Below are positions 1-56,806 of a stretch of DNA of 56,806 bases, one piece after another. Below the pieces are notes generated by a model. That model saw only the letters and a program-made list of their open reading frames with translations. It made no database searches and was not told the origin of the DNA. The DNA comes from Humidesulfovibrio sp. GTDB lineage: Bacteria; Desulfobacterota; Desulfovibrionia; Desulfovibrionales; Desulfovibrionaceae. The stretch is taken from assembly GCF_030689645.1 (NCBI RefSeq), contig NZ_JAUYFU010000024.1:1-56806 (forward strand), read 5' to 3'. The first letter of the stretch is position 1; each line of letters starts with the position of its first letter. The translations under genes were made by a program, and so were the position numbers.

Positions 1-145
1 GGAGCCGATTAGTCATCAGATTTGGGCTTGGGTAGAATGGATTCAGTGGTCAACTTCAATTTTTTCCACCCCCCCCCTCCGGGCGCTTGCATTGTTGCCG
101 CGAGAAAGTGTGTACTGCTCGCATCACTTCCAAAGGAGCAACATT

Positions 146-880
146 ATGGGAATGAGCGGTTCAGCAGCCTTCATCGCAGCACAGATTCAGCGCGACATGC
201 CCAGGGATGGGACTGGCTCTGTTGACGCCCTCAGCTTGGCCAATGCCGCCGGCGTCGGGCTTGATGAAGCGCTCGAGAGTAGTCTCACTGAAGCGATAGC
301 GGAGCTGACGTTCCACCATCCAGAAACTCAATTTTCTGGCGAGGTGCAAGGCGACCGAGTGGTGTTTGAGCGCAAGCCTGTCGCCCGTGGGCTGATTGAG
401 TTTATGCCGGCGGGTGGCTTGGTACAACCTACTGCCGCCGAAATGCCGCGTGAAGTTGATCCAGAGGTTGTCTCCAGACTCATGGCTTCGGCTGTTTCGT
501 ATGGAGATCGGCAGGACGCTGCTGGGCGCCGCAACCTGGTGATGGCATTAAGCAATCGACCTGCCGACGAAGTCGAGGCGATCCTTGGCAGCGCGCTCTG
601 GACAAAGAAGAAGCAGGGCATCCGCTTTTGGGCGGCAGCAACGAAGCGCCTTAAGGAAGCCACGAATGCCGCTGCTTGGGCAAAGCGCCTCGTGGAAGCA
701 AAAGATTGCATGATTGAGCAGCAGTCAAATGTTAACATGCTCGCCGTTGTGTTGGCCAAGGCGGATGAGGGCAGACTGATTGAGGAGTCGCTTGCTGCCG
801 GCGTGCTTCCGAGCCGCGTTCGTGCCGAGATTGAGAGACGCAAGCGCGAGAAAACGGCCAAAGAAAGTGAAGAGAAGTGA
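146..880 (+). CDS. hypothetical protein of the accessory region
   Basis: I do not recognise this 244-residue protein. The ATG at 146 is chosen because AAGGAG lies about 8 bases upstream; an in-frame TTG-type extension to 92 has no such site. There is no signal peptide or membrane segment. The C-terminal third is helical and strongly charged (Lys/Arg/Glu-rich tail ending in KESEEK), and residues around 150 to 185 are rich in basic residues and tryptophan, so nucleic-acid contact is possible but unproven. It stands alone, ends at a strong hairpin terminator and faces a second unrecognised gene. The location in a tRNA-bounded block suggests an island or phage-derived gene. Confidence 0.7.
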   Translation: MGMSGSAAFIAAQIQRDMPRDGTGSVDALSLANAAGVGLDEALESSLTEAIAELTFHHPETQFSGEVQGDRVVFERKPVARGLIEFMPAGGLVQPTAAEMPREVDPEVVSRLMASAVSYGDRQDAAGRRNLVMALSNRPADEVEAILGSALWTKKKQGIRFWAAATKRLKEATNAAAWAKRLVEAKDCMIEQQSNVNMLAVVLAKADEGRLIEESLAAGVLPSRVRAEIERRKREKTAKESEEK

Positions 881-890
881 GCAAGTGAGA

Positions 891-917
891 GGGCGGGGTT
901 TCCCCCGCCCATTTTTT
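891..917 (+). terminator. intrinsic terminator between convergent genes
   Basis: GGGCGGGG (891-898), a four-base loop, and CCCCGCCC (903-910) form an uninterrupted 8-bp GC stem followed by A and six T. It lies 10 bases after the stop at 880, and the T-tract runs into the stop codon of the opposing gene at 916. Confidence 0.85.
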
Positions 918-1839
918 AGCGTTCTACGACGTTTTCGCTTACCCTCGGCGCTCCTGGCGCTTCTGTCCGAATGAAGAACTGGGCCACTGTCCAATCCTCC
1001 GCTGCGACGAGCTTCCCGGCACGGGAGTAGCCGTTGCGCCACGTCTGTCGTGGTGCTGTCGGCTTGCAGCGGCTATCCCACGCAGCCCCGAAAGGGCGTA
1101 CAGGAATATTCTTGGCGGCTTCGCGCACAAGGTCTGGCGTGAAGTCGACGAACTTCCTTTGGCGGTACTGGTCGGCTATCTTCGAAGCGAAGCTCAACGC
1201 GCTTTCGGAGATACGCTCCGGTCTCCAGCCAGTACCCCAGGCGCAAGTGAAGCGCTCCTCGGTCTCGCAGACTACAGCAGCCGGGAGCAGTCCTGCGAGG
1301 ATCACACCGGCGTTGCGCACGAAGGACACGATCTCGGAACCGCCCGGGCGCGCAAATTGGCCATTGGGCCATAGGTGCCCGAGCTGCCGCCACGGCGCGA
1401 TTACGGGGTCAACGCGTGGTGCCAGAAAGCCACACACCGGCCTCATCTGCACGGTGACGTTGCCCTGGGTATCGGCCCATCCGCCGATCAGCTCTACGGC
1501 GTCGAAGGAAGCGAGCGAGTAGTAGGCGCTTGGTACGTTGGCCATGCTCATGTCGATGCCGATGGGGAGACTGGCCAAGCTCGCTACTATCTCATGGCTT
1601 GGCGACAGGCTCTCCGCGTGCTGCACAAGCCCGCGCTGTACACGCATAATGATGCGTAGCGCGGTACGATGCGGCGCGCCGCGGAGGTCGAGGCACCCTT
1701 CGACGGCGAGTTGGTAGCCTTCCCGACGCACGACGATTTGCCGGGTGTTCACTGTCCGGCAGGGCTTGCCGGTTCGGTGCGACAGCCCCGGCAGCACGAC
1801 AGGTTTCTTGAGAGTGACGAGAGCGATTTCTTCGACCAT
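916..1839 (-). CDS. hypothetical protein of the accessory region
   Basis: This 307-residue protein has no family I can name. The start is well supported: AAAGGAG lies about 7 bases before the ATG at 1839. The N-terminal 60 residues look like a beta-rich domain with alternating hydrophobic and basic residues. The middle holds several Gly/Pro/Trp-rich turns (IGGWADTQ, APWRQLGHLWPNGQ). The C-terminus is basic (residues 240 to 280). No catalytic signature, signal peptide or membrane segment is visible. It converges on the preceding gene, sharing the terminator between them. Its setting among other orphan genes suggests mobile-element ancestry, possibly a replication or phage-type protein, but this is only context. 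Confidence 0.7.
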   Translation of the reverse strand: MVEEIALVTLKKPVVLPGLSHRTGKPCRTVNTRQIVVRREGYQLAVEGCLDLRGAPHRTALRIIMRVQRGLVQHAESLSPSHEIVASLASLPIGIDMSMANVPSAYYSLASFDAVELIGGWADTQGNVTVQMRPVCGFLAPRVDPVIAPWRQLGHLWPNGQFARPGGSEIVSFVRNAGVILAGLLPAAVVCETEERFTCAWGTGWRPERISESALSFASKIADQYRQRKFVDFTPDLVREAAKNIPVRPFGAAWDSRCKPTAPRQTWRNGYSRAGKLVAAEDWTVAQFFIRTEAPGAPRVSENVVER

Positions 1840-2395
1840 GGTTTTCTCCTTTATTGCTGGTCAAAAGGATCCACGATCTCTCGAATTATCGCTTAAAAAT
1901 CTAGATCAAAATTTGCGAAATGACGATTTCGAAGTCTTGACTTCAGCACCGTACCACTGTGCTGTAGGGAAGAAATTTCTTTCGTTTCCTTCAGCGAGAC
2001 CTTCGCTACCGAGAAGGTAGCACAAGCACGACGCGCGGCAAGGCAACCCCTGGCGGGGGCGGCTACGCCGCGCCTTGCCGTCCGCCGCTGGCTCGTGCAG
2101 CTCCTCGCTTGTGGGCGACGGTCGAAGATGCCTCGCCTCTGGCGGGGGCTCGGGTCAAAGATGATGTGAAGGGGCGTAGCGGCTGGATACAGTGGTGTTG
2201 GAATCTCGACGCCGCGCCTTGCTTGACGGTTGAATCCTGCGGAGTACCTTGTCGATCGCGCCGGATTCCTGGCAGCTAGTCGGCGCGCAGGGGGATGGCG
2301 CGCAACTATCTGAAGACGATCACTTTTTCCTGGGCTCTTCTTCGAGTTTGTGCTATAGGTTGATTCCAAAATCGCACAAAGCACAAGGAGAAAAT
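1840..2395. other. 556-base non-coding gap with short direct repeats
   Basis: No convincing gene is seen between the divergent start at 1839 and the start at 2396. The left 100 bases are AT-rich, in contrast to the surroundings, and would suit promoters. A 14-base direct repeat, ACGCCGCGCCTTGC, occurs at 2065-2078 and 2209-2222, and TGGCGGGGGC occurs at 2051-2060 and 2140-2149. Open frames here lack ribosome-binding sites and have random composition. Confidence 0.5.
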
Positions 2396-2926
2396 ATGGA
2401 CGGAATCCTCATTTGCGGCGCCCTCCTCATCGCTATAATGCTCCTGCGTCAGCGTGGCCAGGATTCGGATGCGGTGGCTTACGCGCCGGTTAGCGCTGAC
2501 ACGGACGACAGCTACCACACAGGTGCCCTCTTCGGTAGCAATCTCTCTACGCATGAGAGCTCGTTTCTTTCCAGCGGCGACGATTGGTCGGACAGCAGCG
2601 CGATAGACGACAGCTACAACACGGACACGCTCGGCCATTCTAGCGATGATGATTGGATGGCGAGCGGCACGATAGGCGATAGCGCCACTAGCAGCTACGA
2701 ATCTGCTTTCAGCTCGGATACGGACTGGATGACGGACCCGTCCTGTGCGCACCTGGGGGGCAACATATACCACGATACGCCTATGGACCCCACGCATCAC
2801 GACGACGACTGCTTCTCTAGCTCGTCAGGCTACGATGACTCGCTCTCGTCGAGTAGTTTCGAGGATAGCTGGTCCAGCAGCAGCTCTGACGACTCGTTCT
2901 CTTCTTGCAGCAGCTTCAACGACTAG
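2396..2926 (+). CDS. membrane-anchored Ser/Asp-rich repeat protein
   Basis: A 176-residue protein of unknown function. Residues 4 to 17 (ILICGALLIAIMLL) are a single N-terminal hydrophobic helix, followed by RQR, so the chain is probably anchored by its N-terminus. The remainder is low-complexity and very acidic, made of Ser, Asp, Gly, Tyr and Thr. Imperfect repeats of about 25 to 30 residues each begin with a Ser-rich D-D/T-D-W element (SSGDDW, SSDDDW, SSDTDW), then the end becomes nearly pure Ser/Asp. The start at 2396 follows AAGGAG by 5 bases; a longer frame from 2249 lacks a site. It is monocistronic with a hairpin downstream. Such tails are usually disordered; a role in surface display, ion binding or phosphorylation is speculation. 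Confidence 0.75.
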   Translation: MDGILICGALLIAIMLLRQRGQDSDAVAYAPVSADTDDSYHTGALFGSNLSTHESSFLSSGDDWSDSSAIDDSYNTDTLGHSSDDDWMASGTIGDSATSSYESAFSSDTDWMTDPSCAHLGGNIYHDTPMDPTHHDDDCFSSSSGYDDSLSSSSFEDSWSSSSSDDSFSSCSSFND

Positions 2927-2963
2927 CCGTCTGATACCCATGCCGTAGCGAGACGGCACAAGC

Positions 2964-2990
2964 AAAAGAGGGAGCCACGGCCCCCCTTTT
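2964..2990 (+). terminator. imperfect hairpin terminator
   Basis: AAAAGAGGGAGC and GCCCCCCTTTT pair around the loop CACG with two A-C mismatches, ending in four T. It lies 38 bases after the stop of the Ser/Asp-rich gene. Confidence 0.5.
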
Positions 2991-3185
2991 GTTGAGCCGA
3001 TTCCTCTTCAGCAATGAACGGCTTGAGCAAGTCGCCAAGTCAGCCTCATGCCCGAAAGAACGTCAGTCTGTGGCACAGCCCCGAGCCCCGAGGTCGTTCT
3101 TCAAGGCGATTCAGCTTTCTGCGGGCGTGAAGACGTAGGCGGAAGCGATTTCAACGAAGGGAGGCGGGGATACGTCAATAGCGGG

Positions 3186-3878
3186 TTATTCGTGCGGCTG
3201 GCCCAGGTTCATATCGATCCACAGGTGATGGAGGCGGATGGTTGTACCGTCGCAGCGCGAATGCGCTGACTCCGTGCGGGCCTTTCCGCAGATCTTGTCG
3301 ATTTCCAGCGGGTTCAGGCTGTCATCTTGAGTCCACTCAAGGCCATCAGTGCAGCCTGTGATTCGTGCGAAACTGCTGTTGATGTGGCTGTGAACTGATT
3401 CAAACCCGTCTTTTTGGACATAGCCGATCATGCCTGCTGTGTCGTGCTCCTGGCCGTGCAGGCACAACCGAAATCGCTGAATGCCACCGCTTGTTGCCGT
3501 ACATCCGGTGACATACTCGTCTCTGCGGGCCTTTGTTGACGCAGGCAGCCTCTTCGCTTCAAACACGGTAATGCTGTCGTGCATGGATTCGTAGCCGCAC
3601 GCGAGAATGGCGGCGGACGCCGGTTTTGCCGCGATGTCGATACGGCGTTGACCTGCCTGTGATTGCTCATGGTGGAACAAGAACAGTCCATCGTTCCGCG
3701 CTTTGTACGACAGGTGGACGCAGAGTTGTTCATTGAGCTTGCTCTCTGCGACACAGGGCTCCCGCTTCGAGTCACGCCAGGCGTCCAGGTGCTCGAACAC
3801 GAAATCCATGACGTTCGAGACAAGGATGCTTTTCAGTTTGGCGGGCGCATTCCCAGCCTTTACGCTGGGTTCATGCAT
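3186..3878 (-). CDS. putative PD-(D/E)xK nuclease partner of the methyltransferase
   Basis: About 230 residues. The visible signature is RRIDIAAK followed some 23 residues later by ITVFEAKR, which matches the beta-strand D and ExK layout of PD-(D/E)xK nucleases. I infer endonuclease function from that plus context and did not recognise a close family. The gene begins inside the end of the large methyltransferase: ATG at 3878 overlaps its TGA at 3873-3871, so the two are translationally coupled and probably form one operon. In-frame upstream ATGs at 3893 and 3923 are possible alternative starts. The C-terminal 90 residues contain several His and Cys but no clear zinc ligand set. The likely role is the cutting component of a restriction-modification pair. 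Confidence 0.6.
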   Translation of the reverse strand: MHEPSVKAGNAPAKLKSILVSNVMDFVFEHLDAWRDSKREPCVAESKLNEQLCVHLSYKARNDGLFLFHHEQSQAGQRRIDIAAKPASAAILACGYESMHDSITVFEAKRLPASTKARRDEYVTGCTATSGGIQRFRLCLHGQEHDTAGMIGYVQKDGFESVHSHINSSFARITGCTDGLEWTQDDSLNPLEIDKICGKARTESAHSRCDGTTIRLHHLWIDMNLGQPHE

Positions 3879-6717
3879 CCTGATTGTCCGCATCGATGAT
3901 GTCCTTGAGAATGCCGTCGACATCCCGAATGGCGGCAGACCGTATCCAGTAGCGCAAGAGGTCGGGCTTTATGAGGATTACCATGTCCGCTTCAAAAAAA
4001 CGCACAACCCGCACGGTGCTCAACGCCATGCCGAATTGTTTAAAAATCGTACTCTTGAGGTGCTGCGCCCAATCCCCAGCCAGCCAGTCGACCGTTGCTT
4101 CACCGGTGAGGCTGAATGCCTGAAGCCGTAGGCCTTCCGCCTGCCCTTGAGTGGCGAGACTTGCCTGAGGGAAGCCCCGACGCATCAGCTTCAAGAATGT
4201 CTCGGAATAGGCCTGGAGGTCTTCCGTGGAGGCCTTGGATTTTAGGAGGGGCGAATCTTGCCCAAGGCGGACATAGTCGCCCATGTATGAACAAAGGTCA
4301 TTGAGCAAATCCGTTTCCCAAGGGGCCAATTGCCAGTCGCCATCCTGTGGCCAAGGGAGACTAACAATGTCTTCTTTCAAAAGCGCAGTGGCCTTTGCAA
4401 TAAAAAGGCGTGTGCTCAACAAATAGCAGCACGCACGCAGAACTTCCCTATTTTTTAAGAACTGCAGCCGGAAGGCCTTGAGCCGCTGGGCACGCTTGGC
4501 TGGGTCAATAATACCTATTATCTCATGCCGGTATGCTAGCGGTCCGCTTTCCCAGAACGCGCAGTGAAGTTTTTCGTGTTCCTTAATCAACACTAATGGA
4601 CCACAGAACTGGGCTTCGTTGTGCGGTCTATGATACTTGTCGTCATCGCTCTCGACTGTCAGCAATGCGTTTGGTGAAATAGTGTCATTATTGAAGGCCG
4701 CAGTCGGTAGAAGTGGCCTTCCCGTGAGCCATTTCGCTTCGGTCTTGCCTCCCTTGCCGGCAATATATCCTTCACCAATTTTCCACCCATTAGCAGAGAT
4801 GGTATCACCGAGAGAAGGCATCTCCTTCAGACGCTTGGCTAGATGGAAAAGCCTTCCGCCCCCTAGAAGGTTTGCTCTCCATACCCACGGATACAATTTG
4901 ACCATGCCTTGTGGGACTTTATGGTGGTCGTAATGGTCCAGCTCGAAGCTGATTTGGTTTTTTGTGGCGAAGGTCCGTCGGAATGTCCAGTGCCGGATCA
5001 CATGCCCTGAATTCGGCGTATGGTTCTTCGCATGGATTGCGACGATTTTGGGGTCAGCTCCTTGAAACAGCCCACGAATAGAGACGAAATCCAAAACCGT
5101 ATCAACCAAGTGCGAGGCGAAGAGTGAGTTCCGGAACGTAACCGTCTGATTGTTATACAACAACCCCGCTGGTTGAATCATGCAGAGTTGGCCGGACGGG
5201 GTGAGGCACGATTTTAGGCATGCCTCAAGGACGTAGTGTGATATCTGCTGGTCTGGGACAGAGCCGTTTCGGCCCGCCAAGTCCAATGCCATTTCGGGAG
5301 TGATCTTGGATTGAAAAGGCGGATTTCCGGCGATGACATCAAACCCATTCGAGCCTTTGGTGTGCCGTTTTGCCGCCGCCGCCAGTTTAGCGAAGTCTCC
5401 GACGAACAGGTTCCGATCCATCAACTTGTCGAAGCGCAGATCCTTCCAAATGATGTCTGGTTGCAAGGCGTCGCAGATTGCCAAGGCCAGGCTGAAGGAC
5501 GCGACATGGGCAGCCTCCTCCTGGAGCTCAATCCCGAAAATGCTATCCGCCAACAGCTGCTTTAGGTCGCCGGGGTTTGGCTTGCCCCAGTTGTTCGTGG
5601 CGAGGCGGGCATAAATGAGACGCCGGAAAGCCGCGACCAGGAATATGCCCGAGCCGCACGTTGGGTCCAAAAAGGTCTCGTTCCCCTGCAGCCTGTCCAA
5701 CGGCATGACCTGGTCGAGCAGCAGGTTGACGAGAAGCGGCGGAGTGAAAACAGAGCCTGTGCCGTCTTCAGCGAAAAGCTGGTAAATGTGGCTGAGCACC
5801 TCGACCGGGATGCACTCAAATGAGTAAATGTCCCAGAAATAGAGCTGTCCCCTGGCGTCGCTCCTCGGCTGCACGACGTCGGCGAGCTTGCGCAGCATCC
5901 GCTCGTCTAGGGTCTGTCCACCCTCCGGCAGTAGGAAAATGTCACCGTTGAATTTCTCTTCCAGGGCCTTGAACATCACAACGACGTCACCTGGGGTCGC
6001 CTGTTTCAGCACATCCAGAAACGACTTCGCGCCTGGGTGGAACAAAGAGAACCAGCTTTGGGTCTCCGCAGGGAAGACCTTGCGATCCTCAAGGTATTTC
6101 ACAAGAAGTGTCAGCAGGAGAAGTCGACGAGCCATGGGGTTGTTTGCCCCGCCAAGCTTCTCGTCAGCGTCCTTGACCTTCTCGATCAAGACCTTGTGTG
6201 CCCCTTTGTTGGGCTTGACGTGCTTGGCGTTTCGCTCGTCCTCCCAAAACGTCCCGTCGGCGAGCCTGTAAGCCGAAAACCGCTCGGGGCGGTCGTCGAG
6301 CGCCGCTGAAATCCGCCTAGAGTCGGAAATCGCTGCAAACGGTTTCGGCTTCCAGTCCTCTTTGCTTTTGGCGGCGGCGCCTGAAGCGCACGACAGGACA
6401 TCGACATGGTCTTGCCAGCTCACATAGAGCAATGGCGACATCCCGCTCAACCACAGACGGTGATGAAGGTCGCAGATGTCGTTGGACGAAAACTTCGAGT
6501 CCGCCTCATCGATGACGTAGGCGGCGACTTGTGACGAGCGGCCGTCGGCAAAGCGTCGGAAAAAGACATAGTCGATACGGTCGCACAAAGCGTACGCTTG
6601 GCGCAGAGCTATTTGCTCGTCAATCGCAAGAGTGGCGGGAGGTGAGGCGCAAACCTTTTCAAGACCGGGTGGAGCGGTTTCTGCCGTGAGATGTAGCTGT
6701 GCGAGAATTTTGGTCAT
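3871..6717 (-). CDS. N6-adenine DNA methyltransferase, restriction-modification type
   Basis: A 948-residue protein of the Eco57I/HsdM-like class of gamma-type N6-adenine methyltransferases. Motif I (SAM binding) is DPTCGSGIFL near residue 351, and motif IV (catalytic) is NPPFQSK near residue 465. About 300 residues precede the catalytic core, including FFRRFADGRSSQVAAYVID near residue 53 and LLYVSWQDHVDVLSC, and about 400 residues follow it, probably for target recognition. No clear ExK nuclease motif is seen in its N-terminus, in contrast to its upstream neighbour. It overlaps the small putative nuclease gene downstream by 8 bases. Upstream is a 375-base gap, so it may have its own promoter. 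The DNA target and modification pattern cannot be told from the sequence. Confidence 0.85.
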   Translation of the reverse strand: MTKILAQLHLTAETAPPGLEKVCASPPATLAIDEQIALRQAYALCDRIDYVFFRRFADGRSSQVAAYVIDEADSKFSSNDICDLHHRLWLSGMSPLLYVSWQDHVDVLSCASGAAAKSKEDWKPKPFAAISDSRRISAALDDRPERFSAYRLADGTFWEDERNAKHVKPNKGAHKVLIEKVKDADEKLGGANNPMARRLLLLTLLVKYLEDRKVFPAETQSWFSLFHPGAKSFLDVLKQATPGDVVVMFKALEEKFNGDIFLLPEGGQTLDERMLRKLADVVQPRSDARGQLYFWDIYSFECIPVEVLSHIYQLFAEDGTGSVFTPPLLVNLLLDQVMPLDRLQGNETFLDPTCGSGIFLVAAFRRLIYARLATNNWGKPNPGDLKQLLADSIFGIELQEEAAHVASFSLALAICDALQPDIIWKDLRFDKLMDRNLFVGDFAKLAAAAKRHTKGSNGFDVIAGNPPFQSKITPEMALDLAGRNGSVPDQQISHYVLEACLKSCLTPSGQLCMIQPAGLLYNNQTVTFRNSLFASHLVDTVLDFVSIRGLFQGADPKIVAIHAKNHTPNSGHVIRHWTFRRTFATKNQISFELDHYDHHKVPQGMVKLYPWVWRANLLGGGRLFHLAKRLKEMPSLGDTISANGWKIGEGYIAGKGGKTEAKWLTGRPLLPTAAFNNDTISPNALLTVESDDDKYHRPHNEAQFCGPLVLIKEHEKLHCAFWESGPLAYRHEIIGIIDPAKRAQRLKAFRLQFLKNREVLRACCYLLSTRLFIAKATALLKEDIVSLPWPQDGDWQLAPWETDLLNDLCSYMGDYVRLGQDSPLLKSKASTEDLQAYSETFLKLMRRGFPQASLATQGQAEGLRLQAFSLTGEATVDWLAGDWAQHLKSTIFKQFGMALSTVRVVRFFEADMVILIKPDLLRYWIRSAAIRDVDGILKDIIDADNQDA

Positions 6718-7092
6718 AGCTACTCTCTGCTTGTGGGGAACAAGGCACGCTCCAGATTAGGCGCTGTCGAACGTCAATCTTGGGGGCTCTCGTCCGCATG
6801 AGGCACCCACGTAAGGACCATTCATGACACCTTGTCACAGGGTGTGCAGTTTGTAAAGGCATCCGGTCAAGAATGCCGTATTTTAATAACAATGTCAGCT
6901 TGTAAGGCCACTGGAGGCGTTCCGTTCAACCCATTTCCTGCGCTGTGGTGGTCGGTGATCAAGCATGGCAGCCGCCGCCGGGGGGAGCTCCTCGCGACCA
7001 TCTCGGAGTGGGCACTGGGCGCTCTGCTGCCCTTGAGAAACAAAGGAACTTCTTTCAATCTGCGAGAGCAGGTCCGCAGCATTCTACGCCTT
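6718..7092. other. gap between the two restriction-modification units
   Basis: No gene, repeat or convincing terminator is seen in these 375 bases. An open frame on the plus strand (6832-7200) has no ribosome-binding site and runs into the opposite strand of the MmeI-like gene, so I treat it as a shadow. The segment is long enough for a promoter of the methyltransferase gene. Confidence 0.4.
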
Positions 7093-9972
7093 TCAGTCCA
7101 TGCGCACGCAGTCTTCGGACATGAACAGGGCCGAGTCGCCGACATCCGGCGGGAGACCTGGGCCGACGATTGTCTCTCCGGCAGCTTCACGAACCGCTAG
7201 CGCCAAGTTCATCGCCAGCAATGACTCCAGCATATCCTCCCCGGCAGTGAAACCGTAGGCTTGCCTCACGGCCTCGTCCAGTTTCGTGTGGGCGTCTTTG
7301 AGCAGGTTCTTCCCTGCGACGTCGAGCGAGCGGTACAACGCGCGCAGGGAGCATCCCATACGCTGCATGGCGCTGTTGCGCATGGCGCGCAACTCGCGCC
7401 CGGCCTGTACCACGGCGAGGGCTTGCCCCTGGTTGGGCGCCTGGGGCCACGGAAAGGAGTTGAACACGGTGTCCGAGGTGTACCGGAAGTCGCCCTTGAG
7501 CGTGGAGCAGCGCGCCTTGAGCCAGGCCCAGTGCTGGCCGGACTGCAGGATGCCGAAGCTGTAGTCGTCGGCAAGGGCAAAGGACATGACAACGTCATTG
7601 GGGTGAATCTGAGCGCTCACAAACTCGAAGATGGGGCGCTTCATCACGCGGGCACAAGCGATGTAGCGTGGCAGCGCATCCAGGCGCGCGATGAGTTCCC
7701 TACGGGGATAGGAGAGATGCCACCAGTGTTCCAGAAACTTGGCGTGATGCAGGTTCACCTTTGCTTTCGGGTTCTGTTTCTTGGCTTCGTCGTTCCGTTT
7801 TTTTTCCTCCTGTGCCGCATGTTCGCGGTCGGGCAGGACGAGTTGGCGTAGCCTGGCGAAGCAGTGCTCGAAGCGCATGGCCTCCATGATGTCACGCGGA
7901 GAGAGGTCGATGACCCAGCGTTTCGGAGCGGGCGGCGCAGCGCCGAGAAGCTCCTCCGCTATCAGCATCGGAAAAATCACCTTGGCTTCCCGAGGCGCTC
8001 TGCGAAGCAGGGTGTCCTTCTCCGTCCGCGTGAGCAGAAAGCCTTTGTGCCCGTGCGTCTGGCCCTGATAGCACGCGTTCGACTGGGCGTTCGCGGCTAG
8101 ATCCTTGGCCCCTGTGACATCGGCGTCGGCAGAAAGTGCGGCGCTGATGCGCGGCAAGTCGACCACTCTCCACGGGCTTCCAGTCTGGTCGCCCAGTTGC
8201 GTGGCGAGCTTCATGGGACCATCAGCCTCGCCCTTGACCCAGTTGACGATGGACACATGCACCACGGCGTCGCCGCTCCATACCTGGGTCGAAACGGCCT
8301 CGGTGATGGTGCCGCCGTGTGTCACGATGTGATCCAGCCCGCCTTCGCGGGAATAGTTCTGGCGGATGGTGTTTGTGCCCACAAGACCCGCCCGGCCGCC
8401 TGGCCGCAGTTCGTCGTGGGCGCGGTGGAACCAGTAGACGCAGTAGTCGGCCCGGCCGGGGATGCGGTCTCCGAAAGCGGCATGCAACCTGCCGACGTAG
8501 TCCGCGCCGAGTTCTTGCTGCATCTTGTTCTTGGACTGAAAAGGCGGGTTGCCGATGATGGCCGAGGCCTCGGGCCAAGGGTTGAACAGGGCGTCGGCGC
8601 AGACGATGTTCTCGTCCATGTTGACGAGCGGGAGGGGCGCGCCGCCCAAGTCCGGAGCGTTGATGCCGAGGCCGCGAAAGAATGCGCCGGATTCAACCAG
8701 GGCGAGCTCCTTCGCCAGAATCATCGTCACCTTGGCCAGTTCGACGGCGAAGGCGTGGTTATCAAAGCCGTAGAAGTTCGTCTCACGCACGGCCGAGGCC
8801 AGGGCGAACTCGCGCACGCTCTCGGGCTTGTCCACCCGGGCGAGTTTTTCCAGAAGCTCCAGCTCGATTCGCCGCAGTTCACGGTAGGCTACATAGAGGA
8901 AATTGCCGCTCCCGCAGGCAGGGTCGAGTACACTGTAGGCGCTCAACTCGCCACGCAGGGCCAACAGTTCCCTCCGCGTCTTGGCCTTGGCGATGCGCTC
9001 GCGCCACGGACGGACGACGGTCGGCAGCACTACCTTTTGGATGTCGGACTCGCTGGTGAAGTGCGCGCCGAAGGCGTGCCGCTCTTCGCCATCCATGCTT
9101 TCCTGAAAAATAGAGCCGAAAATCATGGGCTGGACGCGGCTCCAATCTTCCTGCGCTGCGTCATGGAGCATGCGCGCCTCGTCAGAGGTCAGGTCGAGCG
9201 GTCGGACATCGGCGAACAGCCCGCCATTGAAGTAGTCGACCTCTTGAAACCGTCCGCCTTTGGCGCGTTCCGGGGTGTTCATCTGCCTGAACAGCCCACC
9301 GATGAGGTCATAGGAACTCTTCCCGCCGACGCATTCTTGGAGCAACTCCGAGAACAGCCCCTTTGGCAGCAGGTCAAAGTCCTCCGCGAACATGGCGAAA
9401 ACACACTGGAGCACGAAGTGCTGGGACAGCTTCTGGTCCTGCGTGCGCGTCTTGATGGCCCTGTAAGCTTTGGCTACCTTGTCGGCTGCATCCCGCGTGA
9501 CGGACACGAGGTTGTTCTGGAACTGCGGCTCGGTCGGTTGCGGGAGCAGGAAACTGAACGCTCTGTAGCGCCGCGGCAGATCCGCCAAAGACACCCGGTC
9601 CACGGGCGAATCGAGCTGCGTGTTGAAGTCGTAGATCAGGAACTCGTCGAAGTTGCAGAGCACGACGTAGCGGGGGCGGTTCGGGACGAGGTACTGCCAG
9701 TATTCGAAGGCCTGGCGATAGTGGCGCTCCAGCACGGCGCCACGCTTCTTCATCTCCAGAAGCATCGTGTCCTTCCAGAACAAATCGGCGAATTTGGTGC
9801 CCTTGCCGATACGGACACGGTGTTCGAGCGTGGCACCGGCTTCCCGGTACCCGGCGTGCCCGAAGGCTTGGAACAGGCGGTCGCAGAACACCTGGGCTTC
9901 GCCCTTTTCGTCGCCCTTGAGCGACTGGACGTAGGCGTTGAATTCTTCCAGCTTCGTTTCGCGGATGCTCAC
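7093..9972 (-). CDS. MmeI-like single-chain (type IIL) restriction-modification enzyme
   Basis: A 959-residue fusion of nuclease, methyltransferase and target-recognition regions. The N-terminus carries D63-X9-E73-M-K75, the same D-X9-ExK spacing known for the nuclease of MmeI. Motif I, DPACGSGNFL, lies near residue 350 and motif IV, NPPFQSK, near 475, so it modifies adenine. The C-terminal 300 residues would read the DNA target. Length and order match the type IIL family, in which one protein both cuts and methylates one strand. The start is GTG at 9972 with GGAGGG about 5 bases upstream. It is the first gene of a minus-strand run that continues, after a 375-base gap, into a second methyltransferase. 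No specificity can be assigned. Confidence 0.9.
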   Translation of the reverse strand: MSIRETKLEEFNAYVQSLKGDEKGEAQVFCDRLFQAFGHAGYREAGATLEHRVRIGKGTKFADLFWKDTMLLEMKKRGAVLERHYRQAFEYWQYLVPNRPRYVVLCNFDEFLIYDFNTQLDSPVDRVSLADLPRRYRAFSFLLPQPTEPQFQNNLVSVTRDAADKVAKAYRAIKTRTQDQKLSQHFVLQCVFAMFAEDFDLLPKGLFSELLQECVGGKSSYDLIGGLFRQMNTPERAKGGRFQEVDYFNGGLFADVRPLDLTSDEARMLHDAAQEDWSRVQPMIFGSIFQESMDGEERHAFGAHFTSESDIQKVVLPTVVRPWRERIAKAKTRRELLALRGELSAYSVLDPACGSGNFLYVAYRELRRIELELLEKLARVDKPESVREFALASAVRETNFYGFDNHAFAVELAKVTMILAKELALVESGAFFRGLGINAPDLGGAPLPLVNMDENIVCADALFNPWPEASAIIGNPPFQSKNKMQQELGADYVGRLHAAFGDRIPGRADYCVYWFHRAHDELRPGGRAGLVGTNTIRQNYSREGGLDHIVTHGGTITEAVSTQVWSGDAVVHVSIVNWVKGEADGPMKLATQLGDQTGSPWRVVDLPRISAALSADADVTGAKDLAANAQSNACYQGQTHGHKGFLLTRTEKDTLLRRAPREAKVIFPMLIAEELLGAAPPAPKRWVIDLSPRDIMEAMRFEHCFARLRQLVLPDREHAAQEEKKRNDEAKKQNPKAKVNLHHAKFLEHWWHLSYPRRELIARLDALPRYIACARVMKRPIFEFVSAQIHPNDVVMSFALADDYSFGILQSGQHWAWLKARCSTLKGDFRYTSDTVFNSFPWPQAPNQGQALAVVQAGRELRAMRNSAMQRMGCSLRALYRSLDVAGKNLLKDAHTKLDEAVRQAYGFTAGEDMLESLLAMNLALAVREAAGETIVGPGLPPDVGDSALFMSEDCVRMD

Positions 9973-10380
9973 CAGTGCCCTCCAGACAGAATGCGACCTT
10001 GCCCAGAACGGGCTTTCGAGGATCGAAACATGTTGGAGATTGGTATATCGAAAGGGTTTTCAAGGCAACAGAAGCTCTGGCAGGACGCTGTTCTGGTGGG
10101 CCTCGCTTTCATTCGGGTGACTAGATCAATCCCGGCTCCGTTTGCCGTAGCGAGCGCCTGTGGGAAGGGCAGAAGGGGCCTCAGCACACGGGGGGCCGCT
10201 CTGGCAGAAGGGCGCATGATGGTCGCAGTGGCGGGCAGCAAAAATGGGGCCTCGCGGCCCCCTTCCTCGTTCAATATTCCCACGCCAGGGCACCCCTGAG
10301 TTGCCTCGAAATGGATCCGTGCAGCTTGGTGTCGGCCCCGTATGCGTCGTAGCCCGCATCTTGGGTCAAGAAGCCGCCAC
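9973..10380. other. non-coding gap upstream of the MmeI-like gene
   Basis: No gene is recognisable here. A short GC hairpin, GGGGCC-TCGC-GGCCCC, lies at 10246-10261 followed by a pyrimidine-rich stretch, which may be a weak terminator reading to the right. Open frames on both strands are shadows without ribosome-binding sites. Confidence 0.4.
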
Positions 10381-10467
10381 TCGTGGGGCATTCGCTCTGG
10401 CGAATTTGCATGGAAATCTGTTGAAAATCAGCGTGTTATTTGCGTGTGTCCTTGACACACCCCACGA
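10381..10467. repeat. nested inverted repeats beside the tRNA-Leu scar
   Basis: An outer inverted repeat, TCGTGGGG (10381-10388) with CCCCACGA (10460-10467), encloses two hairpins: ATTCGC-TCTG-GCGAAT (10390-10405) and GTGTGTC-CTT-GACACAC (10444-10460). The last base of the second hairpin is shared with the outer arm. This can fold as a small multibranch structure or could be recombinase arm sites. It lies 16 bases from the truncated tRNA. Confidence 0.5.
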
Positions 10468-10483
10468 ATAAAGGTATAAAAAT

Positions 10484-10527
10484 GGGGATTTTAAGTCCCT
10501 TGCGTCTACCAGTTTCGCCACCCGGGC
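10484..10527 (-). pseudogene. truncated tRNA-Leu(UAA): 5' half only
   Basis: Read on the minus strand, the sequence begins GCCCGGGTGGCG, continues through the D arm (AAACTGGTAGACGC) and the anticodon arm AGGGA-CTTAAAA-TCCC with anticodon TAA, as in bacterial tRNA-Leu(UAA). After this the match stops: no variable arm, GTTC-containing T arm or CCGGGC acceptor strand follows. It lies 63 bases downstream of the YcaO gene, in the same direction. The cut at the anticodon stem is typical of integrase crossover sites, so I read it as an attachment-site scar marking the island edge. The 3' half is not in the window. Confidence 0.75.
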
Positions 10528-10590
10528 AACCGGGCACAGTCCTACATGCCGAGGCGGGCCAGCGTCAACGCGAACCCGGCTGGAATATGC

Positions 10591-12285
10591 CTAATGTGCT
10601 ATGAACGAGCGAAGATAGTTTGCGTAAAGGCGGGGCGCTAGGCGCGAAAAGCGGTCAAAGTCCGCCACCCACTCAAGTCCTGGCACGATGGCCCGCACCG
10701 CAGGAATGCCCAGATCCCTGCGCGTCAGGTCCGCGTACGTCGGCGGATAGCCATTGGCAAGAAGCGTCTCCTCCAGCACCATGAGGTCGCCCTCGGCGCT
10801 GCCGGTGGCATGGTCGGGCAGATCCTCAAGCTTGCGCACGGGCAAGCCTTCCGGGGCCTTCTGCGTGGCCGGTCCGGGGAAGGGGTAAGGGATCTCCGTC
10901 ATGGCCGAGATGGCTGCGCGTGGCCCGGAAAGCCCGGCGCCCATGCCCTTGTTCACGTCTCCGTGGCGCCCGGTGACGATTGCCTTGTAGCAGGGCACTC
11001 CGAATTCCGAAGTGCAGTCCATGAACCATACGTGCATGTCGCAGTCTTCATAGTCGTGCAGCAGCTTGGCCACGCGTTCGTCCTTGGCCTCCAGGCGGAA
11101 GCAGCGCGAAAGGTCGAAGGGCGTCACAGCCTCGGCGTCGCGCTCAATGACCTCGCCCAGGGCATGCACCTTGGCCTCGGTCATGGTGTTTCCAGACGCC
11201 AGACCGGTGGAGCCAAGCGCGCTGAACAGGCTCTGTTCCTCCAAGTTGGCGAAGAGATACACGAACTGCACCGGCACCAGGCTGGGGCGCAGGCCGTTTT
11301 CGCAACGCTCCTGGGCGGGCATCCAGTGGATGGTCTGACCGGCGTAGGGCGCTTCGAAGCGCACGCGGTCGAGGTCCAGGGCATGGCCTGTGGCTGAGAC
11401 CTCGGCATGGCTGCCGCGGGTGATGGGGCAATCGTAGGCCAGACCCATGACGCCTCGCGAACCCATGCTGGCATAAGACGACACGCGCTCGGCCACCTCC
11501 ATGCTGTAGGAGGCCCGGGCTGAATCCATGTCCAGGCCTCGGCCGTAGCTGGTCTGCATGCCGGACAGGCTGTAGTTCATGCCGCCGCTTTTGACGGAAA
11601 GCTCCACCAGCCACATGCGCAGCAGCGCCACAGGCGAGAGGGAGGCCTTGTGGGCCATCTCTTTTCCAAGAAAAACGTTTTTGGCGTCAAGTTGCTTGAG
11701 GGCGTGGGCGCAGGTTTCCTGTGCCGGGCGGCGGGCCTTGGCCGGGGGCAGGGTTGCAGCCAGTCGGTGGCGGATTTCCTTGGCCGTCACCGCTGGGCCT
11801 TTGGGCAGCGCGTCTTTGCCGTAGGGCGTGTCGATGCCGATGTCCTGCGGCGCTGGCAGGGCCTCGTGGCCCACAATGTTCATTTGCATGCGCATGGTCC
11901 AGGCGTTGTGCAGGTGCTGATCAGACAAGAGATGGGAGCGGATGTGCACCGCCGGGGTGTGGCGGGACAGCTCCAGGGCGTCCAGCGCGGCCATGCGCGG
12001 CAAGAGGTGAGCGAAGCGCTCATGCCCCAGGCAGGCCTCGAAAAGCAGCGCGGCCAGGATGGGGTCGGTGATTTGTCCGTCCTTCTGCACCTCCTCCATG
12101 AGCTTCTCCACCTTCTTCGTGCGGTGCTCACCCAGCTTAAAGAGCATATGCTGATGCATGAAGTCGTCGAGGGGGTGTTCGCGCAGATGGGCCAGCATCT
12201 CCGAAAAGCTCAGGTTCGGGCCTGGGTGGGCGGCAAAACAACCGACGCCGGAAAGAGTGTCCATGAGGCGGAGTTCGTAGCGCAT
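10591..12285 (-). CDS. YcaO-domain protein
   Basis: A 564-residue protein. The C-terminal half holds the YcaO signature: STGLASGNTMTEAKVHALGE, followed by VIERDAEA, carrying the SxxxExxER-type ATP-binding residues, and later AAISAMTEIPYPFPGP. Known YcaO proteins use ATP to activate backbone amides (azoline, thioamide, amidine formation), and E. coli YcaO is linked to RimO methylthiolation of ribosomal protein S12. The N-terminal 200 residues are helical, with several His and Met, and match nothing I know. No precursor peptide, TfuA or dehydrogenase gene is adjacent, so a natural-product role has no support here. The start at 12285 has GGAG about 7 bases upstream. Confidence 0.85.
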   Translation of the reverse strand: MRYELRLMDTLSGVGCFAAHPGPNLSFSEMLAHLREHPLDDFMHQHMLFKLGEHRTKKVEKLMEEVQKDGQITDPILAALLFEACLGHERFAHLLPRMAALDALELSRHTPAVHIRSHLLSDQHLHNAWTMRMQMNIVGHEALPAPQDIGIDTPYGKDALPKGPAVTAKEIRHRLAATLPPAKARRPAQETCAHALKQLDAKNVFLGKEMAHKASLSPVALLRMWLVELSVKSGGMNYSLSGMQTSYGRGLDMDSARASYSMEVAERVSSYASMGSRGVMGLAYDCPITRGSHAEVSATGHALDLDRVRFEAPYAGQTIHWMPAQERCENGLRPSLVPVQFVYLFANLEEQSLFSALGSTGLASGNTMTEAKVHALGEVIERDAEAVTPFDLSRCFRLEAKDERVAKLLHDYEDCDMHVWFMDCTSEFGVPCYKAIVTGRHGDVNKGMGAGLSGPRAAISAMTEIPYPFPGPATQKAPEGLPVRKLEDLPDHATGSAEGDLMVLEETLLANGYPPTYADLTRRDLGIPAVRAIVPGLEWVADFDRFSRLAPRLYANYLRSFIAH

Positions 12286-12394
12286 GGGGGCTCCAAAGGG
12301 ATTGGGTTCAGTTTAGGCAAAAAATGGCGGTATCCATGCCTGCACGGTGACTCTAGGCCGACAGGGCGCCGGGCGCAAGGAGTGGGGCGGATAA

Positions 12395-13336
12395 TCAGGG
12401 GCAGTCGGGCGGGCCGTCGGGGAAGGGCCAGGACTCCACACGGTTGCGGCCGCACTGCTTGGCCCGGTACAGGGCCTTGTCGGCCTTCTCGATCATGTCC
12501 TCAAGGATGCTGGCGCCGAACTGCGGCTCGGCTGCGTACTCCGCCACGCCGATGCTGACGGTATTGTTCAGCACGATGTCGCCCAGCTTGAGCGGCGTGG
12601 AGGTCACTGTCTCGCGGATGCGCTCGGCCAGGGTGCGGGCCTCCGTCAGGGAGGCGTTGGGGGCCAGCACGACGAATTCCTCGCCGCCGTAGCGCGCAGC
12701 CATGTCCGATTCGCGGATGGCCGAGGCGATGCACCCGGCGATGTGGATGAGGAACTTGTCGCCTACGGGGTGGCCATGGGTGTCGTTCACGTTCTTGAAG
12801 TGGTCGATGTCGATCATCAGGCTGGAGCAGGGCTTGCCGCCGCGCAAGGCGACGCTCAGGATGCGGTAGCCCTCGGCCATGAGGTGGCGGCGGTTGCTCA
12901 TGCCGGTAAGCTGGTCCGTGCGTGAGGTTGTCTGTATGGTTTCAATGTGGTCGAGCACCGTGGCGGACATGCGGTTGAAGGCCCGCACCAGCTGCTTGAA
13001 TTCCGTGGGTGCGTCCAGAGTGGCGGCGGGATCGATGATGTGGCCGTACTCGCCGTCCTGAATTTTCTGCGCGCCCTGCACCAGGAGCTTCAAGGGATCG
13101 AGGATGGTGCGGGCGATGGCGTGTCCCAGGAAGGCTGAGAATACAAGGGCCAGCGCCATGCTGACGATCAGAAGCCATTCGAGACTGATGGGCAGGGCAT
13201 TGAGGCTTGTGGCCAGCCAGTAGAGCAGCAGGGGCAGTATGGGCAACAGCAGCAAAAGCGCGCTGTACAGGCGCAAAAGCCCCAACACTCCCAGGCCTTT
13301 CAGGCGTAGGGGGGGGAGATGATCGCGCGGGTCCAT
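12395..13336 (-). CDS. membrane diguanylate cyclase (HAMP-GGDEF)
   Basis: A 313-residue enzyme expected to make cyclic di-GMP from two GTP. Two hydrophobic segments (residues about 17 to 43 and 53 to 75) frame a very short outside loop. A HAMP-like linker follows (ILDPLKLLVQGAQKIQDG), then the GGDEF domain from about residue 140. The active-site loop is GGEEF at 217-221 and is intact. The product-inhibition site RxxD is also present (RESD, 208-211) at the usual five-residue spacing, so feedback control is likely. With almost no periplasmic region, the input signal is probably membrane state or a partner. AGGAG precedes the start by about 10 bases. Neighbours do not reveal its target. Confidence 0.9.
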   Translation of the reverse strand: MDPRDHLPPLRLKGLGVLGLLRLYSALLLLLPILPLLLYWLATSLNALPISLEWLLIVSMALALVFSAFLGHAIARTILDPLKLLVQGAQKIQDGEYGHIIDPAATLDAPTEFKQLVRAFNRMSATVLDHIETIQTTSRTDQLTGMSNRRHLMAEGYRILSVALRGGKPCSSLMIDIDHFKNVNDTHGHPVGDKFLIHIAGCIASAIRESDMAARYGGEEFVVLAPNASLTEARTLAERIRETVTSTPLKLGDIVLNNTVSIGVAEYAAEPQFGASILEDMIEKADKALYRAKQCGRNRVESWPFPDGPPDCP

Positions 13337-13416
13337 GACTTGGCTCCTCGTTACGAGTGAGGCTTTAGCTTCCTACGCATAGCAGTTCGAGGGCGGCTGC
13401 GCAAGTTGGCTGAACT

Positions 13417-14058
13417 TTAAGATTGTTCCTGTTGCGCCGAAGTGGCGGGGCGGCGGGATTTGAACTCGCGCAGGCGCTTTCGGATGTGCTCGACGGCCTG
13501 GGCGGCTTTGTCGCCTTGACCCGCGTAGGAGACCGTGTCGCCTGCGGCGGTGGTCATGATGAGCGTTTTGCCAGAGAGCTCCACGGCGCTGATGTCTGAG
13601 TAGTACACATCGCGGGTGCCCGTGTCCTCTGTCTGGTAGGCCACCGGGAAGTACGACTTGAGTGGAAAGATGCTCCCCTTGCGTCCCGCGATGACCACGA
13701 AGTCGTCCTTTGGGGCCATCATGGTGTAGCGCACTTCGTCCTTGTGCTCCTTGAGCATCCAGTGGGGGATGGCCCCGCCGATTTCGTAGAAGGGATAGTT
13801 GGGCTGGGACTTGTCGATGCCGCAGGCGCGCAGGCATTCCTTCTCCAGGTTTTCCAGCACGTCTTCCTGAAATGCCTTGTGGTTGTCCTTAACCAAGAAA
13901 GCCCCGTAGACGTCCAGGCCGAGGGGGATGAGCAGGAAGGCGAAGCCGTGCAGGCCCCCGGCGAAGAGCGTTATGAGAATGAGCGTGAGCAGGTAGGCCA
14001 TGACCTTGGCCTTGGGTGTGGAGCAGAAGAGGATGGGCAGGGCTTCGCGCAGGTCCAT
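13417..14058 (-). CDS. hypothetical membrane protein
   Basis: About 213 residues and unknown in function. A hydrophobic segment near the N-terminus (VMAYLLTLILITLFAGGLHGFAFLLIPLGLDVYGAFL) can form one or two membrane helices. The remaining 150 residues are soluble, with alternating beta strands in DDFVVIAGRKGSIFPLKSYF and DVYYSDISAVELSGKTLIMTT that resemble a PH-like barrel, and a basic C-terminal helix. The ATG at 14058 is my choice although no good ribosome-binding site precedes it; a TTG start at 14124 adds 22 residues. It lies between the diguanylate cyclase and the CBS/nucleotidyltransferase gene on the same strand, but spacing does not prove an operon. Confidence 0.65.
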   Translation of the reverse strand: MDLREALPILFCSTPKAKVMAYLLTLILITLFAGGLHGFAFLLIPLGLDVYGAFLVKDNHKAFQEDVLENLEKECLRACGIDKSQPNYPFYEIGGAIPHWMLKEHKDEVRYTMMAPKDDFVVIAGRKGSIFPLKSYFPVAYQTEDTGTRDVYYSDISAVELSGKTLIMTTAAGDTVSYAGQGDKAAQAVEHIRKRLREFKSRRPATSAQQEQS

Positions 14059-14170
14059 GCGCCACAGGTAGGCAATGCCAGGGGAAATGGCAAGGGCCGG
14101 ATGTGGTTTCGATTCTTTCCCCAAGCTGCTTGTGCCGTTTGCTGGGGCTGCGCGCCCTGACCAAGGTGGT

Positions 14171-15694
14171 CTAGCCCATCAGGTGCAGGGCATAGGCTCC
14201 GGAAAGCATGCCCTGGAAATCGGCCACCAGCTTGAAGGCGCCTCTCAGGCGTTCACCATCAAGCTTGCCCAGTTCTTCTGGCCGGATGGCGTTGTCAGGG
14301 GTCTCGCCCCGGCCTATGGCCTCGGCCTGGGCGCGCATGCGCAGGGTTTGCAGAAAGGCATTGGCCTCGCACAGCCCCTCGGCCTGCTGCCGGTCAAGAG
14401 TTCCCGCACGGGCAAGGGCCTGCAAGCGCTCCTGAGTGCCGGTCTCGTGCAGGCCGTGCTCCAGCGCCAGCACCTTGGCGCCCTGAGTGATGGGAAACAC
14501 GCCGCCGCGCTTCAAATCAACGCTGCCGCGCCCCTCGGCGTCCTTCTTGAGGCTGAAGCCCCCGAACAGCCCCAGGGGCGGGGCAAAGCGCACGGCCTCC
14601 CGCGCCATGCACTTGAGCAGGAGCGCGCTGCCCCTGAAGCGCGCGGCCATGCCCAGGCCCAGGCCATGGGCCAGGTCCGGGTCCGCTGCGCTGCCGGATT
14701 GGCCTCCCTGACCAGGCGGCGCAGGCAGGGGGCGCAGGTCGGAAAGCAGCGAGGCCGTGACCACGCCTTCGGCGTCGGGCCTGTCAGCAATGTTGTCGGC
14801 CAAATCCATCCATGAGTCCAGACTGCGCCGCCAGTTCGGGTTGTCGAGCATGATGCGCCGGGGACAGGGGGGAAAACCCAGGTTCAGCAGAATGCGCGTG
14901 AGCCCTTCGCCCAGGGCGGCGAACCAGGCTTCCGACTTCGGGTCGCCCCCGGCGAAGACCAGCGCAAGGTCCTGGTCCGTGGCCAGATATTGCTCGCGCC
15001 GGGCCTGGCTGCCCAGTAAGAACACCGCATGGGAGGCCGGGGCTGGCCCGTGTTCCGCCGTGGCCTGCGCCAGAGCCAGACCCCAGGCCTGGGACATGAT
15101 GCGGTCGTGCATCTCGCTGATGAGCCTGCCCACGGCACTGGAGCCGATGCCCTCGGCCACGGAACGTGCCGCAAGGCGCTGAAGACGCTGAAAAGCGCGG
15201 GCCAGGGCGGCCTCGCTTGAGGCCGCGTTGATCTCTGCCGCAAGGGCCAAGGGGCTTTCGCCTCGGGCCGCCAGCATGTCGCCTTCGCCCAGCAGCCCCA
15301 CGGGTGCGCCGGACTCGTCCAGAAGCACCAGACGACGCACCCCGTGTCGCACCATGCGCGAGAACGCCTCAATGAGCAGATCGCCGGGACGCACGGTGAT
15401 GAGCGGGTGGGACATGATGCGCGTCACGGGCAGATTTGCGGCGTCGAGCCCTGCGGCCACCACGCGCACCAGCACGTCGCGCTCGGTGAGGATGCCCAGG
15501 TCCGCCGTGTGATGCTTCAACTCGGGCCGCACCAGGGCTGCGGTGGCCCCGGCCATGGCCATGGCTCTCGCGGCCTCGGCAACTGTTGCGCCAGCGTTCA
15601 CGAAGACCGGCGCTGCCGTGGGGACGTCCGACGCCTTGAGGCGCAGGAAGGGGTCGGGCAGGTGCGGCGCGCCGGAAGCGTCTGGTTCGTGCAT
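14171..15694 (-). CDS. CBS-domain / DUF294 putative nucleotidyltransferase
   Basis: A 507-residue cytoplasmic protein. Residues about 20 to 145 hold two CBS motifs (adenine-nucleotide sensing). A DUF294-type nucleotidyltransferase core follows, with FLLGSQARREQYLATDQDLALVF near residue 230, matching the G-S-x-A/G-R...D-x-D catalytic pattern of GlnD-like enzymes. The C-terminal 150 residues are the helical DUF294 substrate-binding domain. The gene follows actP, and this pairing with an acetate symporter is common in proteobacteria, suggesting control of carbon uptake; the substrate is not known. The start at 15694 is favoured by AAGGAG 7 bases upstream; an upstream ATG at 15715 sits next to the intergenic hairpin. 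Confidence 0.85.
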   Translation of the reverse strand: MHEPDASGAPHLPDPFLRLKASDVPTAAPVFVNAGATVAEAARAMAMAGATAALVRPELKHHTADLGILTERDVLVRVVAAGLDAANLPVTRIMSHPLITVRPGDLLIEAFSRMVRHGVRRLVLLDESGAPVGLLGEGDMLAARGESPLALAAEINAASSEAALARAFQRLQRLAARSVAEGIGSSAVGRLISEMHDRIMSQAWGLALAQATAEHGPAPASHAVFLLGSQARREQYLATDQDLALVFAGGDPKSEAWFAALGEGLTRILLNLGFPPCPRRIMLDNPNWRRSLDSWMDLADNIADRPDAEGVVTASLLSDLRPLPAPPGQGGQSGSAADPDLAHGLGLGMAARFRGSALLLKCMAREAVRFAPPLGLFGGFSLKKDAEGRGSVDLKRGGVFPITQGAKVLALEHGLHETGTQERLQALARAGTLDRQQAEGLCEANAFLQTLRMRAQAEAIGRGETPDNAIRPEELGKLDGERLRGAFKLVADFQGMLSGAYALHLMG

Positions 15695-15718
15695 GGGCGA
15701 CTCCTTCATGGGCATGAG

Positions 15719-15757
15719 GCTCCCCCCGCCCTGACAAGTTGCCGGGGCGGGGGGAGC
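15719..15757 (-). promoter_or_regulatory. intercistronic hairpin after actP
   Basis: GCTCCCCCCGCCC (15719-15731) and GGGCGGGGGGAGC (15745-15757) give a perfect 13-bp stem with a 13-base loop. There is no T-tract. It lies between actP and the DUF294 gene, so it may stabilise the upstream message or reduce read-through. Confidence 0.6.
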
Positions 15758-15780
15758 TGTCGTCTGGAGCGAGGGCGGCG

Positions 15781-17328
15781 TTATTCCACGTTCACGCCCA
15801 GGTAGTTGCGGACCTTCTGCTCGGCATAGCGCGCTTCGGCGTCCGCGTCACCCTTGATGAGCGAACCGATGTACCCAGCCAGGAAGGCTCCGGCGATGGA
15901 GATGAGCGCCGGATTCTTGAGCGGGAACACGGCCATGGGGTTCTTCAGGATGTCCACCCACACCGTGGGGCTGAAGATGATGAGCACTACGGCCAGAGTT
16001 GTTCCCGTCACGATTGAGCACACGGCCCCGAAGGTGCTGAACTTGCGCCAGGTGATGGACAGGAGCAGGGCCGGGAAGTTGGCGCTAGCGGCGATGGCGA
16101 AGGCCAGCCCCACCATGAAGGCCACGTTCTGGCCCTTGAAGGCCAGGCCCAAGGCCACGGCCACCACACCAAGGGCCAGGGTGGCGGCCTTGGCCACGCG
16201 CACCTCTTCCAATTCGTTGGCCTTGCCGCTGCGGAACACGTTCACATAGAGGTCGTGGGACAGGGTGGTGGCTCCGGCCAGGGTCAACCCGGCCACCACG
16301 GCCAGGATGGTGGCGAAGGCCACGGCGGCGATGAAGCCCAGGAACATGGTGCCGCCGGTCACCTCGGCCAGAAGCAGGGCCGCCATGTTGCCGCCCTTGT
16401 CGATGCCCGTGATGACGTCCTGGCCCACGAGCACCATGGCGCCGAAGCCGATGATGAAGGTGAGGATGTAGAAGAAGGCGATGAAGCCGGTGGCCACGAA
16501 CACGCTCTTACGCGCGGCCTTGGCGTCGGGCACGGTGTAGAAGCGCATGAGGATGTGCGGGAGTCCGGCTGTGCCGAACATGAGGGCGAGGCCAAGGGAG
16601 ACGGCGTCCCAGGGATTGGACACCAGGCCGCCGGGAGCCAGCACCTTGTCGCCGTACTTGGCCTGGGCCGCGGCGAAGAGCTTCACGGGGTTCATGTCGA
16701 ACTGCATGAGGACCATGATCACGAGGGCCGTGGCCCCGCCCAAAAGGAGCACGGCCTTGATGATCTGCACCCAGGTGGTGGCGAGCATGCCGCCGAAGAG
16801 CACGTAAGCGATCATCACCGCGCCCACGAATACGATGGCGACCTCATAGGGCAGGCCGAACATCATCTTGATGAGCGAGCCGGAACCCACCATCTGCGCG
16901 ATGAGGTAGAAGCACACGGTCATGAGCGAGCCGACGGACGCCGCGATGCGGATGGGCTTCTGCGACAGGCGGTAGGCCACCACGTCGGCGAAGGTGTACT
17001 TGCCCAGGTTGCGCAAGGGTTCGGCGATGAGGAACATGATGAGCGGCCAGCCCACCAAAAAGCCGATGGAGTAGATGAGGCCATCGTAGCCCTTGAGGGA
17101 CACGAGCCCGGCGATGCCCAGGAAGCTGGCCGCGCTCATGTAGTCGCCCGCCAGGGCCAGGCCGTTCTGAAAGCCGGAGATGCCGCCGCCGGCGGTGTAG
17201 AACTCCGCTGTGGTTTTGGTGCGTTTTGCCGCAAAGTAGGTGATGCCCATGGTGACGGAGATGAACACGAAGAAGAACAGGATGCTCGTGAGGTTGGGCT
17301 GTCCGATGGTGGTGGTGAACTGGTCCAT
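15781..17328 (-). CDS. actP: cation/acetate symporter ActP
   Basis: A 515-residue sodium:solute symporter-family protein with about 13 membrane helices. Recognisable family stretches include [20 protein letters not shown] near residue 42, [12 protein letters not shown] and [15 protein letters not shown]. It should import acetate with a cation. The start overlaps the stop of the small DUF485 gene by one base (TAATG), the usual actP arrangement. The order DUF485-actP-DUF294 indicates a single acetate-uptake operon with its sensor or regulator. Length and helix pattern are complete, with a soluble C-terminal tail after the last helix. Acetate specificity is inferred from similarity and operon structure, and related short carboxylates are possible. 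Confidence 0.9.
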
Positions 17329-17636
17329 TATTCGCTCCTCTTGAGTCCCTGGCGGATTTTGTTCACAGCGCTGTCATACTTGTCGTTGGCCCAGAACACG
17401 TAGACTCCGGTGAGCGCCCAGGCCAGCACGATGACGAACAGGCCCACGGGAATTCCAACGGAGAGGCCGGGCGTCAGCATTCCTGAAAGCAGGCTCTTGT
17501 CGAAGGCCAGGGTCAGGATGAAGCCGAAATACGCCCCCAGCATTATCACCGTCAGTATTGCCGAGACGGATCCCTTCTTTGCGACCAGGTCCTTGAACTC
17601 GGGCGAGTCGATGGTTGTCTGCGCGTCTTTTTTCAT
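17328..17636 (-). CDS. DUF485 membrane protein, ActP partner
   Basis: A 102-residue inner-membrane protein of the DUF485 (YjcH) family. Two hydrophobic helices (residues about 25 to 48 and 60 to 85) are followed by a short basic tail. The N-terminus ([14 protein letters not shown]) resembles the usual family start, which precedes the first helix. The ATG at 17636 has AGGAGG 7 to 8 bases upstream; longer frames to 17783 have no site. The gene is coupled to actP by a one-base overlap, and in other proteobacteria this pair is transcribed with acetate-activation genes. The biochemical role of DUF485 is unknown; a small accessory subunit of the symporter is the usual guess. Confidence 0.88.
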
Positions 17637-17959
17637 GATGCTCCTCCTGTTGCTCGTTGTGGCGTGGAACCGCTCCCGGCCTGCCCGGGCGGCGGCGGCG
17701 CCTTCTTTGAGATTCAGCAGTAGCAGAATTTGCAGCCTGCGACAGCTTCTTTCGCCAAACGGCTGCTCTGTGGCGGTGAGCAATCATTTTAGCCGGTTGA
17801 ACACTCACCCGTCATATCTCGCCGTTCGCCGCAGGCAAGTGGTCGGCGAGCCCCCCGCAAGGCGGTGAACGGTGCGTAATGAGCACCCCCCTGCTTGTTT
17901 TGCTCCATCGGCAGGCTTCTTGCTTCCGCTTGGCGGAAGAAACATCTGCCGGAGCGCCT
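17637..17959. other. divergent intergenic region
   Basis: These 323 bases separate the divergent acetate operon and glycosyltransferase operon and should carry both promoters. I could not identify a clear sigma-70 or sigma-54 promoter. An in-frame extension of the glycosyltransferase to 17879 is possible but has no ribosome-binding site. Confidence 0.4.
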
Positions 17960-19528
17960 ATGAATGTCCTTGTGTTGAACCTCACCCGGCTGGGCGATCT
18001 GCTCCAGTCCCAGCCGACCATAACAGGTCTGGCGGCCCAGGGGCACCGCGTAGGGCTGGTGTGCCTGGACAACTTCGCGCCTGCCGCAGCCCTCATGCGC
18101 GACGTTTCGGAGGTGTTCCCATTGCCCGGAGCGCGCCTCTTGGCCCGGCTGGATGCCAACTGGCACAGCGCCCTTGGCGTGCATCGCGAACTTGTTGAGG
18201 CCGTACGCACCCAGTTCGCGCCCGATGCCGTCATCAATCTGACGCCTTCCGAGCCTGCGCGGCTGCTGGCCATGAACTTTCAGGCCCCGCAGACCCTGGG
18301 TTTCGCTCTGGACGAGTTTGGCTTCAACGCCGACACGAGCCTGTGGGCGGCTTTTCTGCAATTGGCCGCCACCTCTCGTGGCTCCAGCCCCTTCAATGTC
18401 GTGGATCTCTTCCGGCGCATCGGTGGGCAGCAGGGAGCCCCTGCGGGCCACGGACTGCGCGGTGCCTCGGACGAGGAGAAACAGGATGCGCGGCAGCGGT
18501 TGCTGGCCCTGCTGCCCACCGCCCCAGCCCGAGGCTTTGTGGCCCTGCAACTGGGCGCAAGCGAGGACCGCAGGCGCTGGCCTGTTGAGCATTTCGCTGA
18601 AGTTGCGCGCGGCCTTGCCCAGGCGGGCTATGCTCCGGTGCTGGTGGGCACGGAATCGGAGAAGCCCCTGGCTGAACGGCTGAAGGCCCTCTGCGGCGCG
18701 CCCGTGGCAGACCTTCTGGGCGCGACGAATCTGCGCGAGCTCGCGGCAACCCTGAGCGCCTGCGGTCTCATCATCACCAACGACACCGGAACCATGCACC
18801 TGGCTGCGGGTTTGAACGTGCCTTGCCTGGCGATTTTTCTGTGCACGGCCCAACCTTGGGACACCGGCCCGTACCTGCCCGGCAGCATCAGTCTGGAGCC
18901 GGACCAGGCCTGTCATCCTTGCGCCTTTGGTGCAGACTGCGGCGAAGGGCACTCCTGCCGCAGGGCCATCAAGTCAGCAGGTGTGCTGGCCTTGGCGGCG
19001 GACATGCTGGCTGGAGGCAAGGCCGACGCCGTGCGCGTGCCCGGCGCGCGGGTCTGGCGAACGGTGATGGGGGCAGAAGGCCTGTTGGACCTCGAAAGTT
19101 TGTCCGGCCACGAGGCGATGGACCGCACCCGGTTCATCCGGCTGCAGCGCAGGCTGTATCGTCCATATCTTGACGGTGAGGAATCACCCGTTGTCGCAGA
19201 ACCCGCCGGGCTGTCTGCGGAGACCACGGAGAGCCTGTCGCGGTCCCTTGGAGAGGCTCTCACCCTATTGAATCTGCTGGCTCGGCAGGGCGAGCTCCTG
19301 GCGCGCGACCCTGTGCCCAGCGTGAAGACCAAGTTTCTGGCAACCTGGCAACGGGTGCGGGGCAGTCTTGAAGCCCAAGAGCAATTGGCCTTGCTTGCCG
19401 CCCTGTGGACATTTGAAGCAGAGCGCCCTGGGTTGGACTTGACCGCGATTCTGGCCCTGGCGGGGCGATTCACCGTGTTGCTGAAGGGTATGCACCGCTG
19501 CGTAGTTTTTGGCACTGAGTTTGCATAA
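17960..19528 (+). CDS. glycosyltransferase family 9 (heptosyltransferase-like)
   Basis: A 522-residue protein. The first 350 residues show the GT9 fold: MNVLVLNLTRLGDLLQSQP at the N-terminus and TNDTGTMHLAAGLNVPCLAIF near residue 275, the ADP-heptose:LPS transferase signature. A Cys-rich stretch follows (CHPCAFGADCGEGHSC, residues about 317 to 332), then about 180 helical residues with no family I recognise. It should transfer a sugar, possibly heptose, from an ADP-sugar. The ATG at 17960 has GGAG 6 bases before it. The two small helical genes downstream raise the possibility of flagellin or surface-protein glycosylation instead of LPS core synthesis, and the sequence does not decide between them. 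Confidence 0.85.
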   Translation: MNVLVLNLTRLGDLLQSQPTITGLAAQGHRVGLVCLDNFAPAAALMRDVSEVFPLPGARLLARLDANWHSALGVHRELVEAVRTQFAPDAVINLTPSEPARLLAMNFQAPQTLGFALDEFGFNADTSLWAAFLQLAATSRGSSPFNVVDLFRRIGGQQGAPAGHGLRGASDEEKQDARQRLLALLPTAPARGFVALQLGASEDRRRWPVEHFAEVARGLAQAGYAPVLVGTESEKPLAERLKALCGAPVADLLGATNLRELAATLSACGLIITNDTGTMHLAAGLNVPCLAIFLCTAQPWDTGPYLPGSISLEPDQACHPCAFGADCGEGHSCRRAIKSAGVLALAADMLAGGKADAVRVPGARVWRTVMGAEGLLDLESLSGHEAMDRTRFIRLQRRLYRPYLDGEESPVVAEPAGLSAETTESLSRSLGEALTLLNLLARQGELLARDPVPSVKTKFLATWQRVRGSLEAQEQLALLAALWTFEAERPGLDLTAILALAGRFTVLLKGMHRCVVFGTEFA

Positions 19529-19594
19529 CTGTTTGCGAAGAGCCGCACCAAGAAATTACATCCGGACAAAAGCACCACCCAAGGAGGGGAAGAT

Positions 19595-20200
19595 ATGATT
19601 CTTATCGATGGACAGAAACAGGACATGGAAGTGTCGAGCTTTCAGAACCTCGACCAGATTTTCGTCAAGGTCATGGAAGAAGGCACCCTCGAAGACCGGG
19701 TGGTGACGGACGTGTTCGTCAACGACAAGCCGTTTTCCGAAATCTATCCGCATCAGGCCGAGGACATTGATCTGAACGATGTGCAGACCGTGGAGATCCG
19801 CACCTTGGGTGTGGCTGAGATCGCCGTTGAGATCACCCGCGAGTTGTACAAGGTCGTGACCCTCATGGGCGAGGGAGCCACCCGCGTGGCCGAGATGTTC
19901 CGTCAGGCCGACGATGCTGATGCTTTGGAGACCTACCAGGATCTGCTGGATGTCACCCGCGACTTCATAGGCATGGTCAGCGTGCTGCGCGGCGAGTTCG
20001 CCCTGAAGGATCACAAGGAGTTTCTGGAGGCCAGCGACCAGCTTTCCGGCCTGTTCACCGAAATGACCTCCGTGCTGGAGAATGAGGACTGGATCCTTTT
20101 GGCCGACCTGCTGGAATATGAGTTTCTGCCTGCCGTCAACCGTTGGAAGAAGGTCGTCGCGCTGCTGCGCGAGGACGTCCGGACATCCGGGAAGGCGTAG
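19595..20200 (+). CDS. hypothetical protein, beta-grasp-like N-terminus and helical C-terminus
   Basis: A 201-residue acidic, soluble protein. The first 75 residues alternate short strands and one helix (MILIDGQKQDMEVSSFQNL to VQTVEIRTLG), rather like a ubiquitin-type fold. The rest is predicted helical. AAGGAGG lies 8 bases upstream of the ATG. It follows the glycosyltransferase by 66 bases and precedes a small helical gene by 2 bases, so the last two are translationally close and probably work together. I do not recognise the family. A flagellar or secretion accessory role is suggested only by the downstream neighbour. Confidence 0.7.
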   Translation: MILIDGQKQDMEVSSFQNLDQIFVKVMEEGTLEDRVVTDVFVNDKPFSEIYPHQAEDIDLNDVQTVEIRTLGVAEIAVEITRELYKVVTLMGEGATRVAEMFRQADDADALETYQDLLDVTRDFIGMVSVLRGEFALKDHKEFLEASDQLSGLFTEMTSVLENEDWILLADLLEYEFLPAVNRWKKVVALLREDVRTSGKA

Positions 20201-20202
20201 CC

Positions 20203-20571
20203 ATGCATGCCGCGTTCAAGCTGCTGGACAAGGCCATTGAGTTGGGGCGGCAAGAGCTGGCCCATCTGGCCGCAGGCGATGTGGACAAGGCCGAGGCCCT
20301 GGCCTTTGGACGCGACACCCTGCTGAACCAGGCGCTCTCGGAAGAGAGTCTGGAGACGCCCGCAAACCAGAGCCTGGACGAATTGCTGGACAGGCTCACG
20401 GAACTCAAAGACCTGCAGGCCAAGATCATCGACGAGGCTGGCAGGTTGCACAAAGATTTGGGCGATCAGATGCGCCGCACCGATCAGGAGCAGAAACGCC
20501 ACGCGGGCTACGGACGCGCCTCGCGCCCCACCCAGCGCATCCAGAGCCATTACATCAGTCAGACCAGCTAA
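20203..20571 (+). CDS. small helical protein, possible FlgN/FliT-type flagellar chaperone
   Basis: A 122-residue protein made of two long amphipathic helices (residues 5 to 35 and 50 to 90) and a polar tail ending SHYISQTS. The pattern of LGRQELAHLAAGDVDKAEALAFGRDTLLNQAL resembles FlgN/FliT export chaperones, in which a helical hairpin binds late flagellar substrates. The resemblance is one of size, helix pattern and tail, not a diagnostic motif. The gene starts 2 bases after the preceding stop, with AAGG in the end of that gene as a weak ribosome-binding site. A long hairpin follows the stop, ending the operon. Without other flagellar genes in view the call stays tentative. Confidence 0.6.
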   Translation: MHAAFKLLDKAIELGRQELAHLAAGDVDKAEALAFGRDTLLNQALSEESLETPANQSLDELLDRLTELKDLQAKIIDEAGRLHKDLGDQMRRTDQEQKRHAGYGRASRPTQRIQSHYISQTS

Positions 20572-20582
20572 CTTTTCATGGC

Positions 20583-20613
20583 CCAAGCGGTCCGCCATGT
20601 GCGGACCGCTTGG
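20583..20613 (+). terminator. 13-bp hairpin at operon end
   Basis: CCAAGCGGTCCGC (20583-20595), loop CATGT, then GCGGACCGCTTGG (20601-20613): a perfect 13-bp stem 12 bases after the stop. There is no T-tract, so termination may be inefficient or the hairpin may protect the 3' end. Confidence 0.6.
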
Positions 20614-20797
20614 CGCGCCTGAACTCTCCTCTGCCTCCGTAAAATCTTGCCCTCCCGGCTTCGATCAATAATGCCCTGTTCAACAGTTTTCGGAGTGCTG
20701 CGGCGTGGTGAGCCGTGAGCACCAGCGCCGCTCCTGACGGGGCTCTGCCTGCAAATCCTTGCCACCGCACCCTGTTCCACGCTACCGCTCTGCCTAC

Positions 20798-21730
20798 ATG
20801 TCCGAATCATCCGCCATGCCCGTGGCCCTGCTGCGTCAGGAGTCCTACGACCGCCAGGCGCTGCAAGGCGCTGTGGAGCGCCTCTTCGGCGCGAGCGGCC
20901 TGCATTTCGCTCGCGGGCAGCGCGTGCTGGTGAAGCCGAACCTCGTGTCCCGCGGGAACGCGGGCTTGTCCTGCACCCACCCCGAGGCCGTGCGGGCCGT
21001 GTGCGCGCAGTTGCTGGATGTCGGAGTCATTGTGCGGGTGGCCGACTCCCCGGCCTTTGGCAGCGCGGAGCGCGTGGCTCGGGCCTGCGGGCTCGACAAC
21101 GCCTTGCGCCAGCTGGACCTGCGCGTGACCACCTTGGGCCGGCCCGCGCCCCTGGCCCTTTCCCGCGGCGGAAGCATCGGGGTGTCGCGCACGGCGCTGG
21201 AGGCCGACAGCATCGTCAGCCTGGCGCGGCTCAAGTCCCACGGCCAGTTCCGGGCCACGGCCAGCGTGAAGAATCTTTTTGGGTGCGTGTGCGGCTGCCG
21301 CAAGGCCCTGGCCCACATGCGCCTGGGCGAAACGCCTGGGGCCATGGAGTCCATGATCCTCGACGTGTTTGCGGCCCTGCCGCCCGTTGCGGGCGTGGCG
21401 GACGGAATCGTGGCCATGCACCGGGGCGGCCCTGTGCATGGGGAGGGCTTCCATCTTGGGCTGCTTGGGGCCTCGGCCACGCCCCTGGCCTTGGATGTGG
21501 CGCTGTTCCGGCTGCTTGGCCTGGGGCATGAGGCCGTTCCTCTGTGGGCCGAGGCGCTGCGGCGCGACCTGCCCGGAGCAGACCCGCTGGCCGCCAGCTT
21601 TCCGCTTGATGCGCCGCAGGCCTTCGATGCCTCCGGATTCGTCATTCAGCCGGTGCTTGATTCCATGCGTTTTGAGCCCCTGCGCTTTGTGCGCGGGAGG
21701 ATGAAGAGCCTGCTGGACCGGCTGGGCTGA
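20798..21730 (+). CDS. DUF362 domain protein
   Basis: About 310 residues of the DUF362 family. Typical stretches are QRVLVKPNLVSRGNAGLSCTHPEAVRAVC, IVRVADSPAFGSAE, SIVSLARLKSHGQFRATASVKNLFGC and ADGIVAMHRGGPVHGE. Many DUF362 proteins end in a ferredoxin domain; this one does not, although Cys residues near 160 (CVCGCRK) are notable. The function of the family is not established. The start is uncertain: no good ribosome-binding site is visible, and ATG at 20798 or 20816 are both possible. The gene runs in the same direction as hypF, 100 bases upstream of it, but a shared transcript is not shown. Confidence 0.75.
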   Translation: MSESSAMPVALLRQESYDRQALQGAVERLFGASGLHFARGQRVLVKPNLVSRGNAGLSCTHPEAVRAVCAQLLDVGVIVRVADSPAFGSAERVARACGLDNALRQLDLRVTTLGRPAPLALSRGGSIGVSRTALEADSIVSLARLKSHGQFRATASVKNLFGCVCGCRKALAHMRLGETPGAMESMILDVFAALPPVAGVADGIVAMHRGGPVHGEGFHLGLLGASATPLALDVALFRLLGLGHEAVPLWAEALRRDLPGADPLAASFPLDAPQAFDASGFVIQPVLDSMRFEPLRFVRGRMKSLLDRLG

Positions 21731-21830
21731 TCGGCGGCTGCGCCGCTGATCCGGGTTGTTGCGCTGCGGGCCTTGCATCCTGTCCCGGCCTTGGCTATCA
21801 CCACACAATAACTGGAGGGAAGGAGCGACA

Positions 21831-24263
21831 ATGGCAAGCGCTGATATCCGCCGCCGATTCGTTGTCACCGGACAGGTGCAGGGCGTCGGCTTCCGTCCCT
21901 TTATTTTTCGTCTGGCCGAGGAGCTGAACCTCTCAGGCACGGTGCGCAACACCCCGGAAGGCGTTGTCATAGAGGTCCAGGGGCTGCCCAGGCAATTGGA
22001 GCTGTTCGGCCGCCGCCTTGAGTCCGACCAGCCGCCCCTGGCGCGCATCCTGCGCGTCACCGTGCAGGAAATGGCCCCGGATCCGGGTGCCAGCGGATTC
22101 AGCATCCGCAAGAGCACGGGCGGCGGCGGGCACGATGTGCTCATCAGCCCGGATGTCGCCACCTGCCAGGATTGCCAGGCCGAGCTTCTGGACAAGACCA
22201 ACCGCCGGTTCCTGTATCCGTTCACCAACTGCACCAACTGCGGGCCGCGCTACACCATCACGCGATCCGTTCCATACGATCGCCTCAACACCTCCATGAG
22301 CTGCTTCCCCCTGTGCCCGGACTGCCAGCGTGAGTTTGACGACCCGCGCGACCGGCGCTTCCATGCCCAGCCCAACGCCTGCCCGGTGTGCGGCCCCAAG
22401 GTATGGCTTGCGGACCGCTCGGGGATGGTTGTGGCCCGGCGCGATGAGGCCATGCGCAAGCTGGCGGCGATTCTATTGCAGGGCGGCATCGCTGCAGTAA
22501 AGGGGCTGGGCGGCTTTCATCTGGTGTGCGACGCCACCAGCCAGGAGGCCGTGCGCGAACTGCGCCGCCGCAAGAAACGTCCGCATAAACCGCTGGCCGT
22601 CATGGTGCCCAACTTGGAGACGGCCCGCTCCCTGGCGCAGCTTACTCTGGCTGAGGAGGAATGGCTGGCCGGGTCGGTGCGGCCCATAGTGCTGTGCGAA
22701 AAAACGCGCGGAGCGCCTCTGGCCGCCTCCGTTGCCCCGAATGTGGACCATGTGGGCCTGATGCTGCCCTACACGCCGCTGCACCATGTGCTGTTCCAGC
22801 GCTATTGCCGGCTGCTGTCGCAGGAGCGGCAGAATATGCCCGCCGCCCTGGTCATGACCTCCGGCAACATGAGCGACGAACCCATCTGCCTGGGAAACCG
22901 CGAGGCTCTGGGCCGTCTGGTCGAGATTGCGGACATCTTCATGTTCCACAATCGCGACATCCTCATCCGCACCGACGACTCCGTGCTGCGCGTATTGCCA
23001 AAAACCGGCGAGACCCAGTACCTGCGCCGCGCGCGCGGTTTTGCGCCGCAGCCCGTTTTCCTGGCCGGATCCGGGCCGAGCGTCCTGGGTCTGGGGCCGG
23101 AGCTCAAATGCACCCTCGCCCTGACCAAGGGCGACCAGGCCTTTGTGAGCCAGCATCTGGGCGACATGCAGAACATCGAGACCCTGGGCTTCCATCACGA
23201 GATGGTGGAGCACCTTCAGGATATTTTGCAGGCCGAGCCTGAACTGGTGGTGCGCGACCTGCATCCCAACTACCTGACCACCAGCGTGGCCCAGGAAATG
23301 GCCCGCAAGACCGGCGTGACCATCACCGCTTTGCAACACCACTTCGCCCACGCCCACTCCGTGCTGGCCGAGAACAAGCACCAGGGGCCAGCCCTTTGCC
23401 TCGCGCTGGACGGCACGGGCTTCGGCACCAGCCAGCCCAGCCTGAACTTTGGCACCAGCTGGTCCATTTGGGGCGGCGAGTGTCTGCTGGTGGACACCAA
23501 CACCTTGCACCATGAGCGTCTGGCGCATTTCACGGAGTTCAGCCTGCCCGGCGGCGAGGCGGCTGTGCATGAGCCCTGGCGTCTGGCCCAGGCCATGCTC
23601 TGGGAGCTGGACATGTTGGCCAGCGGGCAGAACGGCAGCCCCCCCTGGTCCTGGCTGCCGGAATTCGAGCAGGCCAGCGCGTTTTTGCCGCAGATTCTTC
23701 GCAAGAACCTCAACTGCCCCCTGACCTCCAGCTGCGGGCGGCTCTTCGACGCGGCTTCGGCCATGCTGGGCCTGTGCCACCGCATGAGTTACGAAGGGCA
23801 GGCGGCAATCCTGCTTGAGCGCGCCCAGGATCTCTCCATCCCCCTGAACGATGCCGCCGAGTATCCGTGCTCGCTTCTGAAACAGACAGCCACATCGCGC
23901 CTGGAGACAGACCAGGTTCCCCGAGAACTGGACACCTACAGCCTGTTCCGTGGTTTGCTGCACGACATGAATGCGGGGGAAAGCGTTCCTGTCATGGCCC
24001 GGCGCTTCCACGCCAGCCTTATCACCGGCCTGGCCGACATGGCCCTGCGATTCTCCAAAAAACACGGCACAAAGCACGTGGCTCTGTCCGGCGGGGTGAT
24101 GCAAAATCTCACCTTTGCCCAGGAACTGCCCGTCGCCCTGGCCGAAAGAGGTCTCATACCCTTGACGCACAAGCTTCTCCCACCCAACGACGGCTGCATC
24201 TCACTCGGACAGGCCGCCTACGGCCAGCGCCTGCTGACCCTGCGCGGGTCGTGCCCCATATGA
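21831..24263 (+). CDS. hypF: carbamoyltransferase HypF, [NiFe]-hydrogenase maturation
   Basis: An 810-residue protein with the full HypF domain order. The acylphosphatase domain comes first (VQGVGFRPF, residues 16-24). Two C4 zinc-finger-like pairs follow (CQDCQAELLD and CTNCGPR, then CPDCQREFDD and CPVCGPK). A YrdC-like domain begins near residue 225 (GGIAAVKGLGGFHLVCDA), and a Kae1-like domain ends the protein (HHFAHAHSVLAENK near 505). It makes thiocarboxamide from carbamoyl phosphate for HypE, supplying the cyanide ligands of [NiFe]-hydrogenase. The ATG at 21831 follows GGAGGGAAGGAG. Its stop overlaps the next gene as ATGA. No other hyp gene is in the window. Confidence 0.95.
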   Translation: MASADIRRRFVVTGQVQGVGFRPFIFRLAEELNLSGTVRNTPEGVVIEVQGLPRQLELFGRRLESDQPPLARILRVTVQEMAPDPGASGFSIRKSTGGGGHDVLISPDVATCQDCQAELLDKTNRRFLYPFTNCTNCGPRYTITRSVPYDRLNTSMSCFPLCPDCQREFDDPRDRRFHAQPNACPVCGPKVWLADRSGMVVARRDEAMRKLAAILLQGGIAAVKGLGGFHLVCDATSQEAVRELRRRKKRPHKPLAVMVPNLETARSLAQLTLAEEEWLAGSVRPIVLCEKTRGAPLAASVAPNVDHVGLMLPYTPLHHVLFQRYCRLLSQERQNMPAALVMTSGNMSDEPICLGNREALGRLVEIADIFMFHNRDILIRTDDSVLRVLPKTGETQYLRRARGFAPQPVFLAGSGPSVLGLGPELKCTLALTKGDQAFVSQHLGDMQNIETLGFHHEMVEHLQDILQAEPELVVRDLHPNYLTTSVAQEMARKTGVTITALQHHFAHAHSVLAENKHQGPALCLALDGTGFGTSQPSLNFGTSWSIWGGECLLVDTNTLHHERLAHFTEFSLPGGEAAVHEPWRLAQAMLWELDMLASGQNGSPPWSWLPEFEQASAFLPQILRKNLNCPLTSSCGRLFDAASAMLGLCHRMSYEGQAAILLERAQDLSIPLNDAAEYPCSLLKQTATSRLETDQVPRELDTYSLFRGLLHDMNAGESVPVMARRFHASLITGLADMALRFSKKHGTKHVALSGGVMQNLTFAQELPVALAERGLIPLTHKLLPPNDGCISLGQAAYGQRLLTLRGSCPI

Positions 24264-25483
24264 GCGCCGACACCCAGACCCCCATGCGCACCCTGGCCCT
24301 GCGCAAGAACGAGGATCGCCGCCTGAGCGCCGGGCACCTGTGGATTTTCAGCAACGAAGTGGACGTGGCCAAGACGCCGCTCACGGGCTTTGCGCCCGGC
24401 GAGTGCGCGCGCGTGGAGTCGTCGCAGGGGCGTCCCCTTGGCTCGGCCTACGTGAACCCCGGCGCGCTCATCGCTGGCCGGGTATACACCCAGGACGCCA
24501 CGCGGCCCCTGGACGCCGAGCTCTTGCGCGCCCGCCTGGGCGCTGCCCTGGCCCTGCGCGAAGACCTCTACGCCGCACCGTACTACCGGCTGGTGTTCGG
24601 CGAGGCCGACCGCCTGCCCGGCCTTGTGGTGGACCGCTTCGGCGACGTGCTGGCCGTGCAGATTGGCACTGCGGGCATGGAGCGCGTGCGTCAGGACATC
24701 GTGGACGTGCTGACGGAGCTTGTGGCCCCGCGGGGCATCCTGATGAAGAACGACCTGCCGGGCCGGGAGCTGGAAGGCTTGCCGCGCCTGGTGGAGCTGG
24801 CAGCGGGCGAAGCGCCCGACGAGGCTGAGATCCAGGAGAACGGTTGCCGCTTCGTGTTCCCCCTTGCGGGCGGGCAGAAGACCGGCTGGTTCTACGACAT
24901 GCGCGAAACCCGCGCCATGGCCGCCTCGCTTTCCGCCGGGCGGGCCGTGCTGGACGTGTTTTCCTACGCCGGGGGGTTGGGCATCGCCTGCGCTCATGCC
25001 GGGGCCACCAGGGCCGTATGCCTGGACGCCTCGGCTGTGGCGCTTTCGTACGCGGCCAAGAGCGCGGCGCTTTCCGGCGTTGCGGACCGTGTGGAGCTGC
25101 TGGAGGCCGACGCCATGGCCGGCCTGAAGAATCTGCGCGCCGAAGGGCGGCGCTTTGGGCTGGTGAGCGTGGATCCACCGGCCTTTGTCAAGCGGCGCAA
25201 GGACATGGAGAAGGGGCTGGCCGCCTATCGCACGGTCAACAGGCTGGCCCTTGAGCTGGTGGAGGACGGCGGTTTTTTCATTGCCTGCTCCTGCTCCCAG
25301 CACGTTGGCCGCGACGATCTGCGCAAGGTGCTCTCCGGCGCCGCCCGAGACGCCGGGGTGCGCCTGACCATCCTGCGCCAGTGCCACCAGGCGGCGGACC
25401 ACCCCATCCACCCGGCCATGCCGGAGACGGAATACCTCAAGGGCTTCCTGTGCCGCATCGCGCGGCCTGGCAAGGGCCTGTAA
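24260..25483 (+). CDS. RlmI-like class I SAM-dependent rRNA methyltransferase
   Basis: A 407-residue enzyme with the RlmI/YccW layout: an N-terminal PUA domain (residues about 10 to 85), a linker domain, and a Rossmann methyltransferase domain. Motif I is VLDVFSYAGGLG near residue 230. SVDPPAFVKRRKDMEKG is near 300, and FFIACSCSQHV near 343 carries the likely catalytic Cys of m5C methyltransferases. In E. coli RlmI methylates C1962 of 23S rRNA, and I infer the same reaction. The start ATG overlaps the hypF stop (ATGA), so translation is coupled. Although paired with hypF, no functional link is known. Confidence 0.88.
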   Translation: MSADTQTPMRTLALRKNEDRRLSAGHLWIFSNEVDVAKTPLTGFAPGECARVESSQGRPLGSAYVNPGALIAGRVYTQDATRPLDAELLRARLGAALALREDLYAAPYYRLVFGEADRLPGLVVDRFGDVLAVQIGTAGMERVRQDIVDVLTELVAPRGILMKNDLPGRELEGLPRLVELAAGEAPDEAEIQENGCRFVFPLAGGQKTGWFYDMRETRAMAASLSAGRAVLDVFSYAGGLGIACAHAGATRAVCLDASAVALSYAAKSAALSGVADRVELLEADAMAGLKNLRAEGRRFGLVSVDPPAFVKRRKDMEKGLAAYRTVNRLALELVEDGGFFIACSCSQHVGRDDLRKVLSGAARDAGVRLTILRQCHQAADHPIHPAMPETEYLKGFLCRIARPGKGL

Positions 25484-25501
25484 GCTTTGGGAGTGGACCT
25501 A

Positions 25502-25792
25502 ATGAACAACATGGACTCTCCCGCGCAGACCGGCGGCCCCCGGATAATCGACCTGCGCCATGTGACCTGCGGGCTGGTGCCCGCCATCCTCGACGCCCTC
25601 AAAAGCCTGGAGGGCGATCAGGCCGACGTGCTGGTGCGTGCGGGCATAGAAACCGAGATAATCAACGGCTTCGGCACCGGCGGGGACTGGGCCTTCCAGT
25701 TTCTGCCGAGCTTTGGCCACGGGCTGGCTCGGTTCTCCCGCCTCCCGGCCGACCGTCTGACGCGCGTGCGCCTGGACCTTCTGGACTACTAG
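25502..25792 (+). CDS. TusA-like small protein lacking the active-site Cys-Pro motif
   Basis: A 96-residue protein. IIDLRHVTCGLVPAILDALKSLEGDQADVLVRAG resembles the TusA/SirA beta-alpha-beta opening, in which the strand LDLRG is followed by the active Cys-Pro-x-Pro. Here the equivalent is TCGLVPA: a Cys is present but the Cys-Pro pair is not. The second half, FGTGGDWAFQFLPSFGHGL, is Phe-rich and unusual. GGGAG lies about 10 bases before the ATG. It follows the RlmI-like gene by 18 bases and ends at a strong hairpin, so it closes the hypF transcript. A sulfur-carrier role is an inference from the fold pattern only. Confidence 0.65.
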   Translation: MNNMDSPAQTGGPRIIDLRHVTCGLVPAILDALKSLEGDQADVLVRAGIETEIINGFGTGGDWAFQFLPSFGHGLARFSRLPADRLTRVRLDLLDY

Positions 25793-25827
25793 CCCCAACA
25801 AGCCTTCGCATTGACGCAACGGGCAGC

Positions 25828-25876
25828 AAACAAATCGGACGCCGCGAAGCATGAGGCTTGGCGGCGTCCGTTGTTT
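25828..25876. terminator. bidirectional terminator between convergent operons
   Basis: AAACAA-AT-CGGACGCCGC (25828-25845) pairs with GCGGCGTCCG-TTGTTT (25861-25876), leaving a two-base bulge. The loop can form a further AAGC/GCTT pairing. T-rich sequence follows on the right and the matching A-run lies on the left, so it can serve both strands. Confidence 0.8.
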
Positions 25877-25911
25877 CGTTTGTCAGCAGCGCCCTTGCGC
25901 CGTGTTTACTA

Positions 25912-26901
25912 TTAGAAGCCCGGCATGCCGCCGAACACGAGCATGTGCATGCGCCGCACCATCTGCGGCGCAATGGGAGACTGCCAGCAGCCCAGCGCAT
26001 CGGCCAGCACAGACGCCCCGATGATGATCGCCAGGCATCCGGCGGCGATGCTCCACCAGGGCGCGCGCCAGCCCAGGATGCGCACGCCCAGGCAACCCGC
26101 CACCGGGCAGGCGCTCACGCACTCCGCGCAGCCCTGGCAATCGGGCGAGGTGACGCGCTGGGCCGTGTCCACGGGCAGGGCCACAGGACACGCCTTGGCG
26201 CAGCGCCCGCAGGATATGCACGCCTCGGCATCGCGGGTCACCGCCGTGAGCGAGAGCCAGGAGAACAGGCCAAGGAGCGCGCCATAGGGGCACAGCGCCC
26301 GGCACCAGAAGGCCGGAATCACCACGGACGCGGCGCCCAGCACCCCCAGCACGCCCAGGGTCAGGGCGGAGGGGCTTTGGAAGAACAGCAGCATCTTGGT
26401 GTCGGCAACGAGGTTGAAGGGCGCGCGCAGGAAGCTCTCGATGTCTTCCCCGCTCATGGTCAGGACGGCATAGCCGAACGCCGCCAGAAGCAGATATTTG
26501 GGCACGCCGAGGAGCCTGCGGGCCGTTTGGCCCGTATGCCAGACAATGCCGAGCTTTCGTCCCAGGCGCTCCAGCCCGTTGGATACGAGTCCCACGGGGC
26601 AAAGCAGGCCGCAGAAGCCCTTGCGCAAGAGCAGGCTCATGCCCACAATGGCCAGGAATATGGTCAGCCCGGCCGGGTGGATGGGGTCGTAGGCCCCGGT
26701 GAACAGCAAACGCTTGGCCGCCATCAGCGCGCTGATGGGCAGGAAACCCTCGACGGCTGGTGGTTTGGGCGTCCAGATTTCTGTCTGCCCCAGAGCCCAT
26801 TGCACGTGGGCCAGGAAGCGTACGCAGATCCAGGCGAGGAACAAAGCGAAGCCCCCCTGCACCAGAAGGCGCAGGCTCGAAGGTGTGAGGCGTTGGCGCA
26901 T
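25912..26901 (-). CDS. membrane polyferredoxin, NapH/NosR C-terminal type
   Basis: A 329-residue inner-membrane electron-transfer protein. About six hydrophobic helices are interrupted by two CxxxCP motifs at the membrane (FCGLLCPVGLVS near residue 97 and WCRALCPYGALLGLFS near 203). Two 4Fe-4S clusters of ferredoxin type follow in a soluble loop (CISCGRCAKACP and CQGCAECVSACP). NapH and NosR relatives feed electrons between quinols and periplasmic reductases; which partner is used here is not visible. The start at 26901 has no strong ribosome-binding site. A 128-residue soluble gene 18 bases upstream is probably in the same operon. Confidence 0.85.
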   Translation of the reverse strand: MRQRLTPSSLRLLVQGGFALFLAWICVRFLAHVQWALGQTEIWTPKPPAVEGFLPISALMAAKRLLFTGAYDPIHPAGLTIFLAIVGMSLLLRKGFCGLLCPVGLVSNGLERLGRKLGIVWHTGQTARRLLGVPKYLLLAAFGYAVLTMSGEDIESFLRAPFNLVADTKMLLFFQSPSALTLGVLGVLGAASVVIPAFWCRALCPYGALLGLFSWLSLTAVTRDAEACISCGRCAKACPVALPVDTAQRVTSPDCQGCAECVSACPVAGCLGVRILGWRAPWWSIAAGCLAIIIGASVLADALGCWQSPIAPQMVRRMHMLVFGGMPGF

Positions 26902-26919
26902 GGCGGGAAGCTGCCGGGC

Positions 26920-27306
26920 TTACACCCAGCTGCGGACCTCTGCCGCGAAGAGTTCCAGATTGTTGGGCTCGCCGGGTTTGTGGTCGTCAGGGTAGAGCAG
27001 GGCGGACATGAAGAACACGCTGCCCACCTGCAAGGACATGGCCGCGTTGTTCGAGAAGCCGTTCAGCCGCTCGCCCACGGCCTCCGCGAGGTCCGGCTCC
27101 AGGGCCTTGACCAGCGGGGCGGCCTCGACGGCCAGGGCGGAGAGCAGCTCCGCCTTCTCGCGCATTTTGGCCTGGTATCCGGCCTGGTCGCCCTTGTCGT
27201 GGATGATGGCCTCGGCCTGGGTCTCAATGGCTTTGACGCGGCGGGCCTTTTCATCAAGATAATCCGCCAAGAGCGTGGCTGGCTCGGCGGCTTTGGTGCT
27301 GCTCAT
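26920..27306 (-). CDS. hypothetical protein upstream of the polyferredoxin
   Basis: A 128-residue, mostly helical and acidic protein that I do not recognise. Residues 15 to 80 are consistent with a long helical pair (LLADYLDEKARRVKAIETQ and onward). Near the C-terminus a semi-hydrophobic stretch (AAMSLQVGSVFFMSALLY) could touch a membrane but is short. The ATG at 27306 follows AAGGAG by 7 bases. The gene ends 18 bases before the polyferredoxin start, so co-transcription is likely and it may be an accessory to that redox protein. No metal-binding motif is seen. Confidence 0.7.
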   Translation of the reverse strand: MSSTKAAEPATLLADYLDEKARRVKAIETQAEAIIHDKGDQAGYQAKMREKAELLSALAVEAAPLVKALEPDLAEAVGERLNGFSNNAAMSLQVGSVFFMSALLYPDDHKPGEPNNLELFAAEVRSWV

Positions 27307-27526
27307 GGGAGGCTCCTTGCAGGGCTTGGCGCAGGCCGGGATGTCGGCCATGCAGGGCTGAGGATAGCCCTGGCGGAGCGCCCTGGCAAGGGGCGCTGGC
27401 AAGGGGCGCAGTCAGGATTCGGCTGGCAAGGGCCGAGGCGTGCGCCCTGCCGGGGCATCTGGACAGAACGCGCCTTTCCCGGTACCCCTTGCCCCGCACC
27501 CGATGAAACCCGTCAAGGAGGCTCCC

Positions 27527-28141
27527 GTGTCCATACTTTCCACAAGCCTTGGAATCACCCGCTACCGCGTGGTGGAGGAAATCCAGGACTCGCTCTGGCG
27601 CGAGGTTCCCAAACGCCTTGCGGACAATGCCTTCCGCGACATCGACGCCACCACGGACGAGCGTTCGTGGGGCTGGTGCAACCTGGACAACATGCTGGAC
27701 ATGGACTGGGCCGACTCCCCGCCGGAGAAGGGCCACTACATGTGCTTCAGCCTCCGGCTCGACACCCGGCGCATTCCGCCCGCCGTGTTCAAGAAGCACT
27801 GCATGATCGCCCTGGCCCAGGAATTGAACCAGGCCAAGGCTGAGGGCAAGGCCTTCATCTCCAAGGACCGCCGCCGCGAGATCAAGGACCAGGTGATGCT
27901 GCGCCTGCGGGCGCGCAGCCTGCCGGTGCCCGCCGTGTTCGACGCCGTATGGAACACCCAGACCGGGCGCATCCTGTTCTGCAGCACAAACGCCAAGGCC
28001 AAGACCCTGTTCGAGGACCACTTCAACCTGTCCTTCGGGTTGAATCTGGAGCCGCTGACGCCGTTCTTCCTGGCCATGGACATGTTGGGCGAGGGCGTCG
28101 CCTCCCGCCTGGAGCATCTCGAACCCACGTCTTTCATCTAG
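27527..28141 (+). CDS. RdgC-family protein, N-terminal part (split gene)
   Basis: About 204 residues matching the N-terminal and central parts of the recombination-associated protein RdgC: GITRYRV at the start, then IPPAVFKKHCMIALAQELNQ, SKDRRREIKDQVMLRLRAR and AVWNTQTGRILFCSTNAKAK, in the order seen in E. coli RdgC. RdgC forms a dimeric ring on double-stranded DNA and modulates RecA. The family is normally about 300 residues in one chain; here the chain stops at 28141 and the rest is in the next gene. The start is taken as GTG 27527 because AAGGAGG lies 7 bases upstream; ATG 27503 is possible. Function is inferred from family resemblance. Confidence 0.75.
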   Translation: MSILSTSLGITRYRVVEEIQDSLWREVPKRLADNAFRDIDATTDERSWGWCNLDNMLDMDWADSPPEKGHYMCFSLRLDTRRIPPAVFKKHCMIALAQELNQAKAEGKAFISKDRRREIKDQVMLRLRARSLPVPAVFDAVWNTQTGRILFCSTNAKAKTLFEDHFNLSFGLNLEPLTPFFLAMDMLGEGVASRLEHLEPTSFI

Positions 28142-28174
28142 CCGGGCGCTTTGGCCGAAAAGGGAGAATAGCAT

Positions 28175-28699
28175 ATGGATCTGGCACTGGCTGAACGCGA
28201 GAACACCATCCTCGGGCAGGATTTCCTGACCTGGTTGTGGCATGTAACGGAGGCGCGGGGCGGCGTATTCAAGGATAAGGATGGGCGCGAGTTTAATCTG
28301 CGCATGGAAGAACGCCTGAGCGTCCAGGGCGGCGACGGCGAGGGCCTGGAGTCGGCCTCCGTCAAGAGCCCCAGCGGCGAGCTCACCGAGGCGCGCAGCG
28401 GTCTGCGCACGGGCAAGAAGGTCAATCGCGCCCAGTTGCGCTTTGACCGCGACCCGGAGTCCTGGCAGATGACCCTCAAGGATACCGATTTCTCCGTGTC
28501 CGGCCTGAAAACGCCCAAGGTTGAGACCAGCGACCGCGAGGACACTGACCCGGACGCCCGCGTGCTGGAGAAGCTGTTCCTGGTGGAGCAGTGTCTGGAG
28601 CTGCTGGACAGCGTGTACAAGGAGTTCTTGACCGTGCGCCTTTCGTCCAAGTGGGCCGAGGAAACGCGCACCGTGGCCGTCTGGGTCAGCAAGGGATAG
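28175..28699 (+). CDS. RdgC-family protein, C-terminal part (split gene)
   Basis: A 174-residue protein. GQDFLTWLWHVTEARGG and the stretch from SGLRTGKKVNRAQLRF to FSVSGLKTPK follow the pattern of the C-terminal half of RdgC (the part with GK-V-KLAL and LK strands). It begins 33 bases after the stop of the N-terminal gene and has its own AAAGGGAG site, so it is translated independently and is not a simple readthrough remnant. Both open frames are clean with typical codon use, which argues for two working subunits instead of a recent nonsense mutation. A GDSL esterase gene follows 5 bases later, making a three-gene operon. Confidence 0.72.
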   Translation: MDLALAERENTILGQDFLTWLWHVTEARGGVFKDKDGREFNLRMEERLSVQGGDGEGLESASVKSPSGELTEARSGLRTGKKVNRAQLRFDRDPESWQMTLKDTDFSVSGLKTPKVETSDREDTDPDARVLEKLFLVEQCLELLDSVYKEFLTVRLSSKWAEETRTVAVWVSKG

Positions 28700-28704
28700 C
28701 CGCC

Positions 28705-29379
28705 ATGCAGCAGACCCCAACCCTCTCAGCGCAGCAGGACAATCGCGTCATTCTGGCTGCCTATGGCGACAGCCTCGTGGCCGGGTGGGGCCTTTCCACT
28801 CAGGATGGCCTCGTGGCGCAGCTTGAGGCCGAGCTGGTCAAGGCGGGAGCTGGCGGCGCCAAGGGCGTGCGCGTGCTTGATTTCGGCGTGTCCGGCGACA
28901 CCTCTGTGGACGGGCTGGAGCGTCTTTCAGAAGTGCTGGCAGCCAAGCCCAGGGCCGTGTTGCTGGAATTCGGCGCCAACGACTGCTACCAGGGCCTGCC
29001 CCTGGATGAGACCCGCGACGCCTTGTACAAGATGATCACCGCCCTGCGCGCGGAAGGCGTGGCCGTGCTTCTGGCGGGCTGGCGCACCAGCATGGATCTT
29101 TTCAAGCCCTACGACGACCCGGATCTTGCCGGGCTGGTGCCCCTGGCCCCGCCCCTGTACACCGCCGACTACGTTGAGCGTTTCAACAGGATGCACGCGG
29201 AGCTGGCGCGACGGTTGGAAATTCCCTGCATGACGCACATTCTGGATCCGCTCGACGGCCAGATCGGCTGCTATCAGGCCGATGGCGTGCACCCCAGCGC
29301 CAAGGGCGCGGCTATTTTGGCCCAGGCCTTGGCTCCGCAGCTTCTGCCGCTTCTCGACGAGCCCCCGCTGCCCGAATAG
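28705..29379 (+). CDS. GDSL/SGNH esterase (arylesterase, TesA-like)
   Basis: A 224-residue SGNH hydrolase. The four blocks are visible: block I AYGDSLVAGWGL with the nucleophile Ser near residue 23, a Gly in FGVSGDTSVDG, block III LEFGANDCYQGL with Asn, and block V QADGVHPSAKG with the Asp and His of the triad. Family members cleave esters or thioesters. TesA-like enzymes are usually periplasmic, but I see no signal peptide here, so this one is probably cytoplasmic. The ATG at 28705 starts 5 bases after the RdgC C-terminal gene, with GGGAT as a poor ribosome-binding site. It converges with the CgeB-like gene, whose stop lies 15 bases away. Confidence 0.88.
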   Translation: MQQTPTLSAQQDNRVILAAYGDSLVAGWGLSTQDGLVAQLEAELVKAGAGGAKGVRVLDFGVSGDTSVDGLERLSEVLAAKPRAVLLEFGANDCYQGLPLDETRDALYKMITALRAEGVAVLLAGWRTSMDLFKPYDDPDLAGLVPLAPPLYTADYVERFNRMHAELARRLEIPCMTHILDPLDGQIGCYQADGVHPSAKGAAILAQALAPQLLPLLDEPPLPE

Positions 29380-29394
29380 GCCCTGGCCGCTGCG

Positions 29395-30963
29395 CTAGAG
29401 CCCGGCGACCTCCAGCACGCGCTGGAGGCGGTGGGCATAGGTGTGCCCTGCTGCAAGCTCCGCGCGCCAGGCGGTTTTGAGGGCTTCGGCTCCGGAGGCC
29501 GACGACCAGAGCGCCCGAAGGCGCGGAGCGATGTCCTGTGGCGATCGGAAGGTGATTCCACGCGTCAGTTCCGCCGGGAAGAGCGAGAGGCCGGGCGTGG
29601 CGTCGGTGAGCAGGAGCCCGCCGCTGGCCCAGGTGTCGAAATGCCGCTGGGTGAGGCCGCGAGGGAGGAGAGGGCTGGTGCAGTTCAGGCAGGCGCCCGC
29701 GCTGGCGCAAATGTCCGGCAGCGCCGTGTAATAGTCAACAGGGCCCCGCAGGTCCGTCCCCTCCGGTAAAAGATCCCGCCAGCCTTCGTCGCCAAATATC
29801 GTGAGCGCGCCGGAAAGATCCTCCAGCGCCCGGCACAGGCAAGCCGTACGCCATGCCTTGCCCATCTCCTCGGCGCAGAAGCCTGCCCGCCGCACCTCGT
29901 TTCCGGGCCACAGCCTGTCGATGCCCAGCCGCGTGAGCCACCAGCCGAAATCCGGACGTCCTCCGTCCTGCTGCAAACGTTCAGCCTCGGTTGAGGCTGC
30001 GGCTGGCGTTGTGCAGCCTGCGAAGAAATCAGACTTGCCGGGGAAGGCGCTTCGGCCAACGAACACCAGTCGCCCCGCCAGATCCGCGAAGGCGGGGGCG
30101 GGCGGACGCGGCGGGCTGGCCAGCTCTTTCGCCCGGGCAGCCAGGGGCAAATGGTGGACGTTTTGCGCGCCCAGCCTGCGCAGTGGCTCAAGGAACCAGT
30201 CGTCGGTGACGAGGAGCGGGAGCCGGGTCCAGAAGCGCGCCTTGAGGCCGGAAAGCAGGTGCAGCGGATTGTCCACGCACCACACGGCCACCCTGGCCCC
30301 GGCGGCTTCCAGCAGGTGCGCTGCCTCGCCCAGGGAATCGATGCCTCGGAAATTCACGCTGAGGTACAGGGCAGGGCGTTCGCCCCCGGCCAGCAGGCCG
30401 CGCAACGCCGATTCATTCGGCACCTCGCGCACGCGGAAGCCGAGAGCCTCGAAAGCTTCGCGCAGCTCCACGCGCAGCAGGCCGGACTCCCCGCCAGGCA
30501 GCCAGACCAGGCGCGGGTCCGGGGCCAGGGGGGCTTGAGCCAGGAGGGCCAGTTGAAGCCGCGCCAGCAGCGGGCCCCAGAAGTCTGGAAACAGGCGCGG
30601 GCCAGGACGGTAGAGCACCACGGCGGCCCCTTGCGCAAAGGATGCGATGTCGGCGGCGGGCAGCTCCTCGTAGCCCGCAGGGATGCGCGAACGCCAGTCC
30701 TCGCCGAGCTGCGCCGCCATGTCCGGGGCCTCGATGTAGCGCACGCGGCCCGGCGTGCCCAGAAGATCCGGCACAAACTCGGCCAGCCGCTCTGGCAGAC
30801 GCTCTGGCTCCGGCCCAAGGCCCAGGAGCAGCAGGTCCTCCCCGGCGGGTTCGGGTCGGAAAAGCGTCAGGAAGTCCTGATGCGAGGCTGGCAGGGTTTT
30901 GGGCAGGCCAAGGGCGTCCAGAATTCTGGGACGCTTTGGGCGGCTTTGGGCCTGATCGGGCAT
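29395..30963 (-). CDS. CgeB-like glycosyltransferase (DUF3880 type)
   Basis: A 522-residue protein with two Rossmann-like halves. The first 250 residues contain [17 protein letters not shown] and [21 protein letters not shown] followed by [13 protein letters not shown], typical of DUF3880. The C-terminal part has [47 protein letters not shown] and LLTDATPGL, the layout of a family-1-like transferase in CgeB proteins. It probably transfers a sugar to a surface or secondary product; no acceptor is known. AAGGAG lies 7 bases before the ATG at 30963. It is transcribed divergently from rlmE, with 68 bases between starts, and stands alone in its strand. Confidence 0.75.
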
Positions 30964-31031
30964 GGAGGCTCCTTGCGGCGTTCTTGGCAAGCCTGGCGGA
31001 TTACGCTACTGGTGCTCGCACAGGACGTGCC

Positions 31032-31631
31032 ATGAAAGAATATCGCGACCATTACTTCAAGCGCGCCAAGGCGGAAAACTACCCTGCGCGAAGCGTGTAC
31101 AAGCTGCAAGAGCTGGATGCCAAGTTCTCGCTCCTCAAGCAAGGTCTCAAGGTGCTGGACCTGGGGGCGGCGCCTGGCTCCTGGACGCTTTTCGCGGCCA
31201 AGAAGGTTGGCCCGGCAGGCTTTGTCCTCGCCCTGGACATCCAGACCACAGAGCAGGAATTTCCGGATAATGTCCAGTTTCTTGTGCATGATGCCTTTGA
31301 GGACACCCCGGAGCTTCTGGCCCTTATGGAGCCGCATCTGCCCTTTGATTTCGTCATGAGCGACATGGCGCCGCGCACCACTGGGATAAAGTTCACGGAC
31401 CAGGCGCGCAGCGTGGAGCTGTGCGAACGCGCTCGTGACGTGGCTCTGCGCAGGCTGAAGCCCGGCGGAAACTTCGTGGCGAAGATTTTTGAGGGCCCGG
31501 ACGCCAAGGGCTTCCAGGAATCGTTGCGCCCGTACTTTGAAAAGGTGCGCGGCTTCAAGCCGAAAAGCTCGCGGGCGGAAAGCAAGGAGACCTTCATTCT
31601 TGGGCTTGGCTTTCGGGGCGAGGTTCTGTAA
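31032..31631 (+). CDS. rlmE: 23S rRNA 2'-O-ribose methyltransferase RlmE (FtsJ)
   Basis: A 199-residue enzyme that methylates the 2'-OH of U2552 in 23S rRNA in E. coli. The opening [24 protein letters not shown] holds the first Lys of the K-D-K-E tetrad, motif I is [33 protein letters not shown] holds the Asp, and [10 protein letters not shown] and [12 protein letters not shown] supply the last Lys and Glu. Length is the normal family length. The ATG at 31032 has only a weak ribosome-binding site (GGACG). It runs into yebC-ruvCAB, 54 bases downstream, and may be the first gene of that group. Confidence 0.92.
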
Positions 31632-31685
31632 AGTTTACTGTTTCGGAGCTGCTGGGCTCCCATTATAATTCATTTTGGAGGATTC

Positions 31686-32429
31686 ATGTCCGGACATAGC
31701 AAATGGGCCACGATCAAACGCGCCAAGGCCAAGACCGATGCCAAGAAGGGTGCGGTCTTTACCAAAATCACCAAGGATATCATCCTTGCGGCCAAGGGCG
31801 GCGGCGATCCCAATATGAACGCCCGCCTGCGCGCAGTCATCGCCAAGGCCAAGTCCGCCAACATGCCCAATGACAAGATCGACCAGGCCGTCAAAAAGGG
31901 CACCGGAGAGCTTGCTGGCGGCGAAATCTTTGAGATGATGTACGAAGGCTATGCAGCAGGCGGCGTGGCCATGCTTGTTGAGGTGGCGACGGACAACAAG
32001 AATCGCACCATCGCCGAAGTCCGCCACATCATTGGCAAGGCTGGCGGCAACATGGGAGAGCCCGGCAGCGTGGCCTGGATGTTCGACAAGCGCGGCGTGC
32101 TCTCCTTCGACCCCACCAAGTACACCGAGGACCAGATCATGGAAGTGGCCCTGGAGGCTGGCGCGGACGACGTGGTGGCCGAAGAGGGCACCCTTGAGGT
32201 GCGCGTTGCTCCAGAGAACTACTCCGCAGTGGAGAAGGCCTTCGAGGACGCTGGCATCGCGGTGGAGAACTCCGAGCTGACCATGCTGCCCAAGAATCTG
32301 ACTGCGGTGGATGCGAACACGGCCCGCAAGGTCATGACGCTCATGGAGAATCTGGAGGAGAACGAGGACGTGTCCAACGTCTACGTCACAGCCGACTTCA
32401 CGGACGAAATAATGGAAGAGCTGGGGTAG
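31686..32429 (+). CDS. yebC: YebC/PmpR-family protein
   Basis: A 247-residue protein of the conserved YebC family. The start MSGHSKWATIKRAKAKTDAKKG is nearly universal in this family, followed by NMPNDKIDQAVKKGTGE and YEGYAAGGVAMLVEVATDNKNR. Members have been described as DNA-binding regulators and, more recently, as factors that help ribosomes through proline-rich stretches. TTGGAGG lies 5 to 10 bases before the ATG. The stop is one base before ruvC, so it forms an operon with ruvCAB, the usual bacterial order. Nothing about the protein is unusual. Confidence 0.95.
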   Translation: MSGHSKWATIKRAKAKTDAKKGAVFTKITKDIILAAKGGGDPNMNARLRAVIAKAKSANMPNDKIDQAVKKGTGELAGGEIFEMMYEGYAAGGVAMLVEVATDNKNRTIAEVRHIIGKAGGNMGEPGSVAWMFDKRGVLSFDPTKYTEDQIMEVALEAGADDVVAEEGTLEVRVAPENYSAVEKAFEDAGIAVENSELTMLPKNLTAVDANTARKVMTLMENLEENEDVSNVYVTADFTDEIMEELG

Positions 32430-32430
32430 C

Positions 32431-32937
32431 ATGGCTGCGCCTGTGGCCGTGCTGGGGCTTGACCCCGGAAGCCAGGTCACCGGCTTTGGCGTGGTGCGCG
32501 AGACCTCTGGCCGCGCCGAACTCGTGGCCGTGGGCACCATCCGCACCCCTTCCGGGGGCGACATGGCCGAGCGCCTGGGAGTCATCTACACCCGCGTCGC
32601 CGAGATAATCAAAGACCATTGCCCCACCGAGGCCGCCATCGAGTCGGTCTTCGTGTCCAAGAACAGCGCCTCGGCCATCAAGCTGGGGCAGGCGCGGGGC
32701 GCGGCCATGGCCGCCTGCGCTGTTGCAGGCCTCTCCGTTGCCGGGTACCCGCCCACCATGGTCAAAAAAAGCCTGGTGGGCGTGGGCCGGGCGGAAAAGG
32801 AGCAGGTGGCCTTCATGGTTGCGCAGATTCTTGGGGTCAAGAAGCCCGACTGGGCGCTCGACGCCAGCGATGCCTTGGCCGTGGCCATTTGCCACCTGAA
32901 CGAGCGGCGCATGCGCAAGCTGATGGGGGCCAAATGA
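32431..32937 (+). CDS. ruvC: Holliday junction resolvase RuvC
   Basis: A 168-residue endonuclease that cuts Holliday junctions symmetrically. The first catalytic Asp is in VLGLDPGSQVTGFGVV, the Glu in TEAAIESVFVSKN, and the last Asp pair in WALDASDALAVAICH, so the acidic metal site is complete. KKSLVGVGRAEKEQV is the usual DNA-contact stretch. It starts one base after the yebC stop, and its TGA overlaps the ruvA ATG (ATGA), which couples the two. It resolves junctions that RuvA and RuvB branch-migrate. Confidence 0.96.
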   Translation: MAAPVAVLGLDPGSQVTGFGVVRETSGRAELVAVGTIRTPSGGDMAERLGVIYTRVAEIIKDHCPTEAAIESVFVSKNSASAIKLGQARGAAMAACAVAGLSVAGYPPTMVKKSLVGVGRAEKEQVAFMVAQILGVKKPDWALDASDALAVAICHLNERRMRKLMGAK

Positions 32938-33545
32938 TAGCTTACCTCGAAGGACGCTTGCTGGACGTTACGTCCAAGGGCTGCGTGCTGCTCACCCCCG
33001 GCGGCGTTGGCTACGAGCTGGCCCTGCCCACCACCGCACTTGTGGGCTTGCCGCAGAAGGGCGCCGAGGTGCAGCTTTTCGTGCACACCATCGTGCGCGA
33101 GGAAGCCCTCGACCTTTACGGCTTTGCCGCCAAAGACGACCGAGACCTGTTCCGCCTGCTCATCGGCATTGATAAACTGGGGCCGAAAAAGGCCCTGTCC
33201 ATCCTTTCCCATTTCAGGCCGGACCATTTGCGCGAACTGGTGCTGCGCGAGGACGCGGACATGCTGGCCACTGTGCCCGGCATCGGGCCCAAGTCCGCGC
33301 GGGAGATCATGTGGAAGCTCAAGGACAAGGTGGCGGGCATCAAGACCGGCCCCACCCTGGCGCCAACCCCGCAGGACGCCCCCCAGAGCGAGTACTTCGA
33401 CGCCCTCTCGGGCATGAAGGCCCTTGGTTATACGGAGGACGAGGCCCGTCCCATGATGCGAGATATTTTTGAGGCCGAGCCGGACATTGACGCCAGTTCG
33501 GCCATCCGCGCGGCCTTGAAGAAGATCGCCGCTGCACGGGCATAA
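32934..33545 (+). CDS. ruvA: Holliday junction branch-migration protein RuvA
   Basis: A 203-residue protein that binds four-way DNA as tetramers and loads RuvB. Domain I (OB fold) spans the start MIAYLEGRLLDV to about residue 64. Helix-hairpin-helix motifs follow (LLIGIDKLGPKKALSILS and LATVPGIGPKSAREIMWKLKDK). Domain III, which contacts RuvB, begins near residue 150 (YFDALSGMKALGYTEDEA). The loop between domains II and III is rich in Pro and Thr. It overlaps ruvC by 4 bases and ruvB begins 27 bases after its stop. Confidence 0.95.
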   Translation: MIAYLEGRLLDVTSKGCVLLTPGGVGYELALPTTALVGLPQKGAEVQLFVHTIVREEALDLYGFAAKDDRDLFRLLIGIDKLGPKKALSILSHFRPDHLRELVLREDADMLATVPGIGPKSAREIMWKLKDKVAGIKTGPTLAPTPQDAPQSEYFDALSGMKALGYTEDEARPMMRDIFEAEPDIDASSAIRAALKKIAAARA

Positions 33546-33572
33546 GGGCCATGAACCGGAGGCAGCAAAGCC

Positions 33573-34568
33573 ATGAGCGATGACGCCGCGAAGCGGCCCC
33601 AGGCGGACGACACCATCCGCCCCCAGCGCCTGTCCGACTTCATCGGGCAGGAGGACGTGCGCTCGAACCTCTCCGTGTTCATCCAGGCTGCGCGTGAGCG
33701 CGGCAAGGCCCTGGACCACACCCTGTTTTCCGGCAACCCCGGCCTGGGCAAGACAACCCTCGCCCAGATAATGGCCAGCGAACTGGGGGTGAGCATGGTC
33801 TCGACCTCCGGCCCGGTGCTTGAGCGCGTGGGCGACCTGGCGGCGATTCTGACCAACCTTTCCAAGCACGACATCCTGTTCATCGACGAAATCCACCGCA
33901 TGCCGGCCACAGTGGAGGAGATTTTGTACCCCGCCATGGAGGACTACAAGATCGACCTGATCATCGGCCAGGGGCCTGGCGCACGCACCGTGAAAATTGA
34001 CCTGGAGCCGTTCACCCTTGTGGGGGCCACCACCCGCGTGGGCCTGCTCACTTCGCCCCTGCGCGACCGCTTCGGCTGCGTATTCCGGTTGGAGTTCTAC
34101 TCGCCGGAGGAGCTCTCGCGCATTGTCCTGCGCGCCGCAGGCATCCTTGGGGTCAAAATGACAGAGGAGGGCGCCTGGGCCATCGCTCGGCGTTCGCGCG
34201 GGACTCCCCGCATCGCCGGGCGGCTTTTGCGGCGCATTCGCGACTATGCCGTTGTTTCCGGCCAGGGCATTGTGGACAAGAAACTGGCCGAGGACTCCCT
34301 CGACAAGCTCGACGTTGATCCGTACGGCCTTGACCAGATGGACAGAAAGATCCTCTCGCTCATTGTGAACCAGTTCAGCGGCGGGCCTGTTGGCGTCAAG
34401 ACCATCGCGGTGGCTTGTTCCGAGGAATCTCGAACGATTGAGGATATTTATGAGCCGTTTCTTATCCAGTGCGGTTTCATAAAGCGCACGCCGCGCGGTC
34501 GTGTAGCTACGGCCAAGGCCTATCAACACCTCAAAATGCGGCTTGACGGCGGCGACGGTTCCCTGTAG
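33573..34568 (+). CDS. ruvB: Holliday junction ATP-dependent helicase RuvB
   Basis: A 331-residue AAA+ motor that drives branch migration. Walker A is [14 protein letters not shown] near residue 50 and Walker B is [11 protein letters not shown] near 100. [21 protein letters not shown] holds sensor 1 and the Arg finger region, and [19 protein letters not shown] is the sensor 2/lid helix. The C-terminal winged helix ends with [21 protein letters not shown], which contacts DNA. Length is typical. GGAGG lies about 9 bases upstream of the ATG. It is the last gene of the yebC-ruvCAB unit. Confidence 0.96.
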
Positions 34569-34749
34569 AGGATAAATGGTGTGGAACGGCAGATCGTCGT
34601 TCTCATAAATCGCTAATGACTCGGTACACCCGTTCGTTTTTTCGAATGACGTCCCGAACCGGATGACGCCGATGACTCGGCGCAAGACCTCCCCTGGACC
34701 TGGATGCGACTTAGGGCCGCCCGCTCCATGGGAACACGGAGGAACAGCC

Positions 34750-34995
34750 ATGTTCGGACAGCTTTTTCAGCCCATGCACCTGCTGCTCATCGTTGGAATC
34801 GCCCTGCTGGTTTTTGGCCCCGGCAAGCTGCCGCAGTTGGGCGCAAGTATTGGCAAAAGCATCCGCGAGCTCCGCAAGGGACTCGACGGCACGCCTGACC
34901 AGCCTGAACAGCCCGCCCAGCCAGCCCAGCCAGCCCAGCCCGCCCAGTCGGCTCAGTCGGCTCAGCCTACCCAGAGTACGGATACACGAAAATAG
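34750..34995 (+). CDS. tatA: twin-arginine translocase subunit TatA/TatE
   Basis: An 81-residue protein of the TatA family, which forms the pore for folded proteins exported by the Tat system. One short membrane helix (LLLIVGIALLVFGPGKLP, with the conserved FGP-KLP hinge) is followed by an amphipathic helix (LGASIGKSIRELRKGLDG). The last 27 residues are a repeat of Gln-Pro-Ala or Gln-Ser-Ala triplets, encoded by a 9-bp tandem repeat. ATG 34750 has GGAGG 9 bases upstream; earlier frames have no site. Neither tatB nor tatC is adjacent, so it is an orphan tatA. Confidence 0.9.
   Translation: MFGQLFQPMHLLLIVGIALLVFGPGKLPQLGASIGKSIRELRKGLDGTPDQPEQPAQPAQPAQPAQSAQSAQPTQSTDTRK
34900..34980 (+). repeat. 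9-bp tandem repeat inside tatA
   Basis: Nine units of 9 bases, each starting CAG, for example CAGCCCGCC, CAGCCAGCC and CAGTCGGCT, in frame, so each unit adds three residues. Copy-number change would alter tail length without breaking the frame. Confidence 0.85.
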
Positions 34996-35035
34996 TGCGC
35001 CGCCGCGCCGTGACTGGTTGTCTTGACCAGTCCTG

Positions 35036-35090
35036 AAGCCCGGCGGCATTAAGGCCACCGGAGTCCGTGCCATTGCGGGCTGCCGGGCTT
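35036..35090 (+). terminator. long-loop hairpin after tatA
   Basis: AAGCCCGGC (35036-35044) pairs with GCCGGGCTT (35082-35090), and TCGTGTTTTG follows. The 37-base loop holds a further GGC/GCC pairing. A smaller hairpin, ACTGGT/ACCAGT, lies at 35013-35031. Probable terminator of tatA. Confidence 0.6.
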
Positions 35091-35138
35091 TCGTGTTTTG
35101 TTATCCGAAGGAGCGCCGAAGCGCCCGGGGAGGCTGCC

Positions 35139-36419
35139 ATGTCCCAGCACGCCAAAGATTTATTTTTAAGCGCGGTTCTGGACCGTAGCGTCATCAGCCG
35201 TTCCGGCCGCGAGGTTGGGCGGCTTTTTGATGTAGCCATGAGCCCTGGCGATCCCCTGCCCGTGGTCCACCATATATTGGTTAAGGCCAACGGCGAAACG
35301 CGCCGCGTGGCTTTCAGCGATTTGGCAATGTTCAACGACGTTGTCGTGTCGCTGAAAGGCGAACCCGAGACCCTGCCCAATCTGCCGGAGTCCGAGAACG
35401 AGGTGCTCATGCGCCGCGACATTCTCGATAAGCAGATTGTTGATGTGGACGGGGCACGCGTTGTTCGCGTCAACGATCTGAAGCTGGCCCTTTCCCCAGA
35501 CGGAGGCCTGTGCCTCTCCGCCGTCGACATCGGCTTCCGGGGCATCCTGCGGCGTTTAGGCTATCTCAGGGCCTGGGATTTCCTGGGCGGGGCGATGAAG
35601 CGTCAGCTCGCCTCCAAGGAGATCGACTGGCTGCTGGTTCAGCCCCTCGACGCCAATCTCACCAATCTCACCCTCACCGTCACCCGCGACAAACTCTCCG
35701 ACATGCACCCGGCCGATCTGGCCAACATTCTTGCTCAATTGCCTCATGGCAACGTCTCCGCAGTGCTTAACTCCATCGATGTGGAGGCTGCGGGCGAGGC
35801 CATGGGCGAGATGGAGCCCGAGGATTCCAGCCGGCTGCTTTCCCAGATGGAGAGTTCGCACGCCGCCGATGTTCTGGAAGAAATGCCGCCCGACGAAGCC
35901 GCCGACGTTCTGGCCGAACTGCCCGACGAGAAGGCCCAGGAACTGCTGGCCCAAATGGACCCCGAGGACGCGGAAAAGGTTCAGGAACTGCTGGAGCACG
36001 AGGATGACTCGGCTGGTGGCCTGATGAACAACGAGTTCCTCTTCGTTCCCCCGGCTGCCACGGCAGATGACGCTTTGGCCCAGGTGCGCCTGCTCGGAGC
36101 GGAGATGGACTCCATCTATTATATCTATGTGTTAGATCCGGACGAGCAGCTTCTGGGCGTGGCGAGCCTCAAACGCCTGCTTCTTGCGCGCGGATCAGAC
36201 CCCATTTCCGGCATCATGAGCCGCAACCCCAAGAGCGTGCAGGTCGACTCATCCCTTGAGGACGTGCTGGAGCTGGTGGTGCAGTACAAGCTGGCCTCCG
36301 TCCCAGTGCTTGAGGAAGACGGCAAGATGGCCGGCATCGTCACCTCGGACGACATCATCGAGCACTTTCTGCCTTTTGCCCTGCGCTGGAAACAGTACAA
36401 GGCCATGCGCAACTTCTAG
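35139..36419 (+). CDS. soluble PRC-barrel / MgtE N-domain / CBS regulatory protein
   Basis: A 426-residue cytoplasmic protein. Residues about 5 to 140 hold two PRC-barrel-like segments (LDRSVISRSGREVGRLFDV and ILDKQIVDVDGARVVRVND). Residues about 180 to 285 are the superhelical MgtE N-domain (HPADLANILAQLP, HAADVLEEMPPDEAADVLAELP and so on). Two CBS domains follow from about 300 (GGLMNNEFLFVPP, SVPVLEEDGKMAGIVTSDD). In MgtE these domains sense Mg2+ and gate the channel, but the MgtE membrane domain is absent here. The next gene, 18 bases downstream, is an NRAMP-family transporter, so regulation in trans is likely. GGGGAGG precedes the ATG at 35139. Confidence 0.88.
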   Translation: MSQHAKDLFLSAVLDRSVISRSGREVGRLFDVAMSPGDPLPVVHHILVKANGETRRVAFSDLAMFNDVVVSLKGEPETLPNLPESENEVLMRRDILDKQIVDVDGARVVRVNDLKLALSPDGGLCLSAVDIGFRGILRRLGYLRAWDFLGGAMKRQLASKEIDWLLVQPLDANLTNLTLTVTRDKLSDMHPADLANILAQLPHGNVSAVLNSIDVEAAGEAMGEMEPEDSSRLLSQMESSHAADVLEEMPPDEAADVLAELPDEKAQELLAQMDPEDAEKVQELLEHEDDSAGGLMNNEFLFVPPAATADDALAQVRLLGAEMDSIYYIYVLDPDEQLLGVASLKRLLLARGSDPISGIMSRNPKSVQVDSSLEDVLELVVQYKLASVPVLEEDGKMAGIVTSDDIIEHFLPFALRWKQYKAMRNF

Positions 36420-36437
36420 CTTCCTGGCGGCACCCCC

Positions 36438-37784
36438 ATGAGCCTTACTTCCATTTTTCCGTCACTGGGCAAGCTGAACCGCAGGAACATCGTCATGTTT
36501 CTTGCTCTTCTCGGTCCGGGCATCATCACCGCCAACGTCGACAACGATGCGGGCGGCATTACGACCTATTCTCTTGCCGGCGCGCAGTTCGGCATGTCTC
36601 TTCTTTGGATGATGCTGCCCACAACCGTGGCGCTCGTCGTTATTCAAGAGATGTGCGCGCGCATGGGCGCGGTGACTGGCAAGGGGCTGGCCGACCTTAT
36701 TCGCGAAAGTTTTGGCGTCAAAATAACTTTTTACGTCATGATCGCCCTATTGTTGACTAACCTTGGCAACACAGTGAGCGAGTTTGCCGGCATCGCCGCC
36801 AGCATGGAGCTTTTCGGCGTCAGCAAATACATTTCCGTTCCCTTGGGCGCGATCGCCGTGTGGCTGCTCATCGTTAAGGGCTCGTATCGCATCGTGGAGA
36901 AGGTTTTTCTCGTGGCCTGCGTTGTCTATGTGGCCTATCCCGTGGCGGCCTTCATGTCCGGGCCGGACTGGGGCGAGGTGCTTCGCGCCTCCGCCGTGCC
37001 CGACATGCACGTGACGCCCAGCTCCGTCACCATGATGATCGGCGTCATCGGCACCACCATCGCTCCGTGGATGCAGTTCTACCAGCAGGCAAGCGTGGTG
37101 GAGAAGGGCATCACCAAGGAAAATTACAATTTCTCTCGACTGGATGTCATCGTTGGCTGCGTCATGGCCATTGTCGTGGCCTTCTTCATCGTGGTGGCCT
37201 GCGCCGCCACCATCTTCAAGGCCGGCATCAAAATCGAGACCGCTGCGGATGCCGCCATGGCGTTGACGCCGCTGGTGGGCGAGTACGCCACCGGACTCTT
37301 CGCCGTGGGCCTGTTCAACGCCTCGCTCTTCGCCGCCTGCGTGCTGCCCCTGTCCACCTCGTATTACATCTGCGAGGGCATGGGCTGGGAGCTTGGCGTG
37401 GACAAGGACTTCAGCGAGGCCCCGCAGTTCTTCTGGCTGTTCACCCTCATCATCGGCATCTCCGCAGGCATCATTCTCTGGCCCGAGGCGCCGCTCATCG
37501 CCATCATGTACCTTTCCCAGGTTGTGAACGGTGCGGTGCTGCCCTTTGTGCTGATATTCATGCTGCGGCTCATCAACGACAAGCGCCTCATGGGCGACTA
37601 CGTCAACGGCCCGGTGTTCAACGTCATCGCCTGGGGCACGGTGGTCATCGTCATGGGCCTTACTTTGATTATGACCCGATCTCATCCACCCGGGCTTCAT
37701 CGCCCTGCTCATGGGCAGGTGAGCCGCACACCGGCGCTGGCCTGCTGTGCTGGCCAAAAGAAACCGCCCGGCCCCTCGTTGTGA
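36438..37784 (+). CDS. NRAMP-family divalent cation transporter with altered metal site, probable frameshift at the 3' end
   Basis: An 11-helix transporter, 448 residues as read. In helix 1 the canonical DPGN is replaced by D35-N-D-A-G-G, and in helix 6 the canonical MPH is replaced by A209-P-W. The Met that favours transition metals is therefore missing, as in NRAMP-related Mg2+ transporters. The neighbouring MgtE-type regulator supports Mg2+ or another hard cation. After residue 413 the reading frame becomes Pro/Arg/Cys-rich and runs into the terminator hairpin. Removing one C of the run at 37675-37677 would instead give the tail DLIHPGFIALLMGR with a stop at 37720-37722, about 427 residues. 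The shift is either real or a sequencing error. Confidence 0.85.
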   Translation: MSLTSIFPSLGKLNRRNIVMFLALLGPGIITANVDNDAGGITTYSLAGAQFGMSLLWMMLPTTVALVVIQEMCARMGAVTGKGLADLIRESFGVKITFYVMIALLLTNLGNTVSEFAGIAASMELFGVSKYISVPLGAIAVWLLIVKGSYRIVEKVFLVACVVYVAYPVAAFMSGPDWGEVLRASAVPDMHVTPSSVTMMIGVIGTTIAPWMQFYQQASVVEKGITKENYNFSRLDVIVGCVMAIVVAFFIVVACAATIFKAGIKIETAADAAMALTPLVGEYATGLFAVGLFNASLFAACVLPLSTSYYICEGMGWELGVDKDFSEAPQFFWLFTLIIGISAGIILWPEAPLIAIMYLSQVVNGAVLPFVLIFMLRLINDKRLMGDYVNGPVFNVIAWGTVVIVMGLTLIMTRSHPPGLHRPAHGQVSRTPALACCAGQKKPPGPSL

Positions 37785-37803
37785 GGAGCCGGGCGGTTTC
37801 TTT
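37757..37803. terminator. strong bidirectional terminator
   Basis: AAAGAAACCGCCCGGC (37757-37772) and GCCGGGCGGTTTCTTT (37788-37803) form a perfect 16-bp stem, and the loop contains a further CCTC/GAGG stem. A-run on the left and T-run on the right serve both the NRAMP gene and cheV. The NRAMP reading frame as it stands ends inside the loop region. Confidence 0.9.
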
Positions 37804-37819
37804 TAGTGTTTATGACTGC

Positions 37820-38794
37820 CTAGGCGGTGGCTGCGGCTGCGGCGATGCGGGTCTTGATCAAATCAACGGCGCGTTTTGCCACGTGCGTGATCTCAGGCTT
37901 GCTGATCTGGTCGTCAGCGCCCACGGCCTCGCCCTTGTGGCGCAGCTTGTCGGTGATGATGGAGGAGAACAGGATAACCGGCAGCTCCCTGAGCACCGGG
38001 TCATCCTTGATGCGCTTGGTCAGGTTGTGCCCGTCCATGTTGGGCATTTCAATGTCGGAGATGACCACCTGCACATAGTCCGTCACCGGGCGGTTCTCGG
38101 TCTCGGCGATCTTCTTGATCTGCATGAGCCGCTCCCAGCACTCGCCGCCGTGGTTGGTTTTTTCCACCAGGAAGTTGGCGCGGTGCAGAAGGTCGCCGAT
38201 CATTTCGCGAATAAGGGTGGAGTCGTCGGCGATGAGGGCGCGGTACTGGACGCCCGCCTCCCAGGTGACGTTCTCGTCGAAGCGCAGGCCAAGCTCCGGG
38301 TTCAGCTCCGCCACGATTTTCTCCAGGTCCAGCAGGAAGATGATGCGCCCCTCAAGTCGCACCACGCCGGTGATGGAGTTGGAGGCCAGGGCGGACATAT
38401 ATTTGTTGGGCGCCTCCACCTCCTCCCAACTGATGCGGTGGATGCGGTTGACGCCGCTGACCAGGAAGGACGTGGTAACGTTGTTGAATTCGCAGACGAT
38501 GACCTTGGGCGGTTCGGAGTCGTGTCGGGTCTTCTTCAGCCACACTCCAAGGTCCACCAGGGGGATGATCTGGGAGCGCAGGTTGAAGGCTCCCAGCACA
38601 GAGGGATGGGAAACCTGCGGCATCTCCGTGATGCGTGGCAGGCGGATTATCTCCAGCACCTTGGCGACGTTGACGCCGTAGTAGCCGCGATAAGGCTCGC
38701 CCCCGGCAGGCCCCGGTTCCTCGAGGTAAAACTCTACGATCTCAAGCTCGTTGGTTCCGGCCTCGAGAAGAATGTTGGTCATGTTCGTGCTCAT
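37820..38794 (-). CDS. cheV: chemotaxis protein CheV (CheW-REC)
   Basis: A 324-residue coupling protein. The N-terminal CheW domain (about 10 to 170) contains YYGVNVAKVLEIIRLPRITEMPQ, FNLRSQIIPLVDLGVWL and GRIIFLLDLEKIV. The C-terminal receiver domain starts near residue 185 (YRALIADDSTLIREMI). Its phospho-acceptor Asp is in VVISDIEMPNMDG near residue 245, and the conserved Lys is in QISKPEIT. CheV links receptors to CheA, and phosphorylation tunes adaptation. The start at 38794 has GGAG 7 bases upstream. It is transcribed just downstream of ispH on the same strand, without an obvious functional tie. Confidence 0.93.
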   Translation of the reverse strand: MSTNMTNILLEAGTNELEIVEFYLEEPGPAGGEPYRGYYGVNVAKVLEIIRLPRITEMPQVSHPSVLGAFNLRSQIIPLVDLGVWLKKTRHDSEPPKVIVCEFNNVTTSFLVSGVNRIHRISWEEVEAPNKYMSALASNSITGVVRLEGRIIFLLDLEKIVAELNPELGLRFDENVTWEAGVQYRALIADDSTLIREMIGDLLHRANFLVEKTNHGGECWERLMQIKKIAETENRPVTDYVQVVISDIEMPNMDGHNLTKRIKDDPVLRELPVILFSSIITDKLRHKGEAVGADDQISKPEITHVAKRAVDLIKTRIAAAAATA

Positions 38795-38823
38795 GGCGGC
38801 TCCATGCGTGGGCGGTTCATGGA

Positions 38824-39672
38824 CTACAAAGCCTGGAGGAAGGCTTCAATGTCATCAATTATGCTTTTCGGCGTGGATGCGCCAGCAGTTAAGCCCATGC
38901 GCTTATATTGCAGTAAAGCAAGCGCATTCAAGTCGTCAACGGTTTCCACCAGCACTGTGGGCGTTCCCTTGGCCTCTATGACTTGCGAGAGTCTGCGCGT
39001 GTTGCCGCTGGCCTTGCCCCCGGCCACGATGACGCAGTCGGCCTGTCCGGCCAGCCGTATGGCTTCGTTCTGGCGCAGACGAGTTGCATCGCAGATGGTT
39101 TCCAGGGCTGGCGCTCCGCCAGGAAGGCGTTTTGCCAGGTCCTCCTGTATTTGCAGGAAACCCTGGCGGTCCTGGGTTGTTTGAGCGGCCAGGAAATAGT
39201 TTGCGGCAGGGTCAAGGTGGTGCCGGATCAGTTCTTCGCGTGTTTCAAAGACAAAGGAATCCGGACCGGCGTAGCTTAAAAGCCCGCGCACCTCAGGGTG
39301 GTCGTCTTCGCCAAAAAGCAGCAGGGTGCGGCCATTTTCCGCCTCGCCGCTGATGAGCAATTGGGCGCGCTTGACCTTGGGGCAGGTGGCGTCGACCACC
39401 TCCACTCCGCGGTCCAGCAGCGCCTGTTCCGCCTGACGCGGAATGCCGTGGGCGCGAATGACCACGCGGCAGCCGGAGGGCAGGTCTTCGGGGGCTTTGA
39501 CAAGTCCGACCCCACGCTTGGCATAGTCCTCCAGCACTTGGGGGTTGTGAATGATGGGGCCAAGCATGAACGTCGGACGGTTGTCGTGGGCCTCAAGCAG
39601 GGCATCCAGTTTCTTTAGGGCAAGGCCGACGCCCATGCAGAACCCCGCCAGGCGCGCGCGAACAACTTCCAT
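38824..39672 (-). CDS. ispH: 4-hydroxy-3-methylbut-2-enyl diphosphate reductase IspH
   Basis: A 282-residue iron-sulfur enzyme, last step of the MEP isoprenoid pathway, giving IPP and DMAPP. The three cluster Cys are present: GFCMGV (residue 12), VVDATCPKV near 95 and ETICDATRLRQ near 190. HN in LGPIIHNPQVLE and SGNTRRL complete the substrate pocket, and GASTPKSIIDDI is the usual C-terminus. The ATG at 39672 is preceded by GAGAGG, and the longer open frame to 39987 has no site. The protein has the normal length. It may be transcribed into cheV, 29 bases downstream. Confidence 0.94.
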   Translation of the reverse strand: MEVVRARLAGFCMGVGLALKKLDALLEAHDNRPTFMLGPIIHNPQVLEDYAKRGVGLVKAPEDLPSGCRVVIRAHGIPRQAEQALLDRGVEVVDATCPKVKRAQLLISGEAENGRTLLLFGEDDHPEVRGLLSYAGPDSFVFETREELIRHHLDPAANYFLAAQTTQDRQGFLQIQEDLAKRLPGGAPALETICDATRLRQNEAIRLAGQADCVIVAGGKASGNTRRLSQVIEAKGTPTVLVETVDDLNALALLQYKRMGLTAGASTPKSIIDDIEAFLQAL

Positions 39673-39773
39673 CAGAACCTCTCTTCTGCGGCGGAGTGCC
39701 GTGCTGTAGCAAAACAAGGCGGTTATAAAATCATTCTGACTTAGCCGGAGCCATGAGTCAACAGAGCCGAGGC

Positions 39774-40790
39774 TCAGAGATCTTGAGTCAGGTCCGAATG
39801 GTCTAATGGGACGTGGTCGGCTGCAAGGTGGGCGATGCTTCCGGCCATGGCCGTGAGTTCGTCCCAGTTGCGGCAAGTGATCAGGGCCTGGCGCAAGGCG
39901 CGGATGCCGGTGAACCCCTTGGCGTAGCGCGGCAGGAAGGCGCGCAAGGCGCGAAAGGCGCGTGGGGTCTGGTCCAGCTCCTGGCACAGGCGTATGTGCG
40001 TCAGGGCGGCCTCGGCCAGGCTCTCGGCAGTGCGCAGGGCGGGGTCGCGGTCAGCCAGGATATCCTTGAGACGCTGGAATATCATGGGATCGGTGAGGGC
40101 GCCGCGTGCGAACATGACCCCAGCGCAGCCTGTTTCTGACAGGCAGCGCGCACCGTCTTCGGCAGTGAACAGGTCGCCGCTGGCCAGCACGGGGATTTCG
40201 ACCGCGCGTGCAAGCTCGCCGATGGCCTCCCAGCGAGCCTCTCCGCCGAAGAGCTGCTTGGCCGTGCGGGGGTGCAGGGTGAGCCAGGCTGCGCCGAGAT
40301 CCTGCAAGGCCCGCCCGACTTCAAGGAAGTTCTCCTCGCCAGGGGTGAACCCCAGACGCATCTTGACGCCCACCTTGCCTGGCCCGGCTGCCTGCACCAT
40401 GGTCTCAGCGATTTTGAGCAGCAGGGCGGGGCGGCTCATGAGGGCTGAGCCGGAACCGCTTTTGTTCACCTTGCGCACGGAGCAGCCGGCGTTGAGATCG
40501 AAGTGGGTGAACCCGCGTTCCAATAGTAGAGGCATGGCGCGTTCAAATATCTCCGGCTCCGAGCCGAAAAGCTGCACCACCAGGGGGGCGTCCTCGGGAA
40601 CTGTGAGGAGGAGGCGCTCGGTGCCGAAGCCGCCGTAAACCAGTCCCTTGACGCTGACCATTTCGGTCACGGTGCAGGCGGCGCCGAAGGTTCGGCATAA
40701 AGTTCGAAAGGGAAGGTCGGAATATCCGGCCAAGGGGGCAAGCCAGGGAGCATTGGGTCCGAAGGGGAGTGTGGTTGTGTTTTTGTGCAT
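39774..40790 (-). CDS. tRNA-dihydrouridine synthase
   Basis: A 338-residue FMN enzyme that reduces uridine in the D loop of tRNA. The TIM barrel opens with WLAPLAGYSDLPFRTLCRTFGA. FDLNAGCSVRKVNKSGSGSALM carries the active-site Cys of the Dus family, VGVKMRLGF the FMN-contacting Lys and Arg, LTLHPRTAKQLF the His, and ASGDLFTAEDGARCL the phosphate loop. It resembles DusB, but which uridine it modifies cannot be told. The start ATG at 40790 lacks a clear ribosome-binding site. The gene diverges from the tRNA-tuf operon, sharing the upstream region that carries its promoter. Confidence 0.9.
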   Translation of the reverse strand: MHKNTTTLPFGPNAPWLAPLAGYSDLPFRTLCRTFGAACTVTEMVSVKGLVYGGFGTERLLLTVPEDAPLVVQLFGSEPEIFERAMPLLLERGFTHFDLNAGCSVRKVNKSGSGSALMSRPALLLKIAETMVQAAGPGKVGVKMRLGFTPGEENFLEVGRALQDLGAAWLTLHPRTAKQLFGGEARWEAIGELARAVEIPVLASGDLFTAEDGARCLSETGCAGVMFARGALTDPMIFQRLKDILADRDPALRTAESLAEAALTHIRLCQELDQTPRAFRALRAFLPRYAKGFTGIRALRQALITCRNWDELTAMAGSIAHLAADHVPLDHSDLTQDL

Positions 40791-40880
40791 GGCAGGGGGG
40801 AAATAGGGTGGAATGGAGCGTTCGTCAAAGGGTACTTCGTGTGGAAGGCCATATTTTTTCGATGTTCAAAAGAAAAGGTG

Positions 40881-40910
40881 TTGACAAAGGAGGGCCAAAC
40901 CAAATATTCA
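40881..40910 (+). promoter_or_regulatory. sigma-70 promoter of the tRNA-tuf operon
   Basis: TTGACA (40881-40886, perfect -35), an 18-base spacer, and TATTCA (40905-40910) as -10. Transcription would start about 95 bases before the first tRNA, in the gap between the Dus gene and the tRNAs. Confidence 0.7.
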
Positions 40911-41012
40911 GAGCGGCCTCGGAAACGAGGGATTGCGGACGGCCCAGCGCCATCTGGGAACATAAAGTCCTTGCAATCTGTGAGTGAAGCGCGTATGCAT
41001 CTTCGTTCACGC

Positions 41013-41087
41013 GCTGGCGTAGCTCAATGGCAGAGCAGCTGACTTGTAATCAGCAGGTTGCGGGTTCAAGTCCCATCGCCAGCTCCA
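41013..41087 (+). tRNA. tRNA-Thr (anticodon TGT)
   Basis: Acceptor GCTGGCG pairs with CGCCAGC (41077-41083), anticodon loop CTTGTAA with TGT, T arm GGGTTCAAGTCCC, CCA encoded. It is the first tRNA of the Thr-Tyr-Gly-Thr-tuf cluster. Confidence 0.95.
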
Positions 41088-41093
41088 GTTCAT

Positions 41094-41179
41094 GGTGGGG
41101 TTCCCGAGTGGCCAAAGGGAACAGACTGTAAATCTGTCGGCGTAAGCCTTCGGAGGTTCAAATCCTCCCCCCACCACCA
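41094..41179 (+). tRNA. tRNA-Tyr (anticodon GTA)
   Basis: Acceptor GGTGGGG pairs with CCCCACC. Anticodon GTA lies in ACTGTAAAT, a long variable arm gives the class II form, the T arm is GGAGGTTCAAATCCTCC, and CCA is encoded. Confidence 0.95.
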
Positions 41180-41250
41180 CTTTTACGCGGCAAGCAACGT
41201 TGTAGGAGGCAGGGCGTGTCCCTGGCCGCAGGGACTACAGGATTCTGCAC

Positions 41251-41327
41251 GCGGGAATAGCTCAATTGGCTAGAGCATCAGCCTTCCAAGCTGAGGGTTG
41301 CGGGTTCGAGTCCCGTTTCCCGCTCCA
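41251..41327 (+). tRNA. tRNA-Gly (anticodon TCC)
   Basis: Acceptor GCGGGAA pairs with TTCCCGC. Anticodon loop CTTCCAA with TCC, T arm CGGGTTCGAGTCCCG, CCA encoded. Confidence 0.95.
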
Positions 41328-41363
41328 GTCCGCGCCAATGGGGCCTCCTATAACGACGCTTAA

Positions 41364-41439
<76 letters not shown>

Positions 41440-41483
41440 CAAATCTTTCTCGACAACCGCAGACCAGAACCAGGGGGTTGAAC

Positions 41484-42677
41484 ATGGGCAAGGCTAAATT
41501 CGAGCGCAAGAAGCCTCACGTCAACATCGGAACCATCGGCCACATCGACCACGGCAAGACCACCCTCACCGCCGCCATCACCAAGACGGCGTCCATGTTG
41601 GGCAAGGGCACTTACGTGGCTTTCGACCAGATCGACAAGGCTCCTGAAGAAAAAGAGCGCGGCATCACCATCGCCACCGCCCACGTGGAGTACGAGACCG
41701 ACAATCGTCACTACGCCCACGTGGACTGCCCGGGCCACGCCGACTACATTAAGAACATGATCACCGGCGCCGCCCAGATGGACGGAGCGATCCTCGTCGT
41801 GGCCGCCACCGACGGCCCCATGCCCCAGACCCGTGAGCACATCCTGCTCGCCCGTCAGGTCGGCGTGCCTCACATGGTCGTCTTCATGAACAAGTGCGAC
41901 ATGGTCGACGACGCCGAACTGCTGGAGCTCGTCGAGCTCGAAGTTCGCGAGCTGCTGACCAAGTACGGCTTCCCCGGCGACGACATCCCGGTCATCAAGG
42001 GTTCCGCCCTGAAGGCCCTGGAGAGCGACGATCCGAAGAGCGAAGAGTGCAAGTGCATCCTCGAGCTCCTGAACGCTTGCGACACCTACATTCCTGAGCC
42101 CAAGCGCGACATCGACAAGCCCTTCCTTATGCCCATCGAAGACGTGTTCTCCATCTCTGGCCGCGGCACCGTCGTGACCGGTCGTGTCGAGCGCGGCGTC
42201 ATCACCGTGGGCGACGAAGTCGAGATCGTCGGCATCAAGGACACCGTCAAGAGCACCTGCACCGGCGTCGAGATGTTCCGCAAGATCCTTGACCAGGGCA
42301 ATGCTGGCGACAACGTCGGCGTGCTGCTGCGCGGCATCAAGCGTGAAGACGTTGAGCGCGGCCAGGTTCTGGCCAAGCCCAAGAGCATTCCGCCCCACCG
42401 CAAGTTCAAGGCCGAGGTCGTCGTCCTGTCCAAGGACGAGGGCGGACGTCACACTCCGTTCTTCTCCGGCTACCGTCCCCAGTTCTACTTCCGCACCACT
42501 GACATCACCGGTGTCGTGACCCTGGAAGAGGGCGTCGAGATGGTTATGCCCGGCGACAACGCGACCTTCATCGTTGACATGATCCACCCCATCGCCATGG
42601 AGCAGGGACTGCGCTTCGCCATCCGCGAAGGCGGCCGCACCGTTGGCGCGGGTGTTGTTACCGAGATTCTGGAGTAA
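41484..42677 (+). CDS. tuf: translation elongation factor Tu
   Basis: A 397-residue GTPase that brings aminoacyl-tRNA to the ribosome. G1 is GHIDHGKTT near residue 19, and the switch region is [15 protein letters not shown]3 is DCPGHADY and G4 is NKCD. Domains 2 and 3 contain [15 protein letters not shown] and the C-terminal [14 protein letters not shown]. The start at 41484 follows GGGGG, and a longer frame begins inside the last tRNA. It sits between the tRNA cluster and rpmG, in the conserved operon order. Codon use is strongly biased, as expected for a highly expressed gene. Confidence 0.98.
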
Positions 42678-42680
42678 TCC

Positions 42681-42830
42681 ATGCGCGTCAACATTCAGCT
42701 TGCTTGCACCGAGTGCAAGCGGCGCAATTACTCGACCTCGAAGAATAAGAAGAATACTACAGGTCGTCTCGAAGTGAGCAAGTACTGTCCCTTCGACAAG
42801 AAGCACACAGTCCACCGCGAGACCAAGTAG
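42681..42830 (+). CDS. rpmG: 50S ribosomal protein L33
   Basis: A 49-residue ribosomal protein: [19 protein letters not shown] at the N-terminus and [16 protein letters not shown] at the C-terminus. Three of the four Cys of the zinc-ribbon form remain (CxxC plus a single Cys in YCPFDKK), so metal binding is probably weakened or lost. The start ATG lies 3 bases after the tuf stop, with GGAG in the end of tuf as the ribosome-binding site. The position between tuf and tRNA-Trp is standard in this phylum. Confidence 0.95.
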
Positions 42831-42841
42831 TTCATCGCGCA

Positions 42842-42918
42842 GGCCAGTAGCTCTAACGGCTAGAGCGCCGGTCTCCAAAACCGGATGCTGGGGGTTCGAA
42901 TCCCTCCTGGCCTGCCAA
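42842..42918 (+). tRNA. tRNA-Trp (anticodon CCA)
   Basis: Acceptor AGGCCAG pairs with CTGGCCT. Anticodon loop TCTCCAAAA with CCA, T arm GGGGGTTCGAATCCCTC, CCA encoded. It is between rpmG and secE, as in many bacteria. Confidence 0.95.
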
Positions 42919-42942
42919 CTTACCCCTAAAATGGGGAGAAAA

Positions 42943-43203
42943 ATGGCTAAAAATACAGCGAAAGGCTCCAGCGGCCAGCAAGGCAACGAAACGCCCGAAC
43001 CATCGGGCGTCTCAGCCAAGGCCCAGGAACTCAAGGTCTTCTTCGAGGAAGCCCAGGTTGAACTTAAAAAGATCACCTGGCCCACTCGCAAGGAGACTGT
43101 TGCTACCTGTGCGGCGGTGATGATCCTTGTTGCGGTCATGTCGCTGTTCCTGGGCGTCATCGATCTTGGCTTGTCCAAGGTCGTTGAAGCTGTGCTGTCC
43201 TAA
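42943..43203 (+). CDS. secE: preprotein translocase subunit SecE
   Basis: An 86-residue, single-span SecE of the short bacterial type. The family signature is FFEEAQVELKKITWPTRKET, an amphipathic helix on the cytoplasmic face, followed by one membrane helix (AAVMILVAVMSLFLGVIDLGL). It stabilises SecY in the export channel. The ATG at 42943 follows GGGGAG by 5 bases; an in-frame ATG at 42931 is just within that site and less likely. The N-terminal 30 residues are polar and variable. Its order before nusG is conserved. Confidence 0.95.
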   Translation: MAKNTAKGSSGQQGNETPEPSGVSAKAQELKVFFEEAQVELKKITWPTRKETVATCAAVMILVAVMSLFLGVIDLGLSKVVEAVLS

Positions 43204-43224
43204 ATCCCTGGCAGGTGAGCGCAA

Positions 43225-43785
43225 GTGAATGAAGATAGCGCCGTTGGCGGGGAAAAGCCGGCCCGCTGGTATATCGTCCACACGTACTCGGGATTCGAGC
43301 AGCGTGTACAGCAGACCATCACCGAGATGATGCGCACAGGCCAAGATCATGGCCAGGTGCTCGAAGTCGTGGTGCCCACTGAAAAAGTGGTGGAAATGGT
43401 CAAGGGCGAGCGCCGGACAAGCACCCGGAAGTTTTATCCGGGCTATGTGATGGTGAAGATGATGCTTACGGACGATTCGTGGCATCTGATTCAGTCCATC
43501 CCACGCGTTACGGGATTCGTGGGCGGTAAAAATCGTCCCACCCCAATGCGCGACAGCGAAGCCCAGACCATTCTCTCCATGATGGAGAGCAGGCAGGAAC
43601 AGCCCCGTCCCAAGTTCCACTTCGAGCGTGGTGACGAGGTGCGGGTAATCGACGGCCCCTTCAGCGGGTTTAACGGCGTCGTCGAAGACGTGAATTATGA
43701 CAAGGGTAAGCTCCGCGTGGCTGTCTCCATTTTCGGGCGTCAAACCCCGGTGGAGCTCGACTTCGTCCAGGTGACGAAGGGCTAG
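43225..43785 (+). CDS. nusG: transcription termination/antitermination factor NusG
   Basis: A 186-residue protein that binds RNA polymerase and couples it to Rho or to the ribosome (S10). The NGN domain begins [19 protein letters not shown], with [20 protein letters not shown] and [13 protein letters not shown]. The C-terminal KOW domain is [33 protein letters not shown]. It starts with GTG, with AGGTGAG about 8 bases upstream. The length is the normal one. It leads the ribosomal-protein rpl genes. Confidence 0.96.
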
Positions 43786-43834
43786 ACGGACCCTTGACCG
43801 ACTGCGGCGGGAAACCGCTTGCGAGGATATACAC

Positions 43835-44260
43835 ATGGCCAAGAAAATCACAGGCAAAGTCAAGCTGCAGATTCCTGCCGGCGTGGCCAACCCGTCCCCT
43901 CCGGTGGGACCGGCCTTGGGCCAGCATGGCGTCAACATCATGGAGTTCTGCAAGGCCTTCAATGCGAAGACCCAGGACCAGAAGGGCATGATCATCCCGG
44001 TGATCATCACCGTTTATGCTGACCGCACCTTCTCCTTTATCACCAAGACCCCGCCCGCTCCGGTCCTGCTGCTCAAAGCCGCCAAGATCGAGAAGGGCTC
44101 CGGCGAACCCAACAAGACCAAGGTCGGCTCCGTGACCATGGCCCAGATTGAGGAAATCGCCAAGCTGAAGACCCCGGATCTTACGGCCAAGTCCCTTGAG
44201 GCCGCAATGAACTGCGTCATCGGCACCGCCCGCAGCATGGGCCTTGAAGTCAAAGGGTAG
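43835..44260 (+). CDS. rplK: 50S ribosomal protein L11
   Basis: A 141-residue protein at the base of the GTPase-associated stalk. The N-terminal domain starts [15 protein letters not shown] and includes [22 protein letters not shown], the proline-rich thiopeptide contact. The C-terminal RNA-binding domain ends [15 protein letters not shown]. It starts with ATG 43835, with GAGGATA upstream. It precedes rplA by 12 bases, the universal L11-L1 pair, whose translation is usually under L1 feedback. Confidence 0.97.
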
Positions 44261-44272
44261 CGAGGATACGTC

Positions 44273-44980
44273 ATGCCGAAACACGGAAAAAACTACAACA
44301 AGGCCTCCGAAGGCTTTGATGCGACACAGCGTTTCGCTGTGGCCGATGCGGTGAAGCTGGCTGTAGAGAGCTCCTTCGCCAAGTTCGACGAGACCGTCGA
44401 TGTGGCCATCAACCTGGGCGTTGATCCCAAGTACTCCGATCAGATGGTGCGCGGCGCCGTGCCCCTGCCGAACGGCCTGGGCAAGACCATCCGCGTCATC
44501 GTGTTCTGCAAGACCGACAAGGAAGCCGAGGCCCGCGAGGCCGGAGCCGACGAGTGCGGCAGCGATGAGCTGGTCGAGAAGATTAAGGGCGGCTGGCTGG
44601 ACTTCGACTCCGCCATCGCCACCCCGGACATGATGGCCAAGGTCGGTCAGATCGGCCGCATGCTCGGCCCCCGCGGCCTGATGCCCAATGCCAAGACCGG
44701 CACCGTCACCTTCAACGTCGGCGACGCCGTGCGTGAAGTCAAGGCTGGCCGCGTGGAGTTCAAGGTCGACAAGGCGGGCATCCTGCACGCCCCCATCGGC
44801 AAGAAGTCCTTTGGCCCTGAGAAGCTTTGCGAAAACTTGAGCGCCCTGCTTGAGGCTGTGAACAGGCTGAAGCCGTCCACCGCCAAGGGCACGTACCTGA
44901 AGGCCATGGCCGTGGCTACCACCATGGGCCCCGGCATTAAGGTCGACACTTTGTCCATCCGGAAGTTTCTGGAAGGCTAA
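44273..44980 (+). CDS. rplA: 50S ribosomal protein L1
   Basis: A 235-residue protein of the mobile L1 stalk that helps release tRNA from the E site and acts as translational repressor of its own operon in E. coli. Typical stretches are [30 protein letters not shown]-like [36 protein letters not shown] and [19 protein letters not shown]. The sequence is complete. GAGGATACGTC precedes the ATG, which begins 12 bases after rplK. A GGCGG/CCGCC hairpin (44991-45005) lies just after the stop. Confidence 0.97.
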
Positions 44981-45050
44981 AACTGGTGCGGGCGGAATGG
45001 CCGCCTTCGCTGGATTGCATAGATAGCACGGGAAGTTTAAGTCGAAGAAA

Positions 45051-45085
45051 GCAGGTGGGCCTCAGGGTCCTTAATAACGCCTGCC
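45051..45085 (+). promoter_or_regulatory. L10-leader-like RNA structure before rplJ
   Basis: GCAGGT (45051-45056) and GCCTGC (45079-45084) close an outer stem and GGGCC/GGTCC (45058-45062 and 45066-45070) an inner one. An asymmetric internal loop, TTAATAAC, lies on the 3' side only, resembling the kink-turn of L10 leaders, to which L10-L12 binds for feedback. A GGCGG-CCGCC hairpin precedes it at 44991-45005. Confidence 0.55.
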
Positions 45086-45134
45086 GAGACGGACTTTGCT
45101 TTCCGGGCCAATGAACGACGAGGAGCGAGACACG

Positions 45135-45692
45135 GTGAATAGGCACGAAAAAGCCCAGATCATCGAGCAGCTGCACGAAAAGGCTGCACGGGCGAACATC
45201 GCCGTCGTCACCGACTTCAAGGGCATGGGAGTGGAGGAGATGACTCTTCTGCGCGCCAAGCTCCGCGAAGCCGGAGTCGATTACCAAGTCGTCAAGAATA
45301 CCCTGGCCCGGTTGGCGCTCAAAGAGACGTCCCACGACGTCCTCAATGATCGTCTGAAAGAAAACTGCGCGGTTGCTTTGGGCTACGATGATCCAGTAGC
45401 CCTGGCCAAGGCTCTGTCCGAGTTCGTCAAGGGGAGCAAGAAGCTCTCCCTGCGTTACGGCAGCCTTGAAGGGAAGTTCCTTGACGAGGAGGGCGTGAAG
45501 CAGCTTGCAATGCTGCCCAGCAAGCCCGAACTTCTGGCCAAGTTGCTCGGCACCATGAATGCGGTGCCCACCAACTTCGTCAACGTGTTCGCGGCTGTGC
45601 TCCGCAATTTCCTGTATGCCTTGAATGCTATCAAGGAACAGAAGGAAGGCGGCGCCGCACCTGAGGCCACTGAGGCCCCTGAGGCCCTTTAA
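45135..45692 (+). CDS. rplJ: 50S ribosomal protein L10
   Basis: A 185-residue protein that anchors the L7/L12 stalk to 23S rRNA. The opening [20 protein letters not shown] and [22 protein letters not shown], then [13 protein letters not shown], are family hallmarks. The C-terminal helix ([24 protein letters not shown]) binds L12 dimers. I take GTG 45135 as start because GAGGAG lies about 12 bases before it and the protein then begins like other L10s; ATG 45111 is possible. The tail is Ala/Glu/Pro-rich. It is under the leader structure upstream. Confidence 0.93.
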
Positions 45693-45739
45693 ACCCCAGT
45701 CAACTTTAAGCAAACGATACTTTCCAGGAGGAATATATC

Positions 45740-46120
45740 ATGTCCGTGACCAAAGAGCAGGTTGTTGAGTTCATCTCCAGCATGACCGTTCTCGATCTGG
45801 CTGACTTCATCAAGGAGCTTGAGGAGAAGTTCGGCGTATCTGCCGCCGCTCCCATGGCTGCCTTCGCCCCGGCCGCTGCCGCTGCCCCGGCTGAAGCCGC
45901 TGAAGAGAAGACCGAGTTCGACGTCATCCTGAAGGAAGCCGGCGCCAACAAGATCGGCGTCATCAAGGTTGTCCGCGCCCTCACCGGCCTGGGCCTGAAG
46001 GAAGCCAAGGACAAGGTTGACGGCGCTCCTCAGACCATCAAGGAAGCCGTGAGCAAGGCTGACGCCGAAGACGCCAGGAAGCAGCTTGCCGAAGCCGGCG
46101 CCGTCGTCGAGGTCAAGTAG
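45740..46120 (+). CDS. rplL: 50S ribosomal protein L7/L12
   Basis: A 126-residue stalk protein that recruits elongation factors. The N-terminal dimer domain begins [32 protein letters not shown], the hinge is Ala/Pro-rich ([18 protein letters not shown]), and the C-terminal factor-binding domain includes [21 protein letters not shown] and [20 protein letters not shown] lies about 8 bases before the ATG. It is followed by a strong hairpin, where readthrough into rpoBC is probably reduced. Confidence 0.97.
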
Positions 46121-46149
46121 CTTTTTGCTCAGACTTTGAGATATACCGG

Positions 46150-46201
46150 GCGAAGGACGCATTCCCACCGGGATGCGTCCTTCGCTCCGTCTCTCTTTTT
46201 T
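46150..46201 (+). terminator. attenuator hairpin between rplL and rpoB
   Basis: GCGAAGGACGCAT (46150-46162) and ATGCGTCCTTCGC (46173-46185) form a perfect 13-bp stem with a 10-base loop. A T-run (46196-46201) lies 10 bases beyond. It is probably a partial terminator that sets the ratio of ribosomal protein to polymerase. Confidence 0.75.
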
Positions 46202-46396
46202 CTGGAGCCCGCTGCCGCCATTGGCGGTGCGGGTTGACCTGCGCCGGAAGGCCGGAATGCAGGATGAGCCGCTGCCGTAATAGCGCGATCTATAATAAGA
46301 ATTTTTCCCACCCCCCTGCGGAGATCTAATTCCATTTGGGGACTACAAGACGTGACGCAACGTGACCCGCTTTTTTTGGACCGGGACCAGATATTT

Positions 46397-46431
46397 GCCC
46401 AAAGGCGCAGTGCGCCTGGGCTTTTCCTTTT
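46397..46431 (+). terminator. second hairpin with T-rich tail before rpoB
   Basis: GCCC-AA-AGGCGC (46397-46408) pairs with GCGCCT-GGGC (46412-46421), loop AGT, followed by TTTTCCTTTTC. It lies about 40 bases before rpoB. A TATAAT at 46291-46296, without a good -35, lies upstream, so an internal promoter plus attenuator is possible. Confidence 0.5.
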
Positions 46432-46468
46432 CCCGTGAACACAAACCGTCTCGCTCGATGAGGTGATA

Positions 46469-49400
46469 ATGGCCCAACTCACGAAACATTTCGGTAAGAT
46501 CGCCAACAGCCTGCCAATCCCGCACCTGCTGGAACTCCAGGTGGATTCCTACCTGAAATTCCTGCAACGCGACGAACCGCCGGCCAGCCGTGCCGATCTC
46601 GGCCTCGAAGCTGTGTTCCGCTCCGTTTTTCCCATCGAGGACTTTAACCGCACCGCAAGCCTGGAGTATGTCAGCTACATCATCCAGGACCCGAAGTATG
46701 ACGAGGACGAGTGCCTGGCCAAGGGCCTGACGTACGAAACCCCCTTGCGCCTCATTGTGCGCCTGGTGGTCTTTGACGTTGACGAGGAATCCGGCGCCCG
46801 CACCATCCGCGACATCAAGGAACAGGACATCTATTTCGGCACGCTGCCGCTGATGACCGACAAGGGCACCTTCATCATCAACGGCACAGAGCGTGTCATC
46901 GTCAACCAGTTGCAGCGCTCGCCCGGCATCATCTTCGAGCATGACTCGGGCAAGACGCACTCCAGCCGCAAGGTGCTGTACTCCTGCCGCATCATCCCCA
47001 TGCGCGGCTCCTGGTTGGACTTTGACTTCGACCACAAGGACATCCTGTATGTCCGCATCGACCGTCGCCGGAAAATGCCCGCCACCATCCTGTTCAAGGC
47101 CATGGGCATGACCAAGACGGACATTCTGGACTACTTCTACGACCATGAAGAATATATATTCAATGGCGAGCGCGTGCTGCGCAAGATGCGCGAGGACCAG
47201 TACCGGAAGGAAGACGCCTACGTTGACGTTGTGCTTTCCGACGGCAAGGTTCTGGTCAAGAAGAGCCGCCCCATCACCAAGGGGTCCTGGCGCAAGATGA
47301 TTAAGGACGGCCAGAGCGCCATAGAAGTCGCCCCGGAATCCCTCATCGGCCAGTATCTGGCCCACGACATCGTGGACCTGAACACCGGTGAAGTGGTCGC
47401 CGAGGCTGCGCAGGAGATCTCCGCCGACCTCATCGAGCGCATCCGCTCCCAGGACGTGCAGGAGATCAGCGTGCTGTTCACCCGCGGCATGGACGTTTCC
47501 TCCTCCATGCGCGACACCCTGGCCGCTGACAAGACCACGGACATCGCCAGCGCGCAGATCGAGATCTACCGCCGCCTGCGTCCGAGCTCGCCGCCCACGG
47601 CCGAGATCGCTTCAAGCTTCTTCGAGAACCTGTTCCGCAGCGCGGACTACTACGACCTGTCCACCGTGGGCCGCTACAAGCTGAACACCCGCATGGACAT
47701 CAACGAGTCCCTGGAGCTGCGCACCCTGACCAATGAGGACATCCTCAAGGCCGTCAAGGTCCTGGTGAAGCTCAAGGACTCCCATGGTCCCGCCGACGAC
47801 ATCGACCACTTGGGCAACCGCCGCGTGCGCCCGGTGGGCGAGCTGGTGGAAAACCAGTACCGCATCGGCCTCGTCCGCATGGAGCGCGCCATCAAGGAGC
47901 GCATGAGCTTGCAGGAAGTGTCCACGCTCATGCCTCATGACCTCATCAATCCCAAGCCCGTGGCCGCAGTGCTGAAGGAGTTCTTCGGAACATCCCAGCT
48001 CTCGCAGTTCATGGACCAGACCAACGCCCTGTCCGAAGTGACGCACAAGCGCCGCCTCTCGGCTCTGGGACCCGGCGGCCTGACCCGCGAGCGCGCGGGC
48101 TTCGAGGTGCGCGACGTGCACACCTCGCACTATGGCCGCATCTGCCCCATTGAGACTCCTGAAGGACCGAACATCGGCCTGATCGTGTCGCTCACCACTT
48201 ACGCCCGAGTCAACGACTACGGCTTCATCGAGACCCCATTCCGCGTGGTCAAGGATACCGCCGCCGGCGACGAGATCGTGTGGATGGACGCCAGCCGCGA
48301 AGCGGGCGAAGCCGTGGCCCAGGCCAGCCTTCCCCTGGACGCGGAGAACAAGATCATCCCGGCTCTGGTGCAGGCGCGCCAGGCTGGCGACCCCAACTTC
48401 GTGCCCAAGGAGCAGGTCACGCTCATGGACATCAGTCCGAGCCAGATCGTGTCCATCTCTGCGGCGCTTATTCCCTTCCTGGAGCATGACGACGCCAACC
48501 GCGCACTCATGGGCTCCAACATGCAGCGTCAGGCGGTGCCCCTGCTCAAGTGCGACGTGCCCCTGGTTGGCACCGGCATGGAAGGCGTGGTCGCCCGCGA
48601 CTCCGGCGCGTGCATCCTTGCCCGCGCCGACGGCGTGGTTCACTTCGTCGACGCCGAGCGCCTCATCGTCAACTATGAGGACGCCGAGGCGCCCAATACC
48701 GGCGGCGCGGTTCACTATGAGCTGCAGAAGTGGCACAAGTCGAACCAGAACTCCTGCTTCGGCCAGCGCCCCTGCGTTCAGGTGGGCCAGAAGGTCAAGA
48801 AGGGCGATGTCATGGCCGACGGCCCTGGCATCCGCGACGGTGAGCTTGCCCTGGGCAAGAACCTGCTCGTGGCCTTCACCCCCTGGTGCGGTTACAACTT
48901 CGAAGACTCCATCCTCATCAGCGAACGCGTGGTGAAGGAGGACGTCTACACCTCCGTGCACATCGAGGAGTTCGAGGTTGTCGCCCGCGACACCAAGCTC
49001 GGACCCGAAGAGATCACCCGCGACATCCCGAACGTGAGCGAGGAGATGCTGCGCAACCTTGACGACTGCGGCATCATCCGCCTGGGCGCCAAGGTCATGC
49101 CCGACGACATCCTCGTGGGCAAGATCACCCCCAAGGGCGAGACCCAGCTCACGCCTGAAGAAAAACTGCTGCGCGCCATCTTTGGCGACAAGGCGCGCGA
49201 TGTAAAGAATACGTCCCTCAAAGTGCCGCCCGGAATCGAGGGCACTGTCGTTGACGTGAAGGTCTTCAACCGCCGCTCCGGCGAGAAGGATGACCGCACC
49301 CACGCCATTGAGCAGGCCGCGCTTTCCGACTTCGACATGAAGGAAATGAAGCACGTGGCCGCTCTGACGGACAACGTCCGCGAACGCGTGTGGGCCGTGG

Positions 49401-50569
49401 CTGAGAATAAGCAGGTCTCCCAGTCCGTCATGGGCAAGAAGAAGGGCGAGGTGCTCATCGACGCCGATCGTCCGTTTACCCGCGAGGTTCTGGACGAGCT
49501 TCCGCTCAAGAAGCTGTCCGGGCTCTTCTCCTCCAAGGACGTGAACGATTCGATCCGCAGCATCCTGAACGACTACGACCGCCAGATCAAGTTCATCAAG
49601 GCCGTCTACGACAACAAGCGCGAGAAGGTCACCGAGGGCGACGATCTGCCTCCTGGCGTCATCAAGATGGTCAAGGTCTATGTCGCCGTGAAGCGCAAGC
49701 TCTCCGTGGGCGACAAGATGGCTGGCCGTCACGGCAACAAGGGCGTCGTGTCCTGCATCCTGCCCGAGGAGGACATGCCCTTCTTCGCCGACGGCACCCC
49801 CATGGACATCGTGCTGAACCCGCTGGGCGTGCCTTCGCGCATGAACATCGGCCAGATCATGGAGACCCACCTCGGTTGGGCAGCCCGCGAGCTGGGCGCT
49901 CAGATCGCCAATATGGTGGAGTCCGGCGAGGCCATGGTTCAGGTCCGCAAGGATATGAACGCCGTGTTCGGCTCCAAGGAAATCGAATCACTCATCGCCA
50001 GCCTGGACGACGAGGAACTGAAGAAACTTGCCAAAACCGTGCGCCACGGCATCATCACCAAGACTCCGGTGTTCGACGGCGCGGACGAGTCCGAGATCTG
50101 GGGCTGGCTGCAGCACGCCGGCCTGCCCGACGACGGCAAGATCACCCTGTACGACGGACGTTCGGGCGAACCCTTCCACAACCGGGTCACCGTGGGCGTC
50201 ATGTACATGCTGAAGCTTCACCACTTGGTTGACGAAAAGATCCACGCGCGTTCCACGGGCCCATACTCCCTGGTGACGCAGCAGCCTCTGGGCGGCAAGG
50301 CCCAGTTCGGCGGCCAGCGTCTCGGCGAAATGGAAGTCTGGGCGCTAGAGGCTTACGGCGCAGCTTACCTGTTGCAGGAATTCCTCACGGTCAAGAGCGA
50401 CGACGTTGCCGGCCGTGTGAAAATGTACGAAAAGATCGTCAAGGGCGACAACTTCCTGGAGGCCGGCCTGCCCGAGTCCTTCAACGTGCTCATCAAGGAG
50501 TTGATGTCCCTGGGCCTGGATGTGAACCTGATCCAGGACGAGAAGAAAAAGCCCATCAGACGGCAGTAG
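46469..50569 (+). CDS. rpoB: DNA-directed RNA polymerase subunit beta
   Basis: A 1366-residue polymerase subunit. The N-terminus [24 protein letters not shown], the fork and rifampicin region ([32 protein letters not shown] near residue 510), [21 protein letters not shown]-like [37 protein letters not shown] and the C-terminal [24 protein letters not shown] are all present. The rifampicin-site residues look like the sensitive type by inspection. The ATG at 46469 has GAGGTGAT upstream; an in-frame GTG at 46463 is within the site. It is followed by rpoC after 96 bases. Confidence 0.97.
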
Positions 50570-50573
50570 GGCA

Positions 50574-50631
50574 GGGGGGCTATCCCCCCAGCCCCCTGAC
50601 CGAGTGGTGGGTCGGTCCGGACTTCCGGACC
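50574..50631 (+). promoter_or_regulatory. two hairpins in the rpoB-rpoC gap
   Basis: GGGGGG-CTAT-CCCCCC (50574-50589) and GGTCCGG-ACTT-CCGGACC (50614-50631). There is no T-tract, so these are likelier mRNA processing or stability elements than terminators. Confidence 0.5.
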
Positions 50632-50665
50632 AACAAGGGAACTGTCAAACTTACGAGGGAACTTC

Positions 50666-54823
<4,158 letters not shown>

Positions 54824-54854
54824 TCATGCCGCTTCGGCGGCGAAAACACATACG

Positions 54855-54885
54855 GGGCGGGGCCTGCACGGGTTCCCGCCCATTT
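54855..54885 (+). terminator. terminator after rpoC
   Basis: GGGCGGG (54855-54861) and CCCGCCC (54875-54881) with a 13-base loop, followed by ATTTTC. It lies 32 bases after the rpoC stop. Confidence 0.65.
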
Positions 54886-54914
54886 TCCCCTTGATCGGGG
54901 GAGTGGTGAGGGGC

Positions 54915-54943
54915 TTGACATCAGGCCGCTTCCGGCATAAGAG
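54915..54943 (+). promoter_or_regulatory. sigma-70 promoter of rpsL-rpsG-fusA
   Basis: TTGACA (54915-54920, perfect), a 17-base spacer, TAAGAG (54938-54943). It lies between the rpoC terminator and rpsL, about 40 bases before the start codon. Confidence 0.65.
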
Positions 54944-54985
54944 CGGTCCTCTTGCATTGTATTTAAGCAATTTCTCGGAGGGTTC

Positions 54986-55850
<865 letters not shown>

Positions 55851-55867
55851 TCACGGAGAGAGCACAC

Positions 55868-56806
55868 GTGTCCAAAGTCGTCCCAAGCGAGAGACAGCGC
55901 AACATCGGCATCATGGCCCACATTGATGCCGGTAAGACCACTACCACTGAGCGCATCCTCTATTATACCGGCGTGTCCCACAAGATCGGCGAAGTCCATG
56001 ACGGCAACGCCACCATGGACTGGATGGTGCAGGAGCAAGAGCGCGGCATCACCATCACCAGCGCGGCGACCACGTGCTTCTGGCGCGATCACCGCATCAA
56101 CATCATCGATACCCCGGGTCACGTCGACTTCACCATGGAAGTGGAGCGCTCCCTGCGTGTGCTCGACGGCGCCGTGGCTGTGTTCGACGCCGTTGCCGGC
56201 GTTGAGCCCCAGTCTGAAACGGTGTGGCGTCAGGCCGACCGTTACAACGTCCCGCGCATCGCCTTCGTGAACAAGATGGACCGTGTCGGCGCGGATTATT
56301 TCCGTTGCGTCGACATGATCAAGACCCGCCTGGGCGCAAAACCCGTGCCCCTGCACATCCCCATCGGTTCCGAAGACACCTATAACGGCATGGTGGACCT
56401 GGTGCGCGGAAACGCCATCGTGTACACCGGCGCTCCGTCCGACAAGGGCATCGCCTTTGATATCGTCGAAGTGCCAGCCGACCTGAAAGACAAGTACGAC
56501 GAGCTCCGCAAGGTCATGCTCGAGGCTGTGGTCGAAGAAGACGAAGCCCTGATGGAGAAGTATCTCAACGGTGAGGAACTCACCGAGGACGAGATCATCC
56601 TGGGCATCCGCAAGGCCACCATCGCCATGAAGATCTGCCCCGTGCTGTGCGGAACCGCGTTCCGCAACAAGGGCGTTCAGTCCCTGCTCGACGCCGTCAT
56701 CGACTACATGCCTTCCCCGCTGGACATTCCGGCCATGGTCGGCATCAGCCCCGATAATGAAGAAGAGAAGATCGAGTGCCCCTGCGACGACACCAAGCCG
56801 CTTGCT
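55868..56806 (+). CDS. fusA: translation elongation factor G, 5' part (cut by window end)
   Basis: The first 313 codons of EF-G, which drives ribosome translocation. It starts with GTG 55868, with CGGAGAG 8 bases upstream. The GTPase motifs are visible: [19 protein letters not shown] (P loop), [13 protein letters not shown] (switch 1), DTPGHVDF (switch 2) and FVNKMDR (G4). The reading frame is open to the last base, and the usual protein is about 690 residues, so over half lies outside. It closes the rpsL-rpsG-fusA operon. Confidence 0.95.

Follow-up and report, generated by a model that had tools for sequence, protein, structure and literature searches.

A detached MgtE-like Mg2+ sensor encoded beside an NRMT-type transporter in Humidesulfovibrio: a candidate two-protein system for controlled Mg2+ uptake

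Why should the cytosolic, regulatory part of a Mg2+ channel be encoded without the channel and next to a transporter of a different family? The question is raised by two adjacent plus-strand genes in a 56,806-nucleotide stretch of a Humidesulfovibrio genome (contig NZ_JAUYFU010000024.1; hereafter, the window). The first gene (35139–36419; ATG at 35139, stop at 36419, with an in-frame GTG at 35067 as the mechanical start of the open reading frame) encodes a soluble protein of 426 aa, here denoted the sensor, and the second, separated from it by 18 bases (36438–37784), encodes an NRAMP-family transporter in an open reading frame of 448 aa. The pair is preceded by a TatA/B-family gene and followed, on the opposite strand, by a CheW and receiver-domain gene. 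The original prediction of a detached protein with MgtE N and CBS domains, followed by an NRAMP-family gene, was confirmed by Pfam matches far beyond chance (MgtE_N, residues 189–290, E 5e-27; CBS, E 4e-19; PF01566 in the transporter, E 3e-104), and the arrangement of the pair is conserved. The highest Kyte-Doolittle 19-residue mean in the sensor is 1.06, i.e., the protein has no hydrophobic stretch and therefore no membrane part. The transporter frame is longer than those of its congeneric orthologs (448 vs. 428–432 aa), and its end is frame-shifted relative to three aligned orthologs that have two more bases near position 37675, a deficit that may be either a sequencing error or a real change.

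Gene pairs of this kind were first described in 2014, when Nramp-related genes located behind M-boxes (Mg2+ riboswitches), mostly in Clostridia and Deltaproteobacteria, were named NrmT and most of them were found to adjoin a gene homologous to the cytoplasmic domain of MgtE, for which a role in feedback regulation or as a chaperone was speculated (Shin et al., 2014; PMC4072509). The role of the MgtE-like gene was left open there, and within the literature covered, only Shin et al. (2014) was found to treat this gene. The window pair shares with the NrmT/NRMT systems that include an MgtE-like gene (Shin et al., 2014; EleNRMT, 7qia) the transporter clade, the site signature and the kind of adjoining partner gene. 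Unlike the M-box-led NrmT loci, it has no M-box, and its genome carries a second, divergent pair on another contig (C51). The split pairs, the replacement of MgtE and the conservation of Mg2+-site residues described below go beyond the cited sections of Shin et al. (2014) and Ramanadane et al. (2022).

The window transporter very probably carries Mg2+. Its best PDB match is EleNRMT (7qia; E 1e-123, 416 bits), whereas the next one, a canonical Nramp, scores 108 bits; the closest named match, from a Humidesulfovibrio MAG (L038), is 88% identical. The identity to the canonical MntH encoded in the same genome (contig C27), which, unlike the window transporter, has no sensor beside it, is 23%, so that the window protein is closer to NRMT than to canonical Nramp. 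The site residues lie in D37-A-G-G40 of helix 1 and T206-T-I-A209-P-W211 of helix 6, with the Trp following the site, and conform to the DxxG and TxxA/T signature of NRMTs (Ramanadane et al., 2022; PMC8806188). The family is shared with canonical Nramps such as the MntH of this genome and DraNramp, but their DPGN and MPH motifs are replaced. The motifs originally predicted to stand in for them, DNDAGG and APW, are indeed present, although the register had to be shifted: DPGN aligns to D37-A-G-G40, which begins at the second D of DNDAGG. The accompanying argument, which ties Mg2+ acceptance to the missing Met of helix 6, fares less well. In EcoDMT, replacement of this Met by Ala opened the transporter to Ca2+, and Mg2+ was not transported even when three changes were combined to recreate the NRMT site (Ramanadane et al., 2022; PMC8806188). 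Since a canonical Nramp does not gain Mg2+ transport when only its Met is removed, reasoning from this one residue oversimplifies; the assignment to the NRMT clade nevertheless stands.

EleNRMT carries Mg2+ and Mn2+, with no strong evidence for Ca2+ and no H+ transport (PMC8806188). By analogy with this protein and with the M-box-controlled orthologs, the window transporter would mediate the entry of Mg2+ (and Mn2+) without proton coupling. The same analogy leaves room for a different assignment, namely that the pair serves the uptake of Mn2+, or of divalent ions in general, and that the sensor responds to Mn2+. The Kd of EleNRMT is lower for Mn2+ (near 100 uM) than for Mg2+ (near 400 uM; PMC8806188), and the NrmT of A. 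capsulatum fully rescued a Mn2+ uptake defect and is likely to be a Mn2+ transporter (PMC4072509). Furthermore, two acidobacterial loci (L114 and L117) have the site motifs of the window protein, and therefore the motif alone might not separate the Mg2+ type from the Mn2+ type. The evidence that bears on this assignment from the other side comes from the sensor, the riboswitches and the distribution of MgtE.

The sensor consists, in a predicted structure (alignment of 64 sequences; mean pLDDT 85.6, pTM 0.50), of two small beta domains, a helical MgtE N domain (residues 183–285), a CBS pair (about 289–410) and a C-terminal helix (403–424) with low confidence at its end. Its second half is matched by MgtE structures in a Foldseek search (best E 3e-21, 31% identity), and eight MgtE chains align with VIA Z scores from 22.4 to 20.5 (rmsd 2.4–3.3 A over 228–247 residues), at 24–31% identity across the MgtE structures. 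The sensor shares with the MgtE of T. thermophilus the N domain, the CBS pair, the Mg2+ residues between them and about 30% identity, but lacks the channel domain and the acidic plug helix, has an ATP pocket that is largely not conserved, and carries two PRC-barrel-like domains added in front (about residues 8–72 and 89–179, read off the model). As to the PRC barrels of the original prediction, the model contains the two beta domains, and 60 of the 64 aligned sensors match PF05239 (in two stretches in one of the four relatives inspected, L066); the window protein itself has no Pfam match to this domain at E 0.01. A structure search with the model listed no PRC-barrel chains, an absence that carries no weight either way. 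PRC barrels are general binding modules.

In MgtE, Mg2+ is bound between the N domain, the CBS domain and the plug helix, and closure is blocked by mutating any of the sites Mg2–Mg7 (PMC5882242). When the residues of these sites, taken from the same paper, were surveyed in 65 sensors (63 relatives, the window protein and its paralog from the same genome), D95 (Mg6) was found to be kept in all 65, an acid at the position of E59 (Mg7) in 54, and Asp at the Mg4 positions D91 and D247 in 48 and 49, respectively. In contrast, Asp at D226 (Mg5) occurs in only 9 of the 65, the window protein having Lys there, and the sensors have no acidic plug helix (Mg2, Mg3) but end in a short tail that is often basic in the sequences displayed. 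E220, D252, D256, D405, E408 and K384 of the window protein align with E59, D91, D95, D247, D250 and D226 of MgtE, i.e., the protein has the N domain, the CBS pair and the acids at their interface that are characteristic of the cytosolic Mg2+ sensor of MgtE. This residue pattern fits a sensor that may still close upon Mg2+ at the N-CBS interface, without the pull on a covalently joined channel; the loss of the Mg5 residue and of the plug helix counts against this reading, as MgtE needs all of its sites in order to close.

The contacts of MgtE with ATP include Tyr170, Arg187, Asn203 and Phe227 (PMC5529423). Among the 65 sensors, Tyr170 is kept in 48 and Arg187 as Arg or Lys in 56, whereas Asn203 and Phe227 are mostly replaced; with the pocket residues largely not conserved, an MgtE-like ATP pocket was dropped from the mechanism.

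Linkage of the two genes across genomes, which had been put forward as a check on the original prediction, was found in both samples analyzed. Among the best 80 NRMT loci of other genomes (one genome per species; the closest loci rather than a random sample), the sensor adjoins the NRMT in 69, being located upstream on the same strand in 64, downstream in one and convergent in four (L090 was read by hand as upstream, the automated count of 63/2/4 having been misled by a long open frame that hid the order). In seven of the 11 remaining genomes, a sensor, complete or partial, is encoded elsewhere, and in G462 it lies beside another NRMT; the other four have CBS-level matches only, and in all four the NRMT lies at a contig end. 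In a sample of 297 genomes from the phylum of the window, which are not phylogenetically independent, 66 long sensor matches were detected, spread over 65 genomes, each of which also has an NRMT (in G391, it was counted from two short NRMT pieces beside the sensor). Of the other genomes, one contains a 79-residue NRMT-like piece without a sensor and 231 contain neither gene. Fifty-seven of the 66 sensors are within 1.5 kb of the NRMT (42 upstream, 6 downstream and 9 convergent), and nine are unlinked, two of these at contig ends. As a control, we examined 42 loci that encode other NRAMP proteins (38 of them distinct), together with as much as 1.5 kb on either side, or less where a contig end intervened: in none of the 41 loci (37 distinct) without NRMT motifs does a sensor accompany the NRAMP, whereas the sole NRMT in this set does have a sensor in its flank. 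No fusion was found, in that no stop-to-stop frame of at least 250 aa in 220 loci matches both profiles.

Neither a Mg2+ transporter nor any other transporter common to the unlinked sensors was present among the neighbors scanned, so the latter possibility was ruled out on these neighbors. They give matches to DctM, an M48 peptidase, an aminotransferase, a glycosyltransferase, a U32 peptidase, a phosphoribosyltransferase, PFK, PGI, an IF-2B-like protein, a polyprenyl synthase, an acetyltransferase, a mutase and a DnaA-like protein; DctM recurs in three genomes of one family. In three NRMTs whose genomes have the sensor unlinked, DNDAGG is kept but helix 6 reads TxxT.

The genome evidence suggests that the transporter and the sensor work together. 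The adjacency of most pairs makes joint inheritance cheap, and hence the two genes could in principle be neighbors by descent only, as members of an old cluster without a functional link. Such an explanation is very improbable, given that genomes in which the two genes lie at a distance have retained both, two of them with an M-box for each gene, that the pairs come in three arrangements (upstream, downstream and convergent), and that no sensor genome without an NRMT occurs among the 297.

The riboswitches of the relatives connect both genes to Mg2+. For the window pair itself, no M-box (RF00380) was detected, either at the gathering threshold or at a relaxed threshold around the genes, nor was there one elsewhere in the genome; other Rfam families produced only weak matches around the pair, at the gene end. 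M-boxes are present in seven of 34 genomes, taken from the best 80, that were searched genome-wide, and in nine of 12 loci scanned (seven of the 12 having been chosen for an M-box already found in their genomes), each directly before a sensor-NRMT pair or an NRMT alone; the three loci without one are L039, L050 and L109. In four loci (L040, L041, L044 and L052) with NRMTs 71–75% identical to that of the window, the M-box directly precedes the pair. Two Firmicutes, Acididesulfobacillus acetoxydans (G446) and Peptococcaceae bacterium CEB3 (G445), encode an NRMT without a sensor behind an M-box, and their stand-alone sensor genes (L216, 2079–3700, and L217, 2413–4039, respectively), with no NRMT within the 7.5 kb read, have an M-box of their own about 240 bases upstream, so that a Mg2+ riboswitch precedes each gene separately. 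In both genomes, genes for phosphofructokinase and phosphoglucose isomerase follow the lone sensor. Taken with the EleNRMT match and the co-occurrence, the M-boxes uphold the predicted pairing of an MgtE-like sensor, detached from its channel, with a transporter of the Mg2+ type.

Across genomes, the pair and the MgtE channel are largely mutually exclusive. In the phylum sample, PF01769, the channel domain of MgtE, is found in five of 65 sensor genomes vs. 167 of the 232 others when the weak matches of G142 and G246 are disregarded (Fisher p 1e-21, without correction for kinship). In the eight families that include both kinds of genomes, none of the 18 sensor genomes has this domain, the weak match of G246, one of these genomes, aside; the five sensor genomes that do have it fall in three other families. 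The window genome has no match to PF01769, one CorA and the single canonical, DPGN-type MntH mentioned above. Its second NRMT-sensor pair (C51:2354–5125; L003, L005 and L148), in which the sensor is downstream, has a transporter 33–36% identical to that of the window and a sensor in which D91, an Mg4 position, is replaced by Ala and D250 by Lys. Thus, a primary role in Mn2+ uptake appears distinctly unlikely, considering this replacement pattern, the M-boxes before orthologs up to 75% identical, the Mg2+-site residues kept in the sensors and the canonical MntH that the genome already has.

We therefore propose, with somewhat better than even confidence, that the window genes constitute an uptake pair for Mg2+, perhaps also for Mn2+, in which the sensor brakes the transporter in trans; feedback control of the transporter by the sensor, as such, is likely. 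The NRMT would admit hydrated Mg2+ (probably also Mn2+), driven by the ion's own gradient and without proton coupling, and its soluble neighbor would correspond to the part of MgtE that senses cytosolic Mg2+, freed from the channel. At high cytosolic Mg2+, the ion would be bound between the N and CBS domains and bring the sensor into a compact, closed form which, docked perhaps through the PRC barrels, would keep the transporter closed, so that what MgtE does within one protein would be divided between two. Computed here were the homology and the signature, the joint occurrence of both genes, the retention of Mg2+-site residues and, in relatives, the association with riboswitches, whereas the binding of the sensor to the transporter and the brake are what we infer. 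Counting against the proposal are the missing M-box of the window pair, the poorly conserved ATP pocket, the four genomes with CBS-level matches only and the lack of a sensor-NRMT fusion in the 220 loci.

The sensor could instead act as a metal chaperone, help in assembly or regulate some other process, with a need for it arising only in cells that use NRMT. With the plug helix missing, some of the pairs unlinked and the PRC barrels being suited to binding in general, this is conceivable, and we consider it unlikely rather than negligible, because the sensor has the fold of the gating part of MgtE with the N-CBS Mg2+ residues mostly kept and is accompanied by an NRMT in 65 of 65 genomes. The published complementation experiments also bear on the choice. 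The C. acetobutylicum NrmTs (Ca_c0685 and Ca_c3329) functioned without a sensor in B. subtilis, and co-expression of both A. capsulatum genes brought no further gain in Mg2+ rescue over the transporter (PMC4072509). The latter result stands against gating in its simple reading, although better rescue is not what a brake should produce and such a test would not reveal one.

Should the sensor indeed gate the NRMT, one ion-sensing module would control two unrelated membrane folds, and the gating would account for how Mg2+ overload is avoided despite an uncoupled transporter. The chances appear about even that the regulatory half of MgtE is an exchangeable soluble part that, equipped with PRC barrels, brakes an uncoupled LeuT-fold transporter in trans, and that NRMT and sensor replace MgtE in many phyla as a two-protein, feedback-controlled route of Mg2+ entry. 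Direct and simple tests are made possible by the conserved residues D256, D252 and D405 and by those split pairs in which each gene has its own M-box.

On the plus strand, a leader (34996–35138) separates the sensor gene from the tatA-like gene. It has no M-box in Rfam but contains inverted repeats, among them a conserved GC-rich hairpin with T-rich sequence behind it; a consensus terminator scan did not list this hairpin. Possibly, the hairpin marks the end of the tatA transcript or is an attenuator in place of an M-box. The structured leader is common to the window and five relatives (L009, L011, L012, L014 and L038), with compensatory change in two of 35 predicted pairs. A different leader lies upstream of the sensor in other congeners (L039, 3441–3706; L109, 3416–3681; L015, L016 and L018), without an Rfam match in L039. 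In these five loci, it carries a ribosome-site-like AGGAGG and an ATG that opens a small frame, which appears, by eye, to end at the ATGA of the sensor gene.
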